Origin: a virus
IMG/VR virus record: IMGVR_UViG_3300008952_000138
Coordinates: 1-37,560 of that record
Reading direction: 5' to 3' (one strand)
DNA length: 37,560 bases
Position 1 is the first letter of the stretch; each line of letters opens with the position of its first letter. A program made the translations under genes and the position numbers. Below the pieces are notes generated by a model. It had not been told where the DNA came from. It worked only from the letters and a program-made list of their open reading frames with translations, and did not search any database. Positions 1 through 37,560 of the stretch are shown in pieces.

Positions 1-743
1 CTTCTAGCATAGTTAGAACCTGAATCTGAATTGAATCTTAAAAGTGAATCCGATGAACCAGTAGATTGATTACCATAAAATTGAATCCATAAATATTTTT
101 TTGCTGTAAATGTTCCACTATCGATTGTTGTCGATGATGATGTTAATTCCACATCTGCTAATTGTTGCCAAAAGTTTGTACCTGAATCAGCTTCATCATT
201 ATCACACCCTAGTACGACTACTTCTGATCCTGCTGTAAAGTCTCCACCTGAATTATAATTAATTGTGTCCCATGAGGTAATAGCATTACTTGTATTAGCC
301 CACTTGCCTACACTTTCAACTCTATGTGGAGCATTACCAGCTCCTGTATCACTAGCTACCCATGAATGTGTTCCTAATTTTTCTTGACTTGCAATATTGG
401 TTATGTGATGTACAGAAAAACTATTGTTGTATGATGAACCATCTTCATATTCAAACCCTACATTTCTACTAGTATTAGTATAATCTGTACCACCGTCAGC
501 ACTCTGCCTACTAGCATAATTTGAGGCACTATCTGAATTTACACGACTTCTTGCCTGAATTGTAGTGCTTTCTAATGTGTTTTGTAATATCATTAAATTA
601 TCTTTAGCAGTAAATGATACATTTATTGAATCTCCATCACTACCTAATGTAGTTCTACCTAATTCTTTCCATGAATTGTTTACAGGATCAGAACTACCAC
701 CGACAGTTGTACTGCCTAATTTTTCCCAGGCTAATTTAAACAC
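1..743 (-). CDS. Tail-fibre repeat protein, C-terminus cut by window edge
   Basis: This partial reading frame, open from a GTG at 743 to the window edge, encodes about 247 residues of a fibre/adhesin-like virion protein. It shows one complete module and the start of a second. Each module carries a W-(E/Q)-(E/Q/K)-L start, a GTFTAKKYLWI strand, an RFNSDSGSNYAR block and a GAGNAP...VGKWANTS block ending in a GSEVVVLG strand. It is paralogous to the proteins at 1171-2208 and 36387-37319. The GTG is chosen because the frame is closed just upstream; it overlaps the end of the HNH gene. It probably continues in the fragment at 37319-37560 across the contig junction. Function (host attachment) is inferred from tail-gene position. 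Confidence 0.8.
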   Translation of the reverse strand, partial: MFKLAWEKLGSTTVGGSSDPVNNSWKELGRTTLGSDGDSINVSFTAKDNLMILQNTLESTTIQARSRVNSDSASNYASRQSADGGTDYTNTSRNVGFEYEDGSSYNNSFSVHHITNIASQEKLGTHSWVASDTGAGNAPHRVESVGKWANTSNAITSWDTINYNSGGDFTAGSEVVVLGCDNDEADSGTNFWQQLADVELTSSSTTIDSGTFTAKKYLWIQFYGNQSTGSSDSLLRFNSDSGSNYAR

Positions 744-1174
744 CTTCCATGAGTATGATAGTGACAGTCATTACATAATGCAATCATGTTGTTACTATTG
801 AGAGTTAATTTTGGGTAAAACTGTCTGTATAACAAATGATGAACTATCTGTGATGGTTTATTGCAAACTTGACAATTATTATGATCTCTTTCCTTAACCT
901 CTTGCTTTTTCTTTTGTAACTGATATGTGAACTGGGTATATTTCAATCCTAATATTTCGGCAAATCTCTTATTTCTCTCCATTGAATATTTTGTATGATA
1001 TGATCTCTTTCTCATTCCCTTTTCTCTGCTACGTTGTCTTTGATAATCAATGTCATTCTGATAGCGTTTTCTATCTCTTTGTTTAACTTCATCTGAACGA
1101 TAATAGTGATATAGACATAATCCTTTTGCCTTGTGTTTTCGATTACAGTTATCTATACTACAAATTTTCATCAA
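731..1174 (-). CDS. HNH endonuclease, homing type
   Basis: The 147-residue protein has an N-terminal zinc-finger-like segment (C5, C10 and a GLCLYHYYR block, about residues 4-26), a basic middle, and a C-terminal HNH core around residues 98-143: CQVC, then IVHHLLY, then ALCNDCHYHTHG. This layout is typical of free-standing phage HNH nucleases. Its ATG overlaps the stop codon of the upstream fibre gene by 4 nt, and its end overlaps the GTG start of the next fibre gene. It sits exactly between two paralogous fibre genes, as expected for a homing element or a driver of fibre-gene recombination. A late-promoter-like AACTTCTCGT lies at 1195-1204, but at a spacing of 30-33 nt. Confidence 0.85.
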   Translation of the reverse strand: MMKICSIDNCNRKHKAKGLCLYHYYRSDEVKQRDRKRYQNDIDYQRQRSREKGMRKRSYHTKYSMERNKRFAEILGLKYTQFTYQLQKKKQEVKERDHNNCQVCNKPSQIVHHLLYRQFYPKLTLNSNNMIALCNDCHYHTHGRCLN

Positions 1175-2208
1175 TTAAAACCCCATACTTTTAAACGAGA
1201 AGTTGTTGCCCAAGTTGCACTTCCACCTGAATTTGTCCATGTTATATTTGTAATTTGTCCAGAGGTGTTTGCCCACTTGGCTACAAATTCAGATCTTCCC
1301 GGTGCTGTTCCTGCGCCTGATCCTGCGTCAGTATCATTTAAATGACCAATTATTAATTTCTCCTTATCAGATTTATTTATAATAAACATATTAATATAAA
1401 ATGCTTCGCCAGCTCCGTCAGTTCCAGAATTAACTCCTGTAACTATATTTGATCTTGATGTAGATGTTGTGTCAGAACCCCCATTTTCATTATACCTAAC
1501 AGTATAGTTACTACCACTATCAGAATTGAATCTACATATATTTCCTGTATCTCCTGATCCACTCTGTTCAAGATATGCTTGAACCCATAAATATTTTTTA
1601 GCAGATATAGTTCCACTAGAAAGTGAATCTCCAGTTCCACCTGATAAATCTACACTTGCTAATTCTTCCCATACTGATGTTCCAGTAGTATCTGCTGGAT
1701 CATAGCCTAGTACTACTACCTCTGAACCTGTTAAATAATCTCCTGTGTCAGTTTGAACCCCATTAACTGTTGTAATAGCATTTGATGTATTAGCCCACTT
1801 GGCAACAACTTCTCGTCTGTTCACATTACCTGAAACTTCATGAGAAATTACAAGTTTTTCTTTATCTGTTATATTATTAATATTCAAAACAGTAAATGCG
1901 TCAGAGCCTGTGTCAGCATGAGTATAAATAGATGTTTGTGATGGTAATGTTGAATCTGTGCCACCATTACCACTCTGCCTAGCCGCATAATTGGATCCCG
2001 TGTCGGAATTAAATCTCCAACGTGTGTTTGCTGGCGATGTTTTGAAGAAATGTCCTAATACCATAAGGTATGGTTTAGCAGTAAATGATGAAACATCAAT
2101 AGTATCTCCTGTACTTCCCAATGTAGTCCTTCCAAGTTCTTGCCAATGTAATCCTGCTGCTGCTGCTGCTCCTAACCAATATCCTGTGGATAGGTTTCCA
2201 AAAACCAT
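1171..2208 (-). CDS. Tail-fibre protein with two repeated modules
   Basis: This 345-residue protein is built from two repeats of about 160 residues. Each contains an RFNSD-GSNY block, a GGSD/GGTD turn, an NI-DKEKLVI block (MFIINKSDKEKL in the second), and a V(A)KWANTS block ending in a short (V)V(L/W)G strand. The composition is rich in Ser, Thr, Gly and Asn with almost no Cys, which is usual for beta-rich phage fibres. It is paralogous to the genes at both window ends. The ATG lies just after the end of the upstream gene at 2210, so it is translated from the same late transcript. A role in receptor binding is inferred. Confidence 0.82.
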   Translation of the reverse strand: MVFGNLSTGYWLGAAAAAGLHWQELGRTTLGSTGDTIDVSSFTAKPYLMVLGHFFKTSPANTRWRFNSDTGSNYAARQSGNGGTDSTLPSQTSIYTHADTGSDAFTVLNINNITDKEKLVISHEVSGNVNRREVVAKWANTSNAITTVNGVQTDTGDYLTGSEVVVLGYDPADTTGTSVWEELASVDLSGGTGDSLSSGTISAKKYLWVQAYLEQSGSGDTGNICRFNSDSGSNYTVRYNENGGSDTTSTSRSNIVTGVNSGTDGAGEAFYINMFIINKSDKEKLIIGHLNDTDAGSGAGTAPGRSEFVAKWANTSGQITNITWTNSGGSATWATTSRLKVWGFN

Positions 2209-2209
2209 T

Positions 2210-2818
2210 TTACGCTGTCCTATAACCGTCTAGTTTTACCTTAAGTCCTTTACCAGCAGTTGATGAACCAATCTGATCAATATCTACTGTAATCTCTGCG
2301 TCAGCAGCGATAGTAGTATCTGATACAACTGCTGCACTTGCAGCACTAGTTGATGTTTTTTCTGAAGCGTCAATGGATAATTTTGTTGAAAGTATAGTTG
2401 ATCCTGCTTCATTAATATCACAAATAATTGTACTTCCTACAGGAGCTGTGCTTACACTTGCTGATACTCCTGTTATTGTAAATGCAAATGGACACCTAAA
2501 TGTGACTTTTGCTGTACCTGTTGTTAGGTCAGTAGTCTCGTCAGAAACGGCTAATAGTATAACTTCATTAAATACATTAGCATGAACATCTCTGTCAGGC
2601 ATATTCAATACTCTAGTATTTGAAGCACTAACTGTTCCTGCGTCTATTCTTACTCGTTTAGTTGTAGTTGAAGGATCTGTAATTACAATATCATCATCTT
2701 TAATATATGCTATCTCTGAACCCCCACCGTTTAAGAAATTACCAATCTTGTTTAATGCTGTACCACCGAATTTGGTACTTGTAGAAGCCGAATCTCCTGT
2801 GATTGTATCAAAGACCAT
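2210..2818 (-). CDS. Fibre/baseplate accessory protein
   Basis: This 202-residue protein has a Ser/Thr-rich N-terminus and a beta-rich C-terminal domain of about 110 residues (VILLAVSDE to LDGYRTA). That domain is clearly paralogous to the C-terminal domain of the protein at 26311-26811; both contain TAPVGST, DIDQIGSS or DVDQIGSS, and STAGKGLKV. A late-promoter element (TACTTCTCTT, 2844-2853) begins 35 nt before the ATG. Its position between the LamG protein and the fibre genes supports a tail-tip role. The exact function is unknown. Confidence 0.75.
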   Translation of the reverse strand: MVFDTITGDSASTSTKFGGTALNKIGNFLNGGGSEIAYIKDDDIVITDPSTTTKRVRIDAGTVSASNTRVLNMPDRDVHANVFNEVILLAVSDETTDLTTGTAKVTFRCPFAFTITGVSASVSTAPVGSTIICDINEAGSTILSTKLSIDASEKTSTSAASAAVVSDTTIAADAEITVDIDQIGSSTAGKGLKVKLDGYRTA

Positions 2819-2843
2819 ATTCTATTATCCCATTTAAATTAAA

Positions 2844-2853
2844 AAGAGAAGTA
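2844..2853 (-). promoter_or_regulatory. Late promoter element TACTTCTCTT
   Basis: On the minus strand TACTTCTCTT follows directly after the stop codon of the LamG gene. Its first base is 35 nt before the ATG at 2818, and an AT-rich tract (TTTAATTTAAAT) follows. The same element at the same spacing precedes eight other late genes. Confidence 0.7.
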
Positions 2854-3939
2854 TTAATAAACCTCATTATTAACACTACTATCTTCATTAGTGATGAATT
2901 GAATTGCATTTAGTTGATTCTTGGTAGTCATTCTAGCATTATCATGGAAATTGGTAATTTCTGCTGATGTGAGAGGTTCTGATTCAAAGAACCAATGTGC
3001 TAATGAACCCTGTAAATTTCTAGAACCTGTCTTATCTGCTCCAATTAGAGCATTTTCTGTAGTGGTTAAATTGTCTATTGTAGATGAAGATGTGCTACCT
3101 AATGATACCTTATCCAAGAATACCTCTAAAACCTCACTTCCTGCTACTACAGTTTCATAATCATCTGCTAGATAGTTTGCTGCTAGATAATCTGGATCAG
3201 ATAGTATGGTACTGTTTACACAAATACTATGCCAATTACCGTCAAATATGTTAGTTGTAGTTGTAGCGTTTAATGTTACTGTATCAGTTCCATCTTCAAT
3301 TTCTACATATACAGAATTATCTGTTGCTGATGTTGAAAAGTCCTCGTTAAAATTTGCTGTCAAGAAATTATCTGTTTGTGGTGGATTTATTATGACTTCC
3401 ATACCTGATTCTGCTGGTTGAACCTGTAAATAATCTGCTGCTAGATAATCATCTGAATCATAATCTGGATCTTCATCTGTTAGGTTAGACTTTGAATATA
3501 TTGCTCCACCCTGCTGTGTTGATTTGAACCAAAATATCATTCCAAAGTTTGCTGTTTGTGGAGATATTGTTGTATTATGTGGTATTGTAATGTAAGATGA
3601 ACCGTCAAATACACCCTCTGCACCATGTTTTAAATCAGTTAATGGGAATGTTATAGTTCCTGTTGTAACATTTGTAACAGGATATGCTACCTTTGAACCT
3701 GGTGTAAGAGTAAATGCAAAATCATCTCTATCCCTAGTTTCTGATTTTAACCCATCTGGACTACCTGATTCATCTGTAGTTGTTCTATTATGCATTTCAG
3801 GTGAAAATGCAATTTTCTCTTGTAAAGCGTCATCTTCTACATCATCTTGTTTTGCCTGTAATGATTCTAAAATCTTGTTTAATGTTTGTCTATCAATAGA
3901 ACCACCACTTCTAAGATAATTGTTAATGTCTATACTCAT
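2854..3939 (-). CDS. LamG/concanavalin-like tail-tip protein
   Basis: The 361-residue protein has a short helical N-terminus (residues 1-50, rich in charged residues) followed by a jelly-roll lectin-like domain. Diagnostic parts are FDGSSYITIPH (near residue 115), FWFKSTQQGGAIYSK, DGNWHSICVN, EVFLDKVSLGS, and LQGSLAHWFFESEPLT near the end. These match the strand pattern of LamG_3/pentraxin folds used by many virus proteins to bind glycans. A repeated LAADYL/LAANYL motif with Asp-rich flanks interrupts the fold. It starts within the stop region of the hub gene, so the two are translationally linked. It is a good candidate receptor-binding protein. Confidence 0.75.
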   Translation of the reverse strand: MSIDINNYLRSGGSIDRQTLNKILESLQAKQDDVEDDALQEKIAFSPEMHNRTTTDESGSPDGLKSETRDRDDFAFTLTPGSKVAYPVTNVTTGTITFPLTDLKHGAEGVFDGSSYITIPHNTTISPQTANFGMIFWFKSTQQGGAIYSKSNLTDEDPDYDSDDYLAADYLQVQPAESGMEVIINPPQTDNFLTANFNEDFSTSATDNSVYVEIEDGTDTVTLNATTTTNIFDGNWHSICVNSTILSDPDYLAANYLADDYETVVAGSEVLEVFLDKVSLGSTSSSTIDNLTTTENALIGADKTGSRNLQGSLAHWFFESEPLTSAEITNFHDNARMTTKNQLNAIQFITNEDSSVNNEVY

Positions 3940-5646
3940 CTAATAATGCACTTCCTCTAACCCTAATATGACCTTATTAGCTCCAATAGAAGTTTCTCCT
4001 GCCTTTGACTTCATCTCTATATCAGTTGATATTATGTTTGCCTTTACTGCTAAACCTGTTTTTGAATCATATATTCTACAATATTGGCCAAGTGGTATTC
4101 TTAATGTAGGTGGGCTTACTGTGACTTGAGAATAGAATCTTCTTTCTAACCCCAATACCTCTCCTGCTGATATGAGGGCTTCTCTAGCACTTCCTTCTTC
4201 CTGACCTGAATTAAAGTTTACAACCTTTTCTCTAGTTCCATATTTTGCTTTGGCCCTAGTGTTTTCCAATATAATTTGTAAAGCCTTTTGGGAATAATCT
4301 CTCATGCTAAATAGTCCTGTTGCACTAGACCAATTACCATCTACACCATCTGCTGAAGTCCAAAATGTACCTGTTCCTGTTCTATAATCCATAGTTAGAT
4401 TATGTGAACCATCTCCATATTTATCAATAACCAACATCAATGGTGTGTCAGGTTCAACATTGATTTTCTCTTGTAATCCTAACTCTGTCCAAGCACCTGA
4501 TGTTGAAAGAGATTGGACTTTGTTAGAATCTAAAGTTATTGATTTTCTCAAGTTTGTCATTTTAGGAGAATTAGAATCTGATGTGTTAACACCTACAACT
4601 GATATTGTAACAGGTGTAGTAGGTGTTCCTGTTTTACCTAACCTTAATGCTATTTTACCTATATTATCTGTTGAGGGTGTAAATGGTATTCCAATAAATG
4701 ATGTGTTAGATGTTCTTACTGCATTTTCTGAACCACTGTTTTGTTGATCAATTTTTACTGTGTTAGAACCTAATCCATGTAATATACTATATGCTCCATC
4801 AAATGATGAATCTCTCCATGATTGACTAGCATTTATTAAATATCCAATCCTAGATGAATCCCAATTTTGTGCTGTATCGCCTGCCAAATCGTTAGTAAAT
4901 AAGAATCCAGAATCTACTGAACCAGGATCTCTTAAGAATAAATCCCTATCTGCGTCAACACCCCACATGGCGTTGCCTGATGTTGATAACTCTGATAATG
5001 CTGTTGCATAAGTAGCAAATGATTTCTGTAAATCAGGTAGTTTAACATCTATATCTTGTACGTTATTTGCTGTTATTCCTAAATCACTATTATCTAGTCC
5101 ATGATCTGCTTGATGATCTGTATCTTCTATAATATCTTTTACCAACTCACTTACTTTGGTAGATGTGCAAGTTGCGTCAACTGTAACACCATCTGCTGCC
5201 TTACCTTGAAAACGTTTGATGTTTGTAATTCTATCTCTTAATACTACTCCCCAACCTATACATGATATAATCAAATGTTGTTGGTTTGTAAATGGTCTTA
5301 CTATATCAACGTCAAATATTTTACCATAAAACCATCTTTGTAAGAGAGGTTGTGACTTGCCAAAGTATATCTGAATATCCCACTGTCTTTCAATCTTTGA
5401 ATCTCTCAAAGTGTTTGTTGTATCGGTTAGTATGTTATCTCTATCATCTATTTTTAATATTGCATACCCATAATCTGAATTTGATCCAGAGTGAACCTTT
5501 AATTCTGATAATGTAAAGTCTTGCTGTGGAGATACTGAAGCAGTTGTTACAGTTGTCTCATATCTGTATTTCTCTACACCAGTTCTATCAGTAATGATAA
5601 TCTTAGGGCTTAATTCACCCACATCATAGTTTGGTGTTAAGCTCAA
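3940..5646 (-). CDS. Baseplate hub / tail-associated protein
   Basis: This 568-residue protein lies immediately downstream of the tape measure gene (4-nt ATGA overlap), the usual place of Dit/Tal-like hub proteins in siphoviruses. The N-terminal third contains short beta segments ending in WFYGKIFDVDIV, followed by LIISCIGWGVVLRDR, which resembles gp27-like hub barrels. The middle (about residues 280-430) looks like a beta-sandwich insert (IPFTPSTDNIGKIALRLGK to WTELGLQEK). The C-terminus returns to a hub-like strand pattern (LRIPLGQYCRIYD). No peptidase motif is visible. Assignment rests on order, size and strand pattern. Confidence 0.7.
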   Translation of the reverse strand: MSLTPNYDVGELSPKIIITDRTGVEKYRYETTVTTASVSPQQDFTLSELKVHSGSNSDYGYAILKIDDRDNILTDTTNTLRDSKIERQWDIQIYFGKSQPLLQRWFYGKIFDVDIVRPFTNQQHLIISCIGWGVVLRDRITNIKRFQGKAADGVTVDATCTSTKVSELVKDIIEDTDHQADHGLDNSDLGITANNVQDIDVKLPDLQKSFATYATALSELSTSGNAMWGVDADRDLFLRDPGSVDSGFLFTNDLAGDTAQNWDSSRIGYLINASQSWRDSSFDGAYSILHGLGSNTVKIDQQNSGSENAVRTSNTSFIGIPFTPSTDNIGKIALRLGKTGTPTTPVTISVVGVNTSDSNSPKMTNLRKSITLDSNKVQSLSTSGAWTELGLQEKINVEPDTPLMLVIDKYGDGSHNLTMDYRTGTGTFWTSADGVDGNWSSATGLFSMRDYSQKALQIILENTRAKAKYGTREKVVNFNSGQEEGSAREALISAGEVLGLERRFYSQVTVSPPTLRIPLGQYCRIYDSKTGLAVKANIISTDIEMKSKAGETSIGANKVILGLEEVHY

Positions 5647-8522
5647 GATATTACTCCTGACGACATAGCGTCTAATCGTTGCTGATATGTTAGCATATCA
5701 ATTAGTGTTTGTTCTCCCTGTGATTTATCTCTAAGTATTTGAAGTGCTTCACTTTGAGATATTCCTATTATTGAACCAAAATCAGAAGCTGTTTGTCTTT
5801 CCTGTGATAATCTGTTAGATATGCTTTGACCTAATGCCTTTGCATTATTGATTGTTTGTCTTCTCAACCATAACAGGTTTACCTTCTTACCTGTTTCAAA
5901 TGCTCTATCTGCTTCTGTTTTTACCTGTGCGTCATGGCTTGATTGTAGTGATGTAATCGCTGCATTATCTTCTGCTGTTAACTGTCCACCTGTTGCTCGT
6001 TCTACCCAAAACCTAACATTTTCTCTACCTGTTTGAAAAGCAGAATCCTTTGCCTGTTCTTTATACCATGTTGCTCTACCCATAGCTTCTGCTGCTGCCA
6101 TAGCTCGTCTTTGACTTACTGTAGTTATCTGTGCTGCTGCTGTTGCACTTACACCTTCAAATCCTTTTCCTACTGCAAAATCTGAAGTTCCTGCATTATA
6201 TTTAAAAAAGTCAGATCCACCTAAAGATACATATTGTTGCATACCTTCAATTATGTTTCCACCACCTAATTCTTTATAAAGTTGAACATTTCCTTTTGCA
6301 CTATATAATTCTAATTGTCTTGCATACCCATCATTCATAGTGCTTACCATTTTATTTAATGATTTAGTTTCTTCTACACTTGTTTGACCTAAAGATGATA
6401 GACCTGATTGTAAACCAAATTCAGATAAATCTGAACCTTCTAATCTACCTTTCATTAAATTCCTTCGAGAATCTGAAACTGTGTTAGCGTATGTTGCTAA
6501 TATTGCTTCTGTTTCTCCACCACCCATACCAACATCTATTCCATATTTTGCCAAAATTGCCAAACGTTCTTCTGTAATATCTGATTTTCCAGATTTTAAT
6601 AATTGATATAATGGATCATCTACATCAAATGTTCCACTCATAGTACCAATCATTTTATTTAAAATATCTTTTGGTTTATCTTTCATGGTATATTCAGGTA
6701 AATCTGGATATGCTATTCGTTTTAATTTTTCTGCTGTTTCAATGCCTATAGCCCTACCATCATGTATTCTTCCTTCTATGTTTACACCTGTTGTACCATA
6801 ACCGTATGGATCTCTCCATGTTTCAAGTTTCATACGCTGTTTTTGTAATGAAGTTAATTTTGTTTGACCTAACCATTCTTTCTGTTTTAATTTAGCCTGT
6901 TCAGATAATTGATGAACTCTGTATTCTTCAGGTTTAAAAACTTCTAAACTTTTCATAGTTTGTTGTCTATGATATTGTTCTAAGAAAAAGTCTTTATCTG
7001 TTGTAAATTTCTCTAAATATGGTATGATGTATTCTTGTTTTAATATTTGATTTATTTCATCTGTTGACATGGTAGATATTTGTTCAGGTGTATAACCTAA
7101 TTTACCTAGTTCCCTATTAGGATCAAATCTAGTTGGGCCTGCTGTAGCACCTACAAATCCTGACATGGCACTTACACCTTCAGATTTTATTTTTTCTGAT
7201 AAACCACGCTGATCTTTTATAGATTCTGCAAAGTCTCCATGACCTTGATTTGCATAGGCATTTGTATTGACTTCTGAAGATTGTATGCTTCCTCTTTTAT
7301 CTTCAACTGTTTGTGCAAACTCTCCTTGACCTTGATCCTGATATGCTGCTTCTTCAGCAAATGCTTGTGGTAATAAAGACCAACTACCTGAACCCGATGA
7401 TTTTAAATTTGTTGTTTTTTTTTGAATTTCTTGTGTTTCTTCCATTTCCTCATTCATTTCTCTTTGTGCTGCTGCTGTATCTTTGACTTCTTTTCTATAT
7501 TTCTCTAATTGTTGAACTGCGTCAGCTAATGAATGTGGCATTTTAAATCCTAATGTATCACTTAATTCTCCTGTTACTGTATCTAATTCTTGTTCTGCTT
7601 CTGTAACTTTTTCTATTTCACTTGATAATCCAATCATACCACCTGTAATATCATACAAGAAGTTTAATATCATAGAGTTCTTTCCCATCATTAAATCCAT
7701 AGCAGCAGATATAGCCATAAATCCTAATCCTATTGGGCCAAGTGCTATCTTTAATCCATGAAGTGCAACACTTTGAGCTTTTGTTGCAATAGTGCTTAAC
7801 CTTGTTGCCATAGTAACTGCGTTTTTTGAAGCAACTTCTCTAAATTCTAAACCAATTAATATTTTCTTTTCTACTGACATTACTCTACTTGCACGTAAGT
7901 TTTCCCATGTTGAATAGGTATGTAATTTTGTTGCCATAGTTGCTCCTATTCTTGCTGCTTTTTCTTGACCTAGTAATGCAACTAAAGTTTGCATAGTAGA
8001 AAATCCAACGTTTGCTATGTTAGCAAAGAATAACATATAAACATCATTTACTGCTCCCTGTTCAATGACTTGTTTTTCTTGTTTTACTACCAAGTCAGCA
8101 GTTGCAGTTGCTAGTTCTTTATTGAGGTTTATCGCTTTTTGTGTATTTCCTAATCCTTTTTGAGTTAATTCATCTAATCTTAATTTTTTTGCTGCAAGTA
8201 AGTCCTCTGCTCTTGCTACTGCTATTGCTGCCATTTTTGCCCTGTTTTGAGCTCTATCTAAGTTTGAAAATGATGTAAGTGTTTGTACCATTGAAGTTGA
8301 AAGGTTAAGAAAACCTTGAGACATAGTTTGGAAGTTTACTGCTGCTGTAGTTGCACTTTGCCCTGCTGAAGCAGTTGCAGAAGAAAGATTACCCATAGCA
8401 CTACTTGTGTTTAATACTTCACGTTTTGTATTTCCTAATTCCTGCCTCATGGCTATAATTTTACCTGTTGCTTTATCAATATCTATACTGATCTTTAATG
8501 TAGATATCTCATTACGTGCCAT
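5643..8522 (-). CDS. Tail tape measure protein
   Basis: This is the longest gene of the tail cluster (959 residues). The N-terminus (about 1-190) is helical and rich in Ala, Lys and Gln. Hydrophobic segments occur near residues 155-175 and 255-275 (GLKIALGPIGLGFMAISAAM), as expected for a tape measure protein that inserts into the membrane during DNA ejection. Long coiled-coil stretches follow (EQELDTVTGEL, KYRKEVKDTAAAQREMNEE). It lies between the tail completion gene and the hub gene, the standard siphovirus position. No lysozyme or peptidase domain is evident. A late-promoter element lies 34 nt upstream of the ATG. Confidence 0.9.
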   Translation of the reverse strand: MARNEISTLKISIDIDKATGKIIAMRQELGNTKREVLNTSSAMGNLSSATASAGQSATTAAVNFQTMSQGFLNLSTSMVQTLTSFSNLDRAQNRAKMAAIAVARAEDLLAAKKLRLDELTQKGLGNTQKAINLNKELATATADLVVKQEKQVIEQGAVNDVYMLFFANIANVGFSTMQTLVALLGQEKAARIGATMATKLHTYSTWENLRASRVMSVEKKILIGLEFREVASKNAVTMATRLSTIATKAQSVALHGLKIALGPIGLGFMAISAAMDLMMGKNSMILNFLYDITGGMIGLSSEIEKVTEAEQELDTVTGELSDTLGFKMPHSLADAVQQLEKYRKEVKDTAAAQREMNEEMEETQEIQKKTTNLKSSGSGSWSLLPQAFAEEAAYQDQGQGEFAQTVEDKRGSIQSSEVNTNAYANQGHGDFAESIKDQRGLSEKIKSEGVSAMSGFVGATAGPTRFDPNRELGKLGYTPEQISTMSTDEINQILKQEYIIPYLEKFTTDKDFFLEQYHRQQTMKSLEVFKPEEYRVHQLSEQAKLKQKEWLGQTKLTSLQKQRMKLETWRDPYGYGTTGVNIEGRIHDGRAIGIETAEKLKRIAYPDLPEYTMKDKPKDILNKMIGTMSGTFDVDDPLYQLLKSGKSDITEERLAILAKYGIDVGMGGGETEAILATYANTVSDSRRNLMKGRLEGSDLSEFGLQSGLSSLGQTSVEETKSLNKMVSTMNDGYARQLELYSAKGNVQLYKELGGGNIIEGMQQYVSLGGSDFFKYNAGTSDFAVGKGFEGVSATAAAQITTVSQRRAMAAAEAMGRATWYKEQAKDSAFQTGRENVRFWVERATGGQLTAEDNAAITSLQSSHDAQVKTEADRAFETGKKVNLLWLRRQTINNAKALGQSISNRLSQERQTASDFGSIIGISQSEALQILRDKSQGEQTLIDMLTYQQRLDAMSSGVIS

Positions 8523-8546
8523 GTATAATACTACTGTATAATATTA

Positions 8547-8556
8547 AAGGGAACTA
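8547..8556 (-). promoter_or_regulatory. Late promoter element TAGTTCCCTT
   Basis: TAGTTCCCTT on the minus strand starts 34 nt before the tape measure ATG. Its TAG is also the stop codon of the tail completion gene. The overlap with a stop codon is also seen at 16758-16767. Confidence 0.65.
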
Positions 8557-9192
8557 ATCAGCAGTAGCTCGTTTAATCCATTGACCAGTTCTACGCCTTC
8601 TACCTAATCTTCTTTTGAACTGTTTTCTACCTGTTCTAGCTCTAACCATAGATATTTTACCCCTTCCTCTAAGTGAAGATACCTTAGTTCCTGTAAGTCC
8701 TACTGTTTTTGTAAGGTTTGAGTTTCTTGGAATACCACTTCCTTGTATATGATTAAATAATTTATTATGTTTTTTCATTTGGGATCTCATAACACCTTTC
8801 ATGACTTTATCTAACTGTCTTTGAACAAAAATAATATGTGGTCGTTTAGGAAGAACAGGAAACATACCTATATCCTTCTCTGTAGTGATTAATCTTTTAC
8901 CTAATGCTGCCACAAATCTTCCTGGTGTTTCATAAGGAACACCATTTTCTAAATAATTAAATAAATCAGGATCACTTGTATCTATAATTATGAATTTTTC
9001 TGATCTCCTAACAATAGACCATGAATTAGCGTATGCACCTGTCTTTTTAGGTGCTGCCTGTCTAATCATCTTGAGAGTTAAATCTCCTATAACATCAAGA
9101 TATTCTTTATGAAATTTTGTTCTTGCTTGTGCTAAAGACATTAGTTTTCTTTCATATTTTTCTATTCCTATCCATTTTATACTACTAGCCAA
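8554..9192 (-). CDS. Tail completion protein (HK97 gp10-like)
   Basis: The 212-residue basic protein begins at TTG (9190-9192), which lies inside the end of the frameshifted chaperone frame. The N-terminal half has an HK97 gp10-like pattern: a helix, then AAPKKTGAYANSW, a short strand set (KFIIIDTSDPDLFNYLENGVPYE), then helices. The C-terminal 60 residues are strongly basic (GRKQFKRRLGRRRRTGQW), which may contact DNA or RNA. Its position between chaperone and tape measure is unusual, since gp10-like proteins normally precede the tail tube gene; a capping or tail-tip role is possible. Confidence 0.65.
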   Translation of the reverse strand: MASSIKWIGIEKYERKLMSLAQARTKFHKEYLDVIGDLTLKMIRQAAPKKTGAYANSWSIVRRSEKFIIIDTSDPDLFNYLENGVPYETPGRFVAALGKRLITTEKDIGMFPVLPKRPHIIFVQRQLDKVMKGVMRSQMKKHNKLFNHIQGSGIPRNSNLTKTVGLTGTKVSSLRGRGKISMVRARTGRKQFKRRLGRRRRTGQWIKRATAD

Positions 9193-9747
9193 CTCTTTGA
9201 GTATGTCTATCTTGTTCTTGTAAAGTATTTACAACATTTTTTACAGTATTAAGATTCTTTATTAAATCATATCCGTATTTTTCCTTGATTTCTAATATTT
9301 CTTTTAATGATCCGATACCATTACTCATAGCATTTACCAATAAAATTAATTCTTCTAGTTCAGGGTGTTTATTAACAGAATCTATTCGTTCTTTTGAATC
9401 CCCTTCGTAGCAGAGACGAACTGCTTCGCTAAAGCTGTCGATCCAAACTTTGTTAAAAAAATATAGACAGAAGCAGTAAGTTCTCTTATCTCCCCTTCTG
9501 ACATGGTATCTATATCTGTTTTCTTAAAATCTTTTAATCCTAAAGGTAATACTGCATTAAACCATTCATCTTCTATTTCCTCTATTTGTTCTTGTGATAG
9601 TTTTTCAACCCCTGCTTCTTCTAATTTTAAATGTTTATCTCTTAACAGTTTAATTGATTTAAGTTCTTTACGAGTTACTATTTCTTTAAACTCATATATT
9701 AAATCATCTCTAACTATTATTTTACCGTTTTCAAAATCTACTTCCAT
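9185..9747 (-). CDS. Tail assembly chaperone, -1 frameshift product
   Basis: The zero-frame product described at 9382-9747 can be extended by a -1 shift at the slippery heptamer T TTT TTA (minus strand, 9460-9454). The -1 frame is open from there to a TAG at 9185-9187 and adds 89 residues (NKVWIDSF... to ...DRHTQRVG), giving about 187 residues in all. The added part is charged and helical. This matches the G/GT arrangement of siphovirus tail chaperones, where the long form recruits tail tube protein onto the tape measure. The end overlaps the TTG of the next gene by 8 nt. The frameshift is inferred from sequence, not measured. Confidence 0.75.
9382..9747 (-). CDS. Tail assembly chaperone, zero-frame product
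   Basis: This 121-residue acidic protein lies between the tail tube gene and the tape measure gene, where a short tail assembly chaperone is expected. It opens with a short beta segment (MEVDFENGKIIVRDDLIYEF) and continues with helices rich in Glu and Lys. It stops at TAG 9382-9384, about 24 codons beyond the T TTT TTA slippery site. The ATG at 9747 follows a TTTAAATATA tract about 27 nt upstream that could act as a TATA box. No sequence family is recognised with certainty; the call rests on position and on the frameshift arrangement. Confidence 0.75.
   Translation of the reverse strand: MEVDFENGKIIVRDDLIYEFKEIVTRKELKSIKLLRDKHLKLEEAGVEKLSQEQIEEIEDEWFNAVLPLGLKDFKKTDIDTMSEGEIRELTASVYIFLTKFGSTALAKQFVSATKGIQKNE
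9454..9460 (-). promoter_or_regulatory. Programmed -1 frameshift site T TTT TTA
   Basis: On the minus strand the zero-frame codons are ATT TTT TTA ACA, so the heptamer T TTT TTA is in the correct X XXY YYZ phase. It is the same slippery sequence used by HIV-1. Downstream lie two possible short stems (GCTT/AAGC and TTCGT/ACGAA). The -1 frame stays open for 89 codons beyond it. Confidence 0.75.
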
Positions 9748-9780
9748 GTTATTAACTAATTGTTAATAATATATTTAAAC

Positions 9781-10692
9781 CTATGCTATAGTTAAGCCTT
9801 CTGCTCTTGCTGTAATGCTCTCTACATAAGCGTCAGTTGTAGTTGCACTTCTAGCACTTGACCATGAAGATATTACACAATTTGAATATGTTAAGGTCTT
9901 TGCAGGGCTTGATGAGAATTTGTATGTTGCTGCTCTTGCTGTTTTTGCTTTATAATCAGTTACAAGTGTTGTATTCTTTACAAATGCGTCAACACTAAAT
10001 TCTATTCTTCTTGTTGTTGGTTTTGCATAAGTAATGGTTGATGAACCATTTACTGATAATACTGACATATCTCTTGTTACAGTAGTTGAAAATCTTCTTT
10101 CAGGTGTTGCAACAGAGTTCCATGTAAAAGGATCTGCTCCTGCGTCAGTATGAGTTAGTGGACTTGCTGTAGGAATTGATACAAATGTTGGACTTGTTAA
10201 ACCATGTGAAGTTGTAGGGGTTGCTATTTCTTTACAGATCCAGGTCATATCTGCGTTCCAAGTTCCTCTCTCTAATGATAGAGTTGTAGAAGTTGGCAAA
10301 CAACCTTTTAAAATAGTATAATATTCTGTGTTATCTAATTTCTCTGAAAATACAAATGATAGTGAAGCGTCAACTGTTCCTGTTCCTGCACCTGATACTA
10401 AACCATAGTTTAATAATACTGAATCTGTTGGATTAAATCTTGTTGTAAATGTATATAATTCTCCTGTTTTTACTGCGTCAACAATATCTTCTGATCCTAA
10501 TACGTCAACATCTTGATGAACAACATCTGGATTTAATGTAATTTCTGTGTTAAGTCCTGCTGCTACAAATGTAGGACTAGATGTTGGTGTTACGCCATAA
10601 GAAGTTGGGCCTGTAATAATACTTGATGTTTCCTGAATATACTGTAATGGTTTTACAATATCTTTTTTGGTAGTTACATTATGTGCTGCCAT
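9781..10692 (-). CDS. Major tail tube protein
   Basis: This 303-residue Thr/Ser-rich protein is all-beta in pattern and lies between the putative tail terminator and the tail chaperone genes, as tail tube proteins do. Visible strand blocks include GELYTFTTRFNPTDSVLL, YTILKGCLPTSTTLSLERG and RRIEFSVDAFVKNTT. The repeated SVDAF/SLERG-type strands and the conserved position support the call. A late-promoter element lies exactly 35 nt upstream of the ATG, in line with strong late expression. The C-terminal 60 residues could be an exposed Ig-like extension, but I cannot show that. Confidence 0.82.
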   Translation of the reverse strand: MAAHNVTTKKDIVKPLQYIQETSSIITGPTSYGVTPTSSPTFVAAGLNTEITLNPDVVHQDVDVLGSEDIVDAVKTGELYTFTTRFNPTDSVLLNYGLVSGAGTGTVDASLSFVFSEKLDNTEYYTILKGCLPTSTTLSLERGTWNADMTWICKEIATPTTSHGLTSPTFVSIPTASPLTHTDAGADPFTWNSVATPERRFSTTVTRDMSVLSVNGSSTITYAKPTTRRIEFSVDAFVKNTTLVTDYKAKTARAATYKFSSSPAKTLTYSNCVISSWSSARSATTTDAYVESITARAEGLTIA

Positions 10693-10717
10693 GTTAAATC
10701 ATTACATTAAAATAATT

Positions 10718-10727
10718 AAGAGAAGTA
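10718..10727 (-). promoter_or_regulatory. Late promoter element TACTTCTCTT
   Basis: TACTTCTCTT on the minus strand begins 35 nt before the tail tube ATG at 10692, directly after the stop of the upstream gene, and is followed by AATTATTTTAAT. Confidence 0.7.
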
Positions 10728-10728
10728 T

Positions 10729-11244
10729 CTATGATTTATCCTTATACCACACTATAATCAAGAAACCTTGACTACTAGGGTTAGTATCTAATTCTCCTTC
10801 AGGTTCAATCCTTGAGAACTCTACTTCTGAATTTTCAAAAAATTGTGCTTCACTGTTAGCTCCATTTGACTTTACTAATCTTGTAGAATTATCTGGAGCT
10901 CTTTCCCATATTATACGATTAACTTCATCTTCAAACTGACCTAAGACTTCCATATTTTCTCCCCAAACATCTAATGATACCTCTGTTCTCCATTCATGTG
11001 AACCGTCTCCATTTGGATCATTTTCAGAATCCGAACTTCTAGCCCTACTAGACACGTTGATAAAAATTTTATTTGGGCCTGTATAATCTTGTCTTGCAAG
11101 AAAGTCAGGATCATCTGTTCCATTTTCAATATCAGGTGTGATACCCCCTGTATTACTAGAGTTCCAATCTGTAGTTAAATGATAATCAAGAACCTTATCA
11201 AAGTTCTCCCTTGTTCCACTTAGATTTCTAATCGTTACGGTCAT
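10729..11244 (-). CDS. Putative tail terminator / neck protein
   Basis: This 171-residue protein is encoded just before the tail tube gene, where siphoviruses place the tail terminator. It has mixed alpha/beta character: KIFINVSSRARSS and HEWRTEVSLDVWGENMEVLGQFEDEVNRII form a strand-helix unit like that of terminator proteins, and the C-terminus ends in a strand (GFLIIVWYKDKS). The ATG overlaps the 3' end of the 30-residue zinc-finger gene. Function is inferred mainly from position. Confidence 0.6.
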   Translation of the reverse strand: MTVTIRNLSGTRENFDKVLDYHLTTDWNSSNTGGITPDIENGTDDPDFLARQDYTGPNKIFINVSSRARSSDSENDPNGDGSHEWRTEVSLDVWGENMEVLGQFEDEVNRIIWERAPDNSTRLVKSNGANSEAQFFENSEVEFSRIEPEGELDTNPSSQGFLIIVWYKDKS

Positions 11245-11320
11245 GCCACATCAAGTGATCCTCATATTGATTGTTTCCATCATCTGTAATTGTTTCATTA
11301 CAAATAGAACATTTTACCAT
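11228..11320 (-). CDS. 30-residue C2H2 zinc-finger protein
   Basis: The frame starts at ATG 11320, overlapping the stop of the connector gene (ATGGTAA), and ends 17 nt inside the next gene. The peptide has CSIC near the N-terminus and HLMWH near the C-terminus, a C-x2-C ... H-x3-H spacing that would bind one zinc ion. Tight overlaps on both sides favour it being a real gene of the late operon. Its role is unknown. Confidence 0.6.
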   Translation of the reverse strand: MVKCSICNETITDDGNNQYEDHLMWHDRND

Positions 11321-11634
11321 ACGAATCTCACATTACCCCAATTACCTTCTTGGGAAGGGATTTGTTGATCTCGTACTGCTAATAAGACTTCCATAGCCTG
11401 TTTAGTAAAAGTAGATTCTCTACCTGTCCTTGCTTCCTGAATAAGTCCTGCTGCATATAATTCTGCTATGGTTTTTATCCTTTCTGGAACTGAACTCATA
11501 TCTGTTTGTAAATTTAATACTGAATTAATCTTAGTTGTAGCCACCTGTAAAGCACTTGCTACGTTTGCAGGGGTTGAAGACTTTACATTTCCCCAAACTA
11601 ACTTCTGAACTTCTGCTGAATCTCCATATACCAT
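11314..11634 (-). CDS. Putative head-tail connector (gp6-like)
   Basis: Starting from the ATG at 11634 the product has 106 residues, mostly alpha-helical: VQKLVWGNVK, then NVASALQVATTKINSVLNL, then RIKTIAELYAAGLIQEAR. This helix pattern and the position between capsid and tail genes fit the gp6/gp15 head-tail adaptor family. The frame is open further upstream to 11718, but a late-promoter element at 11662-11671 lies inside that extension and would place the transcript start near 11636, so the shorter form is preferred. An ATG at 11640 is an alternative. Confidence 0.65.
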   Translation of the reverse strand: MVYGDSAEVQKLVWGNVKSSTPANVASALQVATTKINSVLNLQTDMSSVPERIKTIAELYAAGLIQEARTGRESTFTKQAMEVLLAVRDQQIPSQEGNWGNVRFVW

Positions 11635-11661
11635 ATACATCTTTATATTAACGTTCATATA

Positions 11662-11671
11662 AAGAGAAGTT
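11662..11671 (-). promoter_or_regulatory. Late promoter element AACTTCTCTT
   Basis: AACTTCTCTT on the minus strand begins 37 nt before the ATG at 11634 (31 nt before the ATG at 11640). It is followed by TATATGAACGTTAATATAAA. The spacing is slightly different from other copies. Confidence 0.6.
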
Positions 11672-11765
11672 ATGCAAATTTTATTACATCGAAACAACAT
11701 AAAATGGCTAGGAGACATGGAAAGATACGTGTATAATACAGGTGATTTTATGACAGAATTTGATT

Positions 11766-12590
11766 TTATTGCAACAATACTCTTACGTCAGATACGACTA
11801 TCTTTGGAATAAACCATTCCAAACTCTCTATTTTTTTATCTAAGAATACTGGATTGGGTTGTTTCCAACCATCTTCCCCATATAATATAACCATCGCATT
11901 TACATCTATTGGTTGTATTGGCATGGTATAATTTGTGAATGGTTTGAATGTTGGAGACATTACACTTTTATTCTCATCACCATCTTCATTATAATGATGA
12001 AGTAGTCCTACAGCATGGCCAAACTCATGTTTTATTATGTGTTGAATGTCTGAATCTTCCATTCTCTTAGGTTCTAAATTTATCACTATCTCATTATCAT
12101 CTTTGATTTCTCCTAAATCTATCGTGTGTGGGGTGTTTATATTATATGTGAATATTACTATTTGTGAGTATTTATGTTTAGACCAAGAATGATCAAAATG
12201 AGTATATCCTAATGCTGATTTCCCTACCCTTGATAAATCATTGGTTTCCTCAAATGTTATTACAATATCACAATCTAAATAATCATGTACTTTCTTATCA
12301 ATATGTTCTTCCCATTCGTAAAGATATAATGGAATATACCAATCTCCACCTGTTGCCAAAGTCATTGTGTTTTCCCACTCTTTTATTCCTGTGAATACTG
12401 AATAAAGTTGGTATTGATTAAAATATTCTTCATCATATTCGGGTTCAAATATACAGGTTGTTGGGTTATCTGTAAATCTAATATTGATAGTTTTAAAATA
12501 ATCACCAAAGGCTTCTTGTATTGTAAAACCAAACATTAACCCGACCATAGTAAAAGCTAGTAAAAAAAGAAAAATGTATAGACCTTCCAT
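11766..12590 (-). CDS. Membrane-anchored or secreted metzincin protease
   Basis: The 274-residue protein begins with a hydrophobic segment (residues 4-23) that would act as signal peptide or membrane anchor. The catalytic signature HEFGHAVGLLHH (188-199) is a full HExxHxxGxxH zinc site, and SVMSPTF (209-215) supplies the Met-turn, so this is a matrixin-type metzincin. A CIFEP motif near residue 46 recalls M10-like proteases of Thaumarchaeota (from memory). The gene follows two holin-like genes within the structural operon, so a role in breaching the S-layer at lysis or entry is proposed. A TATA-like TTTATATAAA (12608-12617) lies just upstream. Confidence 0.85.
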   Translation of the reverse strand: MEGLYIFLFLLAFTMVGLMFGFTIQEAFGDYFKTINIRFTDNPTTCIFEPEYDEEYFNQYQLYSVFTGIKEWENTMTLATGGDWYIPLYLYEWEEHIDKKVHDYLDCDIVITFEETNDLSRVGKSALGYTHFDHSWSKHKYSQIVIFTYNINTPHTIDLGEIKDDNEIVINLEPKRMEDSDIQHIIKHEFGHAVGLLHHYNEDGDENKSVMSPTFKPFTNYTMPIQPIDVNAMVILYGEDGWKQPNPVFLDKKIESLEWFIPKIVVSDVRVLLQ

Positions 12591-12607
12591 ACAAAAGTCT
12601 TGTATTT

Positions 12608-12617
12608 TTTATATAAA
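12608..12617 (-). promoter_or_regulatory. TATA box for metzincin gene
   Basis: The palindromic TTTATATAAA has its upstream edge 27 nt before the ATG at 12590, compatible with a short or leaderless transcript. This gene therefore seems to have a canonical archaeal promoter inside the late operon. Confidence 0.5.
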
Positions 12618-12621
12618 AGCT

Positions 12622-12780
12622 CTATTCGTTTCTGTGTTTGATTTGATCTGCTGCTATAAATGCTGCTATTGGTGCAAGTAATAAAACTGCTCCCTCAACA
12701 TCATTTACTACGTCTTTTGCAATTAGTAGTGCAGAAACCAAACCGTATGATATGATTCCTATGTATCTTGTTGACCACAT
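12622..12780 (-). CDS. 52-residue two-helix membrane protein, holin-like
   Basis: The product has two hydrophobic segments (about residues 6-21 and 29-44) separated by a charged turn (KDVVNDVEG) and a basic-acidic C-terminus (DQIKHRNE). This hairpin topology and size suit a small holin. A G-rich GGGGGGT lies 9 nt before the ATG, and a late-promoter variant (TACTTCTGAT) begins 35 nt upstream. It stands between a coiled-coil/TM gene and the metzincin gene. Holin activity is inferred from topology and context. Confidence 0.6.
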   Translation of the reverse strand: MWSTRYIGIISYGLVSALLIAKDVVNDVEGAVLLLAPIAAFIAADQIKHRNE

Positions 12781-12805
12781 AATTTACCCCCCATAATAAT
12801 GACAA

Positions 12806-12815
12806 ATCAGAAGTA
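12806..12815 (-). promoter_or_regulatory. Late promoter element TACTTCTGAT
   Basis: TACTTCTGAT on the minus strand begins 35 nt before the ATG at 12780. The identical ten bases occur inside the capsid gene at 14501-14510. Confidence 0.6.
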
Positions 12816-12819
12816 ATAT

Positions 12820-13029
12820 TTAAATGCTAGGTAAATAATCGATAAAACTAAATAAACCAATAATACCAATAATTGTTCCTAACACTCCTACTGACCTATT
12901 AAATTTTCTTTCAGAGTTTTCTTTCTCCAGTGTAATATAAGCGTCAATCTTCTCTATACGATTACAGGTATCATCTAGTCGTTCCTCGAACTTGTCTATT
13001 CGTTGAAATAAACGTTCTTCAATATCCAT
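12820..13029 (-). CDS. XhlA-like coiled-coil/TM protein
   Basis: The 69-residue product has an amphipathic coiled coil at residues 1-45 (FQRIDKFEERLDDTCNRIEK) and one membrane helix at about 47-65 (VGVLGTIIGIIGLFSFI). This matches the layout of XhlA/haemolysin-type holin partners of bacteriophages. The gene directly follows the capsid gene and precedes the second small membrane protein and the metzincin. A late-promoter element lies 35 nt upstream of the ATG. Confidence 0.65.
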   Translation of the reverse strand: MDIEERLFQRIDKFEERLDDTCNRIEKIDAYITLEKENSERKFNRSVGVLGTIIGIIGLFSFIDYLPSI

Positions 13030-13054
13030 TACTTAATGAATATAAATAAAAGAT

Positions 13055-13064
13055 AAGGGAAGTT
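13055..13064 (-). promoter_or_regulatory. Late promoter element AACTTCCCTT
   Basis: AACTTCCCTT on the minus strand begins 35 nt before the ATG at 13029 and is followed by an AT-rich tract ATCTTTTATTTATA. Confidence 0.65.
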
Positions 13065-13087
13065 TTATTTTAGTCTAACCTTATTGA

Positions 13088-14473
13088 CTAATCTTGTTTG
13101 CTACTTAAGATAACATAAGCTGCTGAATCCAATACGCCTGCGTTGGTTCTATGTGTTGCAACGACTGATACGGATTGGTTATCAATGTTCTTGTCAAACT
13201 CTAATTCGAGTTTTCTTCCTGAAGCAACTGCGAAAGCTTTGCCTTTAACCCACATTACATTTCTGTAAGAGTTGTTTGCAGTTCGTAGTGTGTTTGTAAC
13301 AAATAGATCGACACCTAAGTATCTTTCCAATCTACCTTGTTGAGAGATAGCTGGATCTCCGTTTTGTACAAATCTTGCTATGTCAGGATCAGAAATTAAT
13401 GTTCTAAAAGCTCTAGGTGTGATAGCCAAGACAACGTTGCCTGGTGCTACATCAAAGCCTGCTTCTTCTAGTTTTTGACGACCAAACTCTACACCTTCTT
13501 TTAGGAACTCACCTGAAGCGTCTTCTTCTGAAGTAGAAGTTACGTTTGCTCCTGTGTCAGCTCTTAAATGTTTGCCTGCAACAAAAGTGTTATATCCACT
13601 TGCTGCTGCTGCTGGTGCTGCGATATCTTTCAAGATAATACTTGCTTCGTCTTGGATAGCTCTCAATCTAGCAGTTGAACGGATTGCTTCTAATAGACCA
13701 CTTGGGTATTTTTCAATCTCTGTTTTCTTAACTACTTGACGGAAACCTCTTGGGGTATCTGCTGCAACATCTACACTAGTTAAAGTGTGTGTACTTGCAG
13801 AAATATCGCTTCCACCTTCTGTGATATCTGCAAATGCAGGAATATCAATCTTGTAGAAACGAACTTTGTCGTTACCTTGTGGGATTTCTTTGAACTGTGT
13901 CCATTGTCTTACTGGTTTGACACTAATGCCACCTGGTAGAACAATTATGTCTCTTTGAGCTGAAACTGTTGGGATAGTACCTGAAGTAGAAACTGCTTCT
14001 GTAACAGGAGAGTTTTCTTTGACGGTGTGGGCTTTATAAAAGTCCTCTTTGTCAATTTCTATCACTACACTGTTTCCCTTTAGAACTTTTTTAAGTTCTT
14101 CAGTTTGTTCTTCAACGCCTTCTTCAACATAACCTTTTGGGGTTGTGTTTTCTTCAACAGTTGCTTTTGGAGCATAGTTCTCACGAATCTCATCTTGAAT
14201 GGATTCTAGTTTGGCTTCAACCTTTGCATTAACTTCTGTTTCAACATTGGTTTGTTCTGCTTTAGAACAACCACAATCTTCTTGAGGAACAGTTATTTTT
14301 GGTGCTTGTACTTCTGGAACTACTGCTTCAGGTGCTTTTGGAGCTTCTGGAGCTGGGGTTTCAGGAACACATTTTCCATCAACAAGTTTCTGTCCTTCAG
14401 GACATTGAGGCATTTCCTGTGCAGGAACCTCTTTTGTATCTACAGTAACCTTTGTTTCGGTTTCTTCTGCCAT
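13088..14473 (-). CDS. Major capsid protein from internal start (proposed)
   Basis: Codon 161 of the fusion is an ATG (14471-14473) followed by a typical acidic N-terminus (MAEETETKVTV). Initiation there would give a 461-residue scaffold-plus-capsid polypeptide without the protease. The sequence TACTTCTGAT at 14501-14510, 37 nt upstream, is identical to the late-promoter element of the holin-like gene. Nested protease/scaffold genes are known in lambda (C/Nu3). Protein N-terminal data would be needed to prove it. Confidence 0.5.
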   Translation of the reverse strand: MAEETETKVTVDTKEVPAQEMPQCPEGQKLVDGKCVPETPAPEAPKAPEAVVPEVQAPKITVPQEDCGCSKAEQTNVETEVNAKVEAKLESIQDEIRENYAPKATVEENTTPKGYVEEGVEEQTEELKKVLKGNSVVIEIDKEDFYKAHTVKENSPVTEAVSTSGTIPTVSAQRDIIVLPGGISVKPVRQWTQFKEIPQGNDKVRFYKIDIPAFADITEGGSDISASTHTLTSVDVAADTPRGFRQVVKKTEIEKYPSGLLEAIRSTARLRAIQDEASIILKDIAAPAAAASGYNTFVAGKHLRADTGANVTSTSEEDASGEFLKEGVEFGRQKLEEAGFDVAPGNVVLAITPRAFRTLISDPDIARFVQNGDPAISQQGRLERYLGVDLFVTNTLRTANNSYRNVMWVKGKAFAVASGRKLELEFDKNIDNQSVSVVATHRTNAGVLDSAAYVILSSKQD

Positions 14474-14953
14474 GTTATTTATTTCTTTATTGGAAGTATT
14501 ATCAGAAGTAATTTTGGGTTTATATTCTTCAAATTTAACTAATTCTGTTGTAAAGTATTCTATAACATCTAAAGTAGCTTCAGGTATTCCAGGTGTTTCT
14601 ACTATAGACATTTCTTTAAAATTTAATCCTAATGGAACATTGTAACACTTACCTTCTTCATGACAAATTTGATCTTCTGACTGTGGTTCTGCTCCCAAAC
14701 TTACTTTAAACTCTTTATTTCCTAGTTGGGCCTCAATGGCTTCATTATCTACTGTTGCTTCATAATTTATTTGCATTTTATCTTGATCATATATCAATCT
14801 AGCAGATCCTATGATACCTTCATTATCTTGAATGTGATTCCATCTCAAAGGAACTGTTTTTCCGTCAGCTTTTGCTAATTCTTCTGGAAAATAGAAGTTT
14901 CCATTACGAGATACTCTAGGTAAAGCTAACAAACCTGTAATCTTCTTGACCAT
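13088..14953 (-). CDS. Prohead protease-scaffold-major capsid fusion
   Basis: The 621-residue protein has three parts. Residues 1-130 look like an HK97-type prohead protease: H40 in LRWNH, S85 in KVSLGAE, and FKEMSIVETPGIPEATL at 112-128. Residues 131-300 are a Glu/Pro/Val-rich linker with CPEGQKLVDGKCV and a coiled coil (VETEVNAKVEAKLESIQ), fitting a scaffold or delta domain. Residues 300-621 fit an HK97-fold capsid protein (ITPRAFRTLISDPDIARF, RYLGVDLFVTNT, LELEFDKN near the end). Portal upstream supports this. An internal ATG at 14473 preceded by a late-promoter element may also yield the capsid part alone. Confidence 0.88.
   Translation of the reverse strand: MVKKITGLLALPRVSRNGNFYFPEELAKADGKTVPLRWNHIQDNEGIIGSARLIYDQDKMQINYEATVDNEAIEAQLGNKEFKVSLGAEPQSEDQICHEEGKCYNVPLGLNFKEMSIVETPGIPEATLDVIEYFTTELVKFEEYKPKITSDNTSNKEINNMAEETETKVTVDTKEVPAQEMPQCPEGQKLVDGKCVPETPAPEAPKAPEAVVPEVQAPKITVPQEDCGCSKAEQTNVETEVNAKVEAKLESIQDEIRENYAPKATVEENTTPKGYVEEGVEEQTEELKKVLKGNSVVIEIDKEDFYKAHTVKENSPVTEAVSTSGTIPTVSAQRDIIVLPGGISVKPVRQWTQFKEIPQGNDKVRFYKIDIPAFADITEGGSDISASTHTLTSVDVAADTPRGFRQVVKKTEIEKYPSGLLEAIRSTARLRAIQDEASIILKDIAAPAAAASGYNTFVAGKHLRADTGANVTSTSEEDASGEFLKEGVEFGRQKLEEAGFDVAPGNVVLAITPRAFRTLISDPDIARFVQNGDPAISQQGRLERYLGVDLFVTNTLRTANNSYRNVMWVKGKAFAVASGRKLELEFDKNIDNQSVSVVATHRTNAGVLDSAAYVILSSKQD
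14501..14510 (-). promoter_or_regulatory. Internal late promoter element TACTTCTGAT
   Basis: This copy lies in the coding sequence of the protease-capsid fusion, 37 nt before the in-frame ATG at 14473. A second partial copy, TACTTCCA, is at 14491-14498. Confidence 0.5.
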
Positions 14954-14978
14954 TATATGTTATTTATTATTAATTATT

Positions 14979-14988
14979 AACAGAAGTA
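14979..14988 (-). promoter_or_regulatory. Late promoter element TACTTCTGTT
   Basis: TACTTCTGTT on the minus strand begins 35 nt before the ATG of the protease-capsid fusion and is followed by AATAATTAATAATAAATAAC. Confidence 0.68.
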
Positions 14989-15009
14989 ATAACTAATTCC
15001 TGTGAGGAA

Positions 15010-16326
15010 TTATTGTTTTTTAGGTCTTCCTCTAGGCTTTGGTATCTTTTCATTGACTATTTTCTTCAGTTCTTCCAACTTTTCATCAAAATCAGTTGGA
15101 TATTGGGTGTTTCTAAGGTCATTTGTTGGTGTAACGCTTGTAATTGGTGGTTCATCTCCATCTTTACTATCATCTAAGTCAATAATTGTGTTCTTTTTGA
15201 GGTAATCTCTTACTTCATCTCTTGTAATTGTGCCTTTTTCAAATAATTTCTGTATATCTTCTGCTGATAACTCAAATTTACTCTCTGTTTCAAAAATAAT
15301 ACTAACATCTGCTTTATCTGGATCAATTTTACTCATTTTTAGCATAGGATCAATGATTTCGTGTTTGATTTGCTCTGATAAACGTCTTTGAACACGCTTA
15401 ATCTTCCTCAAAACTACAGAATCAGTTGTTTCTGAAGAAGCTCTTGCTGTAAATCCTGCATTGAACATCTGTAGAGGAAATTGAGAACCCACTTCTATTA
15501 CATCTTGTTGTAAGTGTTCGATATATTTATCAAACTTAGAAGCAGGGTTTACCTCAAAGACTTTTACATCAAATTCCTTATCTGTGAGTATTTTTGCTCC
15601 TGGTTTTGCCTGTTTAAATGCGTCAGCTTGTTTTTCAATAAACTGTTCTCCTGCGTCAGCGAAGTGAATTAACATCATAGGACTGGCGTATGATTCAAAT
15701 ATCTTAACCATAGCATTTTCCACTCTCCACATACTTGTGATAGGACTAGGTTCACTAACACCATCTATAACTCTAGTTGCTGCTACTGATTGGAATAATC
15801 CTCTACCCCAAACTTCTCTATGCCTATTAGAGAATTTAAAATGACACAAGTCTTTAGGTTTTAACTCGTTTTGTTCTCCATCTACCTCTTGGATATATTT
15901 CAAAACTTTACCATGTGAATCTCTTATAATCTCTTTTACCGTTGTAATGTCAACTTCTACTAAATCTGCTAATAATGGGTATTTCTCAAATATGGCATTT
16001 CCTGTTACAACTAGGGAATGTGTTGCGTCTTCTAATTTACGTTCAAATTGAGTTACTTTTAGCCACTTTTCAATCTTTTTCCTAGCCTTATCATTTTGTG
16101 TTTTAATCTTTAGTCCAGAACCTAATATTAGTTGAACATAGGTATCACTTGCTAATGATAGTCTAGCGTCATGATCATTAAGATAAAATAAATCTTCAAA
16201 GTTAATTTCGGGTTCAAACGTAAAGTCTCTAAAACCCCCATCTCCACTTCTTACTATGGCATTACCATGTTCTTCATTAATAACCTTAATTTTACCTTCT
16301 GTTACCTTTTTACCAAAGATTGCCAT
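15010..16326 (-). CDS. Portal protein with C-terminal AT-hook
   Basis: The 438-residue protein follows the terminase genes and precedes the protease-capsid gene, the canonical portal position. Portal-like parts are the N-terminal beta region, TYVQLILGSGLKIKT, the helix pair LEDATHSLVVTGNAIFEKY, and the long stem/crown helices from VIDGVSEPSPITSMW to LRKIKRVQRRLSEQIKHEIIDPML. The last ten residues, PKPRGRPKKQ, form a textbook AT-hook, which binds the minor groove of AT-rich DNA and is unusual at a portal terminus. A late-promoter element is 35 nt upstream. Confidence 0.88.
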   Translation of the reverse strand: MAIFGKKVTEGKIKVINEEHGNAIVRSGDGGFRDFTFEPEINFEDLFYLNDHDARLSLASDTYVQLILGSGLKIKTQNDKARKKIEKWLKVTQFERKLEDATHSLVVTGNAIFEKYPLLADLVEVDITTVKEIIRDSHGKVLKYIQEVDGEQNELKPKDLCHFKFSNRHREVWGRGLFQSVAATRVIDGVSEPSPITSMWRVENAMVKIFESYASPMMLIHFADAGEQFIEKQADAFKQAKPGAKILTDKEFDVKVFEVNPASKFDKYIEHLQQDVIEVGSQFPLQMFNAGFTARASSETTDSVVLRKIKRVQRRLSEQIKHEIIDPMLKMSKIDPDKADVSIIFETESKFELSAEDIQKLFEKGTITRDEVRDYLKKNTIIDLDDSKDGDEPPITSVTPTNDLRNTQYPTDFDEKLEELKKIVNEKIPKPRGRPKKQ

Positions 16327-16351
16327 TAATGATTAAATGCCGTCAATTAAT

Positions 16352-16361
16352 TAGAGAAGTA
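16352..16361 (-). promoter_or_regulatory. Late promoter element TACTTCTCTA
   Basis: TACTTCTCTA on the minus strand begins 35 nt before the portal ATG at 16326, directly after the stop of the upstream gene. Confidence 0.7.
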
Positions 16362-16733
16362 TTAGGTAATTGTAGGCACGTTTCTTACGAGTAGTTCATC
16401 TGAACCTTTTATACCTATTGCCGATAATCTCTCATCTGTTTTAGATAATTGTATGACTACCCTATATACGCCTGCATTGTCTAGTTTGTTTATAGTTGGT
16501 TTGTATCTCCAAGTTCCTGCCGAACCTGATACTATATCAGCGTCTTCTGATAGTTGATACCAATCAGGTCTTTCTCTAGGATAAACCTTGATTTTAAGGG
16601 TATAAGATGATATATTCACAACACTTGATAACGCTTCATCACTATATATTGTACCTGTTAGGGCCAACGTATTATCATTAACATAATCTCCTGCTCCCCA
16701 AGACTTTTGGTCTAATTTAAGGTAATAAACCAT
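16362..16733 (-). CDS. Ig/BppU-like beta-sandwich virion protein
   Basis: This 123-residue protein is all-beta: LALTGTIYSDEALSS, then YTLKIKVYP, then GTWRYKPTINKLDNAG, then YRVVIQLSKTDERLS. The order resembles small beta-sandwich domains of phage baseplate or decoration proteins (BppU N-terminal type). Its location between terminase and portal is more in line with a capsid decoration or portal-associated protein than with a tail protein. A late-promoter element precedes it. Function is unproven. Confidence 0.55.
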   Translation of the reverse strand: MVYYLKLDQKSWGAGDYVNDNTLALTGTIYSDEALSSVVNISSYTLKIKVYPRERPDWYQLSEDADIVSGSAGTWRYKPTINKLDNAGVYRVVIQLSKTDERLSAIGIKGSDELLVRNVPTIT

Positions 16734-16757
16734 ACTGACTATTATTAGTAAATCAAA

Positions 16758-16767
16758 AAGAGAACTA
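16758..16767 (-). promoter_or_regulatory. Late promoter element TAGTTCTCTT
   Basis: TAGTTCTCTT on the minus strand begins 34 nt before the ATG at 16733, and its TAG is the stop codon of the large terminase gene. Confidence 0.65.
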
Positions 16768-18153
16768 ATATACTATTTTGGCTACTCCACCACCCATTTT
16801 ATAGTACCAAAGACACATTAGAAATGCGTCTCCTAAATCAAACGGATTGTGGTTATTCTTATCAGGCATACCCTTTGTGTTATACTTGATAGTCATTAAT
16901 TGTGAGATCATTCGCTTCATTGTGGGGTGTATTCTTACATCTAACTTGGCCACCTTCTCTGAAGCGTTAGCCGTCATTTCTTTTCCACTAACTCTGAAAT
17001 TAAATCCTACTACATCATATCCTAATTCTCTTAAATCTTTAATTAGTTCAGGTCTTGAACTATCAACTCTAATCTTTCTAATTTTATAGTTTTTAGCCAA
17101 CGTTTGTATTTTTGCTAATATTTGTGTATATGAAGTTCGTTCAAAGTCTTCTGCAAATACAATATGTGGTATCTTATTATATCTCTGTGCAATTACTATT
17201 CCAAAGTTAGATGAACTGAATCCAGGATCTAATGCCATTACCCTGTCATAAGAATCATCGTTTGGTTTAATAGGATAATCATCATTTGATATACCCTCTA
17301 AAGCTTCAGCACTAAATATATCTCCAGAGTTAGAACCCCATTCACCACAATATTCTCTAGCAAATGATCTTGCTTCCATAGCTGAATCTATAAATTTCTT
17401 ATTGAATACACTAGTCTTTGTTTTAGGATCTTTCTTTAATCCCCATTCATAATAGAACTCTAGTTTTTTATAAATTGAATCTTTTTCTCCCATTATATCA
17501 AAAAAGAAACCTGAAGCTTCTTCTCCTGCTGTAGATACCCAAACCACCCAAGAGTTTGATTTACCAATATAACGTTCTCCTACAGTTCTTACTATACTAT
17601 CATCTCTAATTTTAAAGAACGCTGCCTCATCTCCAAAAAATATGGATATCTTTGGTTTACCCCTAGCAGAGTGAATATTATTTGAAGGATAACATTTGAT
17701 TCTACTACCGTTCACTACAAACTCATAAACCCCTGCGTCTTGATAATCTATTTTATCTCTAATTAAGTCCTTAGCTCTTTTGATAATATCTTGTGCCAAA
17801 TCTACGTTTGGGCCAGTAACTATTATTGCTTCTTTACCGAAGAAAAAATCGTCAGTTAGTGACTTCCAAACGATCCACCTGATCATGAACTCTGTAATTC
17901 CAAGTCCTGTAGCTTTATAACATGATATGCATTTAGTCCTTTCCAACTCATCTAGTAATATCTGCTCATATTCATATACAGGGTGGTATATATCATCTCT
18001 CTCTGGACTACCTACAAAATGCCAAAAACAACAATTTTTGCGTTTAGATAAACTGTTCTTACACCAAAACTTTTCAGGTGTTTTTGTAAAGTCAGAATCC
18101 ACTTGTGATAATACTAATCTTTTGGTGTCTTCTGCTGCTAATCCTTTAGGCAT
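16765..18153 (-). CDS. Terminase large subunit
   Basis: This 462-residue protein is the packaging ATPase-nuclease. The ATPase domain has a deviant Walker A (KATGLGIT, residues 80-87), Walker B IFFGDEAAFF (171-180, D175/E176) and coupling motif VSTAG (206-210). The RNase H-like nuclease domain begins with MALDPGF (D309) and continues with IRVDSS and NPFDLGDAFL. An N-terminal Cys cluster (C31, C41, C42 with H45) may bind metal. In Walker A the usual Lys before Thr is replaced by Ile and a Lys stands at the first position, as in other terminases with displaced lysine. It overlaps the small subunit gene by 8 nt. Confidence 0.95.
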   Translation of the reverse strand: MPKGLAAEDTKRLVLSQVDSDFTKTPEKFWCKNSLSKRKNCCFWHFVGSPERDDIYHPVYEYEQILLDELERTKCISCYKATGLGITEFMIRWIVWKSLTDDFFFGKEAIIVTGPNVDLAQDIIKRAKDLIRDKIDYQDAGVYEFVVNGSRIKCYPSNNIHSARGKPKISIFFGDEAAFFKIRDDSIVRTVGERYIGKSNSWVVWVSTAGEEASGFFFDIMGEKDSIYKKLEFYYEWGLKKDPKTKTSVFNKKFIDSAMEARSFAREYCGEWGSNSGDIFSAEALEGISNDDYPIKPNDDSYDRVMALDPGFSSSNFGIVIAQRYNKIPHIVFAEDFERTSYTQILAKIQTLAKNYKIRKIRVDSSRPELIKDLRELGYDVVGFNFRVSGKEMTANASEKVAKLDVRIHPTMKRMISQLMTIKYNTKGMPDKNNHNPFDLGDAFLMCLWYYKMGGGVAKIVY

Positions 18154-18631
18154 TGGTCTTATCCTCTATTTCTTCGGGTTCTACCATTGTTATAGTATCA
18201 TATTTTTTCTTTCGTTCTAGTTTTAGTTTCTTAACTGCTAACGGTAATTCAATGTCTTGTAACATCTTCATTTTATCTAATCTAATTTCATGTCTTAATC
18301 TCATAAGTTTAATTTTAATATCATCTTCATCTGTTGCTTTTATCATTTCATCTACATCATCTAGTTCTGCGTCAAATGAGTTTTGTAATCTAACAAACTC
18401 TGCTGTATATTTATCAATAGCGTCTTCTCCTATGTATTTCTCATATTCGGATTTTATTTTTTGTATGTGATAGTTGACACCTGGTACGGTAATATTACCG
18501 TACTTTGAGGTAAACTCTTGAGTTGCATTTAACTCTCTCTCTATAGCTGAAGCACTCTTATGGAAGAATATATACAAGTCTCTAATCTTGTTTCGTATTT
18601 GATCTGATTTCTCTTGATCTCTTAAAGGCAT
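18146..18631 (-). CDS. Putative terminase small subunit
   Basis: The 161-residue protein is highly charged and helical. The N-terminus (residues 1-60) contains helices that could form a helix-turn-helix (IRNKIRDLYIFFHKSASAIEREL, then VPGVNYHIQKI). The rest is coiled coil (LDDVDEMIKAT, LMRLRHEIRLDKMKMLQDIE) for oligomer formation. It begins the late operon and overlaps the large subunit gene, the typical terS place. The coding sequence contains a perfect 20-bp palindrome at 18484-18503. A TATA box lies about 29 nt upstream of the ATG. Family membership is inferred from position and architecture. Confidence 0.75.
   Translation of the reverse strand: MPLRDQEKSDQIRNKIRDLYIFFHKSASAIERELNATQEFTSKYGNITVPGVNYHIQKIKSEYEKYIGEDAIDKYTAEFVRLQNSFDAELDDVDEMIKATDEDDIKIKLMRLRHEIRLDKMKMLQDIELPLAVKKLKLERKKKYDTITMVEPEEIEDKTNA
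18484..18503. promoter_or_regulatory. Perfect 20-bp palindrome in terS
   Basis: GTACGGTAATATTACCGTAC is a perfect inverted repeat without spacer. The half-site GTACGGTA recurs as a tandem array at 20553-20580 and as GTACCGTAC at 34984-34992. It may be an operator or a packaging (pac) site; pac sites of several headful phages lie inside terS. Confidence 0.5.
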
Positions 18632-18656
18632 GATATTTAAACTTTACTAGATTGAT

Positions 18657-18664
18657 TTATATAA
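18657..18664. promoter_or_regulatory. Palindromic TATA box, bidirectional promoter
   Basis: TTATATAA reads the same on both strands. Its centre is about 29 nt before the small terminase ATG (18631, minus) and about 25 nt before the ATG at 18685 (plus). Both distances fit leaderless archaeal transcripts. Confidence 0.65.
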
Positions 18665-18684
18665 GCCTATTGAGAACAATTTAT

Positions 18685-19197
18685 ATGCAAATAGAGTGTA
18701 GTAATATAAAATGTAGTAATACCTTCTTCATTGATGAAAATAAAGGGTATAAGTTCCCTAGTAAGAGATACTACTGCATACCATGTAGAAAAAATGAATA
18801 TAAAATAAAACTAAAATGTGCAGGGTGTTTAATGGAGTTCACACCTGACAAACTAACTCAAAAATACTGTGGTGGAAATTGTAAGGTAATGTTGGCCACC
18901 AGGAGAAAGTATCAAAGAGAACACCTGTTAAATAAACGAATACTTAAATGTAAAATATGCAACCAAGATATACCACCTATTGCAAAAACATATAGACGTA
19001 AAATATGTAAACTTTGTAGAGATAATTTCCTAGAAAGATATAATAAGATAAAAATTCAAATGAATGGTATGCAAGTTGCTGGAAAGAAAAGGGGTATCAT
19101 GAACTGTTTATTATGTAATAAAGGTGTTAAGAATAGGTTATTCTGTAGTGATGTTTGTGCTAAAACGGGTAGATCCGTAAGGAAGACAGGTAATTGA
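18685..19197 (+). CDS. Four-zinc-ribbon protein
   Basis: From the ATG at 18685 the product has 170 residues and contains four successive Cys-pair units: C4/C9 with CIPC; KCAGC with YCGGNC; KCKIC with CKLC; NCLLC with FCSDVC. The last resembles FCS-type treble-clef fingers. Spacers are rich in Lys and Arg, so nucleic-acid binding is likely. A TTG at 18652 would extend the frame, but the TATA box lies inside that extension, which favours the ATG. It is the first gene rightward from the bidirectional promoter. I do not recognise a named family. Confidence 0.75.
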   Translation: MQIECSNIKCSNTFFIDENKGYKFPSKRYYCIPCRKNEYKIKLKCAGCLMEFTPDKLTQKYCGGNCKVMLATRRKYQREHLLNKRILKCKICNQDIPPIAKTYRRKICKLCRDNFLERYNKIKIQMNGMQVAGKKRGIMNCLLCNKGVKNRLFCSDVCAKTGRSVRKTGN

Positions 19198-19295
19198 AAT
19201 GTTGTGGCTACGAATGGAGAACGGTGGTTAAAAGGTGTCTAGTGTGCAACAAAACAATACAGAAGAAGCGTTCTACTCCATCAAAATCGAAATAA
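19194..19295 (+). CDS. 33-residue zinc-knuckle peptide (tentative)
   Basis: The frame starts at TTG overlapping the stop of the four-ribbon gene (TTGA). The peptide holds C3, C4 and a CLVC pair followed by a basic tail (KKRSTPSKSK), consistent with one small zinc site. It overlaps the next frame by about 50 nt, so one of the two may be spurious. Confidence 0.4.
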   Translation: MKCCGYEWRTVVKRCLVCNKTIQKKRSTPSKSK

Positions 19296-19402
19296 ATGAT
19301 TCTACAACTTCCTATAACCATGATAAGAGCATAACTCTGATGAGTAAAGATGAGAATTGTGAGAAACTCATTAAGATGGCGAGAAGTTTCATTGAAGCAT
19401 AA
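19244..19402 (+). CDS. Small hypothetical protein (tentative)
   Basis: The 52-residue frame starts at GTG 19244 with GGTG about 6 nt upstream as a possible ribosome-binding site. The peptide (FYSIKIEIND, then ITLMSKDENCEKLIKMARSFIEA) looks like strand-strand-helix. It overlaps both neighbours in other frames. No family recognised. Confidence 0.45.
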   Translation: MQQNNTEEAFYSIKIEINDSTTSYNHDKSITLMSKDENCEKLIKMARSFIEA

Positions 19403-19508
19403 ATGCCCTAGATGTGAGTTTGAAATGGAAGAATTATCAGCTTGTCATTTAAGATGTGATAATTGTGGTAGTGAAATGGACTGTTCTGACAAGGGAAGTG
19501 TTTGGTAA
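19350..19508 (+). CDS. 52-residue zinc-ribbon protein
   Basis: The ATG at 19350 lies inside the end of the preceding frame. The peptide carries CPRC and CDNC pairs 15 residues apart with C/H between them and an acidic tail (MDCSDKGSVW), a clear zinc-ribbon. The TAA stop shares its last base with the following ATG (TAATG), which indicates translational coupling. Confidence 0.6.
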   Translation: MRIVRNSLRWREVSLKHKCPRCEFEMEELSACHLRCDNCGSEMDCSDKGSVW

Positions 19509-19780
19509 TGATTGACGATTCTCATAAAACAGCATGGGTTTTTGGGTATTTAAAGGCATATTTTGACTTGTATATTTCTATGGGTACTGATCCAGATAGA
19601 CTTAGTGCTTCAATGCAGTTTTTAACAGAAAAAGTATTAGATAGGCTTAAAATAAGAGATAATAAAATGCTTAATTCTACTATAGAACAGATAGACCAAT
19701 TAGACCTGGAACTTACTATAGCCAAAGTAATTAAAGAAAATACTGACGATTCTACCAAAACATTCAGTATAACATTCTAA
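19508..19780 (+). CDS. Hypothetical helical protein, 90 residues
   Basis: The ATG at 19508 overlaps the stop of the zinc-ribbon gene. The product is mostly helical (FGYLKAYFDLYISM, QFLTEKVLDRLKIRDNKM, IEQIDQLDLELTIAKVIKEN) with no Cys. A TTG 6 nt upstream is a less likely start. No family recognised; it may be a small regulator or dimerising protein. Confidence 0.65.
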   Translation: MIDDSHKTAWVFGYLKAYFDLYISMGTDPDRLSASMQFLTEKVLDRLKIRDNKMLNSTIEQIDQLDLELTIAKVIKENTDDSTKTFSITF

Positions 19781-19782
19781 AC

Positions 19783-19790
19783 AAATATAT
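19783..19790 (+). promoter_or_regulatory. TATA box for secreted-protein gene
   Basis: AAATATAT is centred 27 nt before the ATG at 19814. Between the two lies an inverted repeat AGGGC-GTTA-GCCCT (19791-19804) that could be an operator at the transcript start. Confidence 0.55.
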
Positions 19791-19813
19791 AGGGCGTTAG
19801 CCCTTTAAAGTCC

Positions 19814-20020
19814 ATGAAATACATAACAATACTGTTATTGGCCATTGTAATATCTCTAGTTCCGTTTGCTAGTGCCTGTGGCTTTGTTAGTGAGGATAGT
19901 ATAAAGAATAGTGGAACTGACTATTACTATGACAGATATGATAGTAGTAATTGGACTATGCCTGATAACATATACAATCCAGATAACTATGATGAATGTT
20001 ATATGCTTGGTTGGTGTTAA
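19814..20020 (+). CDS. Small secreted protein
   Basis: The 68-residue product has a clear signal peptide: K2, hydrophobic core ITILLLAIVISLVPF, and a likely cleavage after ASA (residue 21). The mature peptide starts with Cys and is rich in Tyr, Asp and Asn, ending in GWC; a C-terminal Cys could pair with C22 or C62. It could be surface-attached or membrane-bound. It has its own TATA box. No family recognised; a virus-encoded surface or exclusion peptide is possible. Confidence 0.65.
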   Translation: MKYITILLLAIVISLVPFASACGFVSEDSIKNSGTDYYYDRYDSSNWTMPDNIYNPDNYDECYMLGWC

Positions 20021-20141
20021 TGTCGGTTAGTTACTCCGATCCTTCCTGATACCAGGATATGCAAACTCACACTACACTAACTACAAACATAATTAATAAT
20101 AACACTTAATAAGTATTATTAACTATTAATTATTAACAACG

Positions 20142-20148
20142 TTTATAT
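20142..20148 (+). promoter_or_regulatory. TATA box
   Basis: TTTATAT is centred about 26 nt before the ATG at 20171, consistent with a leaderless transcript. Upstream is an AT-rich tract with repeated ATTAACTATTAATTATTAAC. Confidence 0.55.
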
Positions 20149-20170
20149 CTATAAGGGGTAAGAGATAATC

Positions 20171-20359
20171 ATGGATATTATATCCCATCTATGTATAGAG
20201 CATTTCCTAGAGTTCAGAACAAAGAATAACAAGTATGAATGTATAGTAGTAAGGGCCTCTGACATAAAGAACTGTCATAAATGTGATAGGGAAGCCACAT
20301 ACTTCATCAAATATCACAAGCCAATGTATCATGATCTAGTAGATGATACTGACCTCTGA
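20171..20359 (+). CDS. 62-residue CxxC protein
   Basis: The protein contains C8/H11 near the N-terminus and a CHKCD pair at about residues 35-39 followed by an H-rich tail (KYHKPMYHD), which together could bind zinc. It is preceded by its own TATA box. It is the last gene before a 670-bp non-coding stretch. Function unknown. Confidence 0.55.
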   Translation: MDIISHLCIEHFLEFRTKNNKYECIVVRASDIKNCHKCDREATYFIKYHKPMYHDLVDDTDL

Positions 20360-20434
20360 TTTTCGAGATTTTTTCTTGGTTTTAAAAAGCAGGGGGCCAA
20401 TCCTATATATAAGTGTATCTGTCGATCAGTTTTT

Positions 20435-20474
20435 TTAGGCGTGGGTTGGCCGATTTAGGCATGAATCCGATCAA
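20435..20474 (+). repeat. Two 20-bp direct repeats, TTAGGCRTG type
   Basis: TTAGGCGTG at 20435 and TTAGGCATG at 20455 begin 20-bp units that end with GCCGAT and CCGATC. A partial third copy TTAGGCA is at 20511. The same units reappear at 24812-24851, on the other side of the amidoligase operon. Confidence 0.6.
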
Positions 20475-20552
20475 AATCAAATTCGTTTATATATGAAATA
20501 AACACTTATATTAGGCAAACATCTTCTGCGTCACGACGATCTAATTTTAGTG

Positions 20553-20580
20553 GTACGGTACTGTACGGTAAATTACGGTC
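20553..20580 (+). repeat. Three 10-bp tandem GTACGGTA repeats
   Basis: GTACGGTACT, GTACGGTAAA and TTACGGTCCG follow each other with exact 10-bp periodicity, i.e. one face of the helix. The unit equals the half-site of the terS palindrome. Confidence 0.55.
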
Positions 20581-20744
20581 CGGCCAGTTTCCAGGTATAT
20601 AACCTTTTTGGTGGCCCATCATATATAACCTTTACGGTTAAGTATTACTTAATTTGACAAAGTAAAAGTTAAATGAAAAAATCGCTGAATAGTTTATGAA
20701 TAGAATGTAAGTATGGAAAGTAATTTCATTCATTCATGAAAGTT

Positions 20745-20783
20745 AAAAAAAAATAGAGTGATTAGATTATTCCTTATCTAATC
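20745..20783 (-). terminator. Hairpin plus T-run terminator (minus strand)
   Basis: GATTAGAT (20760-20767) pairs with ATCTAATC (20776-20783) around an 8-nt loop. On the minus strand this 8-bp stem is followed after 6 nt by nine T (20753-20745), an intrinsic-terminator layout. Confidence 0.6.
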
Positions 20784-20850
20784 TGTATAGAGTTTCTAAC
20801 TCATTTAAGATCTTATTCATAGTCTCTATGATATATTGATCTGTTGTCAT
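20767..20850 (-). CDS. 27-residue micro-protein or small RNA
   Basis: A short frame (MTTDQYIIETMNKILNELET...) starts at ATG 20850, 26 nt downstream of a TATA-like GGTATAAG (20873-20880), and ends within the stem of an intrinsic terminator. The unit is thus complete: promoter, a transcript of about 110 nt, and terminator. The peptide is amphipathic-helical. It might equally be a non-coding RNA. Confidence 0.4.
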   Translation of the reverse strand: MTTDQYIIETMNKILNELETLYRLDKE

Positions 20851-20872
20851 GTTGTATTATTTCCAAGATTAT

Positions 20873-20880
20873 CTTATACC
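20873..20880 (-). promoter_or_regulatory. TATA box of minus-strand small transcript
   Basis: GGTATAAG on the minus strand is centred 26.5 nt before the ATG at 20850. Confidence 0.45.
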
Positions 20881-21031
20881 TTTTCGAGTGAAATTCTTTT
20901 GACTAATTGGTTAATATCAATTCAATCATAAGTTAAGTGATACTTAATTTCCTGGCAAATAATTATACTACTTTTCATCTTATTATTTGTATGATTTTAA
21001 TTATTAACTATTGATAACAATATAATATAGA

Positions 21032-21370
21032 ATGACAGATTATAATGATCGTATAATAATATCTGATGACATGGGAATATATCCAACTGGAGATTATACA
21101 CAATTTAAAAACAAATACTTAGAGATAATTAGAATTGAAAAATTCAATAGAAAAGATCAAATTGTAACTATTCCAGATAATGTTATTGAAAAATCAATCA
21201 TAACGTATATTCCTCAAGTATGGGTAAATGATCTAAATCAAGAGATTGATTGTTATAAAATAACTATACCAAATGGAGATAATTATTATGTAATAAGATC
21301 GGATTTTCCAGATACTAATAGAACAGAGAGAATAATCAGATTATGCTTAGGAGATATTAAAAATGATTAA
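21032..21370 (+). CDS. Hypothetical protein, first gene of amidoligase operon
   Basis: The 112-residue acidic protein has beta-rich segments (RIIISDDMGIYPTGDY, YLEIIRIEKF, YKITIPNGDNYYVIRSDF). It overlaps the next gene by 8 nt, showing it belongs to the amidoligase operon. Codon use is extremely AT-rich compared with the structural genes. No clear TATA box stands at the usual distance; a TTTTAATTATTAA tract lies about 31 nt upstream. No family recognised. Confidence 0.7.
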   Translation: MTDYNDRIIISDDMGIYPTGDYTQFKNKYLEIIRIEKFNRKDQIVTIPDNVIEKSIITYIPQVWVNDLNQEIDCYKITIPNGDNYYVIRSDFPDTNRTERIIRLCLGDIKND

Positions 21371-21806
21371 TCCAGATATTCAACTAAGTTTAGAACTTGA
21401 TCCAAAATATGACTATATCAAATTATATGCAAAATCTCCATTCATTGAATCATTCATGAAGAGTCAGATATTAGAAGAGGATCCCTACTATTACAAAGAA
21501 GACGATAAATTCTATAATTTAAGAGACAGCCATTTTAATTCAGAGTTTAGATATTATCTTAAAACCCTTGATTACTTAACTAGATTCATAGATAATGATG
21601 AAAGCGTAATTAATCTAAGTGTATTACGTCAAGTCGGTTTATCTGAAGGTATAACACAAATTTATCATCATGCTTATACTGATAAGGAGTTACAGCAATT
21701 TACCACAAAAACCCAGAATATACTAGATAAAATGACTCAAGCTATAATGTTCACTAAAACCCAAAGAAAAGCAGAATTTAAGATAAAATTGGAGTATAAA
21801 GAATAA
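21363..21806 (+). CDS. Hypothetical helical protein in amidoligase operon
   Basis: This 147-residue protein is rich in Tyr, Phe, Asp and Lys and mainly helical (YYLKTLDYLTRFI, LSVLRQVGLSEGITQIYHHAY, ILDKMTQAIMFTK). It overlaps the previous gene by 8 nt and shares its last base with the amidoligase start (TAATG), so the three are translationally coupled. It might be a substrate carrier or partner of the ligase, but nothing in the sequence proves that. Confidence 0.7.
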   Translation: MINPDIQLSLELDPKYDYIKLYAKSPFIESFMKSQILEEDPYYYKEDDKFYNLRDSHFNSEFRYYLKTLDYLTRFIDNDESVINLSVLRQVGLSEGITQIYHHAYTDKELQQFTTKTQNILDKMTQAIMFTKTQRKAEFKIKLEYKE

Positions 21807-22972
21807 TGTCTTTTCAAGAGTCTTTAGAATGGAATAGTTTAACAAGAGATATTGACTTTAATTCTAAGAAGAAATACACAATAAAAGACATTTATCAAAC
21901 ATTAGACGATTTAACGCAAATTATCAACCATGATATTTCAAATGATCAATCATATGATATGAATTATTTAAAAATGAAATATAATGACTTTAACGAATAT
22001 TCAAAAAACATACAAACTAATTTTATGATAAATGATTGTTTTAAATCTCTATTATTTCAAGTGAGAAATTTAAGAAAAAATACAAAGTTTAAACACATTG
22101 AATCATTTGGTTTTGAATTCGAGTCTATATTATCAACGGGCATAGAATATTTCTTAAATGATTATCATTCTTGTGATGATCAAGAATACATAGATTATAA
22201 AGAGATTTTTTCTCATTATGAAAATGAATGTAGTATTGAAGCCGAAGATCATCGATGTGATAATTACGATGATCGTTCTTGTGATTTTTGTATTTCTGAA
22301 GATGGCGACGAATGTAACGGTGATTGTTCACACTGTTTAAACGAATGTTCGTGTTATGAAGGTGAAAATTCAGAATGTGATCACATAGTAGAATTAATTA
22401 CAAAACCATTAGAGACAATTTCACAACTAGAGAAAAGCTTCGATATATTATATGATATATTTGGATTATCAGAGGTAAATCAATCAATGGGCAAACATAC
22501 AACAGTAAAATTAAGAAATTATCAGAGATATTGTAAACTAATGAATTTAGATTTAACAAATACGTTTAGTAATTTATTGAGGGTTTATGGTAAATTATAC
22601 AAAATAACTAGAGAGTCATATTTTACCCGTTTAAATCATGGGAATCACTTTTGTTATCCTAATGATTCAAATTTTAATTTTTCTGAACAATTACAACAGA
22701 CTAGAAAATCTGGAGATATTAGATATAAGCATTTTAATTTTAAACACAATTATCAACCATTACAAATTGAATTAAGAGTTTTACCCATGTTTTCAAGTAA
22801 ACAAACAGCTATTGATATTGAAAAATTAATGTTGTTATCTTTAGATTGGATATTAAACAACATAAAGACAAAAAAAGAAACGATTGTTTTAAAGTCAAAT
22901 ATTCCGAAATTCAGAGTTAAACCGTTAAACATAATTGGACAAAAACAAAAAATTGAGAGAGTGATTTTATAA
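21806..22972 (+). CDS. Amidoligase (COOH-NH2 ligase, GS-like fold)
   Basis: The 388-residue protein shows the motif order of the Amidoligase_2 family: GFEFE (102-106), VELITKPL (195-202), SMGKHTTV (227-234, equivalent of the family GxHv block), RNYQRY (237-242), and IELRVLP (331-337). These would form the ATP/Mg site of a glutamine-synthetase-like ligase that joins a carboxyl group to an amine. Between the first two motifs sits a segment with 11 Cys (C123-C191) that probably binds zinc. The stop overlaps the start of the glutamine amidotransferase gene by one base, suggesting that the two enzymes act together. The substrate is unknown. Confidence 0.82.
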   Translation: MSFQESLEWNSLTRDIDFNSKKKYTIKDIYQTLDDLTQIINHDISNDQSYDMNYLKMKYNDFNEYSKNIQTNFMINDCFKSLLFQVRNLRKNTKFKHIESFGFEFESILSTGIEYFLNDYHSCDDQEYIDYKEIFSHYENECSIEAEDHRCDNYDDRSCDFCISEDGDECNGDCSHCLNECSCYEGENSECDHIVELITKPLETISQLEKSFDILYDIFGLSEVNQSMGKHTTVKLRNYQRYCKLMNLDLTNTFSNLLRVYGKLYKITRESYFTRLNHGNHFCYPNDSNFNFSEQLQQTRKSGDIRYKHFNFKHNYQPLQIELRVLPMFSSKQTAIDIEKLMLLSLDWILNNIKTKKETIVLKSNIPKFRVKPLNIIGQKQKIERVIL

Positions 22973-23847
22973 TGTGTGTTATCTCTTTATACTCTGAGAA
23001 ATCAAAGAAAACTCCAGATTTAGAAGATCTTGAAAAAATGCAAAAAGTACACGGTCACGGGGGGGGCATAGCATGGATAAAAGACAAAAAAGTATTTTAC
23101 AAAAAAGGGATCAATTTAGACTCTAAATCAATGATTAAAATAATAAAAGATGAAAACATTAAACCACCATTTGTCATTCACTTTAGGATAAAATCAAGTG
23201 GCAATATTTGTAAAACAAACGAGTGTAATTTTAAACGAAATAATAAAAATCATAACTGTTCTTGTCATGGTTTTTTGATTGATCAAAACGGATTAAATGT
23301 TCAATCTGGATCAACTGATAAAGGGATCATTTTTCATAATGGAACATGCAATGAGGATTTATTGGATCTAGATATAAGAAATTTATGCTTAATGAAGAGA
23401 ATTAAAAAACCTGATTTTGTTAGTGATTCTCATAAAATAGCTTTTCTAGTTGCTCATTATGGAGATCAGTATATACTAGATTGGATCGAAAATACAGAGA
23501 AATTTGCAATTTTGACACCTAAAGGTTTAACATATTATAATAATTTCGAGAAGGATTCATCTAATAATTTAGTGTCTAATACATGGCATGACGACACTTA
23601 TGATTATTCAGTGTTTAATAATTCAAGATATTTTAAGAATAAATCAAAATGTGATAATAACAAAGATTGTTTAGATCATGATTACACGCTTAATGAATGT
23701 CTTATTGAGGATAATGGCAAATACTATAAAGTTGATGAACATGGCAATTATAGAGAATTAGACGCTTATGACGATGATTATTGGTATTATAATGATGATA
23801 TGATTTATGACAGATATTTAACAAATAGATATAGTAAAAATGATTAA
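22972..23847 (+). CDS. Class II glutamine amidotransferase (Ntn hydrolase)
   Basis: The 291-residue protein begins MC, so removal of Met exposes the catalytic N-terminal Cys. Further family motifs are HFRIKSSG (70-77; the Arg binds glutamine), CHGFLIDQNG (98-107; equivalent of the HPF block), IFHNGT (120-125; oxyanion hole) and SDSHKIAFL (151-159). It should hydrolyse glutamine to glutamate and ammonia. No synthase domain is attached, so the neighbouring amidoligase is the likely ammonia acceptor partner. A Cys cluster (C80, C85, C96, C98) is inserted, and the C-terminus is very Tyr/Asp-rich. A run of eight G at 23059-23066 encodes the Gly triplet. Confidence 0.88.
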   Translation: MCVISLYSEKSKKTPDLEDLEKMQKVHGHGGGIAWIKDKKVFYKKGINLDSKSMIKIIKDENIKPPFVIHFRIKSSGNICKTNECNFKRNNKNHNCSCHGFLIDQNGLNVQSGSTDKGIIFHNGTCNEDLLDLDIRNLCLMKRIKKPDFVSDSHKIAFLVAHYGDQYILDWIENTEKFAILTPKGLTYYNNFEKDSSNNLVSNTWHDDTYDYSVFNNSRYFKNKSKCDNNKDCLDHDYTLNECLIEDNGKYYKVDEHGNYRELDAYDDDYWYYNDDMIYDRYLTNRYSKND

Positions 23848-24025
23848 TTCAATATTTGATAAATTAGATCAAATGAAAAATTTATCCTTTCATGAAGGAA
23901 ATATTTCAAATAATCCAGAATTATATATTTTGATATCAAATACAAAGATTGATTTTGAAAATACGTTTAATCTAATGATTGAAATTATTATAGAGTTATC
24001 AAAAAGGAATATGAAAAATGAATAA
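23840..24025 (+). CDS. Hypothetical protein, 61 residues
   Basis: It overlaps the amidotransferase gene by 8 nt and ends 8 nt inside the next one. The product has a hydrophilic N-terminal half and a helical C-terminal half (FENTFNLMIEIIIELSKR). No family recognised; operon membership is its best support. Confidence 0.6.
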   Translation: MINSIFDKLDQMKNLSFHEGNISNNPELYILISNTKIDFENTFNLMIEIIIELSKRNMKNE

Positions 24026-24122
24026 TTTATGTAATTGTGATAATTGCAAAAGAGAAATTAAAAAAATTAGTGTTGTATATGTTTTTCAAACTTTAGAATA
24101 TGAATTAAGGAATAGTGATTAA
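24018..24122 (+). CDS. 34-residue CxC...C protein
   Basis: The ATG at 24018 overlaps the end of the previous gene. The peptide opens with a CNCDNC cluster (C5, C7, C10), followed by a helix-like stretch. The stop (TAA 24120-24122) overlaps the GTG of the next gene. Small, but bounded by tight overlaps on both sides. Confidence 0.5.
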   Translation: MNNLCNCDNCKREIKKISVVYVFQTLEYELRNSD

Positions 24123-24333
24123 ATTAGATGAATATGAGAGATATTTAAAATCTCAAGCTAAGCAGATAGATAAAGCAGAAGAGGCATTTTTTGAGGAATG
24201 TATAACACAATTATATTTTTTAAATCGTTGTGGTTTTGATATAGAAAAAATAGAAGATATGCTAAAAGAATCAGTAAATCAAGCGATTGATCAATTTTTA
24301 GAAGCTGATCACAAAGGAATATTTGATGATTAG
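24115..24333 (+). CDS. Hypothetical helical protein, 72 residues
   Basis: The frame starts at GTG 24115 within GTGATTAA. The product is acidic and helical throughout (YERYLKSQAKQIDKAEEAFFEE, IEKIEDMLKESVNQAIDQFLE) with two Cys. No family recognised. It is part of the amidoligase operon by overlaps on both sides. Confidence 0.6.
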   Translation: MIKLDEYERYLKSQAKQIDKAEEAFFEECITQLYFLNRCGFDIEKIEDMLKESVNQAIDQFLEADHKGIFDD

Positions 24334-24406
24334 TTTTTTCGAATGTCTTAATTATTCAATAGGATCTTTTCTAAGTATTATTCTAGTTTTAGCATATTTC
24401 AATTAA
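24326..24406 (+). CDS. 26-residue membrane peptide
   Basis: The ATG at 24326 overlaps the preceding stop. The peptide is almost entirely one hydrophobic helix (IGSFLSIILVLAYF). It ends the operon; beyond it the DNA is non-coding for about 570 bp. Confidence 0.45.
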   Translation: MISFFECLNYSIGSFLSIILVLAYFN

Positions 24407-24450
24407 ATCTCATTAGTCCTAAATCAAAAAAATAAATTCTGTTTTTGTTA

Positions 24451-24630
24451 AAGTCAACAGAAAACCCTATTTTAGCCTTGTTTTAACCAATAAAGGCTAT
24501 TTTAACCTCTAAATATGCCAGGAAGCCCATTTTAGCCTTATTTCCTGGTGAAAAGCCCAAAATAGCCTCCGTTGGGCCAAAGAAGCCCAAAATACGCCTG
24601 GATTGGCCAAAGAAGGTCAAAATGCCCTTT
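24451..24630 (+). repeat. Six 30-bp iterons
   Basis: Six contiguous imperfect 30-bp units share a core such as GCCCATTTTAGCC or GCCCAAAATAGCC at unit position 15-27. Cores begin at 24465, 24495, 24525, 24555, 24585 and 24615, so the period is exactly 30 bp. The first three have TTTT and the last three AAAA in the middle, i.e. the array switches orientation of an almost palindromic core. CCAGGAA/TTCCTGG (24518-24548) adds an inverted repeat around the third unit. An array of protein-binding iterons at a replication origin or control site is the best reading. Confidence 0.75.
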
Positions 24631-24792
24631 TCTTAAACATTTATAAAAGGCAATGATCTTACTAAATAACACGCTTGAAAATTTGGTATATATACTCGAA
24701 AACCTATTTAAACCCTAGTAAAACTGGTCTTTATATATGATTTTGAGTATAAATACTAAAAACACGCATGGAAAAATAAACGATCATTAGTC

Positions 24793-24851
24793 CATGCCTA
24801 AATGATCGATTTTAGGCGTGAAAGCGATCTTCTAGGCGTGATTTTCTGATC
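24793..24851 (+). repeat. TTAGGCRTG repeats, right copy
   Basis: TTAGGCGTG (24812) and CTAGGCGTG (24832) are spaced 20 bp, each followed by CGATC or GATC. An inverted copy CATGCCTAA lies at 24793-24801. They match the pair at 20435-20474. Confidence 0.6.
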
Positions 24852-24979
24852 GGTGTGTGCCAGGCTTAATGCTTACTAGGGGTGTAGAAAATTTTTACTT
24901 TGTTACTAGGTAGGTAGAATTTTTTTCTTTAATTATTTTCCAAGTGTGTTTCTTCTTCCAGAATAACCACCCCCCCCTA

Positions 24980-26029
24980 CTAAATAATTTCAACTATACC
25001 CCCCACTCTCTCTTTGGCCAACTCTGTATATTCCTCACTAAGTTCTATTCCTATCCAATTCAATCCTAGTTTATCTGCTGCAAAGCCTGTAGTTCCTGCA
25101 CCAAAAAATGGGTCCAAGACTACACCATCAGGTTTTGGACAAGCACATTTCAGTATTTTTAATGGTAGATCGTATGGGAAAGTTGCAAAGTGGGCTTTAG
25201 CAAATGGTCGTGTATTTATTTCAAATATATCTCCAGGATTTTTACCTAATGGGTGGTTTGATGAACGACCATCTGGATAATAACCACCTGTTTGTTTATT
25301 TCTTACAAGTCCACTAGCAGATTGACCACCTACATTGGCCCATTTTCTATCTGCTGCCTGCTCGTCATAAAACTTATCAGTTCTATCCCTATGTAGTCTT
25401 TCTGTATTACAATTATTTTGATTAGGAACTGTTAAATCTGCATATTTTTCATTTATCTTTCTATTCTTAGGCTTTTTATATACTGTTACACATTCTTCTC
25501 TTACTGAATCCAAGTCAAAATAATACTTTCTTTTCTTTGCAAAGAAGAATACTGATTCATATTTTGTTGTGAAGCGGTCCTTCACTGAACTTGGCATAGA
25601 GTTATGCTTAAACCATATAACATGATTACGTGCTATCCAACCATTATCTATACAGTTAATATAGAATCTTTCAGGTATTCCAACCCTGCTTTTAGGCTTT
25701 AACATTTCAATTATCTTTGGCTTTTTATCAAATTCCCATGATCTTTTGTTTGTAGATACATCTGTTCCTGCGCCTTTACCACTTCCTGTGTATGTATCTC
25801 CAAGATTAACCCATACAGTTCCTGTATCTTTTACAACTCTTTTTAATTCTAACATAAGTAAGTCTAATTTGGCCAAATATTCTTGAAATGTTTCCTCTGC
25901 ACCCCATTGTTTATCATCTGGATATTGACGTAATGCCCAATATGGTGGACTAGTGATAACTGTGTCAATAGATAGGCTTGGTATTTCCTTAAGTCTTTCC
26001 ATTACATCTCCAATCATTATTCTTCTCAT
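24980..26029 (-). CDS. DNA methyltransferase, beta class (N4-C or N6-A)
   Basis: The 349-residue protein has the catalytic motif IV TSPPYW at residues 26-31 and the AdoMet-binding motif DPFFGAGTTG near 306-315, followed by IGIELSEEY. Motif IV before motif I is the beta-class order, and S/TSPPY favours N4-cytosine but does not exclude N6-adenine. The middle 200 residues hold the target recognition region (HVIWFKHNSMPSS, FFFAKKRKYYFDLDSV). No restriction enzyme gene is adjacent, so it probably protects viral DNA. It is the last gene of the minus-strand replication operon. The start overlaps a tiny membrane-peptide frame. Confidence 0.92.
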   Translation of the reverse strand: MRRIMIGDVMERLKEIPSLSIDTVITSPPYWALRQYPDDKQWGAEETFQEYLAKLDLLMLELKRVVKDTGTVWVNLGDTYTGSGKGAGTDVSTNKRSWEFDKKPKIIEMLKPKSRVGIPERFYINCIDNGWIARNHVIWFKHNSMPSSVKDRFTTKYESVFFFAKKRKYYFDLDSVREECVTVYKKPKNRKINEKYADLTVPNQNNCNTERLHRDRTDKFYDEQAADRKWANVGGQSASGLVRNKQTGGYYPDGRSSNHPLGKNPGDIFEINTRPFAKAHFATFPYDLPLKILKCACPKPDGVVLDPFFGAGTTGFAADKLGLNWIGIELSEEYTELAKERVGGIVEII

Positions 26030-26085
26030 AGTAATATCAATCCGTACACTATGAACGTTATGCTTAGTATGGTTAGTATGCCCAT
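26026..26085 (-). CDS. 19-residue hydrophobic peptide (tentative)
   Basis: MGILTILSITFIVYGLILL is a single hydrophobic helix whose stop overlaps the methyltransferase ATG. The overlap supports it; the length makes it uncertain. Confidence 0.3.
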   Translation of the reverse strand: MGILTILSITFIVYGLILL

Positions 26086-26087
26086 TA

Positions 26088-26195
26088 TCAATACTCTTGC
26101 ACCTTTTTTCTGTTTAAATCTTCTAATGCTCTACATAAACGTTCCAAAAGCATTTCTATTTTCTCCTGGTTATATAGTTTAATTACTTCTGTCAT
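26088..26195 (-). CDS. 35-residue helical peptide
   Basis: The ATG overlaps the stop of the zinc-ribbon peptide (ATGA). The peptide is one amphipathic helix (IEMLLERLCRALEDLNRKKVQ). GGAG lies before a second in-frame ATG at codon 15, which may be the real start. Confidence 0.4.
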   Translation of the reverse strand: MTEVIKLYNQEKIEMLLERLCRALEDLNRKKVQEY

Positions 26196-26278
26196 TGTTC
26201 TACCTCACATTCACTACAGATACGAAATTTCTTTCTACTAGACTTTAATGGTTTTTTACAAGTACGACATTCTTCCAT
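26192..26278 (-). CDS. 28-residue zinc-ribbon peptide
   Basis: Two Cys pairs (CRTC at 4-7 and CSEC at 21-24) separated by a basic stretch (KSSRKKFR) make a minimal zinc ribbon. It is coupled by ATGA overlap to the next frame. Confidence 0.5.
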   Translation of the reverse strand: MEECRTCKKPLKSSRKKFRICSECEVEQ

Positions 26279-26310
26279 GTAAAAGTGTGTATAATATTAG
26301 TTATTTAAAT

Positions 26311-26811
26311 CTAACTCTGATAGCCTGTTAGATATACTTTCAAACCCTTTCCTGCTGTAGAACTACCGATTTGATCTACATCTACAGTTATTAATGCTCC
26401 ACTTGCTAAAGCAGTATCGGTTAATGTAGGAGCTGTTGCTGCTGTTGCAGTAGAAGTCTCTCCTGCGTCTATAACTATCTTATTTGAAGCCATGATTGTA
26501 GTTCCACCCTCATTCACATCTACTACTAAAGTTGATCCTACAGGTGCAGTTTGTACTGAAGCACTTATACCTGTTAAAGTCATAGCATAGGGCATTACAA
26601 ATTTAACTACATCTGTTGCTACTGTTAAATCTGTAGTTGATTCATCAGAACAGGCTAACATAATACATTCTGTTTTTCCTGCTGTTGATATATCTGCTAG
26701 TGTGATAGTTCCATCTAAGATCTTACTTGAGATAACTGCGTCAGCAGCAAGTTCAATTTGTTCTACGGTTGATCCTACTCCACTTGTATCTTGTGGTGGA
26801 TAGTTGGCCAT
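26311..26811 (-). CDS. Fibre accessory protein, paralogue of 2210-2818
   Basis: Starting at the ATG at 26811, 1 nt after the stop of the preceding gene, the product has 166 residues. Its C-terminal domain (ECIMLACSDE to VYLTGYQS) is paralogous to that of the protein at 2210-2818, sharing TAPVGST, VDQIGSS and STAGKGLKV. The frame is open upstream to 26871, but that part overlaps the neighbour. It is a virion-type protein placed in the replication operon, far from other structural genes along the window. Confidence 0.75.
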   Translation of the reverse strand: MANYPPQDTSGVGSTVEQIELAADAVISSKILDGTITLADISTAGKTECIMLACSDESTTDLTVATDVVKFVMPYAMTLTGISASVQTAPVGSTLVVDVNEGGTTIMASNKIVIDAGETSTATAATAPTLTDTALASGALITVDVDQIGSSTAGKGLKVYLTGYQS

Positions 26812-26812
26812 T

Positions 26813-27157
26813 CTAACCTTCCATACCGACTTCGGATATTCTACATATTCTAACTGTAGTTCCTGATCCATCAGTTGTTCTCATGTTAAATGTGTCTCCA
26901 AATCTTACAGGAATATCCCAAATATATAATGCTTCAGCTACTACGTTGTTGCCTGAATTTAATTTTAACCATGTTGTACCTGAATCTAATGTAAATTGAA
27001 CATCTACTGCTGAACTTACTGCTACTGCTACTCTAAATTTACTGGCTTCCTGATCGGAACTTAATGTTTCTGGACTTAAATCTGCTGCAAACCATTCAGC
27101 GTTTTGTGCCTTACTACCACTTGCTGAACCTATAACTTCAACATGAGTACCAACCAT
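26813..27157 (-). CDS. Small virion protein, fibre-associated
   Basis: The 114-residue protein is beta-rich (GTHVEVIGSASGS, FRVAVAVSSAVDVQFTLDSG, LYIWDIPVRFGDTFNMRTTDGSG) and looks like a structural tail or head-fibre component. It is translated just before the fibre paralogue at 26311. A late-promoter variant TACTTCTAAT (27182-27191) starts 34 nt before the ATG, separating it in timing from the surrounding early genes. Confidence 0.6.
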   Translation of the reverse strand: MVGTHVEVIGSASGSKAQNAEWFAADLSPETLSSDQEASKFRVAVAVSSAVDVQFTLDSGTTWLKLNSGNNVVAEALYIWDIPVRFGDTFNMRTTDGSGTTVRICRISEVGMEG

Positions 27158-27166
27158 ATCTATTCA

Positions 27167-27352
27167 TTAATCTCTATCATTATTAGAAGTAAATTTCTTG
27201 TGTTCTTCTATTACACTCTTACACATAATCATTAGTTTGTGCATGACTTCTAAATCAACTTCCTTCTGTTTCTCTATTTTATTTGCAAATGCCATTTCAT
27301 ACCATGCTAATATAGCCTTATAATCATCTGCGTTTAACTCTACTTCTACCAT
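27167..27352 (-). CDS. Hypothetical protein, 61 residues
   Basis: It starts within the stop of the preceding 53-residue gene and is acidic and helical (YKAILAWYEMAFANKIEKQKE, VMHKLMIMCKSVIEEH). It somewhat resembles that 53-residue product (VELN/MELT start then helices), suggesting a duplicated pair. Function unknown. Confidence 0.55.
   Translation of the reverse strand: MVEVELNADDYKAILAWYEMAFANKIEKQKEVDLEVMHKLMIMCKSVIEEHKKFTSNNDRD
27182..27191 (-). promoter_or_regulatory. Late promoter variant TACTTCTAAT
   Basis: TACTTCTAAT on the minus strand begins 34 nt before the ATG at 27157, within the 3' end of the upstream early gene. Confidence 0.5.
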
Positions 27353-27507
27353 TCTGAATCTTCAACCTTTCGCTGATTTTCACGTTCGACCAGGAACAGA
27401 TCCATAATATCTGCATACTCGGGTACTAATGCAGGATCTATTTTTGCTGTTTCCATTAATTTACAAACTAACATACATTGTCTTGCTGTAAGTTCCATAC
27501 TAGGCAT
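27346..27507 (-). CDS. Hypothetical protein, 53 residues
   Basis: The ATG at 27507 follows the stop of the 349-residue gene by 1 nt (TGATATG). The peptide is helical (MELTARQCMLVCKLMETA, YADIMDLFLVERENQRK). Its end overlaps the next ATG by a few bases. No family recognised. Confidence 0.55.
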   Translation of the reverse strand: MPSMELTARQCMLVCKLMETAKIDPALVPEYADIMDLFLVERENQRKVEDSEW

Positions 27508-27508
27508 A

Positions 27509-28558
27509 TCAGTTACCCATATCAAAGAAGTTTGGATTATCCTCTAGGAAAGATTCACATTGATTACAATCATCTTTTTCAATATGTGAAGCCATTATCT
27601 TCTTTTTACTTGCATTTTTCATATACTTGTTTATCTTTGGGTTCTTTAATAATATCTTACCGAATGGGCATATATCTGACCAATCCTCATTCATAATTTG
27701 TTTCATTCTATCGTCTAATTCCTTTAATGCCTTATTTGAATTAATCGCAAATTTTAACCCTTTGGTTGTCATAGGTTTAACTACATCATGACATGGACAT
27801 TTACATTTACTTGATACACATTCTAATCTGTCTCTACAATTTCTACAATTATGTTCATCTTCTTCTATCTCCCACCTGGTTTTAAATCCGTATTCTCCCT
27901 CTACTACATGAGCTAGTGATGTTGTAGAATTACACGCCACAATCAGTGCTTCATATTCCATTTGGGTTGTAGCAAATCTACTGTCTCTTGCTGATTTAAC
28001 GTGCTTACTAATTTTAGTGCATAGTTTTGGATCATGTTTTTCCTTATGATCCTTCTCCATTTTTATAGCAAGTTTAGCTAATTCCCCTGCTATGAAACAT
28101 TCAAAGTTATATCTTTCAATATCTTCTTTAGTCTCCTTAACCTTAATATCTTGTGCTGGCCCACGTTCCATATCCTTAATCCTTCTAATCAAATCATCTT
28201 TCATTACATATAATTCCTTGTCAGATATTTCATCTAGTTTGGGTTGTTCTTCTTTCTTATTCTCATGTCTATATTTTTTTGGAAGTAAATTATAGATCCA
28301 TGATTGACTTATCAATTTAAAGTGTTCTTCTCTTACCTTGTTAATCAGTAATGCTATATCCTTAACATTTGGTTCTTCATTCTTCCTTCTTTCTTTAATA
28401 TTCTTAATCTTGAGTAATACTAATTGATTCTTTTCCTCTATTGCTTCTTCATATATTCTAGCCAATTCTAATATTTTGGCTTTGACTACAGGTTTTATAT
28501 CTTTCTCAAAATGTTTAATTTCATTAATAACCTTCTCTGCTTCATTCTGACTATACAT
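27509..28558 (-). CDS. Charged coiled-coil protein with zinc cluster
   Basis: The 349-residue protein is very rich in Lys and Glu and predicted to be helical. It contains SWIYNLLPKKYRHENKK (about residues 85-101), a central Cys cluster CRNCRDRLECVSSKCKCPC (about 236-254, seven Cys plus His), and CNQC near the C-terminus. This points to a nucleic-acid-binding protein, and the place in the replication operon agrees. A TATA-like CTTATATAA (28591-28599) stands about 37 nt upstream, so it may have its own promoter with a short pyrimidine-rich leader. I do not recognise a family. Confidence 0.65.
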   Translation of the reverse strand: MYSQNEAEKVINEIKHFEKDIKPVVKAKILELARIYEEAIEEKNQLVLLKIKNIKERRKNEEPNVKDIALLINKVREEHFKLISQSWIYNLLPKKYRHENKKEEQPKLDEISDKELYVMKDDLIRRIKDMERGPAQDIKVKETKEDIERYNFECFIAGELAKLAIKMEKDHKEKHDPKLCTKISKHVKSARDSRFATTQMEYEALIVACNSTTSLAHVVEGEYGFKTRWEIEEDEHNCRNCRDRLECVSSKCKCPCHDVVKPMTTKGLKFAINSNKALKELDDRMKQIMNEDWSDICPFGKILLKNPKINKYMKNASKKKIMASHIEKDDCNQCESFLEDNPNFFDMGN

Positions 28559-28590
28559 AAAAAAAGAAGAAGGATTGGTATTAATAAGCC

Positions 28591-28599
28591 TTATATAAG
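28591..28599 (-). promoter_or_regulatory. TATA box within replication operon
   Basis: CTTATATAA on the minus strand is centred 37 nt before the ATG at 28558, which predicts a leader of roughly 10 nt. Confidence 0.45.
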
Positions 28600-28607
28600 T
28601 CTTACTA

Positions 28608-29270
28608 TTACTCTTTCTTGAGCCTAGAAATATCTTCTCTCATATTTCTAAGCTCTTTTACAAGCAATAGCTGTATCAATTTATCTTCTTTTGCACTCAC
28701 AATCATACCAAACGTTTGAGAGTTTCTTGACATGATAGGGTGTAGAGTAGAGGTTACATGAACTGCAAGAGATTCTAACTCTTGCTCAAATGTTAAAAGT
28801 TGGGCGTGTCTATCCATAGTCTCTTGACTAACTTCTTCCCACTTTACATTATGTTCAGTTGCTCCACTACCTAATACAGTTTGCTGTTTTTCCTTTGAAG
28901 GATAACTTTTTCCAGAATTGCCTATTAGACCTGATATAACTGCTGAAGCTTCCTCTTTTGTGGCAGGAACTTCACAACCTTTCTTCTGTAAAAAAGCTAC
29001 TTGCTTCTCGGTAGGTGCTGTCATGTTATTAGTTTTACATTTTCCCCCTATTAAATGTTCCGATTTACTTATAGATTCTCTCCAAAACCATTTTACATTA
29101 TTCTCCTTACCAAAGATACCATTGGGTAATTTTTCATCTTTGGTTATAATATTGCCTTGTTCATCAAACCTGGCTTCAAAATATATAAGAGTGCCACACC
29201 CTCTGGGGCATGGTCTTTCTTTTGTATGGTATGCTTGTTCAGGAAGATTTTTGTCGAACAGCATAACCAT
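28608..29270 (-). CDS. Zinc-binding replication-operon protein
   Basis: From the ATG at 29270, which has GGAG 6 nt upstream, the product has 220 residues. The N-terminus holds a CPRGCG pair with a later C, likely a zinc site. The middle contains PTEKQVAFLQKKGCEVP followed by KEEASAVISGLI, a helical domain common at the ends of phage DNA-processing proteins. The C-terminus is a coiled coil (KELRNMREDISRLKK). Upstream in-frame codons overlap the neighbour more deeply and lack a ribosome-binding site. A role in single-strand DNA handling is possible but unproven. Confidence 0.6.
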   Translation of the reverse strand: MVMLFDKNLPEQAYHTKERPCPRGCGTLIYFEARFDEQGNIITKDEKLPNGIFGKENNVKWFWRESISKSEHLIGGKCKTNNMTAPTEKQVAFLQKKGCEVPATKEEASAVISGLIGNSGKSYPSKEKQQTVLGSGATEHNVKWEEVSQETMDRHAQLLTFEQELESLAVHVTSTLHPIMSRNSQTFGMIVSAKEDKLIQLLLVKELRNMREDISRLKKE

Positions 29271-29583
29271 TTTTCTTTCTCCTTTTTGGACCACGTTTCA
29301 AAGAAGCGAGTTCTTTAGTTGTCATTGTCTTGACAGGTTCTCCATTATCATCAGTTAGAACTGCTCCTAACTGCTCTACTGCTAAAGTTTTAAAGGCTTC
29401 AATGGCCAATTTAGTGTTAGATTCTGCTAAGTCTATCATTAATTGATCCATTGATATTGGATTGTTTGGATCAATGTTTAAAGTTATAGCGACTTTTGAA
29501 GTCTTTGCGAATCTCTCTAACTTTAGGTGTAGTGGTTCTGCTGTCTTTACAACTGTGGTCTTATCTATGAATTGTTCTGACAT
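29239..29583 (-). CDS. Hypothetical protein with basic tail
   Basis: The 114-residue product is helical in the middle (LKLERFAKTSKVAI, MIDLAESNTKLAIEAFKTLAVEQL) and ends with a strongly basic stretch (LKRGPKRRKKNG), suggesting nucleic-acid contact. A TTATATTAAA tract about 26 nt upstream may act as TATA box. It lies between the resolvase and the zinc protein genes. No family recognised. Confidence 0.6.
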   Translation of the reverse strand: MSEQFIDKTTVVKTAEPLHLKLERFAKTSKVAITLNIDPNNPISMDQLMIDLAESNTKLAIEAFKTLAVEQLGAVLTDDNGEPVKTMTTKELASLKRGPKRRKKNGYAVRQKSS

Positions 29584-29592
29584 GGTATTATA

Positions 29593-29919
29593 TTATAAAG
29601 AGTTTAATATAATTCTTTCCCCTTTATTAGTTCTCATAGCTATCTTACCATTATCATTCCATACTATTAATACAACACCTTGCCACTTTTCATCTGCTAG
29701 TTTTTCACGTTCTTTAGGTGGTACATATCCATTAGTCTTTGCTTGTATCAGTAAAGGATAATTAAACCAACCTTCTTGATCTACCTTTGGTGGTATAGCT
29801 ATAACATCATAAAGTCCTTTGGAAGCGTATGCCCTTAGACAATAATATCCCTTGTTTCTAAGGAACTTCATAATACGATATTCAAATGCCCTACCTTTTT
29901 TATAATTTTTACTAGACAT
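29593..29919 (-). CDS. hjc: Holliday-junction resolvase, archaeal Hjc type
   Basis: From the ATG at 29919 the product has 108 residues, close to cellular Hjc. It has the PD-(D/E)xK nuclease pattern: KKGRAFEYR with E13, ASKGLYDVIAI with D38, and LLIQAK with K61. Gln59 stands where Hjc usually has Glu, a variation that could weaken metal binding or be tolerated. Its partners are MCM and exonuclease genes in the same operon, so resolution of recombination or replication intermediates before packaging is likely. An ATG 15 nt further upstream overlaps the methyltransferase gene more deeply. Confidence 0.85.
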   Translation of the reverse strand: MSSKNYKKGRAFEYRIMKFLRNKGYYCLRAYASKGLYDVIAIPPKVDQEGWFNYPLLIQAKTNGYVPPKEREKLADEKWQGVVLIVWNDNGKIAMRTNKGERIILNSL

Positions 29920-30496
29920 TTCCCCATTGTTCAACCATAGCTTGTGCTATACCTTCAAAGGTTATAGACCTATTCTTTGCCCTATCTTTTATTGGAACAT
30001 AAAATGTACGCTGTTGTTGTGTCTTTGGAAGTTTAAGCATTTCATCTTTAACATTATTTGTCGGTTTCAGTTTTGGTAGATTCTTTAACCATAGACAAGT
30101 TGCTTTGCGTTCAGGGTGTCCATATTCATAAGGTTGAACTATCTGTGAATACTTTGGTAGTTTTCCATATTTATGTGGTATTGGATTCTCAACACATATT
30201 TTTGGTATATCATATTCAAGTAAAGTCTTAAAAAATTCTGAAGCTTTCTCTAGTTCAACCCACCTACTTTCATCTTTATGTAGCCAGGAAACACCACTAT
30301 TACATAGATATGTGCATGGTGGGTGTGCTATCATCATATCCCAATTCTTGTCTAATTGTTTAAGAACATCTCCTTGTATATGCCAATCTGGATTACTATC
30401 AGTTGGTAATATATCGCAGGACCAAGCTTCATGTCCTTTTAATCTAAAGGCATTTGTTACAACACCTGAAAATTCACACGCAATTAAAACTTTCAT
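29912..30496 (-). CDS. C5-cytosine DNA methyltransferase-like protein
   Basis: The 194-residue protein begins with an AdoMet-binding segment (VLIACEFSGVVTNAFRLKGHEAWSCD) and carries HPPCTYLC (PPC at 59-61, catalytic C61) and CVENP (101-105), the motifs IV and VI of m5C methyltransferases. It is much shorter than typical Dcm enzymes because the target recognition region is reduced to about 60 residues; such short versions are common in phages. It overlaps the resolvase gene by 8 nt. It may modify viral DNA against restriction. Confidence 0.8.
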   Translation of the reverse strand: MKVLIACEFSGVVTNAFRLKGHEAWSCDILPTDSNPDWHIQGDVLKQLDKNWDMMIAHPPCTYLCNSGVSWLHKDESRWVELEKASEFFKTLLEYDIPKICVENPIPHKYGKLPKYSQIVQPYEYGHPERKATCLWLKNLPKLKPTNNVKDEMLKLPKTQQQRTFYVPIKDRAKNRSITFEGIAQAMVEQWGNV

Positions 30497-30744
30497 TTCA
30501 ACTTATGTCTTATACCATGAGTATATATCAATGAAATTACAGTTGCTAAACTAATAAGCTCAACTAAGTCAACACCATATAACATAAAGTCAATGATTGG
30601 GTGTATTCTACTAATGTTGCCCATCTCAAAATACATATCAGCGTTCCATACCATGTGTGGTATTTGAACTATATGTATGATAAGTAAAAATATTAATGAA
30701 CCTTTCAGTTGCTTCTCATACCAATCCCAAAATCTATTCCACAT
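30493..30744 (-). CDS. Membrane protein, two or three helices
   Basis: The 83-residue protein has hydrophobic stretches at about 15-30 (GSLIFLLIIHIVQIP) and 50-72 (FMLYGVDLVELISLATVISLI), with basic ends. It overlaps the methyltransferase start by 4 nt. No family recognised; a small membrane regulator or superinfection-exclusion factor are possibilities. Confidence 0.6.
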   Translation of the reverse strand: MWNRFWDWYEKQLKGSLIFLLIIHIVQIPHMVWNADMYFEMGNISRIHPIIDFMLYGVDLVELISLATVISLIYTHGIRHKLK

Positions 30745-30820
30745 CTTTAACCTTTCTCTTTTTCTTTTTCGGTTTACCGAACATTTGTTCCATTTCCCAA
30801 TCTCTTAATGTTATAGCCAT
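30734..30820 (-). CDS. 28-residue basic peptide
   Basis: The frame starts at ATG 30820, inside the end of the HExxH gene, and ends past the next ATG. The C-terminal half is a Lys/Arg cluster (KPKKKKRKVK) suited to bind nucleic acid; the N-terminal half is an acidic amphipathic helix. The likeness to an eukaryotic nuclear import signal is coincidental in an archaeal setting. Confidence 0.45.
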   Translation of the reverse strand: MAITLRDWEMEQMFGKPKKKKRKVKDVE

Positions 30821-31041
30821 TCTTCTGCCCACTGTATTCTGAATATTAATTTTTCTTCTTGATCATCATCTAATGTTTCATCTGCTTTATCCAATGCGTA
30901 ATGTATTGTTTCATGTGTAATTGAGTATAACATATCTTCCACACATTCATGTTGTGTTGGGTATATTAATATACGTTCCGTTTCTGAATGGTATATACCA
31001 CGATTCTCTGTACTATCAAACCTAAAGTCTATGAATACCAT
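30811..31041 (-). CDS. Minimal HExxH metallopeptidase-like protein
   Basis: The 76-residue protein has HETIHYAL (about residues 43-50), a zincin HExxH motif, with a following DEEKL..RIQWAEEW helix that could supply the third ligand. This small form resembles the core of IrrE/ImmA-like or SprT-like peptidases. If active, it could cleave a repressor-like protein, but no HTH partner is directly adjacent. It lies in the replication operon, downstream of a Cys-rich peptide gene. Confidence 0.55.
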   Translation of the reverse strand: MVFIDFRFDSTENRGIYHSETERILIYPTQHECVEDMLYSITHETIHYALDKADETLDDDQEEKLIFRIQWAEEWL

Positions 31042-31050
31042 GATTCATTT

Positions 31051-31161
31051 CTATGTCTTGTGTTTATCTGAAGCAAATCTATCGTGCATTTCAGAACAAC
31101 AATTACATTCTTTACACTGATCAGAATCCCAATGTAAGCATACGCCACATATACAATCCAT
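31051..31161 (-). CDS. 36-residue Cys-rich peptide
   Basis: The ATG overlaps the exonuclease stop (TAATG). The peptide has seven Cys among its first 22 residues (CICGVC, then CKECNCC) plus His, enough for one or two zinc ions. Role unknown. Confidence 0.5.
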   Translation of the reverse strand: MDCICGVCLHWDSDQCKECNCCSEMHDRFASDKHKT

Positions 31162-31925
31162 TACACACTAGCTCCACCTACGGCAATACGTTTCATCTCT
31201 TTTACTAATACGTCAAAGTTTTGCCATACATCAATTTCACAATGATCACAAATATACTTCATGCTTTTCTTCCACTTTGGGTGTTTAACATAATAGATTG
31301 TTTTCCATATATCCAAGTCAACTGAAGTCTTATCATCTGCTCCACCTATAATTTTCCCTGCATTTCTTAGGCTATTACCACCTGAATTATACAGATTATA
31401 TTTATTCTTGGTTACTCTCCAGGTATCTATTATACGAAAGTCATTATATTCTGGAACTAATTTATCTTGTTTAGTCAAATGACAACGAGCAGTTACATAA
31501 GGTAAATCAAATTTTGATATATAGTGGCCAACAACAACATCTGCTTGAGATAATTCTTCTGCCAATGTTTGCAAGATCCTTATGTCAAAATCAAAGTTCT
31601 TTGTCTTATACCCCTTATTCATATCACTGGGTTGTAAGCTATCATAAATCATCTCTTTTTTATCTGTTAGAATATCCCATCTTAGTGCATACCAACATAT
31701 AACAAATCCCATTCTAGCGTTAAAGTTAATACTCTCTATATCAAATATAGTGAAATATCTATATCCTTTCATCAACCATCTGTATTGTTCTTTATTTAAT
31801 CTCTTAACATCAAATAAGTAATCTACTTCAAACTCATGTAGTTTATTATGATTATCAAACCTTTCTTGTATCTGATCTTTATTCAGGTTTCTCAATAGTA
31901 TTCTCCAATTCTGACCATGCTTCAT
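31161..31925 (-). CDS. DEDD-family 3'-5' exonuclease
   Basis: The 254-residue protein has the exonuclease motifs of the DnaQ/PolB-exo superfamily: FDIES (D62, E64), VVVGHYISKFD (D140), and HCEIDV (H228, D232). Spacing and the Y-rich context resemble the exonuclease domains of family B polymerases rather than DnaQ proper. As the virus has no polymerase of its own, the enzyme may provide proofreading, recombination or host DNA breakdown. The first ATG lies 47 nt inside the preceding gene; a TTG at 31895 would remove the overlap and is a possible alternative start. Confidence 0.82.
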   Translation of the reverse strand: MKHGQNWRILLRNLNKDQIQERFDNHNKLHEFEVDYLFDVKRLNKEQYRWLMKGYRYFTIFDIESINFNARMGFVICWYALRWDILTDKKEMIYDSLQPSDMNKGYKTKNFDFDIRILQTLAEELSQADVVVGHYISKFDLPYVTARCHLTKQDKLVPEYNDFRIIDTWRVTKNKYNLYNSGGNSLRNAGKIIGGADDKTSVDLDIWKTIYYVKHPKWKKSMKYICDHCEIDVWQNFDVLVKEMKRIAVGGASV

Positions 31926-32076
31926 CAGATAGCTGTCGATATTTGAAATCTTTGTTTGTAACTAAGACGGTAACATCTTCAAAGTTTTCCATATTCTTTT
32001 CTAACATAGCTTTGACTTTCTCTAATTCAGAATCACTGAACCCCTCTCCATACATTATAATGAATCTTCTCATCAA
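31879..32076 (-). CDS. Hypothetical protein, 65 residues
   Basis: A small alpha/beta protein: RRFIIMYGEGFSDSELEKVKAMLEK, then VTVLVTNKDFKY, then a helix. This strand-helix-strand pattern suggests a compact ferredoxin-like or Rossmann-like fragment. A TTTATTAA tract about 27 nt upstream may be its TATA box. No family recognised. Confidence 0.55.
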   Translation of the reverse strand: MMRRFIIMYGEGFSDSELEKVKAMLEKNMENFEDVTVLVTNKDFKYRQLSDEAWSELENTIEKPE

Positions 32077-32110
32077 AAAACAATTATATACTTAGTTAAT
32101 AAATCTATTG

Positions 32111-32323
32111 TTATATCTTTGCAATATGATCATCTAGTCTTAAATCACATACCTTCTTGCCATTCCATCTACACGCAGGACACCTATCATTACCGTATTT
32201 TAAACTGCCCGAAGTACAACCCTTATGTTTAATTAATCTCCATTTACCTGTGTTCTTATGGTGTTCGTAATCCCAATTTAATCCTGCTTCTCCACAATAT
32301 TTACAGGTCTTATCATCTGCCAC
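32111..32323 (-). CDS. 70-residue zinc-finger protein
   Basis: Two zinc-type clusters are visible: CKYC with a later HH (residues 7-22), and CPAC with a C at GKKVC (about 48-59), plus H-K-G-C in between. The product is basic. It overlaps the adenine methyltransferase-like gene by 11 nt. DNA binding is likely. Confidence 0.6.
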   Translation of the reverse strand: MADDKTCKYCGEAGLNWDYEHHKNTGKWRLIKHKGCTSGSLKYGNDRCPACRWNGKKVCDLRLDDHIAKI

Positions 32324-32729
32324 GCCAAATCACTACCATGTATGCGTTTCGTGCCTGGTATTTAGTAGGTTGTTTATTTTTGTTAAACCGTATTCTGCCT
32401 TGTGGTTGAGCATGATATTCCACATGACCTTCTATATAATTATGCCAAAACTTACTGCTAACAGTATTTGCAGGAATTAGCATTAACACATTTATGTTGT
32501 TTCTTCTCCACTCGTTATATGCCTTTTCTACAAACTTGCCTGTTATACTATGTGGTGGGTTACACCAACTATCTTCTGACCAGGATTCTTCAAGTCCGTT
32601 AGTACAGAATCTCTCACATAAACTATTACCCTCATTTGCTGCAACATCTAGTTTTGGGAATACCCTGTATTTATAACATAGATCCCTAAACAATTCAGGT
32701 GGAGTTTCAAACTCATCATCAACTGACAT
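32313..32729 (-). CDS. Phage Dam-like N6-adenine methyltransferase
   Basis: From the ATG at 32729 the product has 138 residues. DEFETPPELFRDLCYKY and FPKLDVAANEGNSLC at the N-terminus and WCNPPHS (catalytic NPP motif) are characteristic of the phage DNA N-6-adenine-methyltransferase family (PF05869 type). His in place of the usual Tyr after NPP is uncommon. The conserved LMLIPANTVSSKFWH and GRIRFN segments also fit. It overlaps the MCM stop by 11 nt. It is the third methyltransferase of the genome. Confidence 0.85.
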   Translation of the reverse strand: MSVDDEFETPPELFRDLCYKYRVFPKLDVAANEGNSLCERFCTNGLEESWSEDSWCNPPHSITGKFVEKAYNEWRRNNINVLMLIPANTVSSKFWHNYIEGHVEYHAQPQGRIRFNKNKQPTKYQARNAYMVVIWRGR

Positions 32730-34533
32730 ATTTATACATTCCATCAGGTTGTACTAGCATAAAAGTTTGACTGTTGTTATAAGATATTACCCATCTCATA
32801 GCTCCGTGTGGTGTCTTAAACCATTTACTATCTGCTAACTTTTCACATAAAACTTCCAAGTCAAAATTATCTTCATTATTACAGTGGTTCTTTATCATCT
32901 GTATTACATACTCTTCCTTGTTGAAACTATCAGGTATCTTTGACATATCCATCTCTTTCTTTGTCTTCATACCAAAGGTTTCTAGTGAGTATTTATACAA
33001 TCTTATAGCTTCCTCAATATCTTGTTTCTCTATCTTATCACAAAATCTTAATTTAGCATGAGCTGTTGCTAATCTTATTAAACCTTCAAACCCCCTCATA
33101 TCTATGGATAATGAATCTTCTGTTTGCTCATATCCTCGTAGTTCAACAAAGAAATCTTCTAACATCTGTATGTTTTCAGGTTCTACTGTTGGATTAAATT
33201 TCCTTGCATAGTTGATTAGTTTCTTCATTTCTTCTATATCCAATACTTCACAATCATTTGTATTCTGTCTTACTTTAGCAATATGCCTTAATTTCTTAAT
33301 ATCAATATCTCTATCAGCTATATCTCTGATTAAGAATATTAAGTCAAATCTTGATAATAACGAATCAGGCATATTGATATTTTGTGATATAGATAAACCT
33401 GTGTTATATTTTGAAGTTCTTGGATTTGCTGCTGCAATAATAACTGTTTCAGCAGGAAGTGTGAGATTAGAACCAATCTTGTTTAGTGTTGCTGTTTGTT
33501 GTTCCATAACTTCATGCAACGCAGAACGATCAGTATCTGCCATTTTATCTATCTCATCTATACAAACACAACCACCTGAACAAAGTACTACAGGGCCAGC
33601 TTTGATAACATTACGACCATCTGCAAGTTTGTCAATCCCCATAACTAGCCCTGCTGCACTTGTGCTTCTCCCCAAAGCGTATGCACTTTTAGTTGTTACC
33701 TTAAGAACATACTTTAATAATCTACTCTTTGCAGTTGACGGATCTCCAACTAATAATGTATTTATGTCTCCCCTCAAGTCTCCAATCTTTTCTCCACTAA
33801 CTAAGCTAAGTATTAATGCTTCCTTCTCATTTTGTAATCCCCATATTTCAGGAGCAAATGAATCTGTTAATTTAACAATCCAATCTTCTTTCATCATTTC
33901 TTTATACTTTGTAATTTCCTCATCTGTTGGTAATGTATCTTTTTTCTCATTAACATCTGATAATTTCTCTACATCAAATATAATCCTGTTCCACCTTGAT
34001 TTGTTTTTCTTTACCGATGTAAATGTTCCACTTAGAATCTTATCTTGGCCAATATACACCTGTTTTGTTAAATCTCCTGTTATGACACTCTCCATTGTCA
34101 TAGGTGTCATGTGTTTTGCTTCTCCAAAAGGTTCTTGTATAATCAATGATCTGATTAATTTGACCTTACAGGCAGATTCTTCTCGTTTCATCTTGACAGA
34201 ACAATCTTGACATTTAGGAGCTTCAGGCACTTCTCTATTATCATCAGCTTTAAACGTAAGAATAGAATTACATATACGACATTGATATGTTACAACTTCA
34301 TCAAAAGTTTCCAAGTCTCCCCTAGCAATTATTCTTACTAGCATAGTTCCTTGCTTATTATGCCATTCTTCATTATAATCATTCATCTTTAGACTTATCG
34401 GATCAAACACCTTTTCATGATCCCATTCATCTGCAACTGATATTATATTATGTTTATCAATTTTACAACTTAGTAACATTTCTTTATTATTTCCAATAAA
34501 GTGTTTTCCACAAGTTTCACACATTCTGTGCAT
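32719..34533 (-). CDS. mcm: MCM replicative helicase
   Basis: The 604-residue protein is an archaeal-type MCM. The N-terminal domain has a zinc ribbon (C85, C88, C108, C111) and an extra Cys-containing start (CETCGKHF). The AAA+ domain has Walker A GDPSTAKS (263-270), Walker B CIDEIDK (324-330), sensor 1 at N370 (AAANP) and the arginine finger in SLLSRFD (R395). A C-terminal winged-helix-like tail follows. Viral MCMs are typical of archaeal viruses and replace or recruit the host helicase at the origin. No primase or polymerase is encoded, so host proteins must complete the replisome. Confidence 0.95.
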   Translation of the reverse strand: MHRMCETCGKHFIGNNKEMLLSCKIDKHNIISVADEWDHEKVFDPISLKMNDYNEEWHNKQGTMLVRIIARGDLETFDEVVTYQCRICNSILTFKADDNREVPEAPKCQDCSVKMKREESACKVKLIRSLIIQEPFGEAKHMTPMTMESVITGDLTKQVYIGQDKILSGTFTSVKKNKSRWNRIIFDVEKLSDVNEKKDTLPTDEEITKYKEMMKEDWIVKLTDSFAPEIWGLQNEKEALILSLVSGEKIGDLRGDINTLLVGDPSTAKSRLLKYVLKVTTKSAYALGRSTSAAGLVMGIDKLADGRNVIKAGPVVLCSGGCVCIDEIDKMADTDRSALHEVMEQQTATLNKIGSNLTLPAETVIIAAANPRTSKYNTGLSISQNINMPDSLLSRFDLIFLIRDIADRDIDIKKLRHIAKVRQNTNDCEVLDIEEMKKLINYARKFNPTVEPENIQMLEDFFVELRGYEQTEDSLSIDMRGFEGLIRLATAHAKLRFCDKIEKQDIEEAIRLYKYSLETFGMKTKKEMDMSKIPDSFNKEEYVIQMIKNHCNNEDNFDLEVLCEKLADSKWFKTPHGAMRWVISYNNSQTFMLVQPDGMYKYVS

Positions 34534-34759
34534 TTTCTACCTCGTTCACTATTCTCTTAACCTGGTTTAGTATATTAGGGTTTTCCCTACATTTTAATTT
34601 TAATACAACTGGATCAACCACTGATTCTCCACAAAGTAACCTTAATGCTCGTTTAATCATAACTGAATGGGAACAGTCAAACTGTTCTGATAATTCATTT
34701 ATTTTTTCCATTAGATGTTTGTCCTTTTCAGGTAGAGAGAAACTGTATATGTTTGCCAT
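34517..34759 (-). CDS. Ribbon-helix-helix DNA-binding regulator
   Basis: The 80-residue protein has the RHH pattern: strand YSFSLPEKD, helix HLMEKINELSEQF, then CSHSVMIKRALRLL. It likely binds DNA as a dimer and may control the replication operon; its own promoter region holds an AACAGTT element that also occurs before the nuclease gene at 35448. A TATA box (34784-34791) is centred about 28 nt before the ATG. It overlaps the MCM gene start by 17 nt. Confidence 0.7.
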   Translation of the reverse strand: MANIYSFSLPEKDKHLMEKINELSEQFDCSHSVMIKRALRLLCGESVVDPVVLKLKCRENPNILNQVKRIVNEVENAQNV

Positions 34760-34768
34760 TAATAACAG

Positions 34769-34972
34769 TTAATTATTAATACCTATATATTTTTTTCTGT
34801 TACTTGACCGTTTTGGTTTTGATCTAAGTATTGTTTTACAACATGGACATTTTACACAAGGTAGTTCAACCCATACTTCACATACAGTACATCTACCAAA
34901 CTTATCATATACCCTTGAACGTCTAGGTTGAGACTTTGGTATCTTATTACAAACACCTTTACAATATCTCAT
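34769..34972 (-). CDS. Thaumarchaeal-type CPCC zinc protein
   Basis: The 67-residue protein contains CKGVC at the start, GRCTVCEVW in the middle, CVKCPCC, and ILRSKPKR near the end. The combination C-K-G-x-C ... RC-x2-C ... CPCC ... LR-x-KPR recalls small zinc proteins common in Nitrosopumilus-like genomes (from memory, not checked). It supports a thaumarchaeal host. The product is strongly basic, so nucleic-acid binding is likely. The promoter is well defined: TATA box at 34996-35003 and GTACCGTAC between it and the start. Confidence 0.75.
   Translation of the reverse strand: MRYCKGVCNKIPKSQPRRSRVYDKFGRCTVCEVWVELPCVKCPCCKTILRSKPKRSSNRKKYIGINN
34784..34791 (-). promoter_or_regulatory. TATA box of RHH gene
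   Basis: TATATATT (plus-strand reading) is centred about 28 nt before the ATG at 34759, inside the end of the upstream zinc-protein gene. Confidence 0.5.
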
Positions 34973-34983
34973 ATTACTTTATA

Positions 34984-34992
34984 GTACCGTAC
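34984..34992 (-). promoter_or_regulatory. Operator-like GTACCGTAC
   Basis: The sequence sits between the TATA box (34996-35003) and the start codon (34972). It carries the same half-site as the terS palindrome (18484-18503) and the array at 20553-20580, so a common regulator may bind all three. Confidence 0.5.
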
Positions 34993-34995
34993 TTG

Positions 34996-35003
34996 TTTAT
35001 AAA
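34996..35003 (-). promoter_or_regulatory. TATA box of CPCC zinc-protein gene
   Basis: TTTATAAA is centred 27.5 nt before the ATG at 34972, exactly as expected for a leaderless archaeal transcript. Confidence 0.65.
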
Positions 35004-35007
35004 GCTA

Positions 35008-35448
35008 CTATATATATCTTTCTAACTCTATATCCAGGTAATCTTCTATTGACATTTTTCTCTCTTTAATATCAGCAAGATTTATTACTATTAGTTTAAG
35101 ATTTGCGTCTCTATACAATCTATTTCTCTCAACCGTCTTGGCCACTTTACGATCATGAACTGCACCATCTACCTCAATTATCACAAGTCCACAAGTTTTA
35201 TACCAAAACATAATGTCGGGGTTTTTTACTATATAATTTGTTGCGTCTTCTTTACTGACAGTTTCTGTCCATTTATGTAGTTTCTCTTTCTCCTTATCAA
35301 ATAAGAGATACCATTCTATCTTTATCCAACGGATCTTGTAACGTTTAAAGAGATACCGTTTTACTGCAACTAGGGTTTCAGTGTCAGATTGACCACGTTG
35401 TTTATGCCTTTGACCATAAGATATTCCAGATTGTTTACCTCTAGGCAT
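35008..35448 (-). CDS. DUF559/Vsr-like PD-(D/E)xK nuclease
   Basis: The 146-residue protein has a basic N-terminus and a nuclease core: NPDIMFWYKTCGLVIIEVDGAVHD (D78, E92, D94, H98 as candidate active-site residues), then a helix with conserved R (KTVERNRLYRDANLKLIVI). This matches the DUF559/very-short-patch-repair endonuclease fold. It is the first gene of the replication operon, with an AT-rich promoter region (TTTATTAATATT about 25 nt upstream). Possible roles are replication initiation, host DNA breakdown or recombination. Confidence 0.75.
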   Translation of the reverse strand: MPRGKQSGISYGQRHKQRGQSDTETLVAVKRYLFKRYKIRWIKIEWYLLFDKEKEKLHKWTETVSKEDATNYIVKNPDIMFWYKTCGLVIIEVDGAVHDRKVAKTVERNRLYRDANLKLIVINLADIKERKMSIEDYLDIELERYI

Positions 35449-35544
35449 TAATAACTAACAGTTGATAATATTAATAAACATTTATATTAGAAAAAATCAC
35501 AATTCATAGTATGTGGAAAAGTCAAAACAAGACCTTAAAATGTG

Positions 35545-35575
35545 AAAAAAATAAGAACTCTTTGAGTAATCAAAG
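35545..35575 (-). terminator. Intrinsic terminator of late operon
   Basis: CTTTGA (35560-35565) pairs with TCAAAG (35570-35575) around a GTAA loop. On the minus strand the stem is followed by AGTTCTTA and then seven T (35551-35545). It lies after the last fibre-operon genes and before the promoter of the replication operon. Confidence 0.6.
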
Positions 35576-35613
35576 AAAATGTTTGAACGTACCAGTCGTT
35601 ATTGGTGTTGCCA

Positions 35614-35661
35614 TTAGTTATCCATTCTGCCACATTCAGTACACGGATAACGATTTAACAT
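35614..35661 (-). CDS. 15-residue CxxC peptide (tentative)
   Basis: MLNRYPCTECGRMDN overlaps the preceding stop and contains one CTEC pair. It is very short and may not be functional. Confidence 0.2.
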   Translation of the reverse strand: MLNRYPCTECGRMDN

Positions 35662-35786
35662 ATTCTCGTACTAGCTGTTGGTAATTGAAAACAATCTTTT
35701 GTGGCTACATCATTTTGGGCCAATAGAAAACTAACTACGAATAACACTAGTGCAACTCCAACAACAAATAAATTGAATTTTCTCAA
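35655..35786 (-). CDS. 43-residue signal/anchor peptide
   Basis: The TTG start overlaps the fibre-gene stop (TTGA). The peptide has an N-terminal MRK and a long hydrophobic core (FVVGVALVLFVVSFLLA) with a likely cleavage after LLA, leaving a 20-residue mature part with two Cys. It may be a small secreted or membrane peptide of the late operon. Confidence 0.45.
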   Translation of the reverse strand: MRKFNLFVVGVALVLFVVSFLLAQNDVATKDCFQLPTASTRIC

Positions 35787-36400
35787 AGTGATCCGTTTTG
35801 ATGTAACTCATTTACCTGTACTACAAACAAATCTCCACTTGACATAGCAAAGTCAGAGAATACTACTCTTGCGTGCATAACACCTGAAGTTGCTGCTGTG
35901 AATAATCCTGCCTCTTTTATTGTTAATGGAACTCCTGATACATGAGAATCTTGCCATAATACACCATACTTTGCAGTTTGGTTTACTACCTTACGCTGTC
36001 CTTGTGTACTTAATCTACGTCTTGCGTATGATCCACCTGAATCTTCTGATCCTAATGATGTTTGAGATTCTGCTTCTGCTGTTGAAGATGTTCCAATACC
36101 AACATAATCTACGGTGGTTGATACCTCTCCTGTGTCTCTTTTTGCAGATTCAGCTAATCCTGCTGTTGTTAAGATATTATTTGCTGTTATAACTTGAGTT
36201 GGTAGTACGGTCTTTCTAGGATTACCTTCACAATCTAAAATTTCTTTTAATAATTTTTCATGGTTATCTACTATGCACGTAGGATTTTTTGCAAAGTCAA
36301 CTTCACTCTCGTTCCATTTAGTTAATATCCAATTATCAGCTTGTAAGTTAACATGATGAGATACCCCCCCTGCTAGCTTTTGAAGATCAATCAGTTCCAT
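35783..36400 (-). CDS. Tail fibre / tip protein
   Basis: The 205-residue protein ends with a domain typical of phage fibre proteins (PLTIKEAGLFTAATSG, then MHARVVFSDFAMSSGDLFVVQV), in which the EAGLF segment is often seen. The N-terminal half is mixed. It is encoded at the end of the fibre module, overlapping the repeat protein gene upstream by 14 nt. Receptor binding or capping of fibres is inferred. Confidence 0.7.
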   Translation of the reverse strand: MELIDLQKLAGGVSHHVNLQADNWILTKWNESEVDFAKNPTCIVDNHEKLLKEILDCEGNPRKTVLPTQVITANNILTTAGLAESAKRDTGEVSTTVDYVGIGTSSTAEAESQTSLGSEDSGGSYARRRLSTQGQRKVVNQTAKYGVLWQDSHVSGVPLTIKEAGLFTAATSGVMHARVVFSDFAMSSGDLFVVQVNELHQNGSL

Positions 36401-37319
36401 ATACTGTTACCTCTGTGCCTTCTGCAAATGAACCTGTATCATTATTAAACAATGTTACACTTGTAATTGCGTTAGATGTATTTGACCACTTGCCCACTAT
36501 CTCTCTACGGTTTGGTGCGTTTCCTGCTCCATTACCTGAACCGTTAGTTACAAGTTCTGTGATTACTAATTTTTCTTTAGTTGCTTCATTAATTACATTA
36601 GTTGTGATAAAAGTTGTTTCTCCACTTGTACCATATCCTGCTAGTATTACATTTTGTGAAGTTCCTGTACCATCACTACCACCATTTGATGATTGCCTTC
36701 TCGCATAGTTTGAACCACTATCTGCATTAAATCTATAGTTTGCAGTAACTTGACCATCTGAAATAGTTTTTGCTTGAATCATTAAGTGTTTTTTTGCTGT
36801 TAAATCTGATACTGTTATTGTATCTGCTGTTGCTGGAGCTGGATTTGCACCCCATACTGTTATGTAACTGCCTGCTGCAAAATTATCACTAGATCTATCT
36901 AATGTAATCTCTGTTATATTTGCTGAAGTGTTTGCCCACTTACCTGCAAACTCTTGACGAGTTGGAGCATTACCAGCACCACTACTACCCTGTGTTATGG
37001 TATGACCAACAACAAGTTTTTCTTTATCTGATATATTTGTTATATTTATAACTGAATATTGAGGTGTGGTTGTACCCTGTTGTAATCTAAGTCCTATACT
37101 TTGACTTGTATCTGTAGAATCAGAACCACCATCTCTTGAGTATCTGTTTGAATAATTCCCTGCTTCATCTCCATTAAAACTAATAAATGGATCTCCTGTA
37201 CCTGTACCTGTATAACATGTTTCTACTTTAAGACTTTCATAAGCTGAAAAAGTACCTGTGGTTACTTCTGCTGCTGCTCCACTTGCTGTTACGTGTGCTA
37301 ATCTTTCCCAAGTTGCCAT
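36387..37319 (-). CDS. Tail-fibre protein with two repeated modules
   Basis: The 310-residue protein holds two modules of the same type as 1171-2208: RFNADSGSNYARRQS with GGSD, a T(K)EKLVI block, GAGNAPTR or GAGNAPNR, KWANTS or KWSNTS, and an end strand VWGAN or VYGTD. The start codon shares one base with the upstream stop (TAATG). The Ser/Thr/Asn/Gly-rich composition is typical of a fibre. Copies of the module now number six across three genes, indicating local duplication. Confidence 0.8.
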   Translation of the reverse strand: MATWERLAHVTASGAAAEVTTGTFSAYESLKVETCYTGTGTGDPFISFNGDEAGNYSNRYSRDGGSDSTDTSQSIGLRLQQGTTTPQYSVINITNISDKEKLVVGHTITQGSSGAGNAPTRQEFAGKWANTSANITEITLDRSSDNFAAGSYITVWGANPAPATADTITVSDLTAKKHLMIQAKTISDGQVTANYRFNADSGSNYARRQSSNGGSDGTGTSQNVILAGYGTSGETTFITTNVINEATKEKLVITELVTNGSGNGAGNAPNRREIVGKWSNTSNAITSVTLFNNDTGSFAEGTEVTVYGTD

Positions 37320-37560
37320 TAGTTAGCACCCCATACCTTGATGTAAGAACCAGTGTCATAATTACTTGAAGAAGTTAAAACAGATTGTGTGATTTGTGCT
37401 GAAGTGTTTGCCCACTTTGCAACCCATTCACGACGAGCAGTAGCATTACCAGCACCAGCTCCAGTTTCTGCAAATATTAATTCTCCTATTACTAATTTTT
37501 CCTTATCTGATTTGTTTATGATGAACATATTGGAATAAAATGGATCTCTGTTACCTTCAG
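37319..37560 (-). CDS. Tail-fibre repeat protein, N-terminus cut by window edge
   Basis: This frame is open to the window end. The visible part (GNRDPFYSNMFIINKSDKEK to IKVWGAN) is the second half of a module. It aligns best with the second module of the protein at 1171-2208 (MFIINKSDKEKL in both). It is likely the C-terminal end of the gene at 1-743; joining them needs roughly 60-90 missing bases, as the ends do not connect in frame directly. Confidence 0.75.
   Translation of the reverse strand, partial: EGNRDPFYSNMFIINKSDKEKLVIGELIFAETGAGAGNATARREWVAKWANTSAQITQSVLTSSSNYDTGSYIKVWGAN

Follow-up and report, generated by a model that had tools for sequence, protein, structure and literature searches.

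A predicted amidoligase-glutamine amidotransferase pair with a probable third component in a virus very probably infecting thaumarchaea

Genes for an amidoligase and a glutamine amidotransferase (GATase) occur together in UFV-P2 and other LUZ24-like phages (PMC3890496), in phage tf (PMC3517423) and in OM43 phages (PMC10580990), and a peptidoglycan modification cassette has been proposed for Pseudoalteromonas phage PSA-HP1 (PMC5498523). Several of the bacterial-phage papers credit the proposal to Iyer and co-workers. Since that sequence-based proposal, the usual guess at the pair's function in phages has been a change to peptidoglycan and superinfection exclusion; in the literature searched, biochemistry of the pair was found for no virus. 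We also located the pair in bacterial-phage loci L002, L060, L061 and L062. The pair itself is not new, but an established recurring module of bacterial phages. Neither amidoligase nor amidotransferase is mentioned in the papers on a thaumarchaeal provirus, viruses of soil ammonia oxidisers and archaeal proviruses that we consulted (PMC6563490, PMC9859776, PMC11849493, PMC11705971). The archaeal occurrence of the pair, and the additional gene described below (X), appear to be unreported in the open literature, subscription papers lying outside the search.

We analysed a stretch of 37,560 nt (the window), positions 1 to 37,560 of IMG/VR record IMGVR_UViG_3300008952_000138. Of 50,697 phage records, just one matched its terminase (TerL), that of the Nitrososphaera viennensis provirus Pro-Nvie1 (34%, E 1e-66), and the window's MCM helicase matches archaeal viruses only; judged by these sequences, the window very probably belongs to a thaumarchaeal head-tailed virus. 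The thaumarchaeal host assumed in an earlier note on this DNA is well supported, because the only relative of the terminase is Pro-Nvie1. Pro-Nvie1 itself, when searched, contained no amidoligase, and scans of genome contigs with the terminase returned no provirus. Thaumarchaea have no peptidoglycan. An Rfam search of the window found no RNA family. Elsewhere in the window, a matrixin-like metallopeptidase (PF00413, E 1.7e-7) is encoded among the structural genes, with 66% identity to its L005 counterpart.

The window carries the same two families, in the same ligase-then-GATase order, as the LUZ24-like phage UFV-P2, the OM43 phages MEP401/402, Arthrobacter phage Ottawa and phage C75C1. The bacterial-phage genes are adjacent or a few small genes apart and, as in the window, lie outside the structural block. 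The window differs from them in coming from an archaeal virus, in a divergence so great that only profiles detect the relationship, in the one-base overlap of the two genes and in the presence of X. Unlike the bacterial-phage systems, the window's cassette genes of at least 61 aa, in a virus whose host lacks peptidoglycan, had no Pfam or PHROGs match to an ATP-grasp enzyme, a PF14395 ligase or a cyclotransferase, and the other window genes tested gave none either. The combination of a class II glutaminase with a GS-like ligase is also unlike MurT-GatD, where GatD belongs to the class I glutaminases and MurT to the Mur ligases. The MurT-GatD system of Staphylococcus aureus likewise uses two proteins for a glutamine-fed carboxylate amidation (PMC3267633, PMC5871853). 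The podoviral peptidoglycan cassette (PSA-HP1, RIO-1 and phiEco32; PMC5498523) shares the amidoligase and the glutamine amidotransferase, but it comprises two amidoligases, an ATP-grasp enzyme and a gamma-glutamyl cyclotransferase, whereas the window has the minimal pair plus X. The phage CmoA-CmoX-CmoY system, in which cytosine is carboxymethylated and amide ligation takes place (PMC12783734), resembles the predicted pair in that a phage enzyme forms an amide with ATP. It offers a precedent, because one group of CmoY-related phage ligases includes a domain that hydrolyses glutamine. CmoY, however, is asparagine-synthetase-like, and the virus group that we searched shows no CmoX-type C5 methylase.

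The amidoligase stop TAA and the GATase ATG have one base in common (TAATG), and the junction between X and the amidoligase gene is also a TAATG overlap, a point that the earlier note had left unstressed. Because the overlap recurs at both junctions, X, the amidoligase and the GATase form a translationally coupled row of three (Table 1). The region is AT-rich, with 25.9% GC in the operon compared to 33.1% window-wide. The earlier note had placed the pair, with its one-base overlap, exactly where both open reading frames (ORFs) are found, and it spoke of six further small genes: six same-strand short ORFs besides the pair can be read between 21032 and about 24400 (112, 147, 61, ~34, 72 and ~26 aa), but those of ~34 and ~26 aa are putative, read from the sequence, and unproven. 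No family match was found for the 112-aa gene, while the 72-aa gene has a weak likeness (blastp, E 9e-4) to the 127-aa gene downstream of the pair in L042. The gene that follows the GATase is homologous between L014 and L005 (35% identity, E 2e-14), and the window and L042 have a different small gene in its place. The gene-poor stretch 5' of the operon contains short direct and inverted repeats and is possibly a promoter or origin region. On the other side, two sets of ~30-nt tandem repeats, with an inverted repeat nearby, occupy the non-coding stretch between the cassette and a convergent methylase gene.

Table 1. Positions of the features discussed, in the window and in the related or compared loci.
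Feature	Record	Positions	Strand	Length	Remarks
Matrixin-like metallopeptidase gene	window	11766-12590	-		
Stretch without clear genes	window	20360-21031		~670 bp	5' of operon
112-aa gene	window	21032-21370	+	112 aa	operon membership uncertain; 5' of X; 8-base overlap with X
Gene X	window	21363-21806	+	147 aa	probable third component; directly 5' of amidoligase gene
Amidoligase gene	window	21806-22972	+	388 aa	predicted GS-like COOH-NH2 ligase, Amidoligase_2 type
Motif 1, FGFEFES (E104 and E106)	window	22106-22126	+		both Glu invariant in seven-row alignment
Cys-rich insertion	window	22232-22387	+		between D/E-x-S and E-(L/I)-(T/S)-x-P motifs
Remaining motifs	window	22391-22777	+		E196, N225..H231, R275-L276, R306-Y307..N311, E322-L-R324
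GATase gene	window	22972-23847	+	291 aa	predicted stand-alone class II (Ntn) glutamine amidotransferase
C-terminal CDNNKDCLDHDYTLNEC motif	window	23650-23700	+		outside Ntn domain
61-aa gene	window	23840-24025	+	61 aa	operon membership uncertain; overlaps GATase stop; ORF only
72-aa gene	window	24115-24333	+	72 aa	GTG start; weak likeness to gene 3' of GATase in L042
Inverted repeat	window	24468-24503 / 24559-24594			
Tandem repeat	window	24553-24623			2.4 copies
Tandem repeat	window	24873-24930			2 copies
DNA methylase-like gene	window	24980-26029			
DNA methylase-like gene	window	32313-32744			
X-like gene	L005	2937-3515	-		same position as X
X-like gene	L014	1238-1693	+		same position as X
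Gene after GATase	L014	3188-3457			
Gene after GATase	L005	575-937			
Mom-family gene	L005	4420-5019	-		
Amidoligase gene	L042	3504-4913			
GATase with C-terminal cyclotransferase-like domain	L060	4001-4897			bacterial phage
GATase with C-terminal cyclotransferase-like domain	L064	4001-5218			bacterial phage

The first enzyme of the pair is a predicted divergent GS-like amidoligase of the Amidoligase_2 (PF12224) type. The window's proteins taken alone gave no significant match in Pfam, PHROGs or NCBIfam, and the family assignment is based on orthologues that occupy the corresponding locus in related viruses. The L014 orthologue matches PF12224 (32.4 bits, with a cut-off of 22), and one of the seven members of the archaeal-virus amidoligase alignment matches the phrog_2443 amidoligase (6e-7). 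In profile-profile comparisons, where cross-family controls stayed at or below 0.3%, the archaeal amidoligase set aligned to the bacterial-phage amidoligases with P 96.5% (E 9e-10). The seven-row profile aligned to the phage C75C1 amidoligase with P 94% (E 1e-7). Neither window enzyme found relatives when used as a single query against viral contigs, nor did tblastn of the window amidoligase against named phages, and PDB sequences searched with the GATase, ligase and X profiles gave no relevant match.

The motifs of the amidoligase family are present (GxExE, D-x-S, E-l-[ST]-x-P, N-x-S..H, R-L, RY..N and [IV]E-x-R). Eight residues are invariant over all seven rows (E104, E106, S143, E196, N225, H231, R275 and L276), and R306-Y307, N311, E322 and R324 are invariant in every row extending that far; E104 and E106 are probable metal ligands. 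The window's copy deviates at two positions: the Asp of D-x-S is replaced by Glu (ECS instead of DGS), and GxHxH has Thr in place of its second His. Of the 56 residues in its Cys-rich insertion, which runs from ENECSIE (residue 139) to residue 194, 10 are Cys, compared to a background of 1.1%; comparable insertions occur in L014, L012 and L042, L005 is without one, and a metal site is possible. The L042 amidoligase carries a very large Cys-rich insertion between two catalytic motifs, with roughly 30 Cys, which is far longer than that of the window.

The earlier note had suggested structure prediction, and the modelled ligase has a fold akin to GS. The AlphaFold2 model, built from the seven rows, is weak overall and of modest confidence (pLDDT 53.9, pTM 0.60). 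Its named top matches in BFVD are mostly viral amidoligases, the best eight at probability 0.90-1.0, and all 50 of the matches listed by VIA-align belong to the GS or GCS superfamily. The top score is with a glutamine synthetase (Z 9.7, 3.6 A over 180 residues), and the glutamate-cysteine ligase YbdK reaches Z 8.4, at sequence identities to the two of 9-14%; the window protein differs in its Cys-rich insertion and a long N-terminal extension. A plain Foldseek search of the model against the PDB returned nothing below E 0.12. The predicted amidoligase structure resembles the GS/GCS fold.

The second enzyme is a predicted stand-alone class II (Ntn) GATase. Compared directly to Pfam, the window protein has a weak GATase_4 match (E 0.046); profile against profile, the archaeal GATase set aligned to the bacterial-phage GATases with P 99.4% (E 1.8e-21). 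The archaeal profile also finds phage GATases at 1e-16 to 1e-4, including those of a Christensenellales phage (1e-16), a Bifidobacterium phage (9e-14) and phage C75C1 (5e-9), and the Bifidobacterium phage GATases match GATase_4 above the cut-off. The motifs in the window are the nucleophile Cys2, H70-F-R72, C98-H99, H122-N123-G124 and S151-D152; the Cys directly after Met, H-x-R, H-N-G and S-D are kept in all five archaeal-virus GATases. Within the C-terminal CDNNKDCLDHDYTLNEC motif, HDYTLNEC is identical in L005, and L014, L012 and L042 do not keep the motif in this form; it is possibly a Zn site or a docking tail. The families named in the earlier note, a GS-like ligase and a stand-alone Ntn glutaminase, agree with these profile matches, and the catalytic residues, whose loss in homologues it had named as a refutation, are kept in the alignments of both proteins.

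X-like genes are found at the same position in L005 and L014, while the amidoligases of L042 and L012 carry a C-terminal extension. About 40 residues of the separate X (window, L005 and L014) align with this extension, centred on a PNLxxL...G...Y stretch; the hhalign score is 37.0, whereas 60 shuffles averaged 12 and peaked at 19. The X profile matches cassette-bearing loci only. The evidence is good but not final that X is homologous to the extension through a fusion of neighbouring genes, as the alignment suggests, and X is a probable third component because, in L042 and L012, the amidoligase includes its homologue as a fused domain. A secretion-chaperone fold was considered for X and rejected (model pLDDT 51.5; best VIA Z 6.1 and 5.7, below a meaningful level). 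The earlier note had missed that the pair is a known bacterial-phage module and that X is probably a third component.

Looking for the pair in other viral contigs, as the earlier note proposed, did find it. A terminase search yielded 54 related viral contigs, and the two genes lie side by side in five diverged lineages: the window, L005 (including L003, and L004, which is cut at its contig end), L012 (including L013, which is cut), L014 and L042. These are all five of the lineages whose contigs reach the locus. In the records searched, which may be fragments, the amidoligase and GATase are both present or both absent, barring contigs cut within the cassette. The pairing is not due to chance, because homologues of both proteins adjoin at the corresponding site in four further diverged lineages. 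GATase and fused-ligase queries for additional relatives of the cassette found no further loci.

Between lineages, identities are 21-31% for the ligase and 24-42% for the GATase, compared to 56-93% for the terminase; the window and L005 have terminases that are 93% identical and amidoligases that are 26% identical. Ligase and GATase pairwise identities correlate with each other (r = 0.70, a value reached in 4 of 120 label permutations of the five taxa), while their correlation with TerL identity is about 0.1. Consequently, the pair seems to be exchanged as a unit. In close pairs, dN is low relative to dS for the amidoligase (0.12 and 0.41, L012/L013) and for the glutaminase (0.015 and 0.23, L003/L005), indicating purifying selection on function.

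We judge the chances evenly balanced that the X-amidoligase-GATase cassette encodes a glutamine-dependent amidating enzyme. The sequence comparisons above show to which families the enzymes belong and that the three genes go together; the coupling of the active sites, the chemistry of the window's copy and its target we infer. Met1 of the GATase would be removed, and Cys2 would then hydrolyse glutamine. The GS-fold ligase would use ATP to turn a carboxylate into an acyl phosphate, which the released ammonia would attack to give a primary amide. Because the pair's genes are coupled and co-inherited, the ammonia could be channelled within a GATase-ligase complex. X would most likely bind or present the substrate, and so act in substrate choice. 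The substrate would most likely be a macromolecule altered at an early stage of infection: a protein of the host or the virus, or an S-layer glycan bearing carboxylates. The retained active sites, the joint inheritance and co-divergence of the pair, the fusion of X in two relatives, purifying selection and the occurrence of the same pair in unrelated bacterial phages support amidation. Against it count the two motif substitutions in the window's ligase, the weakness of the ligase model, the shortness of the X homology (about 40 residues) and the bacterial phages whose ligase has no GATase nearby. Nothing in the analysis backed the tie to host ammonia oxidation drawn in the earlier note; every cell carries out glutamine-fed amidation.

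A different division of labour is unlikely, though it has several points in its favour: the ligase would join an amino acid or other amine to a carboxylate, making a peptide-like tag or product, and the GATase would act separately as a gamma-glutamyl amidase or a supplier, in line with how the bacterial-phage cassettes have been read in print. Bacterial-phage GATases of this type are fused to a gamma-glutamyl cyclotransferase-like domain (L060 and L064) or lie near one (L062), which suggests gamma-glutamyl chemistry, and the GATase of such a cassette has been placed among degradation genes (PMC5498523). Some phages carry the ligase with no GATase nearby, such as bacterial phage locus L059 with no annotated GATase within 3.5 kb; therefore, the ligase can act alone or with another amine. 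However, the tested cassette genes include no cyclotransferase, ATP-grasp enzyme or second ligase, the pair was never seen split in the virus group, and both proteins co-diverge.

Amidation of carboxylates on the S-layer or on S-layer glycans to block later infections is a narrower form of the amidation explanation, and in that specific form it is improbable. It would be the archaeal equivalent of the superinfection exclusion proposed for bacterial phages. The N-glycans of archaea can contain uronic acids in amidated or amide-linked form, which counts in its favour, and a hexapeptide-repeat transferase gene lies near the pair in L014. Neither enzyme, however, has an evident export feature on informal inspection, so the enzymes would need to act on intracellular precursors, and no glycan gene is constantly found beside the pair. 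Also in its favour, a surface change has been proposed for phiEco32-type cassettes in work cited by PMC10580990, PMC5498523 and PMC11318856.

Hypermodification of DNA, with the pair amidating a base that carries a carboxylate in the viral genome, as proposed for ligases that have a glutaminase domain and lie beside the phage cytosine carboxymethyltransferase CmoX, is very unlikely: phage amide ligation on carboxymethylcytosine has been shown and glutamine-fed versions predicted (PMC12783734), the window has DNA methylase-like genes, and its close relative L005, a tailed virus of thaumarchaeal type, has a gene for a DNA-modification protein of the Mom family ~1.5 kb away from the pair (PF25680, E 4e-43; also in the L004 record), but PF00145 (C5-cytosine methylases of the CmoX type) is absent from all 13 records searched, window included, some of which may be fragments, Mom occurs in one pair-bearing lineage only, PF01555 methylases are found both with and without the pair, and CmoY ligases are not GS-like. 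The evidence does not support DNA modification along the carboxymethylcytosine route known from phages. As partners of the pair, we rejected both Mom-type DNA modification in general, since Mom is confined to a single lineage, and a CmoX-like C5 methylase, since the 13 records hold none.

Peptidoglycan modification cannot cover the archaeal case, because thaumarchaea are without peptidoglycan. The presence of a selected pair with an extra component in viruses of peptidoglycan-free archaea argues that the peptidoglycan guess is not the whole story. The cassette is a variant of the bacterial-phage module in viruses of a new host domain, and X is likely its third part. Its compact archaeal form, two enzymes plus X, would make reconstitution and label transfer simpler than with the larger podoviral cassettes. 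The archaeal occurrence points to a target or a chemistry common to both host domains. Returning to glutamine-dependent amidation, we tentatively suggest, at somewhat less than an even chance, that viruses of ammonia-oxidising archaea may change a host or virion macromolecule by a three-part, glutamine-fed amidation, so that the widespread phage pair would have one function in bacterial and archaeal hosts alike, independently of peptidoglycan.
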